From a virus, in the IMG/VR virus record IMGVR_UViG_3300042562_000746, positions 62,001 to 126,000 of that record: a stretch of DNA of 64,000 bases; one strand, written 5' to 3'. This document shows positions 1-64,000 of the stretch, piece after piece. The translations under genes and the position numbers were made by a program. The notes below the pieces were generated by a model. It saw nothing but the letters and a program-made list of their open reading frames with translations, ran no database searches and had not been told where the DNA came from. Within the stretch, counting starts at the first letter, position 1. The number at the start of each line of letters is the position of its first letter.

Positions 1-777
1 TTCTTGTTGACCGGCGACTAATGTAGTAGTTGGTGCTAAACTTTGCTTTAATCTATCTAATAACTTAAATTCATTTTTGTATTGGTCTAACTTATCTGCG
101 TTATTATATTTTGTTGCAAATTCATACAACTGCTCCATTCTATTTACATAGTAATCGTTTACTCTAAGATTAATATTATCCTTTTGATAATTTTGTAATA
201 CTTTTAACAACTCAACGCGTTCATCTTTTTGAGGAAAGTTTCTAACTGATAAATCTAATCTATATTCTTTTTTAGTGTTCCTAAAAATTTCATTACATTG
301 ATAATGCTGTAATACAATTCTATTTGCTATAAATTTTCTTAATATAAATCCAAAATCAAAAAGTTTATTAGGTTCTACAATTCTTAGTGTAGTGTAAAAT
401 ATACAATTAGGATTACTTCTAATATAATCTATATTATCAAAAATATTATATGGTTCTAAATTCGCGGTATCGAATATATAGTATTTATTATTTGGATTAT
501 TTTTAATTGCTTCTGCAATTGTAGATTGTAATCCCATCAAATTTGTAGGAATAATATGATAACCAGGGTCTGATACTAATTCAAACTCTCTATCATGAAT
601 GAAAGCACTATCTATAAAAAACTCACGTTGTTCGGTATGTAAGTTTTTTCTTAGTTCATCTCCAATTTCATGTGATGGTTCTAATACTAAAAATCTATAA
701 TATAAATCCCACCATTTTGTATTATAAAATAATGCTCTATTAGTTGCACTATCAAATGGACCATGTAAATAAATCAT
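1..777 (-). CDS. Hypothetical phage protein, 3' end cut by window edge
   Basis: An open frame starts at an ATG on the minus strand (775-777) and stays open to position 1, giving about 259 residues without a stop. The protein begins MIYLHGPFDSATNRALFYN and contains aromatic-rich segments (KWWDLYYRF) followed by a lysine- and leucine-rich C-terminal half, probably helical. It lies one base downstream of the dUTPase stop codon, so it is the next gene of the same operon. I do not recognise the family. No signal peptide or membrane segment is visible. Confidence 0.8.
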   Translation of the reverse strand, partial: MIYLHGPFDSATNRALFYNTKWWDLYYRFLVLEPSHEIGDELRKNLHTEQREFFIDSAFIHDREFELVSDPGYHIIPTNLMGLQSTIAEAIKNNPNNKYYIFDTANLEPYNIFDNIDYIRSNPNCIFYTTLRIVEPNKLFDFGFILRKFIANRIVLQHYQCNEIFRNTKKEYRLDLSVRNFPQKDERVELLKVLQNYQKDNINLRVNDYYVNRMEQLYEFATKYNNADKLDQYKNEFKLLDRLKQSLAPTTTLVAGQQE

Positions 778-778
778 A

Positions 779-1213
779 TTATTTTCCTGTTGAACCGAAT
801 CCACCTTCACCTCTTAGTGTATCGGATAATTCTTTTACTTCTAAAAATTGTACTGGTGGATGTGGTATAATCATAAGTTGACAAACTCTATCACCAACTT
901 TATAATCATTTTTTTGATTTTCAATTGTTGTTATAATTTTGTTGAATGTGGCTTGCAACTCACCTCTATATCCACTATCAATTACCCCAACTGAATTACT
1001 TAATTGCAATCTAGTTTTTCTAATTGATGAACGAGGAAATACTAATCCTACAAATCCTTCGGGTATTTCCAATGCAACGCCCAATCCATATGTTATTTGA
1101 GTATATGTTTCTGATATAACCGATGTTGCTACTAAATCCATTCCAGCATCACCTTCTTTTGCATAGGTTGGTATTACTGCGTTTTCATTTAATTTTTTAA
1201 TTCGTACTTTCAT
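779..1213 (-). CDS. dut: dUTP diphosphatase (dUTPase)
   Basis: Hydrolyses dUTP to dUMP and pyrophosphate, keeping uracil out of phage DNA and supplying dUMP for dTTP synthesis. All five motifs of the trimeric dUTPase family are visible in order: AGMDL (motif 1), PRSSI (motif 2), GVIDSGYRGE (motif 3, catalytic Asp and Tyr), VGDRVCQLMI (motif 4) and the glycine-rich C-terminal GEGGFGSTG (motif 5). The length of 144 residues is normal. It starts at ATG and sits 2 bp after the methyltransferase-like gene, in the same minus-strand operon as clamp and polymerase. Confidence 0.97.
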   Translation of the reverse strand: MKVRIKKLNENAVIPTYAKEGDAGMDLVATSVISETYTQITYGLGVALEIPEGFVGLVFPRSSIRKTRLQLSNSVGVIDSGYRGELQATFNKIITTIENQKNDYKVGDRVCQLMIIPHPPVQFLEVKELSDTLRGEGGFGSTGK

Positions 1214-1215
1214 TA

Positions 1216-2781
1216 CTATGGTTTATAAAATATAAAAATTGGTTCGTATTTATATGATGTTCCTTCTAATTTCATAGAGTTCTTTACACCACTTAAATCT
1301 ACACCAGTCATTGGGCTCATTGTCATTCTAAGTTTACCTTTGTATTCCATACCTAAACTTGTAAGTACATCAATACTATCTTGTTCTAATGTAAACCATT
1401 TATCTTTACCCACCTTAATATCTGCAATATTCCAGCAAATGTATCTATCATTTTTAAGATATTCAAAAGCCGTTGTTAAGGTTGGTTTTAAGAATCCATC
1501 TCTCCAACTTTCATATGAATTAAACTTTTTAAACGATTGAGAATCATCATCTGAATATCTCTCTCTATCAAAGTATGGTGGTGATGTGAATATAAAATCT
1601 AACTTACCTTTATACTTTTGAAAATTTGGGTCTTCCGATATAATCTCCGAACCTGTTGTAAAGATTTCATATGTATTTTGATGTCCCCAAAATGGATTAG
1701 CTACACCCGGTACTTGTGTATTAAAGAACTCTGCTAAGTATTCATAACGAGTCTTACCTATCTCTGGTATTTGGTTTTCAGTATTAGGGTCATTTCCAAT
1801 GTAGTGAATATTTCTATCACCCACACTCAATGCTCCTAATATTCTACCACCCCATCCCGCCGAAGGGTCATAGATATTAATCTTATCTTGTCCTTTAATA
1901 TGTTGAGTAAACCTTTCATATAAATACTTTGCAGTTAATGGTGGAAAATTTACTGCTGGTTGAGAACCCATACCAATTCTAAATGCGGCTGTTGCTTCAG
2001 GAAATATTCTCTGACCCAATGGGTACACCCTGATTTGAATTGGTTGTTTAGGTAAATCAACTAAGTTATCTATATTCTCACCCCAATCTGCAGTTTTCAA
2101 AGATGCGATATGTTTATATTCTAACACACCACTTTTGTATAACACTTTTACTTCCTCTGCTGAAATGGGTAATGATGGTATTCTACTATCTGCTTGCGAT
2201 AATGCGAATCCTAATCCATTTCCTCTATCTCCACTTTGCCATTTCTCAATCCATTCCTTACCTGTTGCTAAGTGTGAATTATGAAACTCTGGATTATCTT
2301 TATGTAGGGTTTTAGAGAAACGATACATACCATCTTGTCTCGTCAATCTTCTCATTTGCTTTGTGAATAACTCTAAATAATCATCCGATGAAAAGATTTC
2401 GTGAATTGATGGTTTTGGTTTATCATATGTACTACCACCAATTGCAGTTTTGTACATAGCCGGAAAGAATTGATTTACGGGAGTAGCGAATTTATTAAAG
2501 TTAAATATAACTTCATTTCCATCATCATCCTTTTCCTCAAACTTAGTTATCTTATAACCTTGTAGTTTAGAAAAGTTCTCAATGATTTCTGCTTCATTAA
2601 CCCCAATCTTAGGTGGTGCACCGGTCTCATCCCACTGCTTTAATGCAGTTTTCTTAAAGTTGGCTACCCACGTTTCGAAGTCAGGGAATGACATCTCAAG
2701 TACTTGTTCGTACTTAAGATTCATTTCCGGGTCATAGAACCAATCACTTCTCTCGTAAAAATATTTCTTTTCGTAATTCAT
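1216..2781 (-). CDS. DNA-methyltransferase-like protein (SPPY motif)
   Basis: A 521-residue protein whose C-terminal half carries the two hallmarks of amino-group (N6-adenine/N4-cytosine) DNA methyltransferases: an AdoMet-binding motif I (DPSAGWGGR, about residues 305-313) and catalytic motif IV SPPY (about 400-403). The N-terminal 290 residues are not a recognisable target-recognition domain. The stop overlaps nothing; its ATG shares a base with the clamp stop (position 2781), so the two are translationally coupled. It is a paralogue of the 410-residue protein at 15728-16960, which has DFAAGWGDR and TSPPYFSVERYS in matching positions. Real substrate (DNA base, modified nucleotide or other) is unknown. 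Confidence 0.75.
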   Translation of the reverse strand: MNYEKKYFYERSDWFYDPEMNLKYEQVLEMSFPDFETWVANFKKTALKQWDETGAPPKIGVNEAEIIENFSKLQGYKITKFEEKDDDGNEVIFNFNKFATPVNQFFPAMYKTAIGGSTYDKPKPSIHEIFSSDDYLELFTKQMRRLTRQDGMYRFSKTLHKDNPEFHNSHLATGKEWIEKWQSGDRGNGLGFALSQADSRIPSLPISAEEVKVLYKSGVLEYKHIASLKTADWGENIDNLVDLPKQPIQIRVYPLGQRIFPEATAAFRIGMGSQPAVNFPPLTAKYLYERFTQHIKGQDKINIYDPSAGWGGRILGALSVGDRNIHYIGNDPNTENQIPEIGKTRYEYLAEFFNTQVPGVANPFWGHQNTYEIFTTGSEIISEDPNFQKYKGKLDFIFTSPPYFDRERYSDDDSQSFKKFNSYESWRDGFLKPTLTTAFEYLKNDRYICWNIADIKVGKDKWFTLEQDSIDVLTSLGMEYKGKLRMTMSPMTGVDLSGVKNSMKLEGTSYKYEPIFIFYKP

Positions 2782-3500
2782 TATGCTGATAGCTGAACTT
2801 CAACTAAATAATACTTACAAACGAAATCATCAATGATGAAACTAATGTGAGCTAATCCTTTTGAAGATACTAACAATTTAGCAGATGTTGCTTCTTTGTT
2901 TGCAGTTAAAATCTCTTTCAAATACTTTGCAGAGAATGAAATTGCTTTTACATCAGTTGCATAGTTTTCTATTGCTTTGAATGTAATTCTGTTTGAGTTT
3001 ACATTAGAGTAACCCATAACAATGTTCAAATTACCTTTCTCAGTTAATACTGTAAATGTATCAACATCACTCAATGCGTTTTTAGCTTTGATGAATTTGT
3101 CAATAAACTTACCATCTAAATCGATTTCGATATCAAATGGAGGTAATGATTTTAGTTCAGGTACATTTGGGATAACACTCAAATCTGCTAATTGATAAGC
3201 CGCTTTGATATCATCACTACCTAAACCTAATGCGATTGATTTATCCTCAACCTTTTGAACTTCTAAATTAACATCATCACCTAATACCGATAACATTTTG
3301 TTTAGATTAGAAGTCGTATAGATACCTAACTCTGCATTTTCAAAGTTAAAGTTATCTAATGTGATTTCACCTAATACGGTTTTGTCATCTGCGATAAACT
3401 TTGTTGATAATTTTTGACCATCGGTAGTCCATGTAACCGATTCAACTAATCCAGCTAAATTGTATTTGCTGATAAAGCGTGTAATTCTTGTTTTGTTCAT
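2781..3500 (-). CDS. Sliding clamp (T4 gp45-like processivity factor)
   Basis: Predicted ring-forming clamp that tethers the family-B polymerase to DNA. The 239-residue length matches T4 gp45 (about 228) and not the longer bacterial beta clamp. The alternation of short strands (TDGQKLSTKFIADDKTVLGEITLDNF, quoted here only in outline) and the segment IYTTSNLNKMLSVLGDDV are typical of the gp45 fold. It sits directly downstream of the DNA polymerase gene and has its own promoter at 3523-3554, with a leader of roughly 20 nt before the ATG. Family assignment rests on pattern and context; no catalytic motif exists to confirm it. Confidence 0.85.
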   Translation of the reverse strand: MNKTRITRFISKYNLAGLVESVTWTTDGQKLSTKFIADDKTVLGEITLDNFNFENAELGIYTTSNLNKMLSVLGDDVNLEVQKVEDKSIALGLGSDDIKAAYQLADLSVIPNVPELKSLPPFDIEIDLDGKFIDKFIKAKNALSDVDTFTVLTEKGNLNIVMGYSNVNSNRITFKAIENYATDVKAISFSAKYLKEILTANKEATSAKLLVSSKGLAHISFIIDDFVCKYYLVEVQLSA

Positions 3501-3522
3501 TTTTTTATGTTTTATTATATAA

Positions 3523-3554
3523 TAAAGATACGACTTTTATTCCATTCTACCAAA
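3523..3554 (-). promoter_or_regulatory. Bacteroidota-type promoter for the clamp operon
   Basis: On the minus strand a -33 box TTTGGTA (3548-3554) is followed after exactly 14 nt by a -7 box TCGTATCTTTA (3523-3533). The same two boxes with the same spacer recur at 9840, 10817, 13060, 13165, 13770 and 26841. The clamp ATG is 23 nt downstream. Confidence 0.75.
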
Positions 3555-3557
3555 TTT

Positions 3558-6083
3558 TTAGAAGGAAAAGAATTCCTCTAATTTCTTTGAACTAAATGAT
3601 GATTTTTCCCACCCTAATGCATTATAGAAATCATCCATTTTATTTTCTAATTCTGCTTCAAATATTTTATCCACATCAATATACTTTTGGATAAACTCCA
3701 TTATTTCAGGAGGGTCTTGATAACCCTTAAATGCTGCAGTTTCTAAACTTAATGGATTTTGTTTTAGATATACCCACTTAATCTTATCACCATCTCTCAT
3801 AGGTGCATATTTGAAAGGGCAATTGAAATGTTTAAGTAATCTATTGTAAGTAATACCTGCTTTAATATGTGCAGGTGTTCCTTTCTCAAAATCACCCAAT
3901 TGTTTATTTTTACCACCTTTATCATATCTACTAATTTCTTTAACTGCCCCACCCTTTGCAATAAGTGCTACATCTAACCCAGCTAATGATAATTTAAACT
4001 CTGCTAGTTCAGTATCTACACTTTCATTTGTTTTACCTTGTAGAATATCTCTCAACATTCTCGCCATAAAATCTTGAAATGCTTTTGGAAAAGATGAACG
4101 AACTACATCTAATCCTTTTACATCTAACTTATCCATCGGTAAACCATTCGCTGCAACTATCCATTGTGCATATCTTTTTTTTGCAATCCAAATACCTGCT
4201 TTACTGATATACTCTTTCTTAATTTCAAATCTATGTTTCTTAATGTTGAAGAACTTATCTGCCATCATATCATAGAACTTATTTAAGAAATCCTGCACCT
4301 CACCTGCTATATCATCAATCTTTTCTGTCATTGCAGTATCATCAAACTCTGCCCAATTGGGAAATCTATGTTTAACTAATGGTAGGGCTGAAAAGAATAC
4401 TGAATCCGTATCAATGTATATGTTATAATCTTCATTAGTACCCAACTCTTTGTTGTACTTAATGTTTACCATCTTTGCCGTATTCTTAATTACCGTTTGT
4501 CCCGTAGTGGTTACTGCCGCTGCATTATCCACATCATAAAAACGAAATGCAGGTAATCCTAATACTCCATATAAAGAGTTAAGTAAAATCTTTTGAACCA
4601 ATTGTCTTTTAGCATAGAATGCGTGTTTTGCTGTATCACCTTCTTTACCATATTTCTTTTCTAATTTACGGAACTCAACCCTTTGTTGAAACCACTCATC
4701 TAATATATCTGCAATCAATCCTACTTTCTCTTGTGTATATAATACTCCATTAGATGATATAGATAAATTCTCCTCATTCAATTCCTTTCTCAATTCTTCG
4801 GTAGTATAATTAAGTGCCGTATGTTCTATGTTCCATACTCTATAATCACCTTTAACAAATGCTTCTGCATCAAAATTTGCAATCTTACCCACCTTTGTTT
4901 CGGGTGATATATTCAAACTCATAATAATTGATGGATATAGTGATGTCAAATCCAAATCATATAACCAATCATACTTACCTGGTATCGGGTCTTTTACATA
5001 TGCTCCAATGAAACCCTGCTCACCACTCTCTTTCAGAGCTTCCATTTGTTCCCTTCTATCTGATGGTTTGTTTGGTGCTACTAAGTTTCTTTTCTTTAAG
5101 TAGTTCAAACACGCTCCCTCTAAATACTTTGATGAATAGATATAATCCTCATATGGAACGTGTCCAGCGTGACAGATACCTCTACATAAATCAATAAATT
5201 GTAATTTTCTATCCATCTCTACTACCAACTCAACATCCACAATATTATACTCAATAAACTTTTCTAAATCCTCTTTAAATAAATCATCTAAACTTCCAGC
5301 ATATTCAACTTTCTCTCTACCTAATTCTTTCTTTGCAATATAATTCAATGTATATGATGGTGATAACCCATAGTTATAGTTTTTATACAAAGTAATATAA
5401 TCTAATATACTAACTCCCGCAAACGTCCATTTTTTTCTATATGGTGAATAAAACGCATCTCTAATTGGTGATAATCTATACGCATTTTGCTTACCCAATA
5501 CATTAACTAAACGATTGAATAAATAAGGAATATCAAAGAAATCTATATTCCATCCTGTTAATATTGTAGGATTGATATGTTCGTAAATAGTTAAGAACGC
5601 ATTAAGTAACTCTCTTTCACTTCTAAATGCCTTAATAATACGATTATCTTTTTTTATTGTATTTTGTAACTTACCTTCTTTATCTAAGACTAATGCATAG
5701 TAAGTATTTGTTGGTCCATCGTGCACCGCAATTGCTGTAATTTCATTTTCAGCTTTCTCTACATCCGGCAATCCGCTTTCCATTTCTACCTCAATATCAA
5801 AAGTAAGAACCACATGTCCTTCCGATGGTAAATCACTTTCCGAATATAAATCTACTAAGATACGGGTTGTTTCGGGTACATCAGTTTCGTAATAAGCCGG
5901 GTCATCCTTTTGGAACTCATAGATTTTAGTAACCTTTGTACCATCTAATGCCGTTGATTGTCCTCGCTCTGCCGGGGCGTAAGCGTAGTTGAATGTTTTG
6001 TATGGGAATGTTTGATACCCTAATTTATCATCCCAAAGATGAACTAAATCCTTTCCTTTTTGTAAGTAGACGTTTTGATACAT
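3558..6083 (-). CDS. Family-B replicative DNA polymerase (T4 gp43-like)
   Basis: Template-directed phage DNA synthesis with 3'-5' proofreading. Exonuclease motifs are present: Exo I FDIEVE (D96, E98), Exo II GWNIDFFDIPYL (N179, D181) and Exo III YNIVDVELV (D283). Polymerase motifs follow: motif A DLTSLYPSII (around 378-387), motif B KILLNSLYG (498-506) and motif C YIDTDSVF (D558, D560). At 841 residues it is slightly shorter than T4 gp43. No intein or intron interrupts it. The C-terminus ends in EEFFSF, a plausible clamp-binding tail as in gp43 (inference). The promoter at 6090-6120 would give an almost leaderless mRNA. Confidence 0.97.
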   Translation of the reverse strand: MYQNVYLQKGKDLVHLWDDKLGYQTFPYKTFNYAYAPAERGQSTALDGTKVTKIYEFQKDDPAYYETDVPETTRILVDLYSESDLPSEGHVVLTFDIEVEMESGLPDVEKAENEITAIAVHDGPTNTYYALVLDKEGKLQNTIKKDNRIIKAFRSERELLNAFLTIYEHINPTILTGWNIDFFDIPYLFNRLVNVLGKQNAYRLSPIRDAFYSPYRKKWTFAGVSILDYITLYKNYNYGLSPSYTLNYIAKKELGREKVEYAGSLDDLFKEDLEKFIEYNIVDVELVVEMDRKLQFIDLCRGICHAGHVPYEDYIYSSKYLEGACLNYLKKRNLVAPNKPSDRREQMEALKESGEQGFIGAYVKDPIPGKYDWLYDLDLTSLYPSIIMSLNISPETKVGKIANFDAEAFVKGDYRVWNIEHTALNYTTEELRKELNEENLSISSNGVLYTQEKVGLIADILDEWFQQRVEFRKLEKKYGKEGDTAKHAFYAKRQLVQKILLNSLYGVLGLPAFRFYDVDNAAAVTTTGQTVIKNTAKMVNIKYNKELGTNEDYNIYIDTDSVFFSALPLVKHRFPNWAEFDDTAMTEKIDDIAGEVQDFLNKFYDMMADKFFNIKKHRFEIKKEYISKAGIWIAKKRYAQWIVAANGLPMDKLDVKGLDVVRSSFPKAFQDFMARMLRDILQGKTNESVDTELAEFKLSLAGLDVALIAKGGAVKEISRYDKGGKNKQLGDFEKGTPAHIKAGITYNRLLKHFNCPFKYAPMRDGDKIKWVYLKQNPLSLETAAFKGYQDPPEIMEFIQKYIDVDKIFEAELENKMDDFYNALGWEKSSFSSKKLEEFFSF

Positions 6084-6089
6084 ATGTTA

Positions 6090-6120
6090 TAAAGATACAA
6101 CAAATTATCTTAACTACAAA
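6090..6120 (-). promoter_or_regulatory. Promoter for the DNA polymerase gene
   Basis: The minus strand reads TTTGTAG (6114-6120), then TTGTATCTTTA (6090-6100). This is a slightly degenerate copy of the phage's early promoter, with the -7 box ending only 7 nt before the polymerase ATG. The transcript would be nearly leaderless. Confidence 0.55.
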
Positions 6121-6121
6121 A

Positions 6122-6652
6122 TTATTTAATCTTTAATTTGAATTTCTTTCCGGATGGGATTGAATATACTGCAAAGATAGGCGTTACTTGAAATTGTAAA
6201 TCTCGCATTCTATTTGTATATGATTGCCACATTTGTTTTTCTAAATAAGCAATTGTCATATGTGGCCTATAATCTGTAAATTCGTTTGAGTTTGGTAGTT
6301 TGCTTAATAGATGATGTGCTTTTTCTAATCCATCACCAACCGCATCCATTTTTAATACATCATAATTATCACTTTCAAAAACTGAAACATTACTTAGTTG
6401 TATATCCCCAAAATGAATCCTATCTAATAATTGTTGAACTATTTGTGGAGTTACGTTAGAATGTAATCCATATAACAAAGTGACGTGGGGTTCTGTTTCT
6501 TTACCATACTTACCACTACCATCATCGTAAATATCTTTATCATCTATAATACCGGTAAGTTGACTTTCATTAAAATCAAAGTATAACATTACACATCCAT
6601 ATTCGTAAGGACCGTTTTTAATTTCTTTAAGTATTTTTCTTAACTTAATCAT
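6122..6652 (-). CDS. 2H phosphoesterase family protein
   Basis: A 176-residue protein with the two His-x-Thr motifs that define the 2H phosphoesterase superfamily: HVTLLYG (about residue 56) and HMTIAYL (about residue 132), the usual ~75-residue distance apart. Family members cleave or ligate 2',3'-cyclic or 2',5'-linked nucleotides. Phage T4 57B (Acb1), which degrades cyclic oligonucleotide signals of CBASS immunity, belongs to this superfamily, so an anti-defence role is possible but not shown. An RNA-repair or cyclic phosphodiesterase role is equally open. Overlaps the next gene upstream by 4 bp. Confidence 0.8.
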   Translation of the reverse strand: MIKLRKILKEIKNGPYEYGCVMLYFDFNESQLTGIIDDKDIYDDGSGKYGKETEPHVTLLYGLHSNVTPQIVQQLLDRIHFGDIQLSNVSVFESDNYDVLKMDAVGDGLEKAHHLLSKLPNSNEFTDYRPHMTIAYLEKQMWQSYTNRMRDLQFQVTPIFAVYSIPSGKKFKLKIK

Positions 6653-7146
6653 ATTACCTTTTCGAACATATCGTTTATTATTTTTTTATTTTCCATTGTA
6701 TTTTCAATATCAAATATTAATGCAATTCTATTTTTAGTTCCCAAATTATTTACTTTATGTTTGTTTTGTATACTAAAATGATAAATGTATCCAGGAAACA
6801 TTACAAATTCATATACTGCACTCATTTCTTCAACATAACTTAATACCAATTCATTGGTTATGATTGGCATTATAAATCGTAATTTATCAGTATCGTTGTC
6901 GTCTACATGCCAATCTATATTTTTATTAGATGATTGAAAATGTAGTTTAAAATTTAATAAAGGGAATATTGAATTAAAGTATTCAAATGTAGTTTTGTAA
7001 ACCGGATGTGATTCTAAAAAATTAGAGTCATTTATATAATCATTAACTCCATTGTGATTAGAATGTGATTGTATATAATTACTATTTAAAGATTCATTTA
7101 ATAAATTGTTAAATGTGATATTATCGTATTTTAATTTAACTAGCAT
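6649..7146 (-). CDS. 2OG-Fe(II) oxygenase-like, Asp/Asn beta-hydroxylase type
   Basis: A 165-residue protein. The metal- and cosubstrate-binding pattern is visible: His-x-Asp in IDWHVDD (H80, D82), a distal His in SIQNKHKVNN (H130) and an Arg in TKNRIALIFDI (R140) that would bind 2-oxoglutarate. The PGYIYHFSIQNKHKV block resembles the aspartyl/asparaginyl beta-hydroxylase branch. The N-terminal 50 residues are Asn/Ser-rich and unrecognised. The substrate, protein or small molecule, is unknown. Stop and start codons overlap the neighbouring genes, so it belongs to a tightly coupled set with the 2H phosphoesterase and nucleoside-phosphorylase genes. It is one of five such oxygenase-like genes in this window. 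Confidence 0.7.
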   Translation of the reverse strand: MLVKLKYDNITFNNLLNESLNSNYIQSHSNHNGVNDYINDSNFLESHPVYKTTFEYFNSIFPLLNFKLHFQSSNKNIDWHVDDNDTDKLRFIMPIITNELVLSYVEEMSAVYEFVMFPGYIYHFSIQNKHKVNNLGTKNRIALIFDIENTMENKKIINDMFEKVI

Positions 7147-7703
7147 TAGCTTACTTTAAAATCTTCTTTTAATTTTTCTAAGAATTTTGCTATTCCTTTA
7201 TTGTGATTTTTTTTCCAATCATTTGCATCACCATTATCCGAAATAAATTTATATGAAACAAAATCAAAACCATATATTTTACATACTTTTGCAATTGAAT
7301 ATGCTTCCATATCACATACTGAACGTTTTGTATTACTTTGAAACGTATCAGTTGTAAAACATACATCACTATTACCAAATGTTAAAATTCCTGCTTCTAA
7401 TTTAGGGTAAATTATATCATCAAATGGAGTAACATATTTTTTTGCAAATTGCTTAGTATCTATATCACCTTGTTGAAATTGTAAACATTTAATAAGTTCA
7501 CCAATTTTATAATCAGATGAACCAGCTGAACCAAAGTTTATTACTATTGTTTCGGTTGGTGATAAATCTTTTAATATTTCAGTTGCTTTAATTGCTGCAT
7601 TTACTTTACCAACCCCAGTGTATATAACATCCACTCCCATTGGTTCTAATCCTTTTGGAAACTCACTTGGTAATGCAACAAACAATTTTATTCTCATACT
7701 CAT
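7146..7703 (-). CDS. Nucleoside phosphorylase / nucleosidase family protein
   Basis: A 185-residue protein of the PNP/UDP phosphorylase fold, which cleaves N-glycosidic bonds of purine nucleosides or of MTA/SAH. Visible are YTGVGKVNAA near residue 31, INFGSAGS (phosphate or ribose contact region) and CDMEAYSIAKVC (about 132-143), the family's Met-Glu ribose-binding signature, followed by SDNGD (SDxxD active-site pattern). It is shorter than typical members (about 230), missing part of the N-terminal region. It could salvage nucleosides from degraded host DNA or act on a signalling nucleotide. A second ATG at codon 3 is an alternative start. Confidence 0.8.
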   Translation of the reverse strand: MSMRIKLFVALPSEFPKGLEPMGVDVIYTGVGKVNAAIKATEILKDLSPTETIVINFGSAGSSDYKIGELIKCLQFQQGDIDTKQFAKKYVTPFDDIIYPKLEAGILTFGNSDVCFTTDTFQSNTKRSVCDMEAYSIAKVCKIYGFDFVSYKFISDNGDANDWKKNHNKGIAKFLEKLKEDFKVS

Positions 7704-7712
7704 AAATATACA

Positions 7713-8738
7713 CTATTTTTGAAACATATCCCATTTTAAGATAACATCTTCTGTGAACTTTTTGTAATTACAACTACTAACATGTCCCGTATGTCCTATT
7801 TCTCCAGTTAATAATGCGTTTTCTAATTTAGTTTGACTACCATATTTTTGATATTCCATCCATAGTGGATTAAAATCGATATCCGTACTTTTTATTTGAT
7901 TTCTGATTGTCCATTCAAATACTCCACCATATTTATGTAATCCTTCCTCTTCAAAAAACCAGCAATATTTATCCCAATCAATTGAATCATATAAATATTT
8001 TGCATATGGATAATCATCTACTCTAAGTTTGGTATCATCCCAAGTATTTATAATATCTTTATCTTCAAAAATACCTTTAATCATTTTTTGTTTAGTAGGA
8101 TATCCACCTGGCATTAAACCATAATCATATTTTAATGAAAATGAATTATGCATAAAGAAACATTTTAATTCAATACCATTTGCTTTACAAAATTGAATTA
8201 AATAATCAAAATATTCCAACCATTCTATATATCTACTTTCATCATTATACAATGTTTCTAAGTAGGATTGATTGTATTGAAATACTCTTGGACTTTCCCT
8301 TTCAATTGAAGAATATTTCATATCGGGTATAGCTAAGTTTAACCAATATCCATTTTGACCTGAAAATTCTTTTTCTTTTAAATAATCGTTTACAAAATCG
8401 GCATGCTTTTCAAATTCAATATAAGGAGTAAGTTCCTTTGAAATAAAATGGGTACGTCTGAAATAAGATGACCATTGTATAATCATACTGATTTCTTTTG
8501 GGTCAACTCCGTTTTTTATTAGTTCTTTAGCTTTGTATAATGCAGAACGAACAATCATTGAATTATTATTACCCGGACTACCCATGTTGTATATTTTGAG
8601 CTCCGGTAAAATTCTTTGTAACCAATGTGGATAGTACCACATTTGTTTATCATCTCTTAAAAATGTATCATCACTACGATGGTAATTAACCCTTGCCGAT
8701 GATGTAAATGAACAACCCGATGTAATTAAATATTTCAT
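7713..8738 (-). CDS. SGNH/GDSL-hydrolase-like protein
   Basis: The start is placed at the ATG at 8736-8738 (MKYLITSGCSFT); the longer frame to 8777 begins with GTG and would run into the tRNA-like gene. The resulting 341-residue protein has an SGNH-like block I (TSGCSFT, Ser replacing the GDS form), block II (NMGSPGNNNSMI) and block III (IIQWSSY). A C-terminal GLHKYGG could carry the catalytic His. The family includes esterases and acyltransferases of polysaccharides; the phage substrate is unknown. A distant paralogue is at 14981-15721. Confidence 0.6.
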   Translation of the reverse strand: MKYLITSGCSFTSSARVNYHRSDDTFLRDDKQMWYYPHWLQRILPELKIYNMGSPGNNNSMIVRSALYKAKELIKNGVDPKEISMIIQWSSYFRRTHFISKELTPYIEFEKHADFVNDYLKEKEFSGQNGYWLNLAIPDMKYSSIERESPRVFQYNQSYLETLYNDESRYIEWLEYFDYLIQFCKANGIELKCFFMHNSFSLKYDYGLMPGGYPTKQKMIKGIFEDKDIINTWDDTKLRVDDYPYAKYLYDSIDWDKYCWFFEEEGLHKYGGVFEWTIRNQIKSTDIDFNPLWMEYQKYGSQTKLENALLTGEIGHTGHVSSCNYKKFTEDVILKWDMFQK

Positions 8739-8751
8739 ACTTTTAATTTGC

Positions 8752-8898
8752 TGTAAGGGATGGATTCGAACCACCACAGGGAGATTCGGAAAGTAACATT
8801 GATGCTTGCAAGCTGGTGGTCAACCCCATATTACTTTTCTATTTCTATGTCCCTATCCTCGAGACGAGAGGACATGTCTGCCAAATTTCAACACCTTA
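8752..8898 (-). tRNA. tRNA-like gene with an abnormally long centre
   Basis: Ends form a perfect 7-bp acceptor (TGTAAGG at 8892-8898, CCTTACA at 8752-8758). A normal T arm precedes the 3' strand (GGTGG, loop TTCGAAT, CCATC). The 5' part has a leucine-like D arm (AAATTTGGCAGAC). The span is 147 nt instead of 73-90. The centre contains nested hairpins (TGTCC/GGACA enclosing TCCTC/GAGGA, and AAAGTAA/TTACTTT around GCTTGCAAGC), and no anticodon can be assigned. It may be an interrupted, decayed or tRNA-mimicking RNA. It overlaps the next CDS by 3 nt. Confidence 0.5.
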
Positions 8899-9105
8899 CA
8901 ATTTTTTATATACATTACTATTAACCGGTAAGGCTAATGAGTTATTGTGATATAATATTTTTCCGTCATCCGAAAAACCGGTGATTGTTATTATCTCATC
9001 TTTATCTACATTGGCTAACATTTTATTACCCAACTTATCCGATATGATTAATAATTTATCACCAATTACTAAATCTACATTAAATTTATTTGTTACCTTT
9101 TCCAT
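8896..9105 (-). CDS. Small hypothetical protein, beta-rich
   Basis: A 69-residue frame from ATG, MEKVTNKFNVDLVIGDKLL onward, with alternating hydrophobic residues (DEIITITGFSDDGKILYHN) suggesting a small beta-barrel of the kind often seen in phage accessory proteins. Its start overlaps the end of the 71-residue gene upstream by 20 nt and its stop touches the tRNA-like gene. The function is not recognised. Confidence 0.6.
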   Translation of the reverse strand: MEKVTNKFNVDLVIGDKLLIISDKLGNKMLANVDKDEIITITGFSDDGKILYHNNSLALPVNSNVYKKL

Positions 9106-9301
9106 TATCTTTTGTTAGGTCTAAAGTAGCGTTATGATGCATTCTAATTTGGTCGCTTCGGTAATGTCTAACAATACCACCATCACATATAACTATACAC
9201 CAAATATCGTTTTCAAATGGTCCTCCATTCGTAACATAAATTGCGTAACCTTCTTTATCACCTTCCACTATAACTGGAATTGGATTTTTAAATTCTAACA
9301 T
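9086..9301 (-). CDS. Small conserved-looking phage protein
   Basis: A 71-residue protein beginning MLEFKNPIPVIVEGDKEGY, followed by AIYVTNGGPFENDIWCIVI and a short RHYRSDQIRM segment. The pattern (PIPV..EG..GYAIYV...FENDxWCVV) recalls small proteins found in many T4-like phages, of unknown role. ATG start, 20-nt overlap with the downstream gene. No membrane segment. Confidence 0.7.
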   Translation of the reverse strand: MLEFKNPIPVIVEGDKEGYAIYVTNGGPFENDIWCIVICDGGIVRHYRSDQIRMHHNATLDLTKDNGKGNK

Positions 9302-9312
9302 AATCTAATTTG

Positions 9313-9397
9313 CGGAAGCTCAGGGATTCGAACCCCAGATACCTTTCAGTATGACGGTTTTCAAGACCGTTCCATTCAACCACTCTGGCAAGCTTCC
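9313..9397 (-). tRNA. tRNA-Ser(UGA)
   Basis: An 85-nt class II tRNA. Acceptor GGAAGCT/AGCTTCC with G73; anticodon stem ACGGT/ACCGT with loop CTTGAAA (anticodon TGA); long variable arm; T loop TTCGAAT. CCA is not encoded. Confidence 0.93.
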
Positions 9398-9402
9398 TAT
9401 TA

Positions 9403-9672
9403 TTAATAGATATGTGTTTCTTCGTTTCTGAAATCACTCGTATCTAATTCAAATCTATTTTGTCTTATTCTAGCTTCCTCTGCTGCTTTATACCATCTAA
9501 TCCAGGTCAAAGATGCATCAATAGGTGCCAATACCCATGCCATCATCAATACCATAATAGTATCCAATTCAGGAGAACCACCGGTAGGGTCATTTGAATA
9601 TCGTTTGTCTAAGTTTTTAAATAACTGATAGAAACAATAAATAACACAAATTACATAATAACTAACGAACAT
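9403..9672 (-). CDS. Small membrane protein, unknown
   Basis: An 89-residue protein with two hydrophobic stretches: residues 2-18 (FVSYYVICVIYCFYQLF) and about 38-58 (TIMVLMMAWVLAPIDASLTW), with a charged tail rich in Arg/Glu. This suggests an inner-membrane protein with two helices and cytoplasmic ends. Its ATG overlaps the end of the 56-residue gene at 9662-9832. No family is recognised; roles such as lysis timing or superinfection control would be guesses. Confidence 0.7.
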   Translation of the reverse strand: MFVSYYVICVIYCFYQLFKNLDKRYSNDPTGGSPELDTIMVLMMAWVLAPIDASLTWIRWYKAAEEARIRQNRFELDTSDFRNEETHIY

Positions 9673-9832
9673 AACTTTCTTTTTTAGGTTTTATTGAAAT
9701 TTTTATACTTTCTTCTTTTATATGAGGATTTACTTTTATAGTTGTTGCACCATTTTTTTTATCGTGCATAAACACATAACTATGCACTTCTTTACCTATT
9801 AATTTTGCAATATTTTCTTTTGTAATCTCCAT
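9662..9832 (-). CDS. Small Lys-rich protein (56 aa)
   Basis: A short frame from ATG (9830-9832) to TAG (9662-9664): MEITKENIAKLIGKEVHSYV and on, ending in KPKKESYVR. It is supported by the phage promoter at 9840-9871, whose -7 box ends 8 nt before the ATG, and by an 11-nt overlap with the next start (translational coupling). The N-terminal helix and basic tail suggest a nucleic-acid or protein binder, but no family is recognised. Confidence 0.65.
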   Translation of the reverse strand: MEITKENIAKLIGKEVHSYVFMHDKKNGATTIKVNPHIKEESIKISIKPKKESYVR

Positions 9833-9839
9833 TGTTCAT

Positions 9840-9871
9840 TAAATATACAAAAAATAAATTATACTACCAAA
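9840..9871 (-). promoter_or_regulatory. Promoter for the 9.8-kb small-gene/tRNA set
   Basis: Minus-strand TTTGGTA (9865-9871), 14-nt spacer, TTGTATATTTA (9840-9850). It matches the fixed-spacing phage promoter. It would drive the 56-residue gene and everything downstream (9.8 kb to about 7.7 kb), giving an almost leaderless mRNA. Confidence 0.7.
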
Positions 9872-9887
9872 TTTAGTAAAGTATTTG

Positions 9888-9961
9888 TGGGAAAGAATGG
9901 ATTTGAACCAATGACCTTCGCATTATGAGTGCGCTGCTCTAACCATCTGAGCTACATTCCC
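9888..9961 (-). tRNA. tRNA-Met(CAU), elongator-like
   Basis: A 74-nt cloverleaf: acceptor GGGAATG/CTTTCCC (one T-T mismatch), D arm AGCTCAGATGGTTAGAGC, anticodon loop CTCATAA (CAT), T loop TTCAAAT. The paired first base argues for an elongator. A lysidine-modified tRNA-Ile reading AUA cannot be excluded from the anticodon alone. Confidence 0.9.
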
Positions 9962-9963
9962 AT

Positions 9964-10011
9964 TATCGTTTAATCTAACGATAAAATCTGATATCGTTTC
10001 TTTCAACGATA
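9964..10011 (-). repeat. Two tandem copies of a TATCGTT-N6-AACGATA hairpin
   Basis: Perfect 7-bp palindromic hairpins at 9964-9983 and 9992-10011 with identical arms, different 6-nt loops and an 8-nt separator. They sit between the terminator at 10011-10042 and tRNA-Met. They could be a protein-binding operator or RNA-processing signals flanking the tRNA. Confidence 0.7.
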
Positions 10012-10042
10012 AAAAAATAAGCAGGTGTGGAATCACCTACTT
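10011..10042 (-). terminator. Rho-independent terminator
   Basis: The minus strand shows AAGTAGGTG, loop ATTCCA, CACCTGCTT (one G-T pair), then a run of T (10011-10018 on the complement). It ends the tRNA transcript coming from 10.8 kb. Its left arm contains the TAG stop of the small frame at 10037. Confidence 0.8.
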
Positions 10043-10189
10043 ATATAGTGAATGAGAAACATATGAATCTCTTGCGGCTATATCACCAAAGCCCATAAGT
10101 TTTGTAACGGCTGTGCGGTTTGTGTCCGGGCTAACCCAAGTTTCCATTTCATACTTAGCGTCTGTTCCGCCATTCTTACGAATCGTTAC
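10037..10189 (-). pseudogene. Short coding remnant or small ORF lacking a clear start
   Basis: An open frame of 50 codons ends with TAG (10037-10039) just at the terminator. It translates to a protein-like sequence (KNGGTDAKYEMETWVSPDTN, later TKLMGFGDIAARDSYVSHS). The only in-frame ATG is at 10145-10147, giving 36 residues; upstream the frame runs into tRNA-Leu(UAA). It looks like the 3' end of a gene truncated when the tRNA inserted, or a small gene with a non-standard start. The stretch 10043-10193 holds nothing else recognisable. Confidence 0.35.
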
Positions 10190-10193
10190 AATG

Positions 10194-10279
10194 TACCCCA
10201 GAACAGAATCGAACTGTCACTATCATTACTGATAACAAGATTTTAAGTCTTGCGCGTCTACCAATTTCGCCACCAGGGT
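10194..10279 (-). tRNA. tRNA-Leu(UAA)
   Basis: An 86-nt class II tRNA with acceptor ACCCTGG/CTGGGGT, D arm GCGAAATTGGTAGACGC, anticodon stem CAAGA/TCTTG with loop CTTAAAA (TAA), long variable arm and T loop TTCGATT. Confidence 0.93.
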
Positions 10280-10285
10280 ATTTCG

Positions 10286-10357
10286 TAGTCCGTCGTGGAA
10301 TCGAACCACGAATATCTCATTAGAAGTGAGAAGTTATATCCATTTAACTAACAGACC
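10286..10357 (-). tRNA. tRNA-Arg(UCU)
   Basis: 72 nt. Acceptor GGTCTGT/ACGGACT, anticodon stem TCTCA/TGAGA with loop CTTCTAA (TCT), T arm CGTGG TTCGATT CCACG. It reads AGA, a common Arg codon in this AT-rich genome. Confidence 0.92.
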
Positions 10358-10366
10358 TCTTTTATG

Positions 10367-10440
10367 CGGAATAGACGAGACTCGAACTCGCGACCTCCGC
10401 CGTGACAGGGCGGCGTTCTAACCAACTGAACTACCATTCC
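10367..10440 (-). tRNA. tRNA-Asp(GUC)
   Basis: 74 nt. Acceptor GGAATGG/CTATTCC with G73, anticodon stem CCGCC/GGCGG with loop CTGTCAC (GTC), T loop TTCGAGT. Confidence 0.93.
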
Positions 10441-10443
10441 AAT

Positions 10444-10543
10444 AAGATGAGAGATTAACTACGTCTAATTAATCAATGTATTTACTAGCTGCATCTCGAG
10501 TGAACCGGTATTACGGATGCTCACTTTCATCTACTCTCATCTT
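10444..10543 (-). other. 100-nt element closed by a perfect 10-bp inverted repeat
   Basis: The minus strand begins AAGATGAGAG and ends CTCTCATCTT, enclosing 80 nt with smaller helices (for example GCATC/GATGC). The position between tRNA-Asp and tRNA-Thr would fit a tRNA-like or small structured RNA, but no T loop or anticodon arm is visible. No ORF. Confidence 0.45.
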
Positions 10544-10545
10544 TG

Positions 10546-10618
10546 AGCCCAGAGTCAGATTCGAACTGACGACCTACTCATTACAAATGAGTTGCTCTAC
10601 CAACTGAGCTATCCAGGC
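10546..10618 (-). tRNA. tRNA-Thr(UGU)
   Basis: 73 nt. Acceptor GCCTGGA/TCTGGGC, D arm AGCTCAGTTGGTAGAGC, anticodon stem ACTCA/TGAGT with loop TTTGTAA (TGT), T loop TTCGAAT. Confidence 0.93.
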
Positions 10619-10626
10619 TTATATTG

Positions 10627-10698
10627 TACTCAGTACGGGATTCGAACCCGTATTACATCCGTGAAAGGGATGTGACCTAACCCTTAGTCGAACTGAGC
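10627..10698 (-). tRNA. tRNA-Glu(UUC)
   Basis: 72 nt. Acceptor GCTCAGT/ACTGAGT, anticodon stem ACATCC/GGATGT around CTTTCAC (TTC), T arm ACGGG TTCGAAT CCCGT. First gene after the promoter at 10817-10848; the 118 nt of leader between them holds no clear gene. Confidence 0.92.
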
Positions 10699-10816
10699 GT
10701 TAAAGGAAAGTAAAAGATGGGTGCGTGGACGATTACTTTTATGATTGGCTTTACTTTGGCTTTTAACCCCCTCACTCTACGATTTCTCATTTTGTTTCCC
10801 AATCAACCTTATATGT

Positions 10817-10848
10817 TAAATATACAATAATTTTCCCTATATACCAAA
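10817..10848 (-). promoter_or_regulatory. Promoter for the Glu-Thr-Asp-Arg-Leu tRNA set
   Basis: TTTGGTA (10842-10848), 14-nt spacer, TTGTATATTTA (10817-10827) on the minus strand. It lies in the only large gap (10699-10906) between tRNAs, which contains no other convincing feature, and it would serve the five tRNAs down to the terminator at 10011-10042. Confidence 0.75.
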
Positions 10849-10906
10849 AAATTACCCTCAAAAAAATTTTCGGACTTTTGGTAAAAAGTGAAAAAAGTAC
10901 ATTTTG

Positions 10907-10981
10907 TACCGGTAATAGGATTCGAACCTATAATTGTATGGCTTCTAAGACCACTGCGTATGCCAATTCCGCCATACCGGT
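10907..10981 (-). tRNA. tRNA-Leu(UAG), short variable loop
   Basis: 75 nt. Acceptor TACCGGT-side pairing (ACCGGTA/TACCGGT), D arm GCGGAATTGGCATACGC, anticodon loop CTTAGAA (TAG), T arm ATAGG TTCGAAT CCTAT. The variable region is only about 6 nt, unusual for a leucine tRNA, so aminoacylation identity is less certain than the anticodon. Confidence 0.85.
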
Positions 10982-10988
10982 ATTTATG

Positions 10989-11073
10989 CGGAAAGTGTGA
11001 GATTCGAACTCACGGACCTTTAACAGTCGGCAGTTTAGTAAACTGCTGGTTTCAACCACTCACCCAACTTTCC
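10989..11073 (-). tRNA. tRNA-Ser with anticodon ACU
   Basis: An 85-nt class II tRNA: acceptor GGAAAGT/ACTTTCC with G73, long variable arm, T loop TTCGAAT. The anticodon stem GCAGT/ACTGC encloses loop TTACTAA, giving ACT where GCT is normal for AGY serine codons. The first anticodon base A is rare here. Confidence 0.88.
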
Positions 11074-11077
11074 TTTG

Positions 11078-11149
11078 GGTGTAAGGACGGTATCGAACCG
11101 TCTTATCTAGCTCCACAAACTAGCGCTTCACCTTAAAGCTTCAAACACC
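11078..11149 (-). tRNA. tRNA-His(GUG)
   Basis: 72 nt including the extra G at position -1 opposite C73, the histidine identity pair. Anticodon stem CTAGT/GCTAG with loop TTGTGGA (GTG); T arm GACGG TTCGATA CCGTC. Two T-T mismatches in the acceptor. Confidence 0.88.
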
Positions 11150-11154
11150 ATTTG

Positions 11155-11224
11155 AGGTTAGTGTTAGAATCGAACTAACTCCGTAAGATTTGCAGTCCCA
11201 CCGGCCTCCACGACCTAACTAACC
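11155..11224 (-). tRNA. tRNA-Cys(GCA)
   Basis: 70 nt. Acceptor GGTTAGT/ACTAACC with U73 (cysteine discriminator), anticodon loop CTGCAAA (GCA), T arm GTTAG TTCGATT CTAAC. Confidence 0.9.
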
Positions 11225-11229
11225 ATTTG

Positions 11230-11302
11230 TAGTTTCAGTAGGATTCGAACCTACACTCTAACATCCGTAGTGTTATGTGATAATCCATTTCACTATGAAA
11301 CT
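11230..11302 (-). tRNA. tRNA-Arg(ACG)
   Basis: 73 nt. Acceptor AGTTTCA/TGAAACT, anticodon stem TAACA/TGTTA with loop CTACGGA (ACG, normally converted to inosine), T arm GTAGG TTCGAAT CCTAC. Confidence 0.9.
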
Positions 11303-11307
11303 ATTTG

Positions 11308-11378
11308 CACGCAGTGAAGGAATTGAACCCTCTCCTTTGGTTTTGGAGACCAATTGGCTGCCATAGCCTACCACGCGT
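11308..11378 (-). tRNA. tRNA-Trp(CCA)
   Basis: 71 nt. Anticodon stem TTGGT/ACCAA with loop CTCCAAA (CCA), G73, T arm GAGGG TTCAATT CCTTC. The inner two acceptor pairs (ACGCGTG/ACTGCGT) are mismatched. Confidence 0.88.
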
Positions 11379-11381
11379 TTG

Positions 11382-11454
11382 TAGGAATAACAAGATTCGA
11401 ACTTGTGACATCTAACGTATCAGATTAGCACTCTACCAGCTGAGTTATATTCCT
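11382..11454 (-). tRNA. tRNA-Ile(GAU)
   Basis: 73 nt. Acceptor AGGAATA/TATTCCT with A73, D arm AACTCAGCTGGTAGAGT, anticodon stem CTAAT/GTTAG with loop CTGATAC (GAT), T loop TTCGAAT. Confidence 0.92.
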
Positions 11455-11460
11455 ATATGT

Positions 11461-11532
11461 TGGGAATGCAGGATTCGAACCTACGGCCTCTAGCTCCCAA
11501 AGCTAGCGCGATACCGGACTACGCTAATTCCC
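11461..11532 (-). tRNA. tRNA-Pro(UGG)
   Basis: 72 nt. Acceptor GGGAATT/CATTCCC with A73, anticodon stem CTAGC/GCTAG with loop TTTGGGA (TGG), T loop TTCGAAT. Confidence 0.92.
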
Positions 11533-11538
11533 ATTTTG

Positions 11539-11610
11539 TTATCGGACCTGGACTTGAACCAAAACTAATAGAATCAAAATCTATTGTGCTGCCAATTACA
11601 CCATCCGACA
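11539..11610 (-). tRNA. tRNA-Gln(UUG)
   Basis: 72 nt. Acceptor TGTCGGA/TCCGATA, anticodon stem ATAGA/TCTAT with loop TTTTGAT (TTG), T arm TTTGG TTCAAGT CCAGG. The 80 nt up to tRNA-Gly hold nothing I recognise. Confidence 0.9.
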
Positions 11611-11690
11611 ATTTCCAATTTTGTTATCACCATTTCCTGGTGTGCTAATACACTAAACTTCCAGGCGTGTTCCGGATTGGTAACCGTTTG

Positions 11691-11763
11691 AGCAGATGAG
11701 AGGAATCGAACCTCCGTCTCCTACTTGGAAGGAAGGAGTAATGAACCATTATACGACATCTGC
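11691..11763 (-). tRNA. tRNA-Gly(UCC)
   Basis: 73 nt. Acceptor GCAGATG/CATCTGC, anticodon stem CCTTC/GTAGG (one T-T mismatch) with loop CTTCCAA (TCC), T arm GGAGG TTCGATT CCTCT. Confidence 0.9.
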
Positions 11764-11781
11764 ATATCAAATAAACAATTG

Positions 11782-11853
11782 AGGGAAGGGAGAATTACGA
11801 TATCTCGACCTGATGATTAACAGTCATCTGCTCTGCCGCTGAGCTACCATCCC
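11782..11853 (-). tRNA. tRNA-Asn(GUU) with degenerate T arm
   Basis: 72 nt. D arm AGCTCAGCGGCAGAGC and anticodon stem GATGA/TCATC with loop CTGTTAA (GTT) are normal. The T loop reads ATCGTAA instead of TTCRANN, and the acceptor GGGATGG/CCTTCCC has a mismatch. It may be decaying, or its tertiary contacts may be altered. Confidence 0.75.
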
Positions 11854-11891
11854 AAAAACAAAAAACCCCAACTAATTAAAGTCAGGGTTTT
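11854..11891 (-). terminator. Strong rho-independent terminator
   Basis: The minus strand folds AAAACCCTGACT with AGTTGGGGTTTT (12 pairs, two G-T) around loop TTAATT, followed by TTGTTTTT. It closes the 1.2-kb non-coding transcript upstream of the tRNA-Asn to tRNA-Leu group. Those tRNAs then need read-through or an unseen promoter. Confidence 0.85.
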
Positions 11892-13055
11892 CTAAAATTC
11901 TTAATATAAATCTAGCCTAACTTTACATATCTCTGCTACCCCAAATCTGATTCGGTGTGCTACAAAGTGTATGTAATGTCAATGCTTTCATTTGTTATAA
12001 ATATAATCGAATTAAAAAAGTAATCAATCTTCAAAATACGCCACGTCAAGTCATGCTCCGGTTAATACTAGCCTCGATGAATTACTCTGCTATCATTATT
12101 GGAATCGAACCAACATTAACCATTATGATAAAATAAAATAGGGATGAGAATACTCCATATTGTGAACCAGCTTTAGAAAGATTATTAGTTCCTTCCGTTT
12201 CCACTACCTTTTGAGTAGTACCAATTCAATGTGGATGATTTAAGACTATCAGTCTTTAAGTTGCCGATTACTCTCTACTTAATCATTTTCTTCAAGCCTC
12301 GCAGCCTAATTAATTCTTGCGGAATTAGAAACCTTTCGATAGAATCACAGACTTCTTGCGGAAGTATCGTGGCTAAGAACAGCTCTTAACTATGTACACA
12401 CCTTTCACCTGCAACTGGTAAACACTTAAGCTTAATTTTTAAATTGTAGTTTTTACACCGAAGTAAAAATTGAGTTTTAGTTTATAGAATTATTCAGGTA
12501 GTGGTTTACCACTAGCTCCCCCAACTTTTGGTCGAGAGAATACTAAACTACCCGATGCAATATCCCTACTGCGTTATTTTGAGTCATCTTCATTGAGTAG
12601 TTTTGGTAAACTAGTTCAAAGGATAGTAACAGCACCACCTGTACACAGTCTTATCTTACGTCCTTTCGGATGGTTTGATGTTAAGACCACTCTGATAATG
12701 AATACCGCAATGATGTAGAGGGATTAAGTCTACATTTCTTACTGATATTCTATGGGTTATTCTTATTGGTGTTCCCACCTCAATTAGAGTATCTATAATA
12801 CCCCAATTATTCTGACTGTTCCGATATAGTGTTACCCTTTCGTACAAAGCCTAAATAATATCCCACTTGCATACTTGAGTTAGTCTCTCCTTACGGGGAA
12901 AGTAACCGCAGATGTATCACTTAATACACCCACTTTATCCTTGTTTCCAAGTTTATTTACCGACCATATGCGGCCGTTATTCACTATGTAAGATAAACTT
13001 ACTATGTGAAATATTTTCAATAATGTAAAGAACTTTTTAGGTGTTACCCTATTGT
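11892..13055 (-). ncRNA. Putative giant structured non-coding RNA
   Basis: About 1.16 kb without a convincing ORF, bounded by a consensus promoter (13060-13091) and a strong terminator (11854-11891). Minus-strand hairpins are frequent. TTCAC-ATA-GTAAG/CTTAC-ATA-GTGAA is near the 5' end. TCC-GAAA-GGA lies inside GTCTTA/TAAGAC. TAGTGG-TAAA-CCACTA, an AC-UUCG-GU stem flanked by TTTTTA/TAAAAA, AAGACT-GAT-AGTCTT, and two stems sharing TTCCGCAAGAA follow. Near the 3' end is a tRNA-like acceptor/T-arm minihelix (12091-12130). Giant phage RNAs such as GOLLD and ROOL are known to lie beside tRNA genes; membership or novelty cannot be decided here. Confidence 0.65.
12091..12130 (-). other. tRNA-like acceptor/T-arm minihelix
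   Basis: The minus strand reads TATCAT, a 10-nt link, GTTGG, loop TTCGATT, CCAAT, then ATGATA. This is a T arm closed by a short acceptor-like stem with no D or anticodon arm. It sits inside the non-coding block near its 3' end. It could be part of the giant RNA or a decayed tRNA. Confidence 0.5.
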
Positions 13056-13059
13056 TTTA

Positions 13060-13091
13060 TAAATATACGATAATTTTTTCAAAGTACCAAA
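13060..13091 (-). promoter_or_regulatory. Promoter of the 1.2-kb non-coding RNA
   Basis: TTTGGTA (13085-13091), 14-nt spacer, -7 box ending TCGTATATTTA (13060-13070) on the minus strand. Transcription would begin near 13055. The downstream 1.2 kb carries RNA structure rather than a gene. Confidence 0.75.
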
Positions 13092-13164
13092 TATTTGTAA
13101 ACTTTTTTTCCTAAGATTGAATACCGAGTATCTTTCATCACCTATAAGTTCCAATCTTATAAAT

Positions 13165-13196
13165 TAAAGATACGATATGTTTTTCAATCTACCAAA
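13165..13196 (-). promoter_or_regulatory. Second promoter upstream of the non-coding RNA
   Basis: TTTGGTA (13190-13196), 14-nt spacer, TCGTATCTTTA (13165-13175). It lies about 105 nt before the 13060 promoter. Between the two is an AAGATTG/CAATCTT inverted repeat that may form a leader hairpin. Confidence 0.7.
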
Positions 13197-13216
13197 TTTC
13201 TTTGGGTTTTTTATTT

Positions 13217-13294
13217 TGTTAGGATATCCGGCTTTCTTCGGTGTCGAACACCTCACTCAATCGGTTTTATTAGTTGATGGCTTCAACCCTAACA
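13217..13294 (-). other. 78-nt structured element after tRNA-Met
   Basis: Closed by a perfect TGTTAGG/CCTAACA pair and containing GGTGT-TCG-ACACC and TTGA/TCAA hairpins. It resembles a tRNA-sized fold but has no T arm next to the 3' strand. It may be a processing or termination structure for the tmRNA/tRNA-Met transcript. Confidence 0.4.
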
Positions 13295-13298
13295 TTTG

Positions 13299-13371
13299 TT
13301 GCGATGGGAAGATTCGAACTTCCGACCTCTAGGTTATGAGCCTAGCGAGCTACCTCTGCTACTACATCGCG
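13299..13371 (-). tRNA. tRNA-Met(CAU), initiator-like
   Basis: 73 nt. Anticodon stem CTAGG/CCTAG with loop CTCATAA (CAT), T arm GGAAG TTCGAAT CTTCC. The acceptor CGCGATG/CATCGCA leaves a C1-A72 mismatch, the feature that marks bacterial initiator tRNA for formylation. The anticodon stem has only two consecutive G-C pairs rather than three. It lies 4 nt after the tmRNA 3' end. Confidence 0.85.
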
Positions 13372-13375
13372 ATAT

Positions 13376-13749
13376 TGGTGGAGATGAAGGGAGTCGAACC
13401 CTTGTCTTACAAAGTAATCATAATACCAGCATGTCACACGTTTAGAATAAAGTTTTAATCTTACTAACTTTTCAAAAGAATTGAGGCTGTATGGTTAGTA
13501 CAACGGTCCACCACTTTGTTTTGAAATAACAAAGAAAACGATTTCACATTCTATTTAATTGTCCCATGATGTGTACGGGAGTAATTATGCTGCTACAGCG
13601 TAATCGGCACCGATGAAATCCATTAAGGAATCAAAGGTCATAGTTGACATTTCGTCAGTTATTGTTTTGTGCAGTTTTAAAGAGTTTCTAGCACTTACCT
13701 CTACGTGTGATACTACAATTCTCATTGCAATCAATTCCAAAGCATCCCC
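13376..13749 (-). ncRNA. ssrA: Transfer-messenger RNA (tmRNA)
   Basis: Ribosome-rescue RNA of 374 nt. The 5' end GGGGATG pairs with the 3' CATCTCC, giving the G3-U70 pair and A73 that alanyl-tRNA synthetase recognises, and CCA is encoded. The 3' domain has AAGGG TTCGACT CCCTT; the 5' domain GCTTTGGAATTGATTGCA parallels the usual tmRNA D-like region. The tag frame ends GADYAVAA followed by TAA (13585-13587), close to the common -NYALAA end but with Val for Leu. It has its own promoter at 13770-13801. The exact resume codon is not certain. Confidence 0.93.
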
Positions 13750-13769
13750 ATTATTTCAATGAACTTAAT

Positions 13770-13801
13770 TAAAGATACAACAATTATTTCAATCTACCAA
13801 A
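13770..13801 (-). promoter_or_regulatory. tmRNA promoter
   Basis: TTTGGTA (13795-13801), 14-nt spacer, TTGTATCTTTA (13770-13780) on the minus strand, about 20 nt before the tmRNA 5' end. It probably also drives tRNA-Met at 13299-13371. Confidence 0.78.
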
Positions 13802-13851
13802 TATTTTAGGAAGTTTGTTATAACTTGCTGATAATCAATCAGTTATATATA

Positions 13852-14976
13852 TTAATATCTTGTAAAACCAATCGTTACCCTTTCATCTTTGGTCTTATCT
13901 TGCTGATTATCAATGTTATAAATCTCCGCTAATGTTAATCCTTCTTTAGCTTCGGTTTGTTTATTCAACTTCTTTAACAAAGTTTTAGTATCTTCAAAAG
14001 ATAACTTACCAAATTTGTGTTCAGCAATCAATCTACCTTTCCTTAATAAAGCACTATCAATTTTTTCTTTATCCATATTGAAAGTTGCTATTATATAGAT
14101 ATTTAGGATATCACCTAATATACCATCACTTAAATTCAATAGATTAGATACACCAACTGAACTACCACTATTTTGTCTATCACCGATTACTTTCTCAGCA
14201 TCTTCAATAATCAAAACACAATCTTTGTTCTCCATTAAGAAAGGAACAAAATCTGGGTTTACAATACTTTCTGCCATAACAGGTGGTAAAAATAAAACCT
14301 TCTTACCTAATTCATGTGCTAAGTATTTTAGATAAGTTGTTTTGCCTGTCCCCGCTAGTCCATGCAATAGAACTAACTTTGCATTATTATCATTCTTACC
14401 TTGTATAGTATCAACAATATTATTATGCATATCACTAAAACCTGTTCCATAATTCAAATCTAAATCAATTGTAGGTTTACCCAAATCAAATGCTTCGGTT
14501 TCAAATCCGTATGATGTAGATTTCAATAAATGAATCTTACCTTTCATATCCTTCTTAGCAAAATTGTTCAATTCAGGAAATATTTCAAACACCAATGCTA
14601 ATTCACAAGTTGATTGAATCCATAATTTCAAAGGTGCTTGTTTTGCTTTTAAAATCGCTTCATCATCATCTACCTCGTCACCCGGATATGAATCGTTCCT
14701 ATTTGAAAATCCAATTAATATTAAATCATCATTATTCACATATTCATATACTGCAGTAATACTATAATCAGTTGGTTCATAGTATGTCCTTTTTTCATGT
14801 ATACACGTTAATCCTTTCTCTTTCAGATATGGTATAACGCTATCATCAAATATTACATTGTTTGAAAAGTATGCTACATTAATAGATTTACCTGTCTTTT
14901 CTGAAATGTATTTCTCCGAAGGAAACTCACTACCATGTGCCGGTGAATATAATTTGTATTGCTCTTTATGTAACAT
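13852..14976 (-). CDS. AAA+ family ATPase
   Basis: A 374-residue protein. The C-terminal half is a AAA+ module: Walker A GLAGTGKTT (about 207-215), Walker B CVLIIEDAE, sensor-1-like IIATFN and an Arg-finger-like SALLRKGRL, as in the BCS1/FtsH-like branch. The N-terminal 190 residues (starting MLHKEQYKLYSPAHGSEFPS) are unrecognised and may select the substrate. It probably remodels a protein or nucleoprotein complex during infection; the target is unknown. The last gene of its operon, 5 bp after the SGNH-like gene, it ends just upstream of the tmRNA promoter. Confidence 0.85.
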   Translation of the reverse strand: MLHKEQYKLYSPAHGSEFPSEKYISEKTGKSINVAYFSNNVIFDDSVIPYLKEKGLTCIHEKRTYYEPTDYSITAVYEYVNNDDLILIGFSNRNDSYPGDEVDDDEAILKAKQAPLKLWIQSTCELALVFEIFPELNNFAKKDMKGKIHLLKSTSYGFETEAFDLGKPTIDLDLNYGTGFSDMHNNIVDTIQGKNDNNAKLVLLHGLAGTGKTTYLKYLAHELGKKVLFLPPVMAESIVNPDFVPFLMENKDCVLIIEDAEKVIGDRQNSGSSVGVSNLLNLSDGILGDILNIYIIATFNMDKEKIDSALLRKGRLIAEHKFGKLSFEDTKTLLKKLNKQTEAKEGLTLAEIYNIDNQQDKTKDERVTIGFTRY

Positions 14977-14980
14977 TTAT

Positions 14981-15721
14981 TTAAATTTTATTTTTTAATA
15001 ATTCTACTATTTCTTTATGTCCTTTTGGTGATGGATGTCCTCTTTCCTCAAACATACCATCATCCTTAAATCCTTTTAGATATTTTGTTAGGTTTATATC
15101 TTTAAAACTTTTTGGAATTTGTTTCCATAAATCTACTAACCCAAAGTAATCATCCGTATCATCAAATTGTTTTGCTACTTTTTCAGTATTGATATCTTTA
15201 TTTAGAACCATAATTTCATCCCCATCATACTCAAAGAATGCATTTACATAAAGATAAGGTATTTTATTTGCTTCACAAAATGATTTAAGAGAAATTATCT
15301 GATGAAATACCCTTAGTAATGAAGGAGTTAAGTGTGTTTGATGAATTACATACTTACTATCTGTTAATCTTGTCTCATCAATTGTGCCCCATTTATCTTT
15401 ATGTGTCCATAATCTTTCATTTATAAACACATCACCATCAAAATAATCAAATCTAGTAGGTGCGGTGAATGAAATCAATACAAACATCTCATCTACTTTA
15501 ACATATCCTAATTCTTCATTGTAAATTGGCTCACCATTAACAAACTTACATAAATCTCGTAAAGTATTTCTATAAATTCTATCATTGGATATACCACTAC
15601 TTGCTACATTAAAATCTACCAATCCTTTTTCTTTGGCTAACAATGTAGAGAAACGATTAGTTCTATCTTTTAGTTCTGAACCCCAACTAACTGAATCCCC
15701 ATTTGTATATAATACTTTCAT
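14981..15721 (-). CDS. SGNH/GDSL hydrolase-like protein
   Basis: A 246-residue protein with block I NGDSVSWG (catalytic Ser), block II ASSGISNDRI (Gly and Asn oxyanion residues) and a C-terminal HPSPKGH that supplies the catalytic Asp/His dyad pattern (DxxH-like). This is a more canonical member than the 7713 gene. Known relatives deacylate or transfer acyl groups on sugars, peptidoglycan or lipids. Here it lies between an AAA+ ATPase and a methyltransferase-like gene with gaps of 4 and 6 bp, so a common modification pathway is plausible but unproven. Confidence 0.75.
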   Translation of the reverse strand: MKVLYTNGDSVSWGSELKDRTNRFSTLLAKEKGLVDFNVASSGISNDRIYRNTLRDLCKFVNGEPIYNEELGYVKVDEMFVLISFTAPTRFDYFDGDVFINERLWTHKDKWGTIDETRLTDSKYVIHQTHLTPSLLRVFHQIISLKSFCEANKIPYLYVNAFFEYDGDEIMVLNKDINTEKVAKQFDDTDDYFGLVDLWKQIPKSFKDINLTKYLKGFKDDGMFEERGHPSPKGHKEIVELLKNKI

Positions 15722-15727
15722 TTGTAT

Positions 15728-16960
15728 TTAGTTTTTTCTCCATACCCACATTGGTTCACAAAAAGTTTTATCACCCGCTTCTGCTGCTTTTGCTAATGCT
15801 TCATCTGTATATCTACTCTCGTCACCCTCTATGATTGCCCCAGCACCTGCACTACCAGGTCTTTTTGCCATTTCCATACCCATACAGCCTAAGTATTCTG
15901 CACCCTCTTGTTTCTCAAGGTATTCGTTCATAGGAGTAGTGATTGCTCTATAACCTTTATCCGTTCCTTTTGATGAAGCATATACATCGGCAATGTTTAC
16001 AATTAGAACACCACCTTTTTTAAGTGTTTTCCAAATCTTTCCTAATGCTTTGTGTAAGAATTGTTCATTCCATTCATCAATCGTTTTATATCTAACCCAA
16101 CTTTGTGTATCATCATAGGAATACCTTTCAACCGAAAAATAAGGAGGAGAGGTAAAAGCAATATCAAAATAATTATCGTACCCAGCATAGTCGAAATCCT
16201 CTGCAGGAGATTCGACAAAATCAGCTCGCTTCTCCACTTCAAAAAATCCATTGTTCTTTTCATAGAATTCTGCTTGTTGTCTATAAATAGGATGGTTTTC
16301 TTTACGCGGGTCAATACCTACATAATGCTTTCCAGTTTCACTTGCGTAGAACCCACACATTCTATCACCCCAACCTGCTGCAAAATCTAAAATAGTTTCT
16401 GCTTTAAAGTAATCATATAAAGCTTTTGCTACATTTGGTTTAAACTGAGAACAAATATATTTTCTTAATGATAATGCTACTCTTAAACTACCTCTATTAA
16501 TTTCATCAAACTTTAAAGTATACATTGCACCCATTAGTGTAACCATAAATTCATATGTTCTCCAAGTTCTATCTGGACCAGGAGATACCGTCCCATCTAC
16601 ACCCCATCTATTTGCTTGTTGAAAATAGTTTGATGCCTGGTTTCCGGTATTAACTCGTCTAAAATATAATTGTTTACCTTCTATACCTAATCCAAATCTA
16701 CTATCACCTGCTTTACGAATAAACCATTCATCATCTTTTAATAATTCGTTCCATCTCGTTTTCTTTAATGCTAAATATTCTTTACGAGCATCATCTTCAC
16801 TAATTTCTTGATAAGGTAGAGGATATTCCATAGCTAATTTTGCTAAGGATTCACACACATCTGCTTTCTCAAATGTGGTTTGAATATGTTTCCATTGTTC
16901 TGCATTAATATGCAAATATGGTTTCATATTTTTAAACTGGTCGAAATAATCTAAATACAT
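15728..16960 (-). CDS. DNA-methyltransferase-like protein, second copy
   Basis: A 410-residue protein with AdoMet motif I ILDFAAGWGDR (about 190-200), an acidic motif II-like VGIDPRK and catalytic motif IV FTSPPYFSVERYS (about 269-281). It is a clear paralogue of the 521-residue protein at 1216-2781 (shared SPPYFxxERYSxDDxQS), but with a shorter, different N-terminus. The SPPY motif is typical of N6-A/N4-C methyltransferases. The shared 10-bp overlap with the acetyltransferase gene shows they are co-translated. The target base or molecule is unknown. Confidence 0.78.
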   Translation of the reverse strand: MYLDYFDQFKNMKPYLHINAEQWKHIQTTFEKADVCESLAKLAMEYPLPYQEISEDDARKEYLALKKTRWNELLKDDEWFIRKAGDSRFGLGIEGKQLYFRRVNTGNQASNYFQQANRWGVDGTVSPGPDRTWRTYEFMVTLMGAMYTLKFDEINRGSLRVALSLRKYICSQFKPNVAKALYDYFKAETILDFAAGWGDRMCGFYASETGKHYVGIDPRKENHPIYRQQAEFYEKNNGFFEVEKRADFVESPAEDFDYAGYDNYFDIAFTSPPYFSVERYSYDDTQSWVRYKTIDEWNEQFLHKALGKIWKTLKKGGVLIVNIADVYASSKGTDKGYRAITTPMNEYLEKQEGAEYLGCMGMEMAKRPGSAGAGAIIEGDESRYTDEALAKAAEAGDKTFCEPMWVWRKN

Positions 16961-17472
16961 ATTGTTTCTATGTTTTTGTCTGCAACTAGTCTTAATCTAA
17001 AAACTATTCCAGGGATGATACCATCTTTTTTACTTGTCCAAACTATATCTGAATCTTTTACAAATCCATTTCTATAATAAAAGTTAACTGCTTTATCATT
17101 ATATTTTCTAACTGTCAGAAATAAATTTTCTGCGTATTGTGATTTACAATATTCTATAAACTCAAATAAAATCTTTTTAGCATTTCCATTGTGTTGGTCG
17201 ATATTTGCAATTTGATGTAAAATAAAATCACCACTTTTTTTATAAGTGGTTGCGTTTCTACTCATCTTACCATGTCCTTTGTATTTACTAAATGTAATTA
17301 CAACCCCATCTTGCAATATAATATTACCTTTCTTAATATATTTTTCAAGTTTATAACCTTGCTTATATAAGTGTGGAAATATTTCTGGATACAAATCTAT
17401 AATTGCCATAGCCTGATTTGTGGCTACAATCATTTCATTTGTACCTCGTTCTGCTTTTACAAAGTTAAGCAT
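16951..17472 (-). CDS. GNAT-family N-acetyltransferase-like
   Basis: The start is taken at the ATG at 17470-17472; the two codons before it begin with TTG and are unlikely. The 173-residue protein ends with the GNAT core: a beta strand ILHQIANID, an acetyl-CoA-loop-like region QHNGNAKKILFEFIEYCK, and the motif-B-like LFLTVRKYNDKAVNFYYRN with GF, typical of small-molecule or protein acetyltransferases. It overlaps the asparagine synthetase stop by 8 nt. The substrate is unknown; amino groups produced or used by neighbouring enzymes are candidates. Confidence 0.75.
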   Translation of the reverse strand: MLNFVKAERGTNEMIVATNQAMAIIDLYPEIFPHLYKQGYKLEKYIKKGNIILQDGVVITFSKYKGHGKMSRNATTYKKSGDFILHQIANIDQHNGNAKKILFEFIEYCKSQYAENLFLTVRKYNDKAVNFYYRNGFVKDSDIVWTSKKDGIIPGIVFRLRLVADKNIETICI

Positions 17473-18922
17473 ATTCAAAAAATTTATTTAGGTTTAGAGT
17501 GTCTTTATACAAATATAACTCTTTTAATTTAGATTTCAAAATATCCTTACGGCTTTCTATCAATTCACCCGTCCTTGCCCCCTTTGCAAAGAAAACTTTA
17601 GGTCTCCAAAGTAGTTCATCACTAATTTCGCCACTAAAAGCTGCTCTTAAAAGTGGTTTCATATGTCCTTTTTCTTTCTGATATAATGGTGGAATGTTTA
17701 AACTATATTCTACAAATGGTCTCCAACTATATGGTGTACGAACTTCAACTGTCCCACCCCACATTATAGATTGATTGGTAGTTAAGAAATTTGTTTTATG
17801 CACATCCTCTACTAACTTCCGTCTTGCCTTATCATAATCATCCGGCTTATAATGAAATGCTTGAATGTGACCATAACTTCCCCAAATTTCATCCGATAAA
17901 TCTCCGCTGAATACTACTTTAAATCCCAACTCGTCTATCTTTTTTCCTAATGCAACTTGAGCAATTGCACTACCTAAGTTTTGCCAACGGTCTTGTTCAA
18001 TAACATAAAGAGTTTCATCAATTGCATTTATAACATCATCTTCTGTTAATATAATTTCATGTAGTTTTACATTAAATTCTTTAGCTGCAATTCTTGCGTA
18101 TTTAATATCATCGTTTATTGTATTACCATCACCCATTGATACCACAAACGCTTCTATATCAGGTTTTATTTTAGAAAGTAAGTAGGTTATAATTACACTA
18201 TCAATACCACCGCTAAGAATTGTACAAATAGGAACATCAGAAACCATTTTTACTTTTACCGCTTCATCTAATTGTTTCCTAATATTTTTAATAATAGTTT
18301 CTCTATCATCATTTATAATTTCAGTTGGTAAAGTGTAGTATGTTTTAATACTATTCTCTAATGTTTTATAATTGTATTCTATATAAGTTCCAGGATAAAC
18401 TGTCTTAACTTGTTTTTCGTATAAATCTGCGGTTGGTAATCCTTTTTTTTCTGATGCGAATACTAACTTACCATCATTATCAATTGCATACCACAAAGGT
18501 AATTCACCAACATAATCTCTTACAATAAATGCAGTATTAATTCTACTATCGACTATACAAAAAGAAAACATACCATCCAATTCAATGAATGATTCAACTC
18601 CAAATTGTAAGTATGCATTTAAAATTATTTCTGTATCTGATTTTGTTTTTCTAGGGAGTGAAATTTTTTCCTCTAATTTTTTTGTGTAATCACTTTCCCA
18701 TAACTCACCATTGTACACAATACAAACTGATTTATCGTCATTCCACATTGGTTGATTTGCAGATGACGATAAATCTTGTATTGAAAGGCGGTTGTGTCCG
18801 ATATAAAAATTATCTACAACATCTACTTGAGAAGCATCTCTGCCTCTATGAATTATTTTATTTAATTGGGTAAAGGTTTGCTCTTTAGATGTAAACCAGT
18901 TACCACCTATTATTCCACACAT
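17465..18922 (-). CDS. Asparagine synthetase (glutamine-hydrolysing) family
   Basis: A 485-residue two-domain amidotransferase. It begins MCGIIGG, exposing the N-terminal Cys nucleophile of class II glutamine amidotransferases, with RGRDASQV and YNGELWE for glutamine binding. The C-terminal synthetase domain has the ATP pyrophosphatase loop ILSGGIDSV. The usual product is asparagine from aspartate, ATP and glutamine. It is shorter than E. coli AsnB (about 554), and family members can amidate other carboxylates, so a role in modifying a sugar or nucleobase is possible. It lies upstream of the acetyltransferase and methyltransferase genes. Confidence 0.88.
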   Translation of the reverse strand: MCGIIGGNWFTSKEQTFTQLNKIIHRGRDASQVDVVDNFYIGHNRLSIQDLSSSANQPMWNDDKSVCIVYNGELWESDYTKKLEEKISLPRKTKSDTEIILNAYLQFGVESFIELDGMFSFCIVDSRINTAFIVRDYVGELPLWYAIDNDGKLVFASEKKGLPTADLYEKQVKTVYPGTYIEYNYKTLENSIKTYYTLPTEIINDDRETIIKNIRKQLDEAVKVKMVSDVPICTILSGGIDSVIITYLLSKIKPDIEAFVVSMGDGNTINDDIKYARIAAKEFNVKLHEIILTEDDVINAIDETLYVIEQDRWQNLGSAIAQVALGKKIDELGFKVVFSGDLSDEIWGSYGHIQAFHYKPDDYDKARRKLVEDVHKTNFLTTNQSIMWGGTVEVRTPYSWRPFVEYSLNIPPLYQKEKGHMKPLLRAAFSGEISDELLWRPKVFFAKGARTGELIESRKDILKSKLKELYLYKDTLNLNKFFEYA

Positions 18923-18959
18923 ATATAACTAATTTACGAAACTTATTTAATAAAACCTA

Positions 18960-19223
18960 TTATTTTATAGCTTCATTTATAGCATTTACATATGCTAATT
19001 TAGAACTCAATCCTGTAAACCTTTCAACAATTTCACCATTTTTTTCTATGATGATTGTTGGGACTGATGTTACATTATATTTTTGTGTTTCTTCCATATA
19101 ATCATCTACATCATAATCTTCAAACTTTACATTTGAAAATTGTCCTTTAATCTCTGTCATAACCGGTGCTAATGCTCTACATGGCCCACACCACACTGCA
19201 CTAAATTTTTTAACTGTTACCAT
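18960..19223 (-). CDS. Thioredoxin
   Basis: The start is chosen at the ATG at 19221-19223; the longer frame begins with TTG and overlaps the PhoH gene more. The 87-residue protein has the active site AVWCGPCRALAPV (CGPC) and the cis-proline SVPTIII, so all thioredoxin-fold essentials are present, though it is shorter than the usual 105-110 residues. It probably reduces the disulfide formed in the nearby cobalamin-type ribonucleotide reductase. A role as polymerase processivity factor, as in T7, is unlikely beside a family-B polymerase with a clamp. Confidence 0.92.
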   Translation of the reverse strand: MVTVKKFSAVWCGPCRALAPVMTEIKGQFSNVKFEDYDVDDYMEETQKYNVTSVPTIIIEKNGEIVERFTGLSSKLAYVNAINEAIK

Positions 19224-19932
19224 TTTTTTTGTTTTTAAAATCTTCATATTCTTCCAATAGGGCATCAACTACCGAATGTCTATGATTTACTAATAATGTT
19301 TGCGATGCCATCTCTTTTACTTTTTGCGCTACCCTAAGTAAAAATCCAAATCCACTTTCTCCTTTTTGTTTTAAGTCAACCTGAGCAGTATCGCCACATA
19401 CTACCATTTTACTTCTAATACCCAATCTACTTACAATCATTTCCATTTGTTCGTGAGTGCAGTTCTGAGCTTCATCCACAATTACAAATGAGTCTAAGAA
19501 AGTTCTACCTCTCATAAATGCTACCGGCACAATTTCAACTTGTCCGTTTGTTAATATCTCATCTATTTTTTCTCTATTATAAAGTAGATAGAAGTTTGAA
19601 TAGATTGGTTGCATCCAGGGTTCCATCTTTTCTCTAAGGTCTCCTGGTAAGAATCCAATTTCTTCTTTACTTACTGTCGGTCTTGTAATGATAATTTTAC
19701 TAACCGTTTTCTTAAATAGCATATCCAATGCAATTTGACAAGCTAATAGTGTTTTACCACTACCCGCTTTACCACTTAGGATTGTGATTGCGTTATTTAA
19801 AATTTTATCTTTTGCCTCTTTTTGTTCTTCGTTCAATTGAATTTGAAACTTAATAGGTCCTTTTTCTTTTTGCTTTTCTTCTTTGATTTTCTCTGTCAAT
19901 TCTTTATGTTTTGTTGAGTGATTTTCTGCCAT
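19210..19932 (-). CDS. phoH: PhoH-like P-loop ATPase
   Basis: A 240-residue protein with LSGKAGSGKTLLACQIAL (Walker A), the diagnostic ITRPTVSKEEIGFLPGD block, DSFVIVDEAQNCTHEQ (Walker B, DEAQN) and MVVCGDTAQVDL. This is a single PhoH domain as found in many marine and T4-like phages; no PIN domain. Family members are RNA-associated ATPases, but the phage role is not established. It overlaps thioredoxin by 14 nt and the Cys-rich small gene by 37 nt. Confidence 0.93.
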   Translation of the reverse strand: MAENHSTKHKELTEKIKEEKQKEKGPIKFQIQLNEEQKEAKDKILNNAITILSGKAGSGKTLLACQIALDMLFKKTVSKIIITRPTVSKEEIGFLPGDLREKMEPWMQPIYSNFYLLYNREKIDEILTNGQVEIVPVAFMRGRTFLDSFVIVDEAQNCTHEQMEMIVSRLGIRSKMVVCGDTAQVDLKQKGESGFGFLLRVAQKVKEMASQTLLVNHRHSVVDALLEEYEDFKNKKNGNS

Positions 19933-20096
19933 AACGTTTCTAATTGAGTATTATCTGTTATATGTTTTGGTTCATACGGACAATGGCGGCACTTATTACC
20001 ACAGCAATAACCTCTTGCCATATGATACTCTGGAGTAAAAACCACCTTACCTTGTTCCAAATAGTATAACTTTTCATTTTCTTTATTTAATTTCAT
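19896..20096 (-). CDS. Small Cys-rich protein (DUF5522-like)
   Basis: A 66-residue protein: MKLNKENEKLYYLEQGKVVF, then TPEYHMARGYCCGNKCRHCP. The CCxxxCxxC cluster would bind zinc or an Fe-S cluster. The FTxxYHxxRGYCCGNxCRHCPY pattern matches small proteins common in Bacteroidota, supporting the host assignment. The 37-nt overlap with phoH is large but the motif is unmistakable. Confidence 0.8.
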   Translation of the reverse strand: MKLNKENEKLYYLEQGKVVFTPEYHMARGYCCGNKCRHCPYEPKHITDNTQLETLWQKITQQNIKN

Positions 20097-20161
20097 CTGT
20101 TTGTCCTAATAGGATGATATATCCCATTAATAATGTTTTGAACTACGTTATCATGTACCAT
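20093..20161 (-). CDS. Possible 22-residue coupled mini-ORF
   Basis: ATG directly follows the reductase stop (TAAATG) and its TGA overlaps the next ATG (ATGA). It encodes MVHDNVVQNIINGIYHPIRT plus two residues. Perfect spacing suggests a real coupled peptide or a coupling leader; its size makes it uncertain. Confidence 0.35.
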   Translation of the reverse strand: MVHDNVVQNIINGIYHPIRTNR

Positions 20162-22018
20162 TTACTTAACCTCACACGCACCACCAGCACACGCTAACTC
20201 ACCACTTAGGTCTGTCATATCTTCGGTTTCAATAACTTTAGATAAGTCAACATCACTTAATGTTTTTAATAGTTCTTCATATCTTTCTTTTGTACAATCT
20301 TCAAATGGTGCTTGAATATAAGTTCCACCATCGTAAGGCAATACTGAAAGTCCATTATAAAATTCTTTATTTTCCCACATCCACTCACCAACTGCTTTCC
20401 ATTCATGTTCTCTAATAGATATTGTTGCAGATACATTATGTGAATTTGAACCACTTCTATGCCCAGGTTTAATCCATTCACCATGTACTTTTTTAACTCT
20501 CTCTAATAATTGAATTGGAGATTCAGTTCTAAAGATTGCAGTATCAGGTGCTTTTTGTGGAATACCAATTACTGCCGTATCATGTGGTCTGAAATATTCA
20601 TCTTCAATTAATTCAGGATGATTGATTAATAAGTGTGAATACATTGATTCATTCTTACCAACTCTTACTCTACGAATATAATAATCATTATGCCATGCGT
20701 GAATACCACTACTTGTTCCTAATGTTAATGATGTAGTTCCTGCTGGTTTAACCGTTGTTGTTCTTGCTGAAACATTTATTTTTAATATTTCTGCTACCCT
20801 TCTATTTTCTGTCTTAACCACTTTTGCAGATTCTTTCATATCCAATTTCAAAACTGCACCACTACCAATACCCGTCATAGATACACCAATCAATGCATCC
20901 TTTTCGGTTGTTCTCTGCCATATTGGGCGAAGGTAATGGAAATCAGTATAACCTGCTTGCAATGTTCCTATGAATGATGCTGCTTTTACTCTTGCATTCA
21001 AATCGTCTTGGTCTACTACATCACTTACATTAACTTCACATAAGTTACAGAATTGGAAAGGTCTTAATGCAATTTCACAACATGGGTTAGTTCCCCAATC
21101 TTTGTCGTTTGATAAGTAGATACCAGGTTCACCTGCTCCACTTGCTTCAATTCTTTTCCACAAATCCATAAAATAATCCTTTGTGATTTTGTGTCTCATT
21201 AATACCGCTGAGTTATTTGCTCTACCTCTTTGTGGATTTGTTTCCCACCATGCACCACTCTTACAACTAATCATTTGTTCATCACTTGCTGAGAACAAAC
21301 AAATTAATGCTGCTCTACGAATACCACCTGCCAACACTGCATCAGCAATATGGCAAACTATATCATGTACTTCAATTGGATTTAATTTATCACCATCTTT
21401 TTTAGCATCAAAAATACCGTCAATCTTAATTAGACATTCTTTTAATGGTTGAGGACCTGGTGCTTTACCACCACTTGTAATTAATCGTGCTCCCTTTGCT
21501 CTAATATCTCTAAAATCAAATACTGGTTTTGAACCACCAAAGAAATATGATTTTACTAATACTGAAATTGAATCCGCCCATCCTTCAATAGAATCACCGA
21601 TAAGAAATCTACGAGTCTTATCTGCATTTGGTTTTCTAATTTCAGGTAATGCATCAACATGATGTGATTGTACTGAATATCCTACACCAGTTCCACCTAA
21701 AAGTAAGAACATAATTTCAGAGAATACTCTCCAATCATCAATAGGTGCGAATGCACAATTATAAATTCTATTTGGTGAAATTTCAATTGGTTTACCTGCG
21801 AACTGCATTGAACGCATTGAAGGTAACACTTTCTTATCATAAACAAACTTATAGTTCTCTCTGATTTCTTCTTCTAAATTGGGATATGTTTTTATATGCA
21901 TATCCATATTTCTTGTAACCAACTCCTGCCACGTCTCTCTTCTTTTTAATTCTGGCTTATATTTTGCGTACTTCATGTACACCGTAATTTCTGATAGGAT
22001 TCTTGTTGAAATGTCCAT
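20162..22018 (-). CDS. Ribonucleotide reductase, adenosylcobalamin (class II) type
   Basis: Makes deoxyribonucleotides. The 618-residue protein matches the monomeric class II enzyme: RIYNCAF (redox Cys 88), GGTGVGYS, NPCCEI (about 311-316), FCNLCEVN with the active-site Asn 325 and Cys 327, and the C-terminal ACAGGAC pair (Cys 610, 615) that shuttles electrons from thioredoxin. There is no partner radical subunit gene nearby and no class III glycyl-radical end, in keeping with B12 use. It is shorter than the roughly 740-residue lactobacillar enzyme. The thioredoxin gene lies 0.9 kb downstream. Confidence 0.85.
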   Translation of the reverse strand: MDISTRILSEITVYMKYAKYKPELKRRETWQELVTRNMDMHIKTYPNLEEEIRENYKFVYDKKVLPSMRSMQFAGKPIEISPNRIYNCAFAPIDDWRVFSEIMFLLLGGTGVGYSVQSHHVDALPEIRKPNADKTRRFLIGDSIEGWADSISVLVKSYFFGGSKPVFDFRDIRAKGARLITSGGKAPGPQPLKECLIKIDGIFDAKKDGDKLNPIEVHDIVCHIADAVLAGGIRRAALICLFSASDEQMISCKSGAWWETNPQRGRANNSAVLMRHKITKDYFMDLWKRIEASGAGEPGIYLSNDKDWGTNPCCEIALRPFQFCNLCEVNVSDVVDQDDLNARVKAASFIGTLQAGYTDFHYLRPIWQRTTEKDALIGVSMTGIGSGAVLKLDMKESAKVVKTENRRVAEILKINVSARTTTVKPAGTTSLTLGTSSGIHAWHNDYYIRRVRVGKNESMYSHLLINHPELIEDEYFRPHDTAVIGIPQKAPDTAIFRTESPIQLLERVKKVHGEWIKPGHRSGSNSHNVSATISIREHEWKAVGEWMWENKEFYNGLSVLPYDGGTYIQAPFEDCTKERYEELLKTLSDVDLSKVIETEDMTDLSGELACAGGACEVK

Positions 22019-22173
22019 TGTTTTTGTATTTTTGTAAAATTAATAAATAAAACTTTTTTCGATAAAAGTATGAAATGTACCAATAACTATTAGTATATTC
22101 ATATATAGATACGACTTTTGAAAGAAAAAAACCCACTTTTTATAAGTTTTTTTTTCCACAAGTTATATACTTA

Positions 22174-23532
22174 TTAACCCATATTTTCTATATATTTTTT
22201 ATGTAAAAGTTTCTTTTCTAAGTTACCACCATTACTAGATTCTTTTTGTGTCATCACACCATCTGCCGATAATGGTTCAAATACATCTATTAATCCAATC
22301 ATAGTATCCATCTTAGCCGGGAAAGTTAAACCATCTGCACCAAATCTATTTTTCATAACGTGGAATCGTGCAGTATTACTTAACTTATCTTTTGCTTTTC
22401 TACTTACACTCATAATGAAATCTGATGTCATTACTTTTGCATAAGAATCTGCAATTGAATCCGCTTGTATAACTTCAAAATCAATTGCTGAACGATTGGT
22501 TTGTGATGCTGTCCAAATTGGAACACCCAACTCACCACTCAATCCTCTGATTTCTTCATACACACCACCCAATTCTGCATAGGTACTATCTCGTTTGTTT
22601 ACGGGCTTTAACAAATCTGCATAATCAATAATAATTAAATCCGGTTTAAATCCGAATCCTTTGTACTTATCTAAATGTGCTTTGATTGTTTTTGTGCTTG
22701 CCCCTCTCGGTGGATAATACTTAACCATCAAATTTGCTTTGTGGTTTTTAAGTTTAGCTACTACTTCTTCTTTTCTATCTTTCAATTCGTTAGATGGAAT
22801 ACCCGTCATAATAGTATCGTATCTCGTACCTGCATAGATTTCTGATAATTCTAATGTATAATGCATTACATTGTAACCTTGCCTTACAGCATCGGCTGCT
22901 ATCTTACACAATACCCAAGTCTTACCAACTCCACTCGGTGCTACAATTACTCCTAATTCACCTGGTCCTAATCCACCATCCATTAAATCATTGATTGGTT
23001 TCCATCCGGTAGGTACTGAACTTCTTTTAGTTTCTTCCATCCTCATTGCAATATCCTTATAGTAATCATGTCCTAAATTGTTTTCCATTCCCGCTTTTAA
23101 TGCGTTCTGAACTACAACTCCTATCTCATCCCAACTCTTTTCGGATTTGATTAGGTCTACTGATTGAAATATTGCGGCTTTTAACTTCTGAAACTTTGAG
23201 AATTTAATATATTCGGTTTTTACAAACTCCATATCTTCACTACCGAATACATCATAGATTTGTTTTATTCTTTCTATGATTTGTTTCTTTTGAGAATCAG
23301 TTCCCAATGATGCCAACTTAACTTTAAATACGTCTAAGGTTGGTGCGGCGAATTGTTTACTTTGATAATCTAATATCGCTTCTACAATCCACTTATCTTG
23401 TTCACTTTCAAAATAATCTTTGTTTGTAATTTCAGAAACTTGATTAAGAAAAGGTAAATCCGATAATAATGCAGCTATGACTTTAGATTGGTATGATTCA
23501 CCAAATTTTTCTAATGTATCTACTGCGTTCAT
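22174..23532 (-). CDS. Replicative DNA helicase (T4 gp41/DnaB-like)
   Basis: Unwinds DNA 5'-3' at the fork. The 452-residue protein has an N-terminal helical domain (about 1-150) and a RecA-type core: Walker A VAPSGVGKTWVL (about 203-214), H1a-like MHYTLELSEIYAG with the catalytic Glu, and Walker B DLIIIDYADLL; the ASQTNRSA segment is motif H3. The family usually forms a hexameric ring. It starts at an ATG overlapping the stop of the small gene at 23532-23687 (TAATG). The 155 nt downstream to the reductase gene hold no gene and only weak promoter-like sequence. Confidence 0.92.
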   Translation of the reverse strand: MNAVDTLEKFGESYQSKVIAALLSDLPFLNQVSEITNKDYFESEQDKWIVEAILDYQSKQFAAPTLDVFKVKLASLGTDSQKKQIIERIKQIYDVFGSEDMEFVKTEYIKFSKFQKLKAAIFQSVDLIKSEKSWDEIGVVVQNALKAGMENNLGHDYYKDIAMRMEETKRSSVPTGWKPINDLMDGGLGPGELGVIVAPSGVGKTWVLCKIAADAVRQGYNVMHYTLELSEIYAGTRYDTIMTGIPSNELKDRKEEVVAKLKNHKANLMVKYYPPRGASTKTIKAHLDKYKGFGFKPDLIIIDYADLLKPVNKRDSTYAELGGVYEEIRGLSGELGVPIWTASQTNRSAIDFEVIQADSIADSYAKVMTSDFIMSVSRKAKDKLSNTARFHVMKNRFGADGLTFPAKMDTMIGLIDVFEPLSADGVMTQKESSNGGNLEKKLLHKKYIENMG

Positions 23533-23687
23533 TATTTACTTTCTTTTTCTTTTGTTTCTTTCTTAGGGTTTTTGTATTCTTTCCACTCCGATTTAGGAAT
23601 AAATTTCCATTCACTCGTTGCGTTGTAAGCATCTTTATCACTTACTCTAATAATGTTCCCTGTTTTGTTGCTTTTAAGACACTTCAT
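23532..23687 (-). CDS. Small conserved-looking protein (51 aa)
   Basis: The frame starts at ATG (23685-23687) with an excellent ribosome-binding site (GGAGGA 8 nt upstream) and ends TAA overlapping the helicase ATG. The protein begins MKCLKSNKTGNIIRVSDKDA and continues TSEWKFIPKSEWKEYKNP, ending in a Lys/Glu-rich tail. Similar small xxRVSDxxAxxxVxxxxWxxxPKxxWK proteins occur in many T4-like phages; function unknown. Confidence 0.75.
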   Translation of the reverse strand: MKCLKSNKTGNIIRVSDKDAYNATSEWKFIPKSEWKEYKNPKKETKEKESK

Positions 23688-23718
23688 AGGTTGTTTCCTC
23701 CATGTTTGTTTTTAATTG

Positions 23719-24747
23719 TTATTTATGTAATTTTGCGAAAGTAGTTTGAATCCAGCTATTAACATCACCAAATGAATTAATAACTTTCATTCCCATTGCT
23801 TTCTTTATGAATCCTAATTTATCCAATTTTGCTGAATTATCCAAATATTTTTGGTTAATTGTTAGTTTTTTGTTTGTTGGAATTTCAGGATCGAATAATT
23901 GCATCAACTTATAGTTTCTTTCAACTAACTTTTTTTGATTTAATATCTTTTCGTAGATTCCGTTTTGTGCTTTTCGTTCTTCACACAATTCAAACATCGC
24001 ATCAATTGTAATTTCTTTCGAATCAACAATCTCAGGAAACCTCTTAATAATAGTTTTAAGACCACAACCAGCAATACCATCAATGTTATCGGACTTATCA
24101 CCATCAAGAGTGCGATAGACCATAAAATTTGCAGGATGTACACCATACTCAGTAATAACCAATTCTTTATCATATAACTTCTTTTTAGTCGGAGAATATA
24201 CTTTAACTTTGTCATTTACTAATTGTAGGAAGTCTTTATCTGCACTCATTATGACTGCACTTTCTTCCTCTTTTAATAATTGTGAGGCAATATAGCCCAT
24301 AACATCATCTGCTTCAATGTTATCGTATAACATAATTTCTACGGGTAGGTACTCTAAGAGTTCGATTAAACCAATCATCTGTCTTTTCATAGATACACCT
24401 TCTTCTTCTTTGTTCATCAAATCTGCATAGGCTCTATTCACTCTAAAACGATTGTTACCTCTATTCTCTTTGTAACCACTATATAAATCCTTTCTACTTT
24501 TAGAACCACCCTTACCATCGAATACAATTATACAACGAGTTGCATTATATTCTCTGATAGCATAACCGATGCCTTTTAATGTACCTACTATACCGCCAAT
24601 GTGGTCCCCATTATCATCCATTGTAGGATTTACGGTCCAACTTCTTATAAAAGTATTAAGACCATCAACAATTAATACTTTTTCTTTTCCTAATTGCTGA
24701 TAGTCTTTTTCTACTTCGTTTAGTAACTTCTTATATGTTTCGTTCAT
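23719..24747 (-). CDS. 5'-3' exonuclease / RNase H (FEN family)
   Basis: Removes RNA primers of lagging-strand fragments, like T4 Rnh. The 342-residue protein has the metal-binding acidic residues of the FEN family: VDGLNTFIR near residue 28, IVFDGKGGSKSR, EADDVMGYI (about 155-163), MSADKDFLQLV, and a helix-hairpin-helix-like GDKSDNIDGIAGCGLKT. The order and spacing fit T4 RNase H or the PolA 5' nuclease domain. Encoded between the recombinase and helicase genes. Confidence 0.92.
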   Translation of the reverse strand: MNETYKKLLNEVEKDYQQLGKEKVLIVDGLNTFIRSWTVNPTMDDNGDHIGGIVGTLKGIGYAIREYNATRCIIVFDGKGGSKSRKDLYSGYKENRGNNRFRVNRAYADLMNKEEEGVSMKRQMIGLIELLEYLPVEIMLYDNIEADDVMGYIASQLLKEEESAVIMSADKDFLQLVNDKVKVYSPTKKKLYDKELVITEYGVHPANFMVYRTLDGDKSDNIDGIAGCGLKTIIKRFPEIVDSKEITIDAMFELCEERKAQNGIYEKILNQKKLVERNYKLMQLFDPEIPTNKKLTINQKYLDNSAKLDKLGFIKKAMGMKVINSFGDVNSWIQTTFAKLHK

Positions 24748-24753
24748 AAACCT

Positions 24754-25875
24754 TTATTCTGTTTCGATATCGGGTTCAGGCTCTTGCCCTCCGTTATCAT
24801 ATGTAATTTCATCCGGATCGATTCCTTCTTTTTTATATTGTAAGATTGTTGCTTCACAAATCTTTCTATAAATTTGGTCTCTTAACTCATCCTTAACTCC
24901 CATCATCTGAATAAAATCTTTAGATTGGAATTTAATAACTTCACCAGTATCAGTGTCTACATATTCGTACCATGCACCACCTTGCTTAACTAATTTATTA
25001 TCTTTCATCACCTTTAACCATCCACCAAAATTATCAATACCTCTATCAAAGAAAATATCGAAATCTGCTGAACGTAATGGTGGTCCTAATCTATTCTTAA
25101 TAACCTGTGCTCTTACTTTGATACCAATGATTCTCTCACCTGCTTTAATCTGTCCCATATTCTTTAAACGAATACGAACCGAAGCGTGGAATGCTAATGC
25201 TTTACCACCCGATGTAGTCCAAGGGTCACCAAACATCACACCTAATTTCTGCCTAAGTTGATTAGTAAATACAACGGAGATTTTTTGTCTACCAATTACA
25301 TTTGTAATCTTTCTCATTGCTTTTGAAATGATAATTGCCTTATCAGTTGCGTAACCATCTTTATCATAATCAGCATCCATCTCTTTTTTAGTTGATGCCG
25401 CTGCGACTGAATCGACTACTATTGTAACTAATCTATCCTTATCACCTTTACGAACTTGTTCAATAATTGTATCAATTGTTTCAAAAATATCCTCAACTGT
25501 GTCTACTGAAACGTATAATAGTTTAGAAACATCCACTCCAATTGCATCAAAGAACTCTCTACTTACCGCAGTTTCAGTATCAATTAATACTGCTACCCCA
25601 CCTTGTCTTTGCGTTTCTGCTAACACGTGTGCTGCTAAAAGTGATTTACCACTTTGTTCTAAACCGGTGATTTCGGTAATTCTTCCTACGGGTAATCCCC
25701 CATAAGGTCTGTTCGAAATTGCTACGTCTAACATTGCTGTTCCAGTGGAAACCCAACCTGGTACATTGGTTGGGGCTCCATCGGAATCATCATCCAAGAA
25801 GAAAGCTACCTTTTGGTCTTTCCACTTTTTGTTAAGACTATCAGCAATTTGATTTGCTAAGTCTACTTTTGCCAT
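24754..25875 (-). CDS. UvsX/RecA-like recombinase
   Basis: Strand-exchange ATPase for recombination-dependent replication. The 373-residue protein has the RecA core: ITGLEQSGKSLLAAHVL (Walker A), IDTETAVS (catalytic Glu), TIVVDSVAAAS (Walker B), and SVVFTNQLRQKLGVMFGDPW (L2 region). The C-terminus is acidic (EPEPDIETE). The domain order is RecA-like and the length between T4 UvsX (391) and short RecA. Confidence 0.95.
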   Translation of the reverse strand: MAKVDLANQIADSLNKKWKDQKVAFFLDDDSDGAPTNVPGWVSTGTAMLDVAISNRPYGGLPVGRITEITGLEQSGKSLLAAHVLAETQRQGGVAVLIDTETAVSREFFDAIGVDVSKLLYVSVDTVEDIFETIDTIIEQVRKGDKDRLVTIVVDSVAAASTKKEMDADYDKDGYATDKAIIISKAMRKITNVIGRQKISVVFTNQLRQKLGVMFGDPWTTSGGKALAFHASVRIRLKNMGQIKAGERIIGIKVRAQVIKNRLGPPLRSADFDIFFDRGIDNFGGWLKVMKDNKLVKQGGAWYEYVDTDTGEVIKFQSKDFIQMMGVKDELRDQIYRKICEATILQYKKEGIDPDEITYDNGGQEPEPDIETE

Positions 25876-25880
25876 AAAAA

Positions 25881-26741
25881 TTATGAATTAAATAAGTCAT
25901 CAAATGCTGCTGCCACATCTACTTTAGGTGCGGGTGCAGCTGTCTCATCATCATCCCAAGGTAAATCATTAACTAATCCACTTCCACCAATTTGAGGTGC
26001 AGCATCTTTAGTTACTAATTGTTCTTCAACTTTCTTTGGTTGAGGTGCTAATGTTTGTTGAGAAACAGAAGGAGTTGGATTTTCTTCTTCAAGCACTGCC
26101 GTTGGGTTTAACCAATTCTCTAACACAGTCTTTAATTCTGCATAAGATAATTCTGAATAGATATCAGTAATATCAGTTTGCTCATCTAACAATTTAGTTG
26201 CGATTGTAGAATTATCATGTAATAAAGATACATTTGGTTTTACTCTGATTCGAGTTTCAGGATATGTTTTACCTGCTTCCTCTACAATTTCAATAACAAT
26301 ATCTCTACCATTTGTTTCATCGGTAATATCGCCGTAATCAGGATCAGCTACGATAGCTAAAATCTCTTGATACACAGTCTTACCAAATCCCCAAAATTTA
26401 ACACCTTCGTTTTCTTGACCTCTGATTACCACAGGTGCGAAAGTTCTTAATTTAGGCTCCATTTTCTTACCCGCTTTCCAATTCTCAGTATCACCTAATT
26501 TCTTAAGTTTTTCTGCGAACTCTAAAATTGGGTCAGGTCTTCCAAAAGAAGCTGGACTCAAATAAGTTTTGTTGTTAATGTTGTAGTGAAATAACAATTC
26601 AATGAAAGGATTTTCCTTATTGAATTTGTAAGGTACGATACGAACTTGGTACTTTCCAGGTTTGGTTTTCCACAATGAGTCCGTTTTCTTCGAAGTGTTT
26701 TGCAACGAATTAAGACGTTGCTTGATTGCATTAATGTTCAT
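25881..26741 (-). CDS. Single-stranded DNA-binding protein (T4 gp32-like)
   Basis: A 286-residue protein with the gp32 pattern: a Lys/Arg N-terminus (INAIKQRLNSLQN), an OB-fold core (KPGKYQVRIVPY, LLFHYNINNKTYLSP, KFWGFGKTVYQEILAIV), a Pro/Gln linker and an acidic tail LPWDDDETAA...FDDLFNS that would recruit replication proteins. The zinc ligands of T4 gp32 are not obvious. It lies 5 bp before uvsX, with a promoter about 100 nt upstream of the ATG (26841-26872). Confidence 0.88.
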   Translation of the reverse strand: MNINAIKQRLNSLQNTSKKTDSLWKTKPGKYQVRIVPYKFNKENPFIELLFHYNINNKTYLSPASFGRPDPILEFAEKLKKLGDTENWKAGKKMEPKLRTFAPVVIRGQENEGVKFWGFGKTVYQEILAIVADPDYGDITDETNGRDIVIEIVEEAGKTYPETRIRVKPNVSLLHDNSTIATKLLDEQTDITDIYSELSYAELKTVLENWLNPTAVLEEENPTPSVSQQTLAPQPKKVEEQLVTKDAAPQIGGSGLVNDLPWDDDETAAPAPKVDVAAAFDDLFNS

Positions 26742-26840
26742 GCTGCTTTGTTTTTAATGTTTAAAAATTTGTTTTTAAGTTTTAAGATTATCGCGATTTA
26801 ATCTCACGTATAAATATCGATTTTCTTAATTCCTATACAA

Positions 26841-26872
26841 TAAAGATACGATATTTTTTTGGAACTACCAAA
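26841..26872 (-). promoter_or_regulatory. Promoter for SSB-recombinase operon
   Basis: TTTGGTA (26866-26872), 14-nt spacer, TCGTATCTTTA (26841-26851) on the minus strand. It overlaps the end of the DUF3310 gene's 3' flank and gives a ~95-nt leader before the SSB ATG. Confidence 0.78.
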
Positions 26873-27172
26873 TTATTTAGAGAGTAATTTTATCCTTCTT
26901 TCAAGGTAAAAAACTGCTTTCTTCAAATCCTCTAGTTCCTTTGCTGGGTCCTTCTTTCCGGCCCTTGCTATGTATTTTGCTACATTGAATAGGTATGCAT
27001 CTTTGTCTAATCCCCACGCTTCACATACCTTTATTACTTCGTATGGGTTATCGATACCACCATAATATGCTGGTCCGTTTACCATTTCTTTTTGTGGAGC
27101 AGGTGGTGTGTGTTTGAAATTCGGTAAACTATCTGTAAATTCGTCTTTTCTTATTTTTGGTTTTGCTGGCAT
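26873..27172 (-). CDS. DUF3310-family protein
   Basis: A 99-residue protein. The C-terminal 60 residues match the phage DUF3310 family: PYEVIKVCEAWGLDKDAYLF, then NVAKYIARAGKKDPAKELED and KKAVFYLERR. Related phage proteins are often annotated as nucleotide kinase-like (T7 gp1.7 group), but no P-loop is present here. The N-terminus is Pro/Lys rich and probably disordered. Confidence 0.85.
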   Translation of the reverse strand: MPAKPKIRKDEFTDSLPNFKHTPPAPQKEMVNGPAYYGGIDNPYEVIKVCEAWGLDKDAYLFNVAKYIARAGKKDPAKELEDLKKAVFYLERRIKLLSK

Positions 27173-27190
27173 ATAAGGTATTTATGTGAT

Positions 27191-27754
27191 TTATATTAAT
27201 CCTGTTTTTTTAGGTATGTTAAGTTGTAAATTATATACCAATGAGTATCTGTAATTTGGGAACACCGGACTTGGTACTCTACCTGTATGTGGTATACCTG
27301 CATCAAACAATACCAATCTACCTGGTTTTGGTAATACACTTTTTATTATTTCAGCATCACTTCCTATTTTATCAAAAAATACAGTTTCAGAACCCCAATT
27401 TGCATCCCAATTATCATTGCCATATATTATTGCTGTAATATTATTGAATCCGTTTATCACGCCATCATCATGAATTGAGAGGACATCTGAGTATTTGTAT
27501 GCATTTATCATAATTCTTTTACATATATATTCATTGTTTAATATTGGTAATAAAAATATTTTATTTAATATTTCATTATAAAAATTAATATTAATATCTT
27601 CATTATTTACTTTTTTGGCCATTGACCATCTTCTATCCATTCTATCTGCATTGGAATATTCGATACCCGTTAAATATAAATCAGATGACCAGAGTATATC
27701 GTACAATTTTTTAATTTCGTTTTTATCTAAAAAATTATCAATTATTTGAAACAT
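27191..27754 (-). CDS. 2OG-Fe(II) oxygenase-like protein
   Basis: A 187-residue prolyl-4-hydroxylase-type fold. Iron ligands: HDD in VLSIHDDGV (H95, D97) and distal H156 in DAGIPHTGRV; R169 in YRYSLVYNL would bind 2-oxoglutarate. The middle NDNWDANWGSETVFF is the family's DWxxxWGGxL strand. Substrate unknown. It is closely related to the 28630 protein (both have W-D-x-NWG and HDD). Confidence 0.82.
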   Translation of the reverse strand: MFQIIDNFLDKNEIKKLYDILWSSDLYLTGIEYSNADRMDRRWSMAKKVNNEDININFYNEILNKIFLLPILNNEYICKRIMINAYKYSDVLSIHDDGVINGFNNITAIIYGNDNWDANWGSETVFFDKIGSDAEIIKSVLPKPGRLVLFDAGIPHTGRVPSPVFPNYRYSLVYNLQLNIPKKTGLI

Positions 27755-27831
27755 ATTTTTATTTTTTTTAGCATATCAATTTAACCATTCGTATCCACTA
27801 ATTTTTGGTTTTGCTGATATATAACTTTTTA

Positions 27832-28410
27832 TTAAATTAAGTTTATTTTTTCAATTATGTTATGTTTTGTAATTGGCATTACAATTGACCATCTTTCACC
27901 ACTTGTTATTTCTTTTATTTCGTGCAGAATTCTGCCGTGATAGGATAACGCCGTGCCTGTTTGTTTTGAAATTAAACATTCATTATTATTATCATCCCAA
28001 CATATATATTCACCCCCCGTATATGTATCATTTAATTGAATGCCTAAATTGTATCGTCTTTCTTCAAATCCATGCGATAAATCTATATGCGTTGCAAAGG
28101 CATCACCAATACCATACCTATGTAAAGTACATACTCTTACTATGTGGTTATGATTTATTTTAATATTACTTACCTCACTAAACCATAACATTAATTTATT
28201 AAACATCCACTCTGTTTCTGCTGTATTTTTTATAACATATACATTATATGATATGGCCCCGCCACTAGTTGCAACCAATTTATTGTCATCTATAAACTTA
28301 AATTTGCCTTCGGTGTTAAAATATTTAGTTAAATCGGTGGGCTGTAAGTTTACATATGATTTTATTAAAGCACACTCTTCTTCACTAAATAGTTGTTGTT
28401 GATAAATCAT
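27832..28410 (-). CDS. 2OG-Fe(II) oxygenase-like protein
   Basis: A 192-residue protein with H108-x-D110 (FATHIDLSH), distal H163 (GRILHEIKEI) and R173 (SGERWSIVM), the full 2-His-1-carboxylate plus Arg set. The strand NLGIQLNDTYTGGEYICW is typical of prolyl-4-hydroxylase-like proteins (Y-x-GGE-L). It belongs to the cluster of oxygenases around DUF2061 and the APS-kinase-like gene; 77 nt of intergenic DNA separate it from the next oxygenase. Confidence 0.82.
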   Translation of the reverse strand: MIYQQQLFSEEECALIKSYVNLQPTDLTKYFNTEGKFKFIDDNKLVATSGGAISYNVYVIKNTAETEWMFNKLMLWFSEVSNIKINHNHIVRVCTLHRYGIGDAFATHIDLSHGFEERRYNLGIQLNDTYTGGEYICWDDNNNECLISKQTGTALSYHGRILHEIKEITSGERWSIVMPITKHNIIEKINLI

Positions 28411-28414
28411 ATAT

Positions 28415-28624
28415 TTATTTTTTTAATCCGTACTTAATCCATTTGTACCAAACTCTTTCATGTAGATAATACTGAATAGGTTTGTATATTAATTCTGCTA
28501 CTCCAAATGCGGCACCTACTTTAATTGAACCACTTATCAACCACATTAATAAGAATCCAACTAAGGTACTTAAAATACGATATGAGATGGTTTTAGCAAT
28601 GTGTCTCTTTCTTTCTACTATCAT
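28415..28624 (-). CDS. DUF2061 membrane protein
   Basis: A 69-residue protein matching DUF2061: KRHIAKTISYRILSTLVGFL, then MWLISGSIKVGAAFGVAELI and KPIQYYLHERVWYKWIKYG. Two membrane helices are predicted. In Bacteroidota, DUF2061 genes often accompany sulfate-activation (APS kinase) genes, and here an APS-kinase-like gene lies 0.9 kb upstream, so a link to sulfation is suggested. Function of the family is unknown. Confidence 0.85.
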   Translation of the reverse strand: MIVERKRHIAKTISYRILSTLVGFLLMWLISGSIKVGAAFGVAELIYKPIQYYLHERVWYKWIKYGLKK

Positions 28625-28629
28625 ACTTA

Positions 28630-29154
28630 TTAGATAATTTGTTTTTCTTTTTCCAAGAAAAATTGTAAAGAGTATCTATATTCGGCATCCATATTAACCG
28701 TAGTTACGCAATGTTGTATGCCACTATATTGAAATACACCTAAATTTCGTTTTGGTTCTACTGCACGTATATCTTTATCCGGTTTATACATAAAAATACC
28801 ACCCCAGTTTGTATCCCATGTTTCATTTAAATACAAAGAAAGAGCTGCTTTTACATGAGAATCATCGTGCCATGGTATATATGATAATTTAGGCATCATA
28901 TGTACCATTATACTTGAAACTTTATATGGGATTTTTATTTCAACTTCTTTTTTTATCTTTTGAAGCAAATCAATTTCATCCGACTTAAATTCATAGATAA
29001 GTATAGGTGTAGATGCATTTATAAGTTCTTTTTGCCAGTTACCAAAACTAGTTGATAGTGGTTTTTCATTATCAGTTATTAATCCTTTTACAAATTTTTG
29101 TACTTCTAAAAATAATTCTTCTGATAGAAATGATTCATATTGTGTGATGTGCAT
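28630..29154 (-). CDS. 2OG-Fe(II) oxygenase-like protein
   Basis: A 174-residue protein: H96-D-D98 in YIPWHDDSH, distal H148 in SGIQHCVTTV and R160 in YRYSLQFFL, with the DTNWGGIFMY strand. This is the same architecture as the 27191 protein, and the two are likely paralogues from duplication. It sits 1 bp after the nucleotidyltransferase stop and 5 bp before DUF2061, so it is translated with them. Substrate unknown. Confidence 0.83.
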   Translation of the reverse strand: MHITQYESFLSEELFLEVQKFVKGLITDNEKPLSTSFGNWQKELINASTPILIYEFKSDEIDLLQKIKKEVEIKIPYKVSSIMVHMMPKLSYIPWHDDSHVKAALSLYLNETWDTNWGGIFMYKPDKDIRAVEPKRNLGVFQYSGIQHCVTTVNMDAEYRYSLQFFLEKEKQII

Positions 29155-29502
29155 TTATTTATTTTTTATAACTTGTTTACGAATTTGTGTTCCACTTATT
29201 TCTGCTATTTCAGTTGGTGGTTCATGATAGATTACATCATAACCAACCCCTCTACCATAATTTACACTTTCAATATCAGGAATAATACTAAGTAAAATCT
29301 TATCTGAATTGTTTACAAAGAATGGTTCGTTCGCTAATTCTTTTAAAACCTGTTGTGCGGTTTTAGGATTGTTCTCATCTTGTTGAACATCTCTAATTGC
29401 TACCCACACATTTTTGTTTTTTTGTAATTGTTGGGTTATTAGCCACTCATGTCCTTTGTGCCAATTTTGCCATCTACCAATGTATAATGCGTATGTTTTC
29501 AT
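29155..29502 (-). CDS. Nucleotidyltransferase (HxGH superfamily)
   Basis: A 115-residue protein with the nucleotide-binding signature GRWQNWHKGHEWLI (HKGH) near residue 8 and the C-terminal ISGTQIRKQV (ISxTxIR). This is the superfamily of NMN adenylyltransferase, cytidylyltransferase and ATP sulfurylase. The GRFQPxHxGH-like form resembles NMN adenylyltransferase, but the neighbouring APS-kinase-like gene also permits a role in sulfate or sugar activation. It is shorter than most members. Confidence 0.8.
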   Translation of the reverse strand: MKTYALYIGRWQNWHKGHEWLITQQLQKNKNVWVAIRDVQQDENNPKTAQQVLKELANEPFFVNNSDKILLSIIPDIESVNYGRGVGYDVIYHEPPTEIAEISGTQIRKQVIKNK

Positions 29503-29507
29503 ATATC

Positions 29508-29539
29508 CTAATATACAATTTATTTATTAAATTCCCAAA
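29508..29539 (-). promoter_or_regulatory. Possible internal promoter
   Basis: The minus strand has TTTGGGA (29533-29539), 14-nt spacer and TTGTATATTAG (29508-29518), one or two changes from the phage consensus, within the end of the APS-kinase-like frame. It would start transcription at the nucleotidyltransferase ATG. Confidence 0.45.
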
Positions 29540-29964
29540 TCTTTACGGAGTTTTTTAAAAGTATCGATTTCTCGCATATCCGTAGTATCTAAATCAATGT
29601 AAAATTCGGTAGGTGCTTCATAATTAGAAACATGGAAATTCTCCCTACCTCTTTCATTTGAAGTATGAACGTAAATTTCTTTTAGGTTTTCACCCATTTC
29701 TGATTTGAATTTATCTCGTTGGTCTTTGTAGGGTGAAACCAATGATACCACTACGTTGTAACCTTTGTGTTGTAAGAACTTGGCCAATGTTTGTGCATTA
29801 GTTATATTCTTTCTACGGCCTTCTTCTGAGTAATCTTTGTTTTGAAATACATCTCTAATGTCATCACCATCAATAGTGATAACTTTATGTATTAAATGAG
29901 CTTCCAGCCAATTAGCCATAGTAGTTTTTCCACTACCAGGTTGTCCTGTAAACCAATATATCAT
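29527..29964 (-). CDS. APS kinase-like P-loop kinase
   Basis: A 145-residue protein resembling adenylylsulfate kinase (CysC), which makes PAPS, the donor for sulfation: P-loop FTGQPGSGKTTMANWLE, DGDDIRDVFQ (the DGDxxR motif), YSEEGRRKNI, and EAPTEFYIDLDT. It is shorter than CysC (about 200), lacking part of the C-terminus. Related phage P-loop kinases can phosphorylate other nucleotides, so the substrate is not certain. Confidence 0.82.
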   Translation of the reverse strand: MIYWFTGQPGSGKTTMANWLEAHLIHKVITIDGDDIRDVFQNKDYSEEGRRKNITNAQTLAKFLQHKGYNVVVSLVSPYKDQRDKFKSEMGENLKEIYVHTSNERGRENFHVSNYEAPTEFYIDLDTTDMREIDTFKKLRKDLGI

Positions 29965-29970
29965 AACTAT

Positions 29971-30369
29971 TTATTTTGTCAAATCTATCACATCAAATAC
30001 TCTAGTGTATATTTTTTTTACACCTTCGGTATTTGTAACCAATATACAATTTCTATATTTTTCCCAATCCACTTCAAATTTATTATCTAATTGTCCACCG
30101 GTCGCTTCCATAATAACATTGTTCAAAGCATTGATTGTGTATAATGTATTACTTTGTTTTTTTCTATGAACCAAAATAGTTTTCATTTCTAAGTTTGGTT
30201 GTTGATTTTCTACTACCACATTATAAGTTACAAACAATTCATTTGGAATATTTTTGTTTTGAAGAACATATATGTAGTTATAAGCTAATGTATAATTGCT
30301 TTTAATTAATTCTAAGTGATTTTCTACATCTGTTTTTGTACTAAAAGTACAAAGTAATTGTGTCTTCAT
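29971..30369 (-). CDS. Conserved hypothetical phage protein
   Basis: A 132-residue protein beginning MKTQLLCTFSTKTDVENHLE, with a central TILVHRKKQSNTLYTINALN and later FEVDWEKYRNCILVTNT. The TLYTINALNxLI...DWxxYxN pattern is seen in other T4-like phages, but no function is assigned. No membrane segment. It lies between the APS-kinase-like gene and the 822-residue gene with 6 and 13 bp gaps. Confidence 0.7.
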   Translation of the reverse strand: MKTQLLCTFSTKTDVENHLELIKSNYTLAYNYIYVLQNKNIPNELFVTYNVVVENQQPNLEMKTILVHRKKQSNTLYTINALNNVIMEATGGQLDNKFEVDWEKYRNCILVTNTEGVKKIYTRVFDVIDLTK

Positions 30370-30382
30370 TTATTTTATTTTC

Positions 30383-32851
30383 CTAATCTAATGAAATAAT
30401 ATGTGATGAATTTGGATTATTCATTGCTAATGACATACATCCTTTTGGTCCATTTTGTACATTTGCAGTTGCTGCAATTCCTGGATCATAACTCCAACTC
30501 ATTCCACATTTATTTAACAATTGATTCTTTTTGAAATTACCTTTACCATCAAATAATTCTCTACTATTTTTAAATAAAGTATATTTTAAATCTTTATTAT
30601 AAATTTGCTCTACTGCTGCCCCCATTCTTGCCCATAAACTAACCATTCTTTTATATTTATCTTTTCCTTTTTTATCTAAACAATTCCCCGCTCCTTTTTT
30701 ATCAACCTTACCTGCAATTAAATCACCTTGATGTTGACCTTCTTTTCTAATTTTAAATGCTTCTTCTTTAGAAATGATACCACTTTTAACTGCATCATCT
30801 ATATATGATTCAATCATTTTTTCTTGTTTATCAATTTCCTTATCGTCTGGTAATTGATTTATAATATCTTCGTATTCTCCTAATTTTTTACTTTGTTCTT
30901 CTTTTGATAATTTAGTCCATCGTTTACTTGCTTCTTTTTTAGCATATTCGGTTGCTTCTTCTTCTGTTTTACCTACCTTAATTGCTGCTTTATAATCTTT
31001 ATCAAATCCTTCTAATCTTGGATTTTGTTTTGCAAACCTATCTTTATTTCTAAATGCAAATGTGTAAGTATTCATCATTTCCAATGTTCTATCTTTTGTT
31101 TTAAATTTACCATCTTTACCACCAAAAAATTCAGATTGTAAAACCCTCTCAATACCACTACTTGCACCACCTTCTAAAAATTTTTCAGATACGCCGCCTG
31201 TAAATACTAAACTTTCAATAATGTTAGATACTTTACCTGTTATTTGTTCTGCTAAATCTTTTCCTTGTGTATTTTGTTTTAAAATATCTCTAGGTGCAAA
31301 TACTATAATGTCTGAAATTTGAAATGTACTATCTGCTGGTAAATATGCTTCATATCCTTGTCCTAAATACGCCGAATATCGTAGTACCTCAACAAAATCA
31401 GGAACACCTTGTCTAAATGATGGACTCTTTACCATAAGTTCCATTAAATGCTCTATCTTACCAACATACTCATCTCTTAATTTTTTTTGTTGCTCCGGTG
31501 GTAATTTATCAAAATTTGGAGTTTCGTATGGAGATTTTGTATCATTATAAAATTTTAATATTTGAGCTTCTTCTGGTCTTAGTTGACCTTTATTTGCTTT
31601 TCTAAAAAAAGATTCAAATTTCTTAATACTTTTTTCTTTTACATTTTTTAAAATAGTATTTCTACCTTCGTTTGTTGTAGGCTCAGCTCCCCAATCAATC
31701 ATTTTTATATTATTACCACCTTTTGAAAAATAATCAACTACACCATTGTTTTGTTCCGCTGCTATTATTAATTTATCTGCTTGTTTATTTGCTTCTTCCG
31801 CAGACATCTTCTGGTTTTTGATAAATGATTTAACCAATTCATCTCTTTTTGGTAGATTTACTTTTTCTATCTTTTGTCCATTTCCGAATTGAAATGAATT
31901 ACCATCGTGTTTAATTGGAGTATCAACACTATTTGGATTAATACTCATTGCAGTAACACCTTTCTTTGGAACTGGTGGAGTTGCTGGTCCTGAACTAGAG
32001 TTCCCATCATTACTATTTCCAAAATTATTCTTTCCGTATTGAACTAATTTATCTAAGTTTTTATTACCAACTTTAACTTTAATATGTTTAGTTGCTTTTC
32101 CTGGAGGATATACAATATAAACCGCCGCATCTGTTGGATTATCTTTAACTCTCAAATAATTTGCTGCAATTTGTTTTTCTTTTGCATTTAAGTTTTGACC
32201 ATTTAATGTCTTTGTTAATGCTGTTATAATTCCTACGCCATCTTTTGTAGGTATTCCTCCGGCTTTGATTATCTTAGCCAATTCTTTATTTGCTGCACTA
32301 ATAGTAACTTTTGCTAATTTAGGGTCATCAATAATTGGACCTGATTTAGTTGATTTTTGTTGTGGTGCTACTTTAGAATTTGGTTTTTCTTGTGGTTTTT
32401 GCTTAGCATAGTATTGTGGTTCTTCCGGATTAGGGTCATCAATCATATCCACATTTTTTTCACTATAACCAGCCCCTTTTAACATTGCAGCTGCTGCGTG
32501 ATATGCCGACCTTGCTCCACTACCTTTTTGGTCTTTATAATTTAATGCTGATGCTACGGTTACATCTCTACCTGTATCTGCATTTTTTACTTTCTTTTTT
32601 AAAATTGCCGCTAACTTAGGGTCAGTGCCATCTTTCTTAGGTGCTTCCAATGTAAATTTCTTTGGTGCTAAACTAATAGCTTCCATCAATTCTATATCGG
32701 TAAATGCTTCTGCACCGAATTGTTCCAATACTGAACGTAAATGTTCTAATTGTTCTTTGTTATCAAAGTTTGGAATTGGATATGTAACACAAAATTCTGT
32801 TAAAACCTCATCAATAATTTCACTAAGATTGTCTAAGTTAAAGTTCATCAT
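30383..32851 (-). CDS. Large unknown protein, probably virion-associated
   Basis: An 822-residue protein. Residues 1-60 are acidic and helical; about 75-130 contain KKKVKNADTGRDVTVASALN; then a Pro/Gln/Lys-rich linker (PQEKPNSKVAPQQKS) leads to a long Lys/Glu-rich body with many short helices. The C-terminal end has CLDKKGKDKYKRMVSLW and a Gly/Asn-rich tail. I recognise no enzymatic motif. Its start overlaps the polymerase-like gene by 14 nt. It may be an internal virion or tail protein, given its size and position before the tail genes, but this is a guess. Confidence 0.65.
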   Translation of the reverse strand: MMNFNLDNLSEIIDEVLTEFCVTYPIPNFDNKEQLEHLRSVLEQFGAEAFTDIELMEAISLAPKKFTLEAPKKDGTDPKLAAILKKKVKNADTGRDVTVASALNYKDQKGSGARSAYHAAAAMLKGAGYSEKNVDMIDDPNPEEPQYYAKQKPQEKPNSKVAPQQKSTKSGPIIDDPKLAKVTISAANKELAKIIKAGGIPTKDGVGIITALTKTLNGQNLNAKEKQIAANYLRVKDNPTDAAVYIVYPPGKATKHIKVKVGNKNLDKLVQYGKNNFGNSNDGNSSSGPATPPVPKKGVTAMSINPNSVDTPIKHDGNSFQFGNGQKIEKVNLPKRDELVKSFIKNQKMSAEEANKQADKLIIAAEQNNGVVDYFSKGGNNIKMIDWGAEPTTNEGRNTILKNVKEKSIKKFESFFRKANKGQLRPEEAQILKFYNDTKSPYETPNFDKLPPEQQKKLRDEYVGKIEHLMELMVKSPSFRQGVPDFVEVLRYSAYLGQGYEAYLPADSTFQISDIIVFAPRDILKQNTQGKDLAEQITGKVSNIIESLVFTGGVSEKFLEGGASSGIERVLQSEFFGGKDGKFKTKDRTLEMMNTYTFAFRNKDRFAKQNPRLEGFDKDYKAAIKVGKTEEEATEYAKKEASKRWTKLSKEEQSKKLGEYEDIINQLPDDKEIDKQEKMIESYIDDAVKSGIISKEEAFKIRKEGQHQGDLIAGKVDKKGAGNCLDKKGKDKYKRMVSLWARMGAAVEQIYNKDLKYTLFKNSRELFDGKGNFKKNQLLNKCGMSWSYDPGIAATANVQNGPKGCMSLAMNNPNSSHIISLD

Positions 32852-34184
32852 AATTTTTTCCGGTCGTTGTTTTTATTTGATACCTACCATAACCACCTTT
32901 TAATATAGGTATGATATCAGTATATAAATATTGTTTTTCTGACGGATACACATCAAATACAAACGCATCGTATGTATATAATATCAATTTTGTGTGTTTT
33001 CCTTCTAATTTCTCTTTTATTTTTAATATTTTTCGTATATTTCTTTCAGTTTCGTATGCTTGAATATAATAATTAAGAACTTTTGCGGGAGTTATAGGTT
33101 CTAATCTTTCAATACCAAACTGAATATGATATGAATGCGTAAAAATTGCTTTGTTTTTTACCATTGTTTCTGATAATAAGTCAGTAAGATGTTGTATCTC
33201 TTTAAAATATTGAATATCTAATAACTCGCTCCTAATACCGCCATATAAATTTTGGAATATTAAAGTTTTTACTTCATTTCTATCATCAATACCAATTTGA
33301 TTTCCAATCCATGTATAAAAATCTAACCCACTACCATAGAAATCCTTCATCCATTGCATATCTTTTACATTTGCAGTTGAATTTAATTTCATTTGATAAA
33401 TAATATCCATCAATAATCTTGGGTGATATGCTTCATAATCACAACTAATCAATTCACCACCATCAAATCTACTTATAAATGCTTTTCTTTCACCTGTATC
33501 CTTTTTAAGTGCAGCATAGTTTACACCACCATATCGGTTCGATGGTCGGAGTGTAGATGTCATTAGGTTATATTGAGTATAAACCATATTATCCTTTGTT
33601 AAATGAACTGGATTGTAGGTTAAAACGTAATCCCCATCTATCTTTAATCCACTACTTTCAATATAACTAAATGCTTTTGTTGCATCATCTATATATTTAA
33701 TTGAATTTTTATTTACATTTAGTGAAAACTTAGAAACATATTGTTGTATAAGTTCTAATTGTTTAACCATTGGAATACTATCATTCAAATATGGTTCACC
33801 TTTAAACTTTGATTTGTAAAATTGGTTTAACTGATTATCTCCTAACTCAACATCATGATAACCATACTCAATAAATTTAGCTAAATCTACATCAAATCCT
33901 TTTGTAAAATTTAATATTTGTGAAATTGCTTTGTAATTAAAAATTAACTGAGGGTGTATTGTATCTAATAATTGTTCTAATGCTTCTACTTTAATTCCTA
34001 ACCCATCACCATTGTTCACATTTATAACCCACTCATTCTTTTTTGATTTTACATAAATAAAAGATATACGATTATTCATCACATGCTTTTCTTCATCTGA
34101 TAATCTAACGTATATTAAATTAGTATGCTTTCTATATTCTATTAAGAAACTTTGGAATTCAAATTTATCTTCTACAAATGTCAT
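32838..34184 (-). CDS. Divergent family-A DNA polymerase-like protein
   Basis: A 448-residue protein with the family-A palm and fingers pattern: STLRPSNRYGGVNYA (T-x-GRLSS..NLQN region, about 210-224), motif A LISCDYEAYHPRLL (D249), the O helix R302-NEV-K306-TLI-F310-QNL-Y314-G315, and a motif C where HDE is replaced by YTYDAFVFDV (D406). The N-terminal 200 residues resemble a short, inactive exonuclease-like domain. The second catalytic acidic residue of motif C is not obvious, so polymerase activity is uncertain. The genome already has a family-B polymerase. Confidence 0.7.
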   Translation of the reverse strand: MTFVEDKFEFQSFLIEYRKHTNLIYVRLSDEEKHVMNNRISFIYVKSKKNEWVINVNNGDGLGIKVEALEQLLDTIHPQLIFNYKAISQILNFTKGFDVDLAKFIEYGYHDVELGDNQLNQFYKSKFKGEPYLNDSIPMVKQLELIQQYVSKFSLNVNKNSIKYIDDATKAFSYIESSGLKIDGDYVLTYNPVHLTKDNMVYTQYNLMTSTLRPSNRYGGVNYAALKKDTGERKAFISRFDGGELISCDYEAYHPRLLMDIIYQMKLNSTANVKDMQWMKDFYGSGLDFYTWIGNQIGIDDRNEVKTLIFQNLYGGIRSELLDIQYFKEIQHLTDLLSETMVKNKAIFTHSYHIQFGIERLEPITPAKVLNYYIQAYETERNIRKILKIKEKLEGKHTKLILYTYDAFVFDVYPSEKQYLYTDIIPILKGGYGRYQIKTTTGKNYDEL

Positions 34185-34216
34185 ATATCCAAAGATAATA
34201 CATTTTGGTTATAATA

Positions 34217-34250
34217 CAAAATAAAAAGGAGAGTAATTAAACTCTCCTTT
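34217..34250 (-). terminator. Rho-independent terminator after the PhyH-like gene
   Basis: The minus strand folds AAAGGAGAGT with ACTCTCCTTT (10 bp, loop TTAATT), followed by a T-rich run. It separates the oxygenase gene from the polymerase-like gene. Confidence 0.85.
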
Positions 34251-34259
34251 CGTTTGTGA

Positions 34260-35069
34260 TTAGAAACCACCGTAATTTTTTTCATCAGATTCTGTCCAAT
34301 GTTTCGCTTTTAAAGCGTGTAAATCAATTGGCTCTCTTTTCATATGCCCACCTTTGTTAAAGTTTGCACCTTTTTTTAAGTAACCACCCAAAAAGTTCCT
34401 ACGGAATCGATTTGAGTTATTTGTCTCCGAGCCATGGATGTTGTGTGAATGTAACAAAACTACTTGACCCTTTCTGCAATGTCCTTCGATTTTTCTAAAG
34501 TCATGTCCTTCGGGCATAACACACGGTTTACCTCTTTCATTTCTCCAAAAAGTAGGATTGGTTTTTGTTCTCTCCTCATCTACTTCAATTGGTAAAATTG
34601 GTAATCTATGTGAACCTTCGTAAACCCACACTGCTCCATTTTCAGGATCGTGATTATCTAAAGCCAAAGAAGTGTTGATGATTTCGTTGTGTTTGCAACC
34701 TGTGTAAAATGCATTTTGATGCTGGTCTCTACCTAATTGTCCAGGTGGTTTAAAGTAACACCAAGTCTGCATTCCTTCTGCTTCACCTTCCATTAAATAT
34801 TCTACTGCTTCCAAAACTTTTGGATGACAAAATAGTTTTTCTAATTTAGCTGAAATTTTATGTGGATATGAAAACGGGTCCCAATCTCCCCACTCTTTAC
34901 CATCTTCGGTAGTAGTGCCGATTCTTTGTTGACGAAGTGTTTCTAACTCCGTGTTAATTTCATCACACTCTTCTTCTGTTAATAAATCTAATATTGTGAA
35001 TCCTTTGTAACGCCAATCAAATGTAATTTGTTGGACCTCTTCTTCACTAAGATGTTTTAATTTTGCCAT
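34260..35069 (-). CDS. Phytanoyl-CoA dioxygenase (PhyH)-like protein
   Basis: A 269-residue 2OG-Fe(II) oxygenase of the PhyH family: GFTILDLLTEEECDEI at the N-terminus, DQHQNAFYT at about 115-123 (the HxD position reads H117-Q-N119), GAVWVYEGSHRLPIL and LLHSHNIHGSETNNSNRFRR with distal H212 and Arg. The usual aspartate ligand is Asn here, so iron binding may differ. Preceded by the promoter at 35090-35121 and followed by a terminator, it is a stand-alone transcription unit between two morphogenesis blocks. Confidence 0.85.
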   Translation of the reverse strand: MAKLKHLSEEEVQQITFDWRYKGFTILDLLTEEECDEINTELETLRQQRIGTTTEDGKEWGDWDPFSYPHKISAKLEKLFCHPKVLEAVEYLMEGEAEGMQTWCYFKPPGQLGRDQHQNAFYTGCKHNEIINTSLALDNHDPENGAVWVYEGSHRLPILPIEVDEERTKTNPTFWRNERGKPCVMPEGHDFRKIEGHCRKGQVVLLHSHNIHGSETNNSNRFRRNFLGGYLKKGANFNKGGHMKREPIDLHALKAKHWTESDEKNYGGF

Positions 35070-35089
35070 ATAACTTGTTTTATTTATTA

Positions 35090-35121
35090 TAAATATAATC
35101 TATTATTTTTTACTAACCAAA
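35090..35121 (-). promoter_or_regulatory. Promoter for the PhyH-like gene
   Basis: Minus-strand TTTGGTT (35115-35121), 14-nt spacer, GATTATATTTA (35090-35100): the phage promoter with a changed -7 5' end. The -7 box merges into ATATTTATA (35088-35096), the motif shared with structural genes. Confidence 0.55.
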
Positions 35122-35138
35122 TAATAATATGACTTTTA

Positions 35139-35504
35139 TCACATTTTAGAAAACAACGTAAGATTTTTTAAATAGGTATCTAAATTAGAAATATCTAATT
35201 TTCCTAAATTAATTGATTTTCTATTTGCAGTTTCTATTTCGTATTGTTCACCACTTACTTTCCATCTAATACGAGTTGTTATAAATAAAGGGTCTTTTTT
35301 ATATTTTTCGTTAGTATCTGTATTAATTTCAAATATAGTCCCATTTACTTCATTTCTTTTTCTAATAAAATATCTATAAATAAACCCAATCTGATAATCT
35401 CTTTCTATTAATTTTGGTTCATATGGAGATAATACGGGTTGTTTATATACCTTTTTTTTATTTATAGTATTATACCTATCAATTATATTTTGATTTATTA
35501 CCAT
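35139..35504 (-). CDS. Small baseplate-region protein, unknown
   Basis: A 121-residue protein beginning MVINQNIIDRYNTINKKKVY. The body is rich in Lys/Tyr/Ile (YRYFIRKRNEVNGTIFEIN, IRWKVSGEQYEIETANRKS) with alternating hydrophobics, suggesting a beta protein. It lies directly behind the 713-residue baseplate-like gene and is likely a baseplate wedge component by position only. Confidence 0.6.
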   Translation of the reverse strand: MVINQNIIDRYNTINKKKVYKQPVLSPYEPKLIERDYQIGFIYRYFIRKRNEVNGTIFEINTDTNEKYKKDPLFITTRIRWKVSGEQYEIETANRKSINLGKLDISNLDTYLKNLTLFSKM

Positions 35505-35506
35505 TA

Positions 35507-37648
35507 TTATCCTCTTTTTACTCTAAATCTTAGTTCAACATCTATTTCCCATTTTGTATCATCTATTTTTTGTGTAATATCGGTTACTTGCCAATATCCT
35601 TTTCCAGGTGTCATCCATGGAATATCATTTATTATAACACTTTTACCAATTGTAAAACCACCCACCCCTAATGTTGTAAATGTTAATTTAGTTGGTAATA
35701 ATATATTTGATGGTGGTTTATTTTCTTTACCAAAATACATATTTTTTACTATACCTGCATCTTTTACTACTACAAAAAAACTACTATCAGTACCAGAATA
35801 ATATGAACCAAACGTAGGATTATTTAATTTAACTCTAAGTTCACCAGGTGCATTAAACATTGCAGATATGGCAGCTGCTGCTTTTTGATATAATACTGCC
35901 GCTTCATTTGCTACTGCAGTAGCTGCGGTAGAAACTCCACTTGCTAACGCTGATAACCCAGTTACATTTGCTATTGCTTGAAGTGGATGGTTCCATGCAA
36001 AAGTTGCTGCTTCTGCAATTGCATTTTCAGTTTTTGCAAGTAAACCCGGTTCTTCTTTTGCACCACTATTTGCTTCAGCTGCAGCTGTCGCTTCTTCTTT
36101 ATTTTTTTTATATTCTGCATCTTCAATAGCCAATTCACCTGATATAAAATCGTCTGCCTTTGAACCAAATACAAATTCTCCAACCGAATGAGTAGATGTT
36201 AAATTGTTTTCTTTACCTTTATCACCTAGCATAGCTTGTCCAGCTACTTCTTTAGGCATATCTGCATTTAAATCTATATTTGTAATAGTAGACCTTTCGG
36301 AAAACAAGTTTAATTCTAAAATTGCATCATTTTCATTTGATAAATTATAATCTACAATAGTATATACCATCCAGCCACCTGGATTTTCAATATCTCTTAA
36401 TCCTAAATTCCATAAACCCGCCCCCGCTACATTTAATTCAGCTATAATTTTTTCTAAAAAGTCTTTATTATTATCCATTCCTCTTGCTGCTTCTTTTACA
36501 AAATCTGCTGATACAAAAAGATTTTTTATATGCCCATGTTCATTTGCTTTTAATGTTATCCCATCATAAAGTTGTGTGTCAGTTGGTGTTGGGAATTGTA
36601 TCGGTTCTGCCAAATTAATTGGTCCAAATGTTATTGGTGTTTCTTTTTCTAATGTTATTGTTTTTATTGTGGACTCACCAAATATTATAGTTCTAGTATC
36701 ATTTGTTGTTGGTATTTGTGCAGATGGTATAATTACATTTTCAGAAGCACTTATCATTACTGGCCTGCCACATGCTACTGCATCATCAATTTGAACATCT
36801 ACCGGCATTGCACCCATTTTACTATCTTTACCTTTATTACAAATTGTTTTTATAATATAACCAAGTTGAAGATACCCACTATCTGTATTACCATATGACC
36901 AATCTACAATTTCTTGTTCGATGTTTATTGCATATCCTTTTAATGCAGCAAACGCTTTCGCATCGGCTCCGTCTGGATCCAATTTTACCGCTTGCATTGC
37001 CATAACTGTTGCTTTTGCTTTTTTATCATCTGAACTATCTGCTACTGCTTTGCCTACTTTACTTAATGATAAAAATGCAGGTATATCAGAAGGAGATGAT
37101 AATTCTATTTTAACATCAACCGTAAGATTTTCATTTATTTTAATATCAAAATTAGTTAATATCCCAGCAAAAATATCAAAATCACGACCTGTTACATATT
37201 CATTACGATGTACTATATTAATCGCTTTAAGTGCCGTTTCTTTCCCAGATGGAATATTTACTTGCGTTCCTTTTCTACTTTTTGACCATCCCCAAACTAA
37301 TAATTGTGTTTTACCAATAAACATAAATCCAGCGTTTTTTAAAACCTCATCCATATCTGAAAATTGTATGGTTGCCGATGCCATTTTAATAGCACCCATA
37401 TTACCAGTTGTTTTTACCTCAATTGATTTTAACATTGGAGGTATTTTAGCTATTTGTTTATTTACGTTTGTTGATATATTAAATTTTGTATATGACTCAT
37501 TACCAATAATTCCACCTACATTATTACCACCCATAAAGCATTGTAAAAACGCAAATGATTTTGTTCCTGAGAAAACTTGTTTATCAGTATTAGTAATTGC
37601 ATTAATAATTTCTTGTTCTAAGCCAGATACAAATGGAAATCTACTCAT
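35507..37648 (-). CDS. Baseplate hub-type structural protein
   Basis: A 713-residue protein. The N-terminal half has the pattern of baseplate hub proteins (FSDMDEVLKNAGFMFIGKTQ, LLVWGWSKSRKG) and a beta-rich middle (EQEIVDWSYGNTDSGYLQLG). Residues about 515-600 are Ala-rich and helical (EEATAAAEANSGAKEEPG, WNHPLQAIANVTGLSALASG), an insertion-like region. The C-terminus returns to beta strands (GFTIGKSVIINDIPWMTPGK). It lies between the LysM-like protein and the 121-residue protein. The exact T4 counterpart (gp27/gp5 region) cannot be fixed without alignment. Confidence 0.6.
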   Translation of the reverse strand: MSRFPFVSGLEQEIINAITNTDKQVFSGTKSFAFLQCFMGGNNVGGIIGNESYTKFNISTNVNKQIAKIPPMLKSIEVKTTGNMGAIKMASATIQFSDMDEVLKNAGFMFIGKTQLLVWGWSKSRKGTQVNIPSGKETALKAINIVHRNEYVTGRDFDIFAGILTNFDIKINENLTVDVKIELSSPSDIPAFLSLSKVGKAVADSSDDKKAKATVMAMQAVKLDPDGADAKAFAALKGYAINIEQEIVDWSYGNTDSGYLQLGYIIKTICNKGKDSKMGAMPVDVQIDDAVACGRPVMISASENVIIPSAQIPTTNDTRTIIFGESTIKTITLEKETPITFGPINLAEPIQFPTPTDTQLYDGITLKANEHGHIKNLFVSADFVKEAARGMDNNKDFLEKIIAELNVAGAGLWNLGLRDIENPGGWMVYTIVDYNLSNENDAILELNLFSERSTITNIDLNADMPKEVAGQAMLGDKGKENNLTSTHSVGEFVFGSKADDFISGELAIEDAEYKKNKEEATAAAEANSGAKEEPGLLAKTENAIAEAATFAWNHPLQAIANVTGLSALASGVSTAATAVANEAAVLYQKAAAAISAMFNAPGELRVKLNNPTFGSYYSGTDSSFFVVVKDAGIVKNMYFGKENKPPSNILLPTKLTFTTLGVGGFTIGKSVIINDIPWMTPGKGYWQVTDITQKIDDTKWEIDVELRFRVKRG

Positions 37649-37941
37649 TATTTCATTGAATTTTTAAGTTGTGCGGCTTCTTGTGTACTTGGTATTCTAA
37701 GTTTTATACCACCTTTCATTGTTAAATCAACATCTGTTATGTTATTTTTTAATGCAATTACCCACCACATTGTACTATCACCATAATATTCGTTTGCTAA
37801 TAAATCTAATCTATCACCCATTGTAGTTAATATAACAATATCAGTATCGGTTGGTTCTACATATGATAATAATGTAGAATCATATACTTTACCTTTGCCT
37901 GTTTTTAATATTGTTTTTATATTTTCGTATCTATTATCCAT
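37648..37941 (-). CDS. LysM-like baseplate protein (gp53-like)
   Basis: A 97-residue protein. The segment DRLDLLANEYYGDSTMWWVI with ALKNNI and later GGIKLRIPS matches LysM-like domains of small baseplate wedge or tail proteins (T4 gp53 or phage tail protein X), which connect tube and baseplate. It starts 2 bp after the 739-residue gene stop and overlaps the next by 1 nt, in the tail operon. Confidence 0.75.
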   Translation of the reverse strand: MDNRYENIKTILKTGKGKVYDSTLLSYVEPTDTDIVILTTMGDRLDLLANEYYGDSTMWWVIALKNNITDVDLTMKGGIKLRIPSTQEAAQLKNSMK

Positions 37942-37943
37942 TA

Positions 37944-40163
37944 CTATGCTTTTAATGTATTATAAAACGTATATCCACCCGCATCCCCATTTGTTACTAC
38001 TTTAAATGATACACTAATTGAACATATCATTGGTGCTTGCGACCCTTTTGTAATTTCCCATGGTGTAGCATCATCTACATTCATTGATATATCACTTACA
38101 AATCCTTCTACCGATATTAAATCCCCAATTTCTAAACCAACGATTCTACCAAATACTCCTTTTTTACTATCGGTTGGTTTTCCACGTGTTAATGCGGTTA
38201 CTGCATTTACTTTTTTCCATATTTGGTCTAATTGTGATTTGTTATCTGCATATAATTTTAAATCAAATGAAATATCTCTTTCCCATGAATTATATAAATA
38301 GAAATTAACACCTGAACCAATTGGTTTTACACTATCCCAACTTGCTGCACTTTTATCTGATAGATTACTTATTGTTGATATAAAATTAATTCCATATATA
38401 CTAACCTTAATTACCCCATCTTCTGCATTATCTTTTAATACATCTCGTTTTTTGTGTAAATATGGATTTATATTTAAAGAAGTATTGTTTTGTGTTTGAA
38501 GTGCTGTATTTAAAAAATTAGTATCATTATCTGTTATTGTTTTAACGTTATCACTAAACTTAGCATCTTTGGTATTCCACCTAGCAACCGTATCCATTTG
38601 TCCTATTGTTCTAAATGGATACTTATATTCTTCTGGTTTTTTAGTATCAATATCTACTGCTATAAATGCATTTCCAAATAGTTGTCCTACCTGTGTTTCT
38701 ACATTTTGAGCGCCCATTCCTTTTATTAATTTAGATTCACCTAAATCAGCTATACCACCATCTATGAATCTACTTTGTTCATCGGTAGTTAATGTATTTA
38801 TTTTTAATTCACTTTTTGTATACTCATATTCTTCCCCACCTTTCATATTTCCAATAAAGTTACTACTACCATCATCAGTTGATATGTCAAATGTATAATC
38901 GTTATCACCTTTAACTATTTTTATTAAATTAATAGGTGAATCAGGTGCACCATATATTTGCGATAAACTTGCACCTTTATCTATAAGATTATCTTGTTGA
39001 AATCCATCGGCATCTTTTGGACCTGGGTAAGTATATGCATTGCCATCCTTATCTACTAATTTAGAATAATTTTGTACTCTATCATCTAATGCTCTACCAC
39101 TTGCATCTTTCTTTTTAATTTGTTGATATTTTCCAGTATTATTTTTAGTATCAATATTTTCTAATCTTGCAAAAATAGGAAAACTATTTTTTACCATATT
39201 AGCAGATACTATTACATTTCCTAAATTTGTTGTTTGTGGTGTGTTATTTGCATATACACTAGAATAGTAATCACTTAATGTATGTTCACTATCTTTTCCA
39301 ACTGATGGAATTTTCGAAGAATCTATTGTAGGTGAAAGGTATTGTATTATTTCATCTGAACTACTTTTTAAGTAGTCCATACCTGTAATTTTCATTTTGT
39401 GTGCACGTAATCTACTATAATTACGATACGATACGCCATCTTTAAATCCTGAATTTATTACTAAACTAGATGGGAAAAATGGTATTTTATTTTTATCGAT
39501 TGTTGCAAATCCAGTTGCTGGTTTTACTTTTGGTTTCACTGGTGCTGGACCAGATTTTCCTTTCTTTTTTCCTTTTGAAAATAATTTACTTAATCCCAAT
39601 CCAATTCCCACAACTGCTAATCCAACTGCTGCTGATTTTAATGAAGGAACAATTGCGTTTGCTGCTTGGTCTGGTGTTTTATTTCCCGTTAAGAAATTTC
39701 CTAATTTAGTTTTATTATTGTTATGATATGGATTATATCTTTTTCCAAATGCATAATCACCATTTATTAATCCTTTATAGAAATTCTTTTCCATTCCGGT
39801 TGGCGAACCATCTTCACCTACCGTCCAATCATCTGGAAATTTAGGATGAAATGCTGCAACTGCCGATATTGCTCCACCAACTAATAATCCTACACCACCT
39901 AATCCTGCTAATGCACCCCCAACTTTATCTGCTCCTTTTTTAATTGCTTTCTTTGTTTCATGTGGGTCTGTTCTAGTTGTGATACGAACTATATCTGTAC
40001 CATATATTCGTGGAGTTGCTTTAACAAAGTCTAATGCTTGTTTATTATCGTTTGTAAATTTATTATCCGGTTCGGGTTTAAGCATACCCGCTTTTTGGCT
40101 ATTTGGATTTAGTTTATCTGGCGTAGGCCATGCTTCTAATAATTGTAATAATGTTTTTCCCAT
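37944..40163 (-). CDS. Tail/baseplate structural protein with hydrophobic N-terminal segment
   Basis: A 739-residue protein. The N-terminal 200 residues include two hydrophobic Gly/Ala helices (ALAGLGGVGLLVGGAISAVA near 88-108 and SAAVGLAVVGIGLGLSKLF near 180-198), then a Lys-rich stretch (SKGKKKGKSGPAPVKPKVKP). The rest is beta-rich and ends with a domain (DISFDLKLYADNKSQLDQIW, VFGRIVGLEIGDLISVEGF) typical of baseplate or LysM-associated tail proteins. The hydrophobic segments could be membrane-insertion elements in DNA delivery. It lies next to the tape measure. Confidence 0.6.
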   Translation of the reverse strand: MGKTLLQLLEAWPTPDKLNPNSQKAGMLKPEPDNKFTNDNKQALDFVKATPRIYGTDIVRITTRTDPHETKKAIKKGADKVGGALAGLGGVGLLVGGAISAVAAFHPKFPDDWTVGEDGSPTGMEKNFYKGLINGDYAFGKRYNPYHNNNKTKLGNFLTGNKTPDQAANAIVPSLKSAAVGLAVVGIGLGLSKLFSKGKKKGKSGPAPVKPKVKPATGFATIDKNKIPFFPSSLVINSGFKDGVSYRNYSRLRAHKMKITGMDYLKSSSDEIIQYLSPTIDSSKIPSVGKDSEHTLSDYYSSVYANNTPQTTNLGNVIVSANMVKNSFPIFARLENIDTKNNTGKYQQIKKKDASGRALDDRVQNYSKLVDKDGNAYTYPGPKDADGFQQDNLIDKGASLSQIYGAPDSPINLIKIVKGDNDYTFDISTDDGSSNFIGNMKGGEEYEYTKSELKINTLTTDEQSRFIDGGIADLGESKLIKGMGAQNVETQVGQLFGNAFIAVDIDTKKPEEYKYPFRTIGQMDTVARWNTKDAKFSDNVKTITDNDTNFLNTALQTQNNTSLNINPYLHKKRDVLKDNAEDGVIKVSIYGINFISTISNLSDKSAASWDSVKPIGSGVNFYLYNSWERDISFDLKLYADNKSQLDQIWKKVNAVTALTRGKPTDSKKGVFGRIVGLEIGDLISVEGFVSDISMNVDDATPWEITKGSQAPMICSISVSFKVVTNGDAGGYTFYNTLKA

Positions 40164-48179: not shown

Positions 48180-49841
48180 TTATAATCCGTATCTACCTTT
48201 TAAATTATTCCAAACATTTCCTATTTCAGTTGCAGTTAATGCTCTTTGATAGAAAAAGAATGAACCTAAATTACCAGTATTATTTTGCATTAAATAAATA
48301 TCAGATGTTCCAGTAGTTGCTGCTGCGGTTGTTGATGCAGATGCTACTTCTGAGTTGTTATTGTATATTTTTGTTGTACCAGCACCTGTTGTAACTGCAA
48401 TCATATGCCATCCTGTTAAAGTTTGACCTGTTGCTGATGTGTTACCATTCGGTGTTGATGTAAATGCGATAGTTGTTGAACTTGCATTTAATGTATAATC
48501 AGTTCCTCTACTTAATATATTACCACCACTTGCATTTACAAACGCTATAATAGTATATCCATTTCCAGATGTTGTATTAAAGTTTGCATTACCAGTACCA
48601 CTACTATATGCTTGTTCTTTGATACCATATTTACCACTTGCAAATGTTAATGATTTTGGAGATGTTCCGTTGAATGTTGGTGCTACTATTGCCGGATTGG
48701 AAGTTCCACCGGTTAAGTTAAAACCGGTTGAATAGCCTGCTACATCATTAAAGTTTGTAGTTGAAACTGCTGTGTTATAAGATGCCTCAAATTGAGGTTC
48801 TAAATAACATACTAAATTTGTCCATGGAATTGGTGCAGTTGCTGCTCCTTTATTATGTGAAACAAATCCATTAGCTAAATAAGTGTGTGCCGTATCTACT
48901 GTAATTGTTGCGATTTCCAATGTTTTATTTACAAATTGTACTAATTCTACTAATACATCTTCTACTAAACCAGTTGCTGCATTATATTTAACTAATTTAT
49001 CACCTTCAACAACATCTTCTGCTCTTGTAAATTGATAAGTTTCAGTTAATGCATCCCATACAAATAAAGGATGTGCGTGTGTTGCTTTGATTGCACCATC
49101 ATTAATAGAAACATATGAATCTGCAAATGAAAAATAAATGTTACTTACTTCTGCATTTACAATTTCACCATTTGAACCAGTTGTGTTATACCACCAATAC
49201 CATTCACCTTCATCATTTGCCGGAAACCATTCTGGCATATCAGTTGGTACGAATGTTTTAATCATATCACCTGCATATAAATCACCTGCTAAAACAGTTG
49301 AACCATCTGCTAATAAAATTTCAGTATCAGTTGCTACACAAAGAACATCTGAGTTGATTGAGTTATATGAATCTACTGAATAAATTGTTTTTGTACTTGC
49401 TGCACCTGCTCCACTATTTCCTGTTGCATTTGTAGTATAGGTATCATCATAATATGCAGTTAATGTTGTTGCATTACTACCACTTAATGTTGCAGCTGCT
49501 AATGCTTTTGCACTAATAGAAGTTGTTGCACCATTTGTACCAATTGTAAAATATGTACTATCGTTTACCGTCACACTATAATTAGCTGCTAGTATCTTTA
49601 CTCTATTATCAAATGCTAAACCTTGTCCGGTAAATGCAAATGTAAGATTTTCAGATGTACTTTCTACTATATAAGTAAATGGTTGTGTTACCGCTACATT
49701 ACCATATATAAATGAACTCATTGATACCGGTGTTCCTGCTAATGCGTTTGCTGCATTTAATGAAGATGATACTAAACCACTTCTAGTTGTACCAGCCCAT
49801 GCTCTATACAAATTTCCTAAACTTAAATTACTTGCTGCCAT
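48180..49841 (-). CDS. Tail adhesin with an internal Hint/intein-like domain
   Basis: A 553-residue protein. Residues 1-167 are a Ser/Thr/Ala-rich beta-structured head; 168-330 are a self-splicing-type Hint domain (C168 in DVLCVATDTEILLADG, TxxH block B at T254-H257, and the terminal VSHN at H329-N330). Residues 331-553 form a LamG/concanavalin-like domain (LTGWHMIAVTTGAGTTKIYN, FFYQRALTATEIGNVWN). The residue after the terminal Asn is Lys331, not Cys/Ser/Thr, as in bacterial intein-like domains that cleave rather than splice. Probably processed before or during assembly. Confidence 0.82.
   Translation of the reverse strand: MAASNLSLGNLYRAWAGTTRSGLVSSSLNAANALAGTPVSMSSFIYGNVAVTQPFTYIVESTSENLTFAFTGQGLAFDNRVKILAANYSVTVNDSTYFTIGTNGATTSISAKALAAATLSGSNATTLTAYYDDTYTTNATGNSGAGAASTKTIYSVDSYNSINSDVLCVATDTEILLADGSTVLAGDLYAGDMIKTFVPTDMPEWFPANDEGEWYWWYNTTGSNGEIVNAEVSNIYFSFADSYVSINDGAIKATHAHPLFVWDALTETYQFTRAEDVVEGDKLVKYNAATGLVEDVLVELVQFVNKTLEIATITVDTAHTYLANGFVSHNKGAATAPIPWTNLVCYLEPQFEASYNTAVSTTNFNDVAGYSTGFNLTGGTSNPAIVAPTFNGTSPKSLTFASGKYGIKEQAYSSGTGNANFNTTSGNGYTIIAFVNASGGNILSRGTDYTLNASSTTIAFTSTPNGNTSATGQTLTGWHMIAVTTGAGTTKIYNNNSEVASASTTAAATTGTSDIYLMQNNTGNLGSFFFYQRALTATEIGNVWNNLKGRYGL
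48852..49340 (-). other. Hint (intein-like) domain coding region
   Basis: Codons 168-330 of the adhesin. Block A begins at Cys168; block B THAH is at 254-257; block F/G runs ITVDTAHTYLANGFVSHN. No homing-endonuclease insert: the whole domain is 163 residues. The downstream residue Lys331 would not allow normal splicing. Confidence 0.8.
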
Positions 49842-49856
49842 ATTATTGTTTTCCTT

Positions 49857-50861
49857 TTAACTATTATAAATATCTAATAAACTATTAACCCATTTGTTTC
49901 TATCCGAATACTCTAACATATATTCTTTTATTTTGTTGAACCAATGTTTTTTATATTCGTAATCACTATTCTTAATCCATTGTATTGTTCCTTCAAATTC
50001 AGTTTTAGTATCTGCTCTAAAAGGATATACCCAATCTTTCATCCATTCTTTACTTAATATAGGTAGTTTTCCATAATCAACCGCTTGAAATATTGAATAT
50101 CCAAATGGCTCATAATTAAAACAACTATGTGAAATTCCCCAATCTAAACGATAAAACCAATCTAACTTACTATAATCAAACATATATCGTTTAGCTCGTT
50201 TGAAATTCACCCCATATCCCTTCTCCCACACATCATTTAGAACTTTTAGTGTTGTAAATAAATAACAATCTATATTTTCTAAATACCAAACTCTCTTTCT
50301 TGTTTCAGTTCTCGCTGCAAATCCTACTTTTGTACTATCACTCAATTCTAAATTATGAGTAAAATCATAATAATTAGGAATATCAATGAACTCATACTCT
50401 GCATGCTTTGGAGTTTGAAATAATCCTATCCAAATTCGTTTCTTAGCTGATTTAATTATATTATTTTCCCACTCCGAGTCTGCTCCATAATGTTGCATTC
50501 CTGGTGCTTCTGAAAATAATCCAGCTTTGAGAGACATATCAATTGAATTATGCATTACATAACTTTCAATCTTGTCCAAATTGTTTAGGATTGCTGAGTT
50601 AGGGTAATAGTGTCCGTGTAGTATGTGTATTCGCCGAGCACTATTTATAAGTTCATCGAACTTATCTTTATCATCCACTTGCCAATAAATTTCGAGGGGG
50701 AATTTCACCCCCTCAAAATCATCTGGTTTCTTTCTATGTATAAGTAGGATAGGTTTTACTTTTAAGTGAGGAACAACGTATTCTACAAAGTTATTCACCC
50801 AAACATCACTACCAGCACCTACTTTATTTCCGAAACCTGTTGTATAATATACATCATACAT
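49857..50861 (-). CDS. Glycosyltransferase, GT-B type
   Basis: A 334-residue protein with a GT-B layout: N-terminal Rossmann-like half (MYDVYYTTGFGNKVGAGSDV; RIHILHGHYYPNSA; YVMHNSID) and a C-terminal donor-binding half (KVGFAARTETRKRVWYLENI; SCFNYEPFGYSIFQAVDYGK, resembling the E-x7-E motif NYEPFGYSIFQA). Placed between two fibre genes, it may glycosylate a fibre protein or a capsule/LPS-like sugar. ATG start; 6 bp before the fibre stop downstream. Confidence 0.75.
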   Translation of the reverse strand: MYDVYYTTGFGNKVGAGSDVWVNNFVEYVVPHLKVKPILLIHRKKPDDFEGVKFPLEIYWQVDDKDKFDELINSARRIHILHGHYYPNSAILNNLDKIESYVMHNSIDMSLKAGLFSEAPGMQHYGADSEWENNIIKSAKKRIWIGLFQTPKHAEYEFIDIPNYYDFTHNLELSDSTKVGFAARTETRKRVWYLENIDCYLFTTLKVLNDVWEKGYGVNFKRAKRYMFDYSKLDWFYRLDWGISHSCFNYEPFGYSIFQAVDYGKLPILSKEWMKDWVYPFRADTKTEFEGTIQWIKNSDYEYKKHWFNKIKEYMLEYSDRNKWVNSLLDIYNS

Positions 50862-50867
50862 TTTTTA

Positions 50868-52820
50868 TTATTTTTTTAGAGCTTCTACTTCTGCTTTTAA
50901 TTCAGCTATTTGTGTTTGTTGCTCTTTAATTGCTTCTACTAATAAACCAACCATCTTAGAGTAATCGATACCTAAATATCCATCTTCTCTTTCTTTTACT
51001 ACTTCTGGTAAAACTTCTTGCACTTCTTGTGCGATTAAACCAGTTGAAGGTGCGGTTTTAGTTACTTCATTTGCATCTTCATTCCATTCCCAAGTTACAC
51101 CATTTAATTGTTTAACTTTATTTAATGCATCTGAAATGTTTACGATGTTATTTTTTAATCTTCTATCTGAACCTGAGAACGCTACGATATCACCCGTTGC
51201 AGATACACTTGCGAATGCTACTGCTGAGTTTGTTGCTACCGCTTGTCCAATTGAAATTGTTGGAGTTGCACCTTCACCACTATTGTTTGTGATTGTAACA
51301 CCAGTTCCTTGTACTAAACTTGCAACGTAATCACCGGTTGTATCAGTTCCCAATGCTACTGAATTAGCAGCGATTGTAGTTGCAAATGATACGTTAGCTA
51401 AATCTGTTATTGTACCAGTACCTGTTACATCTCCGGTTAACGTAATTGAAATATCTTTTCCTTCTAATGTTGTTACTCTACCACTTATTGCATCTGTTAC
51501 TACTTTAACTGAACCACTTATTGTTGATATAGAAGTTGCAGTTGCACTTGCTACACTTGCAGAAGTTGCAAAAGTATCTGTTACTGCTTTAACACTTGAA
51601 CTTAATGAAGTTATAGAAGTTGCAGTTGCACTTGCTACACTTGCAGAAGTTGCAAAAGTATCGGTTACTGCTTTAACTGAACTACTTAGTGTAGTTATTG
51701 ATGTTGCAGTTGCTGATGCTACTGAACTACTTACTGCGAATCCACTTGCTGCTACCGATGCGCTTAATGCTACTCTTGCTGCATTTGAAGAACTAAGGTC
51801 AGTTGCTGCGCTTGCACTATATGATGATGCACTTTGGAATGCTCCCCATGCACTTGCACTTACAATAGTTACACTTGCATCTGTTGCAAATGTTGAATCT
51901 AATGAAGAACTAAATGTTTCTGCTGCTACTAATCTACTATCTACTGATGTACTATATAAAGATACATTTCCTATACCTGTTATTGTTGATGCGCTTAATG
52001 TACCAATTAATGATATTGAACCACTAACTTTTAATGAACCAGTTACTGCGGTTACTGCTGCAGATGAAGTACCAAATGAACTATCACCTTTTGCAGTTAA
52101 ACCCTGATCCATTATCATTCCGTTTCCGGTATTTGATAATGTAGAAACTACTACACCATTAGATACCATTTTGATTGAACCAGTTGAAATATATAAATCT
52201 CTGAAAAATTTATCTACCGAACCTAAATCATATGTATTACTTACTCCAGGTATAATTGAACCTGTTAAATTTATATCACCATTTATGAATTGAGAACCTG
52301 TAAATCTATTTGTTTTACTATCATCGGTAGTTGCAATTCTACCATCATTTAACATCGCGGAAAATGTAATGTATCCACCAGAAATTGCACTAAATGCATG
52401 TTCGGTTAAAGTTGAAACTACTGTACTACCTTCTACAAATTTAATTGAACCAGTTGAAATATATAAATCTTTCCAAACTTTAGTTGTAGAACCCAAATCA
52501 AACGTATTAGTTGTTGATGGGATTAATGAAGAACTTAAAGATGCTACTACATTAACGGTATCACTTACATTATCACCGATTGTAATTGCTCCACCTAATA
52601 TTAAGTTACCATCAATTTTTGCATTTCCTGTAATATCTATTGAAGAACCCGAAATACCAGAGAATGAACCTGCACTTCCTGTTCCAGATGCACCTAATGT
52701 AATATCACCACTTGCACCACCAATTTGTAAAGTTCCTAAATCTGTATTTACATATGGCTCACCAAATGCTAACGAACCTGATTTCTGTGCGGTCGTACCA
52801 CGTCTAAATTTTAATCCCAT
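50868..52820 (-). CDS. Tail fibre with S74-type chaperone end
   Basis: A 650-residue protein. The N-terminus GLKFRRGTTAQKSGSLAFGE shares the adaptor seen in all fibres here; the middle has Ser/Ala/Val repeats (SSVASATATSITTLSSSVK) and the motif SAWGAFQSASSYS. The C-terminus (about 560-650) is an intramolecular chaperone/peptidase S74 domain: SDRRLKNNI, GVTWEWNEDA, STGLIAQEVQEVLPEVV, YLGIDYSKMVGLLVEAIKEQ. S74 domains trimerise the fibre and then cut themselves off. No obvious ribosome site. Confidence 0.87.
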   Translation of the reverse strand: MGLKFRRGTTAQKSGSLAFGEPYVNTDLGTLQIGGASGDITLGASGTGSAGSFSGISGSSIDITGNAKIDGNLILGGAITIGDNVSDTVNVVASLSSSLIPSTTNTFDLGSTTKVWKDLYISTGSIKFVEGSTVVSTLTEHAFSAISGGYITFSAMLNDGRIATTDDSKTNRFTGSQFINGDINLTGSIIPGVSNTYDLGSVDKFFRDLYISTGSIKMVSNGVVVSTLSNTGNGMIMDQGLTAKGDSSFGTSSAAVTAVTGSLKVSGSISLIGTLSASTITGIGNVSLYSTSVDSRLVAAETFSSSLDSTFATDASVTIVSASAWGAFQSASSYSASAATDLSSSNAARVALSASVAASGFAVSSSVASATATSITTLSSSVKAVTDTFATSASVASATATSITSLSSSVKAVTDTFATSASVASATATSISTISGSVKVVTDAISGRVTTLEGKDISITLTGDVTGTGTITDLANVSFATTIAANSVALGTDTTGDYVASLVQGTGVTITNNSGEGATPTISIGQAVATNSAVAFASVSATGDIVAFSGSDRRLKNNIVNISDALNKVKQLNGVTWEWNEDANEVTKTAPSTGLIAQEVQEVLPEVVKEREDGYLGIDYSKMVGLLVEAIKEQQTQIAELKAEVEALKK

Positions 52821-52904
52821 TGTTTGTTTTTGTTTGTTTTGTATTTATCATTAGAGACATTGGTGTAAACTTAATTGTATATAGTAATAAATATGTAATT
52901 CGTA

Positions 52905-55619
52905 TTAAGAACCCACTTTATTTTCTAATTCTTTTATTCTTTTTTCTTGTTCTTTTACAACCTCAATTAATAAACCTATAATCTTATCGTAATCAACTCC
53001 TAAATAACCAGTATGTGTTTCTTTTACTAACTCAGGTAATACTTTTTCAACATCTTGTGCTATCACACCATAATCATGTTTACCTGCTTTAAACATAGAT
53101 TTATCGTTCCAATCAAATTCAACACCTCTTAATTGTTGTACTTTTTCAATAGGGTTAGAAATTAATTGAATGTTATCTTTTAATCTTTCATCTGATGTTG
53201 AGTATGCTGTTATATCACCCGTCACATTTAACGAGCCACTTATGATTTGATTTTGTGTAAATGTATTTTCTACAGCTAATTTAGCATAAGTTGTATTTGC
53301 ACTTGCACTATAAGAAGTTGCTGCTGCATTACTTGCACTTATTGATGTTGCAAAACTACTACTATTATTTGTAATATTATAATTACTTGCACTTATTGAT
53401 GTTGCTAATGAAGAACTATACGAAGATGCACTTTGGAATGCTCCCCATGCACTAGCCGAAGCTTGTGTTATATTACCAATGTTAGTGTTTATAGTTGTAT
53501 AAAAGCTACTACTATAAGAACTAGCTGATTGAAATGCTCCCCATGCACTTTGAGAATTTATAATTATTCTATTATCTACTGATGTTGAATATTCCGTTAC
53601 ATTACCTATACCATTTATACTACCACTAAATCCTAATGATGCAGTTATTGAACCTGTTATTAATAATGCAGTTGCACTATATTGGTCTAAACCGTTTTGT
53701 GTTAATCCAGTAAATGTAATACTATCAACAACTTGAATACTTTTAGCAGTTGCACCTTTAATTAAAATATTTCCTAAAGTACCCTGTGTTTCATATGCTA
53801 ATACCGGTAGTTCTGCACCTACTAATGTTGTTGCTACTAATGTATCACAATAAACTGTTCCACTTGCACTAATATTTGTAGATGCTGTAATATTATTAAA
53901 TTGTACATTCGACCCGATTGCTAATCCACTTGCAATTGCACTAACTTGTGTTCCTATATGTGTAAAATCAATTCCGGTTTGTCCTGTTGTATCGTTATGA
54001 GTTAATGTACTTGCACTAATTCTCGTATCAAATGAAGAACTATCGTTTTTATATGAAGAACTAAATGTATTTATTGTTCCACTAATTGAAGAACTATAAT
54101 ATATTGAAGAACTTTGTAAACTTGCACTTACTAAACTTAATGAAGAACTGAATGAGCTACTATACGAACTTGCACTTTGGAATGCTCCCCATGCTGATGC
54201 ACTTGCTTCTGTTATGTTTGTATCTTGATTTGCATCTCTTGTATAAATTGATGCCGAATATGAAGATGCACTTTGGAATGCTCCCCATGCACTCTGAGAA
54301 TTAATTAATACACTTTGAGTTGTATTATTAATTGTTGTATAAAAACTAGCACTATAAGATGATGCACTTTGAAATGCTCCCCATGCACTTGCGCTTACTA
54401 TTGAATGAGATACACTTTGAGTAGTATCTGTAAAATATAAAGATGAACTTAGATTAGATATATCTATTGTTGTACCTACTTGTATTTCACTTCCTTTTTT
54501 ACCCGCTTTCCATATATCATTTGTTACATCCCAAATCATTGAACCGGTTATGGTACTTGCACCAACTTTATCGGTTACCTCAATACCACCATTTACTGCA
54601 CCACCTGCATCTAATTGTATTACACTTGCAGATAAATTTACAATAGTTGCATTAATGGTTGTAGTTGTACCTCTTACTAAAAAATCACCTTGAATTGTAA
54701 CGGATGAACCGGTTAATTCTATTGCAGTTTTTAAAGAAGATGTATAATTTTCAATTGAATCTAATCTACCATCAAATGAAGTGCTATCTGAATTATATTG
54801 AGAACTACTAAATGTTTGTAATAATCCTACTGATGTTGAAACACTTGCACTAAATAATGTTAATACACTTGCGGTTGATTCTACTAAATCTAATCTACTA
54901 TCAAATGAACTACTATCGTTTTTATATTGTGATGAACTAAACGTTAATAAAGATGCACTTACATTATTTAAAGATTGGGAAGTTGCAATATACGAACTAC
55001 TTACATTAAATAAAGATGAACTTACACTATTCAAAGATTCTGAAGTTGCATTATAAGATGATGTAATAGATGCGGTAAATGAATTAACACTACCACTATG
55101 TTGTTCTAAATTATCTAATCTAGTATCATCTGATGTTGCTGCTATTTCTAAACTATCTAATCTACTATTTACTGATGTAGAGAATACTTTTATATCTATA
55201 CCATTAACCGAACCACTTAAAGAACCTGTGATTGAAGTAATGTATGCGGTTTTCCAATTTTTATTTGTAGCACCACTACCGGAAAATCCTAAATCAAATG
55301 TATTATCTAAATAAGGAATCATTGAAGATGAAACTTCTGATAATAATGTAACCGTATCTATTGATGATGTACTACCAAATTGTAAATTACCTATAATAGT
55401 AGTATTACCATTTATCAATACATTCCCACTTGCAGTTATATCACCACTAACAGTAAAACTACCATTATTAATTCCACCTATTTTTGCTAATTGAATATTA
55501 TTACCACTTCCTGATCCCAATGCTAATGATTGAGATGTCATATCATAATATATTTCACCGCTGGCTAATGAACCGGTTAGTGATTGTCCTCTTGCTATTT
55601 GAAATAATGCTCTTGCCAT
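52905..55619 (-). CDS. Tail fibre with S74-type chaperone end
   Basis: A 904-residue protein of the same build as its downstream neighbour: N-terminal LFQIARGQSLTGSLASGEIY adaptor, coiled Ser/Ala repeats with five copies of SAWGAFQSASSYS, a beta-rich block around residues 390-460 shared with the 1822-residue fibre (GSSVTIQGDFLVRGTTT), and the C-terminal S74 domain (TSDERLKDNIQLI, GVEFDWNDK, YGVIAQDVEKVLPELV, GYLGVDYDKIIGLLIEVV). Probably a paralogous fibre assembled by the same mechanism. Confidence 0.88.
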   Translation of the reverse strand: MARALFQIARGQSLTGSLASGEIYYDMTSQSLALGSGSGNNIQLAKIGGINNGSFTVSGDITASGNVLINGNTTIIGNLQFGSTSSIDTVTLLSEVSSSMIPYLDNTFDLGFSGSGATNKNWKTAYITSITGSLSGSVNGIDIKVFSTSVNSRLDSLEIAATSDDTRLDNLEQHSGSVNSFTASITSSYNATSESLNSVSSSLFNVSSSYIATSQSLNNVSASLLTFSSSQYKNDSSSFDSRLDLVESTASVLTLFSASVSTSVGLLQTFSSSQYNSDSTSFDGRLDSIENYTSSLKTAIELTGSSVTIQGDFLVRGTTTTINATIVNLSASVIQLDAGGAVNGGIEVTDKVGASTITGSMIWDVTNDIWKAGKKGSEIQVGTTIDISNLSSSLYFTDTTQSVSHSIVSASAWGAFQSASSYSASFYTTINNTTQSVLINSQSAWGAFQSASSYSASIYTRDANQDTNITEASASAWGAFQSASSYSSSFSSSLSLVSASLQSSSIYYSSSISGTINTFSSSYKNDSSSFDTRISASTLTHNDTTGQTGIDFTHIGTQVSAIASGLAIGSNVQFNNITASTNISASGTVYCDTLVATTLVGAELPVLAYETQGTLGNILIKGATAKSIQVVDSITFTGLTQNGLDQYSATALLITGSITASLGFSGSINGIGNVTEYSTSVDNRIIINSQSAWGAFQSASSYSSSFYTTINTNIGNITQASASAWGAFQSASSYSSSLATSISASNYNITNNSSSFATSISASNAAATSYSASANTTYAKLAVENTFTQNQIISGSLNVTGDITAYSTSDERLKDNIQLISNPIEKVQQLRGVEFDWNDKSMFKAGKHDYGVIAQDVEKVLPELVKETHTGYLGVDYDKIIGLLIEVVKEQEKRIKELENKVGS

Positions 55620-55653
55620 TTAAATATTTTATTCTTTTTTATAAATATCAATT

Positions 55654-56439
55654 TTAATTAAAATCCAAATCACCCTCTGCATTTATATATTTTGCTAAGT
55701 GATAATAGTTTGCAGTTACACTACCGGTTGTTACATTAAATGCAGTTGCACTCATTGATACATACGTTAGATTACCAATTTTTATATCAAGTGAATTTTG
55801 TAATGCTGATATTGTTGTATTACTTGTACTATCTTCTATATAGTTTACTGTGCCTGCTGCGTTTGGGTCTAAATTAAAATCAAATGTATTAGGTCCTGCT
55901 GCTACTCCAACTTCACTTCCGTTTACTAAAAATGAACCGGTTACTGAAACTGAACCTGTGAATTGATGTATATCATCGGCTGTATTACCGAATTTAGAAC
56001 TACCACTTTCAAATATAACCGATGATGAAATTATATTAATATTAAATTGAGTTGCATTAATTGCACCCAATACGGTTAAACTACCGGTAATATTTGCACT
56101 TCCACTTAATTGAAAATTGTTGTGTGTAATGCTTAAAGTATCGTTAATTGATAACCCACTACCACTTAATGAACCACTTGCATCGATATCACCATCTGTA
56201 ATTACATCTCTAACTACATATAAATCTCTTTGTATTGTAATATCATCACTAACGAATAAAGAACCAGATGTGATTGAATTCGTTGTTACTATTGTTTCTA
56301 CTGACTGAACTGAACCGGATTTCTTAAAATATAATTTACCATCGTAAGTATTAATTGCTACTTCACCAAAGTTAATTGAACCCGTATCAGGAACCCTACC
56401 AGGAACGGCTGAGCGTTTTAGTATAATGTTTTGAGCCAT
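55654..56439 (-). CDS. Fibre-family protein (short)
   Basis: A 261-residue protein: N-terminal adaptor NIILKRSAVPGRVPDTGSIN, then FGEVAINTYDGKLYFKKSGS, followed by Ser/Thr/Gly-rich beta repeats (GSLSGSGLSINDTLSITHNN) and an ending ATAFNVTTGSVTANYYHLAK. No S74 domain. It may be a collar or adaptor fibre, or an accessory tip, translated separately from the long fibres. Confidence 0.75.
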   Translation of the reverse strand: MAQNIILKRSAVPGRVPDTGSINFGEVAINTYDGKLYFKKSGSVQSVETIVTTNSITSGSLFVSDDITIQRDLYVVRDVITDGDIDASGSLSGSGLSINDTLSITHNNFQLSGSANITGSLTVLGAINATQFNINIISSSVIFESGSSKFGNTADDIHQFTGSVSVTGSFLVNGSEVGVAAGPNTFDFNLDPNAAGTVNYIEDSTSNTTISALQNSLDIKIGNLTYVSMSATAFNVTTGSVTANYYHLAKYINAEGDLDFN

Positions 56440-56471
56440 ATGTATGGAAACGTTTTATGTGTTATCTAACA

Positions 56472-56499
56472 ACGAAAAAAGGTACTATATAGTACCTTT
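56472..56499 (-). terminator. Rho-independent terminator
   Basis: The minus strand folds AAAGGTACT-ATAT-AGTACCTTT (9 bp) followed by TTTTT. It lies 36 nt after the stop of the 157-residue gene and immediately after an ATATTTATA element for the next gene. Confidence 0.82.
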
Positions 56500-56534
56500 A
56501 TAAATATATTAAAATAAATTAAAACGAAATTATA

Positions 56535-57008
56535 TTATATGGAGATTGTTACTGTAATTGGATATGCATCATTAAATGCAGTTCCACTACTTGATACTAA
56601 ATCTAATGTACCAGTTGGTGGGACACCCACCTTATCATTCCAATATACACTAACATCATCAGGGTATTGATTATGTATTCTAAATGCTCCTGGTGTAAAT
56701 GAGAATTCTATATGATACGCTGCTTGTGAAAGTCTTATCGTACCACTATTTGTAGTCATAGATGTTAATATTGTAGTTCTATCTACATTAAGTGCATCTA
56801 TAAAATTTATATAAAGACTAGCATCCTCTAATATTAAATTAGGGTCTGCTATTCCTAAATTAGTAGTATGGTTAGGAAATGTTATATTTCCATCATTCAG
56901 TGCCGGATTGAATCCACCTGCTCCAATTACTAAATAATATTCACCTGCAGCTGCTCCTGCATTATTTGGAACTATTGTAAATCCATCTGTAAATTGTATT
57001 AAAGCCAT
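56535..57008 (-). CDS. Small virion-associated protein, unknown
   Basis: A 157-residue beta-rich protein: MALIQFTDGFTIVPNNAGAA, YYLVIGAGGFNPALNDGNIT, HIEFSFTPGAFRIHNQYPDD. The Asn/Gly/Thr-rich pattern resembles short fibre tips or tail-associated proteins but lacks the adaptor shared by the fibres. Its position between two adaptor-bearing genes supports a fibre-associated role. Confidence 0.65.
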   Translation of the reverse strand: MALIQFTDGFTIVPNNAGAAAGEYYLVIGAGGFNPALNDGNITFPNHTTNLGIADPNLILEDASLYINFIDALNVDRTTILTSMTTNSGTIRLSQAAYHIEFSFTPGAFRIHNQYPDDVSVYWNDKVGVPPTGTLDLVSSSGTAFNDAYPITVTISI

Positions 57009-57028
57009 TTTTTATTTTTTAGTTTTTA

Positions 57029-57634
57029 TTATGCCCAAACACCTGCATCAGGACCTGCTGCAAATTGAGTATAAATTGATGAACTGAATGATAATACATC
57101 ACCGATACCATATACACTACCACTAAATCCGTTTGCAGTTGTGATATTTGCTATTGTTACATCATTATATCTAAAATCAATTGATTCACTTATACTTGCT
57201 ACTTTATAAAGAGAACCACTACCTTGAATAAATCCGATTGTTCCTGCAAATGGCTCAGAGTTGAAATCAAAATCATCCGGTCTCATTGATGCGGTTACAC
57301 CGGTCAATGCTCCACCATCACCACTAAATGAACCAGTGAATGCACCACTTACCGGACCAGCAAAATATGTGTTACCATCAAAGTTTGCATTACCATTGAT
57401 TTCTAATTGTCCAAATGAACCTGTTCCTAAGATATTAATTGAACCAGTTACTTCTGCACCAGTTACAACTAATTGTTCAATTGTTATTGTCCCAGCATTA
57501 TCTTTTTTAAGAAATACTCTACCATCTGTGGTGTTTACACCCAATTCACCAAGTTGTAATTGGTCGGTTGTAGGTACTTTAGCCGCTAAATTTGAACGTC
57601 TTAATAATACTGATTGTGTTACTGCTGCTGCCAT
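57029..57634 (-). CDS. Short fibre-family protein
   Basis: A 201-residue protein with adaptor SVLLRRSNLAAKVPTTDQLQ then LGELGVNTTDGRVFLKKDN, followed by beta-rich SGSFGQLEINGNANFDGNTY and an ending SIYTQFAAGPDAGVWA. Highly similar in its first 60 residues to the 261-residue protein at 55654, so the two are likely duplicates. Confidence 0.78.
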   Translation of the reverse strand: MAAAVTQSVLLRRSNLAAKVPTTDQLQLGELGVNTTDGRVFLKKDNAGTITIEQLVVTGAEVTGSINILGTGSFGQLEINGNANFDGNTYFAGPVSGAFTGSFSGDGGALTGVTASMRPDDFDFNSEPFAGTIGFIQGSGSLYKVASISESIDFRYNDVTIANITTANGFSGSVYGIGDVLSFSSSIYTQFAAGPDAGVWA

Positions 57635-57664
57635 ATATTTGTTTTCCCTTTTACTTGTTTGTTA

Positions 57665-60600
57665 TTAGAATGAACCACCATCTATTGTTGTTTCTAATGT
57701 TGTTATTCTATAATTACTTGCACTTATTGATGTTGCAAACGATGAACTATTGTTTGTAATATCAGTACTTTGAGTTGCATCAGTTAAATAGATTGAAGCA
57801 CTTAATGCTGAAACTACATATGCACTTGCACTAAATGAAGTTGCTACCGAACTACTAAAGTCACCAGTTACACTTGCTACACTTGCAGATAATGCAGTTA
57901 TATTAGCGTTACTAGCCGATGTAGATGTTGCAAATGCTCCACTAATTGAAGTTACATTTGCTGCACTTGCACTAATTGAAGTTGCTACCGAACTACTAAA
58001 TATAGTTTGAGATGCTACACTTGCACTTAATGAAGTTGCAAAAGATGAACTAAATGAACTAGCTGATTGGAATGCTCCCCATGCACTAGCACTTGCTTCT
58101 GTAATATTTGTTGTTTGTGTTGAATCAGTTGATGCAATTGAAGCACTTAATGCTACTCTTGCTGCATTTGAAGCACTAAAGTCCGTTGCTACTGATTGAG
58201 AGAATGTACCACCAACACTTGCTACTGAAGCACTTAATTCAGTTATTTGATAATTACTTGCAGATGTTGATGTTGCAAATGATTGGCTAAATGAACTAGC
58301 TGATTGGAATGCTCCCCATGCTGATGCACTTGCTGCATTTATATCAGTATAAATTGCATCATTATAATCTGCGTATCCATCTAAATCTGCTATTGCAATT
58401 TGAGCACCACCACTTACTACACTATCACCTATTGCTAATAATACTTTACTTTCACTATTCTTAGTTCCAGCCTTCCAATAATCGTTTGTTGAATCCCAAA
58501 GTAATGAACCAGTTGCTGTATTTGGTGCAGTTACATCTTTAATATACAAACCACCATTAGTTGCACCAGTACCATTTAATTCGATGATGTTATCACCTAA
58601 TTCAATTGTAGTTGAATTAACCGAAGTTGTTGTACCTCTTACTAATAAATCTCCTTGAATTGTTACACTTGAACCAGTTAATTCAATCGCCGTTTTTAAC
58701 GATGATGAATATGTTTCTAATGCATCGATTCTACCGGTTTGTGTGTTACCATTTGATGCTAAAGAAGCACTTACTGCACTTAATGAAGAACTAAATGAAC
58801 TACTTATTGATGTTACATTTGCTGCACTTGCACTAAATGAAGTTGCTACCGCACCACTTACTACACTTAAATTTGTTGCAGTTGTAAATGCACTTGCAGA
58901 ATCTGTTGTTGCTAATGAAGAACTTACGTTAGTTATTGTTGATGCTACCGCACCACTTAAAGCAGTTTGAGAAGCCACACTTGCACTAAAATCAGTTGCA
59001 ATTGAAGCACTTAATGCTACTCTTGCTGCAGTTGAAGCACTAAAATCAGTTGCTACTGAACTACTGAATGTTCCACCTACTGATGCAACTGATGCACTTA
59101 ATTGTGTTACTTCATATACACTTGAACTAAATCTACTATCTACCGATTGAGAGAATGCACCGATATTTCCTACACCACTTATGTTTGATGCACTAAGTTC
59201 GTTAGTTATCGTTGTTTGGCTAGCAGAAACTACTAACACATTATTGTTTAAACCACTAGGTGATACTGAGAAATTAGCATTATGAACATGAACACCACTA
59301 CCTGTTGCTGTTAACATTAATTCGTTATCAGCTATGATACTAATATTATTATCTATATTTCCTAATTCAATTCTACCTTGATTTCCTGAGATATGATTAG
59401 TTACTAAATCTTGACCGAATTGAATATATACTGAACCAGTTACTACTACATCACCTGTTATATTTTGTGTTCCTACGAAACCATTTGAACCAGTTGTTGC
59501 AAATGTTGTTGATTTGAATTCTTCACTTCTTAATCTACTATCTACTGATGTACTTAATGTATTAATTGTTCCACTAACTGAAGCACTTAATGCTACTCTT
59601 GCTGCTGTTGATGAACTAAAATCGGTTGCTACTGAACTACTGAAAGTTCCACCAACACTTGCTACTGAAGCACTTAATTCAGTTATTTGATAATTACTTG
59701 CAGATGTAGAAGTTGCAAATGCTCCACTAATTGAAGTTACACTTGCACTTACTGATGTAATTAAAGCTACACTTGCAGAATCAGTTGTTGCCAATGAAGC
59801 ACTTAATGAAGTTTGTGAAGCTGCACTTGCACTTAATGAAGTTGCAAAAGATGAACTATTATTAGTTATTGAATTTGATTGCGTTGCATCTGTTTGATAT
59901 ATTGAAGAACTTAATGTATTTACATCTGATGCAATTGATGCACTTAATGCTACTCTTGCTGCGGTTGATGCTGAGAAATCAGTTGCTACTGAACTACTGA
60001 AAGTTCCACCAACTGAAGCTACACTTGCACTTAATACTGAAATATCATATGCACTTGCACTAAATCTACTATTTACTGATGCAGAATATAAACTTACATT
60101 TCCAATACCTACAATACTACCACTAATTGTACCTACCCCACCTACATATATTGAAGAACCACCTGTTAAGTTTAATGATGAACTATTACCTAAGTTCATA
60201 TTTGAATCATTAACCGCTACTGCATTATTGAAATTTGCAGTACCCGTCATATCAAATGAACCAGTTAATACTTGGTCACCATTGAATGTATTTGAACCAG
60301 TTGTTGCATAACTTCCTGTTTTAGAAGTTAAACTTTGAATATTAACACTTTGAGTTGCATCAGTTTGATAAATAGAAGCACTTAATGCTACTCTTGCTGC
60401 TGTTGATGAACTAAAATCGGTTGCTACTGAACTACTGAAAGTTCCACCAACCGAAGCTACACTTGCACTTAAAGATGTGATTTCAAAATTACTTGCTGAT
60501 GTTGAAGTTGCAAATGCTCCACTTACTGAACTTAAACTTGCACTTACCAATGCTATTGAAGCTGCACTTGCACTAAATGAAGTTGCTACCGCACCACTTA

Positions 60601-63133
60601 CTGAACTTAATTGAGATGCCGCATATGCTGCACTTGCACTATCAGTTGTTGCTATCGAAGCACTTAAAGCGGTTTCAGAAGCTACACTTGCAGAGAATGA
60701 AGTTGCAAATGCTCCACTTACTGAACTTACACTTGCACTTACATTTGTAATTTCTGCTACACTTGCACTAAATCTACTATCTACTGATTGAGAATATAAA
60801 GTTACATTTCCAATACCAGTTATAGTTGATGCACTTAATTCAGCTGATATAGTTACTGATGTATCAATTGTAACACCATTAGTTGCATCAATAGTAATAG
60901 TTTGTGCACCATCATCAATTTTTAGATAGTTGGTATCATCACCAAAGAAACTATATGATGCATTACCTTTAATATGAATATCAGAAGGGGCTGTGTTATA
61001 TATTTCAACTTTTCTTGCATCATTAACATCTGGTTGTAAAAATATACTTCCAGTACCTTTAATTTCATTAGTTACGATTAAAGAAGAACTTATTATTTGC
61101 TCACCTTTAAATGTATTTGAACCGGTTGTTGCATATGAACCAGTCAATGCTTCTAAACCAGAAACTCTACTTCCTAATGAACCACCTGTACCGATAGAAG
61201 ATTCTATTGATGCAACTCTACTATTTACTGATGTAGAATATGCCGTTACATTACCGATACCTGCTATTGTTGAAGAACTAATTTCACCACTTACATCTAA
61301 ATCACCAGTTACGATAATTGTAGATGCACTTTGTTCCATTATAGAATCACCAATATGGTCATCACCGGTTGCCACAGGTATTCTACCACTTGTTAATCCA
61401 ACTTCTTCTCCTAATGAACCCGTATTTTTAGGACCAGCAATTAACATTGCGGAGTTATAAGGTGCTCCACTATCTGCCGGATGCTCATATAACCAATGAT
61501 TGTTTATTGAATCCCACCATAAAGAACCTGTTCCTGCATTTGAACCACTATCTATTACCGAAATACCACCGAATCTAACTGCAGGTGATGCGGTATTTAA
61601 TACTATTGTATTTGTACCAATTGATACTGCACTTGCGGTTACATTCAATAAAGATGAAGAACCATATATAGTTACATCACCTGTTACAGATAACGAACCA
61701 CTAATAATTTGGTTTGCTTTGAATGTATTTGAACCAGTTGTTGCATATGTAGTTTCAATTACACCTAATCTATCTGATTGTGCATTATCTGTTAATGCTA
61801 TTGAAGCACTTAATGCTACTCTTGCTGCCGCTGATGCTGAAAAATCCGTTGCAACACTACTACTAAATGTACCACCTACTGATGCTACACTTGCAGATAA
61901 TGCTGCGATTTCTGCGTTACTTGCAGATGTTGATGTTGCAAACGCACCACTAATTGCAGTTACATTTGCTGCACTTGCTGAGAATGAAGTTGCAACAGAT
62001 GAACTTACTGAACTTAATTGAGATGCTGCATATGCTGCACTTGCTGAATCCGTTGTTGCAATTGAAGCACTTAATGAAGTTACACTTGCTGCACTTGCAC
62101 TAAATGAAGTTGCTACTGCACCACTTACTGAATTTAATTGTGAAGCTGCATATGCTGCACTTGCACTATCAGTTGTTGCTATTGAAGAACTTAAATTTGT
62201 TATTGTTGTTGCTACCGCACCACTTAAAGCAGTTTGAGAAGCGGCACTTGCTGAGAAAGAAGTTGCTACTGATGAACTAAAGTCACCAGTTACACTTGCT
62301 ACTGAAGCACTTAATGCTGAAATTTGATATGCTGATGCTGAATCAGTTGTTGCAATTGAAGAACTTAAATTTGTTATTGTTGTTGCTATCGCTCCACTTA
62401 ATGCGGTTTGAGAAGCTACACTTGCAGAATCAGTTGTTGCTATTGAAGAACTTAAAGCTGTTTGAGAAGCTGCACTTGCACTAAATGAAGTTGCTACCGC
62501 ACCACTTAAAGCAGTTTGAGAAGCTGCACTTGCAGAATCAGTTGTTGCAATTGAAGAACTTAAATTTGTTATTGTTGTTGCAATTGCACCACTTAATGCA
62601 GTTTGAGAAGCTGCACTTGCACTATCAGTTGTTGCTATTGAAGCACTTAATCCGGCAAAACCAAATACTGATTGTGAGAATGCATTTAGATTTGCGGTAC
62701 TTGCACTAAATGAGGTTGCAACCGAAGAACTAAAATCACCAGTTACACTCGCGATACTTGCTGCACTTGCACTAAATGAAGTAGCTACTGAAGCACTAAA
62801 TGTACCAATGTTACCTGTTAAGTCTGGAGTTGTATTACCATCTGCACCTAATAAGAATAAAGTGTTACTACTACTTGCATAGAAAGGAACACCATCCATT
62901 AGATTTCCGTAAGATGAAGCAGAGAATATAGGAGCTGTTGCACCTTGTAGTACTCTGTTTGCAGCTACTACTGAACCACTTTCTACTGCCGCAAATACTA
63001 TACCTTGTCCGTTAGTTACGCCTGTTAATTTACTTGAACCGGTAGCTATTAAAATCTCACCTTTTTGAAGTGAGCCGGTTGCTGAAGATAGTCTGTCTAA
63101 ACTACCACGTCTATTCTTAATGATTTGTGCCAT
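57665..63133 (-). CDS. Very long repetitive tail fibre
   Basis: An 1822-residue protein. It begins with adaptor IIKNRRGSLDRLSSATGSLQ, KGEILIATGSSKLTG, and then consists of long coiled-coil-like repeats of the type SSVATSFSASAASQTALS and SIATTDSASAA interrupted by three beta-rich blocks (about 460-600, 670-760 and 1300-1500) with KTIELTGSSVTIQGDLLV-like units. It contains two SAWGAFQSAS units. There is no S74 domain; the C-terminus ends SFATSISASNYRITTLETTI. It has a GGAG ribosome site. It probably forms a long flexible fibre shaft. Confidence 0.88.
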   Translation of the reverse strand: MAQIIKNRRGSLDRLSSATGSLQKGEILIATGSSKLTGVTNGQGIVFAAVESGSVVAANRVLQGATAPIFSASSYGNLMDGVPFYASSSNTLFLLGADGNTTPDLTGNIGTFSASVATSFSASAASIASVTGDFSSSVATSFSASTANLNAFSQSVFGFAGLSASIATTDSASAASQTALSGAIATTITNLSSSIATTDSASAASQTALSGAVATSFSASAASQTALSSSIATTDSASVASQTALSGAIATTITNLSSSIATTDSASAYQISALSASVASVTGDFSSSVATSFSASAASQTALSGAVATTITNLSSSIATTDSASAAYAASQLNSVSGAVATSFSASAASVTSLSASIATTDSASAAYAASQLSSVSSSVATSFSASAANVTAISGAFATSTSASNAEIAALSASVASVGGTFSSSVATDFSASAAARVALSASIALTDNAQSDRLGVIETTYATTGSNTFKANQIISGSLSVTGDVTIYGSSSLLNVTASAVSIGTNTIVLNTASPAVRFGGISVIDSGSNAGTGSLWWDSINNHWLYEHPADSGAPYNSAMLIAGPKNTGSLGEEVGLTSGRIPVATGDDHIGDSIMEQSASTIIVTGDLDVSGEISSSTIAGIGNVTAYSTSVNSRVASIESSIGTGGSLGSRVSGLEALTGSYATTGSNTFKGEQIISSSLIVTNEIKGTGSIFLQPDVNDARKVEIYNTAPSDIHIKGNASYSFFGDDTNYLKIDDGAQTITIDATNGVTIDTSVTISAELSASTITGIGNVTLYSQSVDSRFSASVAEITNVSASVSSVSGAFATSFSASVASETALSASIATTDSASAAYAASQLSSVSGAVATSFSASAASIALVSASLSSVSGAFATSTSASNFEITSLSASVASVGGTFSSSVATDFSSSTAARVALSASIYQTDATQSVNIQSLTSKTGSYATTGSNTFNGDQVLTGSFDMTGTANFNNAVAVNDSNMNLGNSSSLNLTGGSSIYVGGVGTISGSIVGIGNVSLYSASVNSRFSASAYDISVLSASVASVGGTFSSSVATDFSASTAARVALSASIASDVNTLSSSIYQTDATQSNSITNNSSSFATSLSASAASQTSLSASLATTDSASVALITSVSASVTSISGAFATSTSASNYQITELSASVASVGGTFSSSVATDFSSSTAARVALSASVSGTINTLSTSVDSRLRSEEFKSTTFATTGSNGFVGTQNITGDVVVTGSVYIQFGQDLVTNHISGNQGRIELGNIDNNISIIADNELMLTATGSGVHVHNANFSVSPSGLNNNVLVVSASQTTITNELSASNISGVGNIGAFSQSVDSRFSSSVYEVTQLSASVASVGGTFSSSVATDFSASTAARVALSASIATDFSASVASQTALSGAVASTITNVSSSLATTDSASAFTTATNLSVVSGAVATSFSASAANVTSISSSFSSSLSAVSASLASNGNTQTGRIDALETYSSSLKTAIELTGSSVTIQGDLLVRGTTTSVNSTTIELGDNIIELNGTGATNGGLYIKDVTAPNTATGSLLWDSTNDYWKAGTKNSESKVLLAIGDSVVSGGAQIAIADLDGYADYNDAIYTDINAASASAWGAFQSASSFSQSFATSTSASNYQITELSASVASVGGTFSQSVATDFSASNAARVALSASIASTDSTQTTNITEASASAWGAFQSASSFSSSFATSLSASVASQTIFSSSVATSISASAANVTSISGAFATSTSASNANITALSASVASVTGDFSSSVATSFSASAYVVSALSASIYLTDATQSTDITNNSSSFATSISASNYRITTLETTIDGGSF
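57700..62800 (-). repeat. Degenerate repeats within the long fibre gene
   Basis: Units encoding ATSFSASAAS, IATTDSASAA, SSVATDFSAS and ASVGGTFSSSVATDFS recur dozens of times, often with near-identical DNA. Repeats of this kind could recombine and change fibre length. Boundaries are approximate. Confidence 0.75.
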
Positions 63134-63232
63134 AATTTTATTGGGGTTACTCCTTTACTTCTAATAAATAGTTAAATTTATTAGTAATCCGTAGATTATT
63201 TGAATATATTATTGTTTTATTTTGAATTAATT

Positions 63233-63898
63233 CTACCACTCACCCCCATCCGCTACTGATGATGTTACATACACCTCGTAATCGGTTGCAAACGTTGTAT
63301 CTACCGTTGATGCCATTGTAGAACCCGATGTAAAGTTTGCGTTAAATATATCAATCACTTGTTGTGAAGATGATATTACACCTATTGGAAAATAGTTTTG
63401 TATGCTAGCCAACGAATTTGCAATAGATGCACTTACCAATGCTTCTGATGCTGATATAGATTGGCTTACTGCTGCTAATTCTAAATCCGTTGCAAAGGTT
63501 GTACTTAATGAAGAACTAAATTGTTCTACTGCATCTAATCTACTATCTATTGAACTACTAAATGGTTGTATATTACCTATTAAATTAATTGCCTCATTTC
63601 CAGTTGAACTTAATAAATGTAAAGTAGAACTACCGCTTGTATAATATGGAATACCATCAATTAAACCATTATAAACTCCGTTTGATAAATCAGGTGCAGT
63701 TGAACCCGTTGTTTTCATTATTCTATTTGTTGCCTGAACTGAACCACTTTCAGTTGTAGTAAACATAATAGAAGAACCATTTGAAGATGGGATACCAATA
63801 GATGCTGATGCAAATATTACCTCACCTTTTTGTAGTGAACCAGTAATAGTAGATAATCTCTCTAAACTACCACGTTTTAATTTTAATATTTGACTCAT
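63233..63898 (-). CDS. Fibre-family protein (short)
   Basis: A 221-residue protein: adaptor ILKLKRGSLERLSTITGSLQ, KGEVIFASASIGIPSSNGSS, then YYTSGSSTLHLLSSTGNEA and Ser-rich helices. Its first 120 residues closely match the 1822-residue fibre N-terminus. It ends TDYEVYVTSSVADGGEW, like the partial gene at the right edge. A truncated paralogue of the long fibre, or a separate collar protein. Confidence 0.78.
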   Translation of the reverse strand: MSQILKLKRGSLERLSTITGSLQKGEVIFASASIGIPSSNGSSIMFTTTESGSVQATNRIMKTTGSTAPDLSNGVYNGLIDGIPYYTSGSSTLHLLSSTGNEAINLIGNIQPFSSSIDSRLDAVEQFSSSLSTTFATDLELAAVSQSISASEALVSASIANSLASIQNYFPIGVISSSQQVIDIFNANFTSGSTMASTVDTTFATDYEVYVTSSVADGGEW

Positions 63899-63935
63899 TA
63901 TATAGGTTTCCTATGTTATTTATTTTTTAATTATG

Positions 63936-64000
63936 TTAAAATTCGCCTTGATCAATTATTTGTGAAGAAGTAATATAAACTTCGTAATCTGTTGCGTATA
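63936..64000 (-). CDS. C-terminal end of another fibre-family protein (5' part outside)
   Basis: The last 21 codons before TAA (63936-63938) read ATDYEVYITSSQIIDQGEF at the end, nearly the same ending as the 221-residue protein (ATDYEVYVTSS). It shows that the paralogous fibre array continues beyond the window. Confidence 0.7.
   Translation of the reverse strand, partial: YATDYEVYITSSQIIDQGEF

Follow-up and report, generated by a model that had tools for sequence, protein, structure and literature searches.

We describe a compact phage gene cassette, encoding a lidless APS-kinase-like protein, a mini adenylyltransferase with an HxGH motif (NT) and a small DUF2061 membrane protein, that is probably a phage-borne module for PAPS synthesis with NT as its unrecognised first enzyme. 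In the mechanism we put forward, NT would serve as a minimal ATP sulfurylase, distinct from both Sat and CysDN, and adenylylate inorganic sulfate (ATP + sulfate -> APS + PPi); the lidless kinase would then phosphorylate APS to yield PAPS. The DUF2061 protein may act as a membrane partner, our guess being that it serves as an anchor or helps with sulfate supply, and PAPS would feed sulfotransferases, which lie beside the cassette in related phages, for the sulfation of a putative target. The evidence comprises gene order, family relations, co-occurrence, gene fusions, neighbouring sulfotransferases and the lack of a known ATP sulfurylase in most carriers; the ATP sulfurylase activity of NT is what we infer from this gene context.

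The window, that is, the whole stretch of 64,000 bases that was analysed and to which positions refer, spans positions 62001-126000 of a virus record of 126,250 bases (IMGVR_UViG_3300042562_000746). Five minus-strand genes lie head to tail in it, with intergenic gaps of 0-24 bases: the kinase gene (29527-29964; 145 aa), the NT gene (29155-29502; 115 aa), a 2OG-Fe(II) oxygenase gene (28630-29154), the DUF2061 gene (28415-28624; 69 aa) and a further 2OG-Fe(II) oxygenase gene (27832-28410). Coordinates, Pfam matches and gap lengths agree in confirming the sequence-only reading that APS-kinase-like, HxGH and DUF2061 genes are packed together here. The DUF2061 protein matches PF09834 at 62.5 bits (cut-off 23.1), and a simple window measure shows its core to be hydrophobic. 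The same reading had counted three oxygenases between 27832 and 29964; two do lie inside this range, matching the Pfam model 2OG-FeII_Oxy_3 at 34.2 and 40.1 bits (cut-off 27), and the third, also of the 2OG type, sits just beyond it (27191-27754). This third oxygenase matches the FlmC family clearly, though under the cut-off (79.6 vs 240 bits), and a fourth, of the PhyH type (77.3 bits in Pfam), is encoded at 34260-35069. Both in-range oxygenases are variable passengers, since relatives of the one between the NT and DUF2061 genes were found in just 27 of 163 sources and those of the other in 69 of 163, at varying positions. Oxygenases are thus no constant component of the cassette, and the proposal that they form one unit with kinase and NT is not supported. 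Elsewhere in the window (9312-13749), a tmRNA gene with its tag peptide and 19 tRNA genes make up a full phage translation kit. A direct DNA-level search yielded no phage match, and PADLOC returned no convincing defence-protein name for kinase, NT or DUF2061.

IMG/VR yielded 465 kinase relatives and 263 NT relatives under the search tool's criteria, and for each set we retrieved the loci of the 80 best. Among the best 80 kinase relatives, NT was present in 79 loci, DUF2061 in 79 and the whole trio in 78, so the grouping is not due to chance, and a gene-neighbour survey in related phages, suggested earlier as a check, supports the association. Among the best 80 NT relatives, 78 loci carried DUF2061 and just 34 a kinase hit. 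Contig counts, from which six viral loci on contigs already counted are omitted, show kinase and NT co-oriented on all 106 distinct contigs having both and at most 60 bases apart on 86; the spacing between NT and DUF2061 is likewise at most 60 bases on 112 of 149 contigs. NT and DUF2061 occur without a kinase hit in the locus on 45 of 153 distinct viral contigs, and no kinase was found in three long NT-only phage records (scanned over 100,000 of 102,380 bases in one and over the full 89,344 and 47,052 bases of the other two). Phages of this kind would depend on a kinase of the host, or their NT has another function. Fusion is also seen, kinase and NT forming one protein in Stenotrophomonas phages, and in PHROG family 10255 (230 aa) the first half matches the kinase and the second half NT.

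Some viral loci show further arrangements. A small HAD phosphatase-like gene, whose product perhaps acts on the spent nucleotide, lies between kinase and NT in some of them (L049, 6425-6778; L055, 6447-6788). In another (L090, 2154-5435), NT and DUF2061 occur without a kinase, with genes for a peptide deformylase and a carbamoyltransferase coming next. Two phage proteins some 1,360 aa long (L267, 3944-8044; L269, 10043-14107) give a weak hit to the NT model; the former starts with a cytidylyltransferase-like domain and has no further Pfam match.

The kinase scores over the cut-off of the Pfam APS_kinase model PF01583 (73.2 vs 21.1 bits) but below that of the APS-kinase equivalog TIGR00455 (73.6 vs 138.7 bits). 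Alignment to CysC, which had been proposed as a check, agreed in part: the P-loop, DGDxxR, SP and C-terminal YExP motifs are all present, whereas the lid (RDxKG...KARxGE) is absent from this phage's kinase, a difference of 4 + 14 alignment columns that include RDPKGLYKKA. In the P-loop (GQPGSGKT, kinase residues 7-14; 29923-29946, minus strand), residues 7-9 and 12-14 are invariant and residues 10 and 11 variable across the 39 rows of the kinase alignment (A2; 39 of 41 sequences, two phage fusions being omitted). The structure model (mean pLDDT 94.5) superimposes on APS kinase 7yq1 with a Z score of 20.2 and an rmsd of 1.9 A over 144 residues, and the best non-APS kinase, a gluconate kinase, reaches a Z score of 16.3. 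The lid insert is also missing from other phage kinases and from those of Marinimicrobia, marine group III and some Bacteroidota. In the kinase tree, 18 of the 19 lidless rows fall on one side of a branch with 99 SH-aLRT; the remaining row, L184, sits elsewhere on a long branch. Because the lid is absent, we file the protein only as a putative member of a lidless APS-kinase-like subfamily, in a clade separate from CysC, with which it has gene partners in common; APS phosphorylation is its predicted activity. The sequence-only reading had named as evidence against itself a kinase grouping with non-APS kinases together with no gene association in relatives, and neither was found.

NT has no convincing Pfam match and no CysD- or CysN-type match in Pfam or NCBIfam, and it matches NMN adenylyltransferase models of NCBIfam weakly and below their cut-offs (NF002243, 28.9 vs 127 bits; TIGR01527, 25.6 vs 181.2 bits). 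Three motifs stand out on the minus strand: the HxGH motif HKGH (NT residues 15-18; 29449-29460), with H15, G17 and H18 invariant in 31 sequences; GRGVGY (residues 83-88; 29239-29256), with G83, R84, G87 and Y88 invariant; and ISGTQIR (residues 102-108; 29179-29199), with R108 invariant and I102, S103 and T105 nearly so. The GRxQPxHxGH and SGTxIR motifs are held in common with NadM (TIGR01527), and hhalign aligns the two families at 99.3%. NT nevertheless differs from NadM in its own GRxVGY motif, in forming a separate group in a quick tree (100 SH-aLRT) and in the length of the IPD-to-ISGT segment that contains GRGVGY, which spans 22-26 aa in 31 of 31 NT sequences vs 48 aa in the 5 measurable of 12 NadM sequences. 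In NMN adenylyltransferases this segment helps NMN binding, and its loss would fit a small second substrate such as sulfate. These comparisons place NT in an unnamed family of adenylyltransferases, remote relatives of the NMN adenylyltransferases with a shorter middle segment; it is filed in no named family. Most phage NT sequences fall, with modest support, among marine bacterial NT in the quick tree, two long-branched fused phage forms standing apart. NT alignment A1 comprises 41 of 44 non-redundant sequences, and alignment A3 40 of 45.

The structure model of NT is fair (mean pLDDT 81.4, with residues 83-93 low), and its closest structures are phosphopantetheine and NMN adenylyltransferases, with Z scores of about 9-10. 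ATP sulfurylase 8a8g ranks 33 among its Foldseek matches; the 50 structural matches listed for the model include no ATP sulfurylase, from which no exclusion follows. Besides this match and the reaction proposed for NT, the points of likeness to Sat (PF01747) are the pairing or fusion with an APS kinase and, presumably, a distant superfamily fold. In contrast, NT has 115 aa vs about 390, lacks the QTRNPxHxxH and GRDHAG motifs and does not match PF01747. Profile kinship between the two was considered and rejected, hhalign giving 26.7% and no sensible alignment with a Sat profile made from 6 of 9 fetched Sat regions. The likeness to CysDN extends to the proposed reaction and nothing else.

The NT alignment, scanned against one genome per species, identified 72 cellular loci in many phyla, a few of which are probably phage contigs within MAGs (e.g. 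L163). A kinase hit accompanies NT in 42 of the 72 loci, and both reside in a single ORF in nine; one kinase-NT fusion (L191) has its domain order reversed, and in Dadabacteria the two genes are not adjacent. The partner kinases include full CysC proteins over the equivalog cut-off (e.g. L213, 284.6 vs 138.7 bits). In a Bacteroidia locus (L197), DUF2061 (54.9 bits) is fused to an APS kinase (170.7 bits), NT adjoins the fusion and a Sulfotransfer_3 gene (107.6 bits) lies upstream, bearing out the earlier claim that DUF2061 is tied to sulfate activation in Bacteroidota. Another locus (L227) combines CysC, NT, CysQ (261.6 vs 228.8 bits) and sulfotransferases, and in Haloarcula amylovorans (L229) a sulfotransferase gene (37.1 bits, cut-off 27) is found two genes upstream of the kinase-NT fusion. 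Four loci, from marine Bacteroidota and one MAG labelled Gammaproteobacteria (L192, L194, L200 and L204), place NT beside MetK-, AhcY- or MetH-looking genes, with CysC accompanying NT in the first three, an arrangement hinting at a possible link to methyl metabolism.

Genome-wide enzyme counts cover 48 NT genomes, from 49 loci chosen among the 72 (the other 23, mostly Dadabacteria near-copies, were left out). APS kinase is over the cut-off in 46 of these genomes and Sulfotransfer_3 in 39, against six with Sat (PF01747) and one with CysD over the cut-off. Neither Sat nor CysD was detected in 40 of the 46 NT genomes having APS kinase. The exceptions among the 48 are five genomes with both APS kinase and Sat, one with CysD and one with Sat but without APS kinase. 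Single absences prove little, because most of the genomes are MAGs or SAGs and many are incomplete. A Dadabacteria sequence labelled chromosome 1 (OX638332.1; 1,590,246 bases; G043) encodes NT, CysC (233.8 bits) and a sulfotransferase (158.4 bits), with Sat and CysD absent.

A scan of 146 haloarchaeal genomes for NT, APS kinase, Sat and CysD yielded a similar partition. NT scores are bimodal, exceeding 130 bits in eight genomes and remaining at or below 53 bits elsewhere, where the hits are partial and NadM-like. A strong APS kinase (at least 147 bits) occurs in nine of the 146, namely the eight NT genomes, where it shares an ORF with NT, and one other (G059). Sat is present in three, adjoining the APS kinase in G059 and without a strong APS kinase in G073 and G085; CysD exceeds the cut-off in none of the 146, the weak matches (at most 39 bits) that are common being taken as relatives. 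Strong haloarchaeal APS kinase is hence accompanied by NT (eight genomes) or Sat (one), never by both and never by neither, and the link of an APS kinase without NT to Sat or CysD applies to haloarchaea only and to the single genome G059.

Sulfotransferases were sought in 49 viral records carrying the cassette, this phage's own included. PF03567 was over the cut-off in seven records, PF13469 in eight and PF00685 in eight, amounting together to 17 of 49. In 12 of these 17 a sulfotransferase lies at most 568 bases from kinase or NT, compared with about 1.3 expected under uniform placement; two records with PF00685 only (L073 and L091), where coordinates put the gene some 5-6 kb away, were counted as not near. 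Assuming uniform placement, the chance figure is about 7e-12 for all 17 and 6e-7 at one record per kinase cluster, for which a sulfotransferase is near in 8 of 13. Since sulfotransferases use PAPS, the related phages that bear them plausibly make their own donor. In the phage's own 126-kb record, no sulfotransferase was detected by PF03567, PF13469 or PF00685, nor by home-made sulfotransferase models run on the window and on 60,000 of the 62,250 bases outside it. The link of an adenylyltransferase and APS kinase with a sulfotransferase user is seen in related phages and in cells, and the earlier proposal of virion or host glycans as the target is not supported, this record having yielded no sulfotransferase. 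The broader reading of the neighbourhood as one of activated sulfate is well supported by a kinase model closest to APS kinases, by the DUF2061-APS kinase fusion in Bacteroidota and by the sulfotransferase neighbours in related phages.

These observations also bear on other functions for the pair. It is unlikely that the pair generates a different 3'-phosphoadenylylated cofactor, with NT adenylylating some other small acid or phosphate compound and the APS-kinase-like enzyme adding a phosphate at the 3'-OH, a step known from CoA synthesis. An adenylyltransferase with a 3'-kinase is a recurring pair, phosphopantetheine adenylyltransferase is among the best structural matches of NT (Z 9.7) and the phage kinase is without a lid; yet many cellular partners are full-length CysC proteins scoring above the equivalog cut-off, CysQ and sulfotransferases are neighbours, and most NT genomes would otherwise have no known route to APS.

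The alternative of NAD metabolism, already contemplated in the sequence-only reading, we regard as quite improbable. Under this reading, NT, as a small NMN adenylyltransferase, would work with a kinase acting on nicotinamide riboside to restore NAD during infection as salvage or counter-defence, in what we take to resemble a NARP2-like pathway. The closest named profiles of NT are indeed NMN adenylyltransferases, NadM aligning with it as reported above, and Stenotrophomonas phage Bhz60 has a NADAR gene immediately ahead of its kinase-NT fusion (L160, 5163-6339). NT nevertheless falls far under the NMN adenylyltransferase cut-offs, its IPD-to-ISGT segment is shorter, and its cellular partners are full APS kinases, CysQ and sulfotransferases. 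All eight haloarchaeal NT genomes, moreover, carry besides NT a separate hit that is NadM-like and offers another NMN adenylyltransferase candidate. Finally, it is very unlikely that the genes are loose cargo, unrelated small metabolic genes together by happenstance that reshape host sulfur assimilation generally: phage cysC is listed, and usually read, as an assimilation gene (in the available text of PMC9789665 and PMC8190135), and the oxygenases of the cluster come and go, but the trio is near-invariant in 80 loci and gene fusions recur in unrelated cells.

Returning to PAPS synthesis, the two-step route proposed here, with linked adenylyltransferase and kinase, parallels PAPSS and the Sat-CysC fusions, and fused kinase-NT versions exist in cells and in Stenotrophomonas phages; the differences are that NT comes from another adenylyltransferase family and that the genes are separate in this phage. 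Known ATP sulfurylases are Sat and CysDN, as stated in the accessible portion of PMC10322725, and the open-licence literature, to which our search was confined (subscription papers lay outside its scope), yielded no paper on an NT-type ATP sulfurylase. On balance, we lean towards regarding the HxGH family as a third class of ATP sulfurylase that evolved independently, is of NadM-like origin and about 110 residues long, and is distributed across bacteria, archaea and phages, the phages pairing it with a lidless APS kinase to produce PAPS for sulfating the particle or the infected cell. If true, this third and tiny ATP sulfurylase would supply the missing enzyme in Marinimicrobia, Dadabacteria, marine Bacteroidota and some haloarchaea, whose genomes encode APS kinase, and in many cases sulfotransferases, but not Sat or CysDN, and would explain how many phages and microbes attach sulfate without a textbook enzyme. 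It would also recast phage cysC as a gene for sulfation rather than sulfur assimilation, and the purpose of phage sulfotransferases, whose function is called unclear in the text available from PMC10580990, would become testable.
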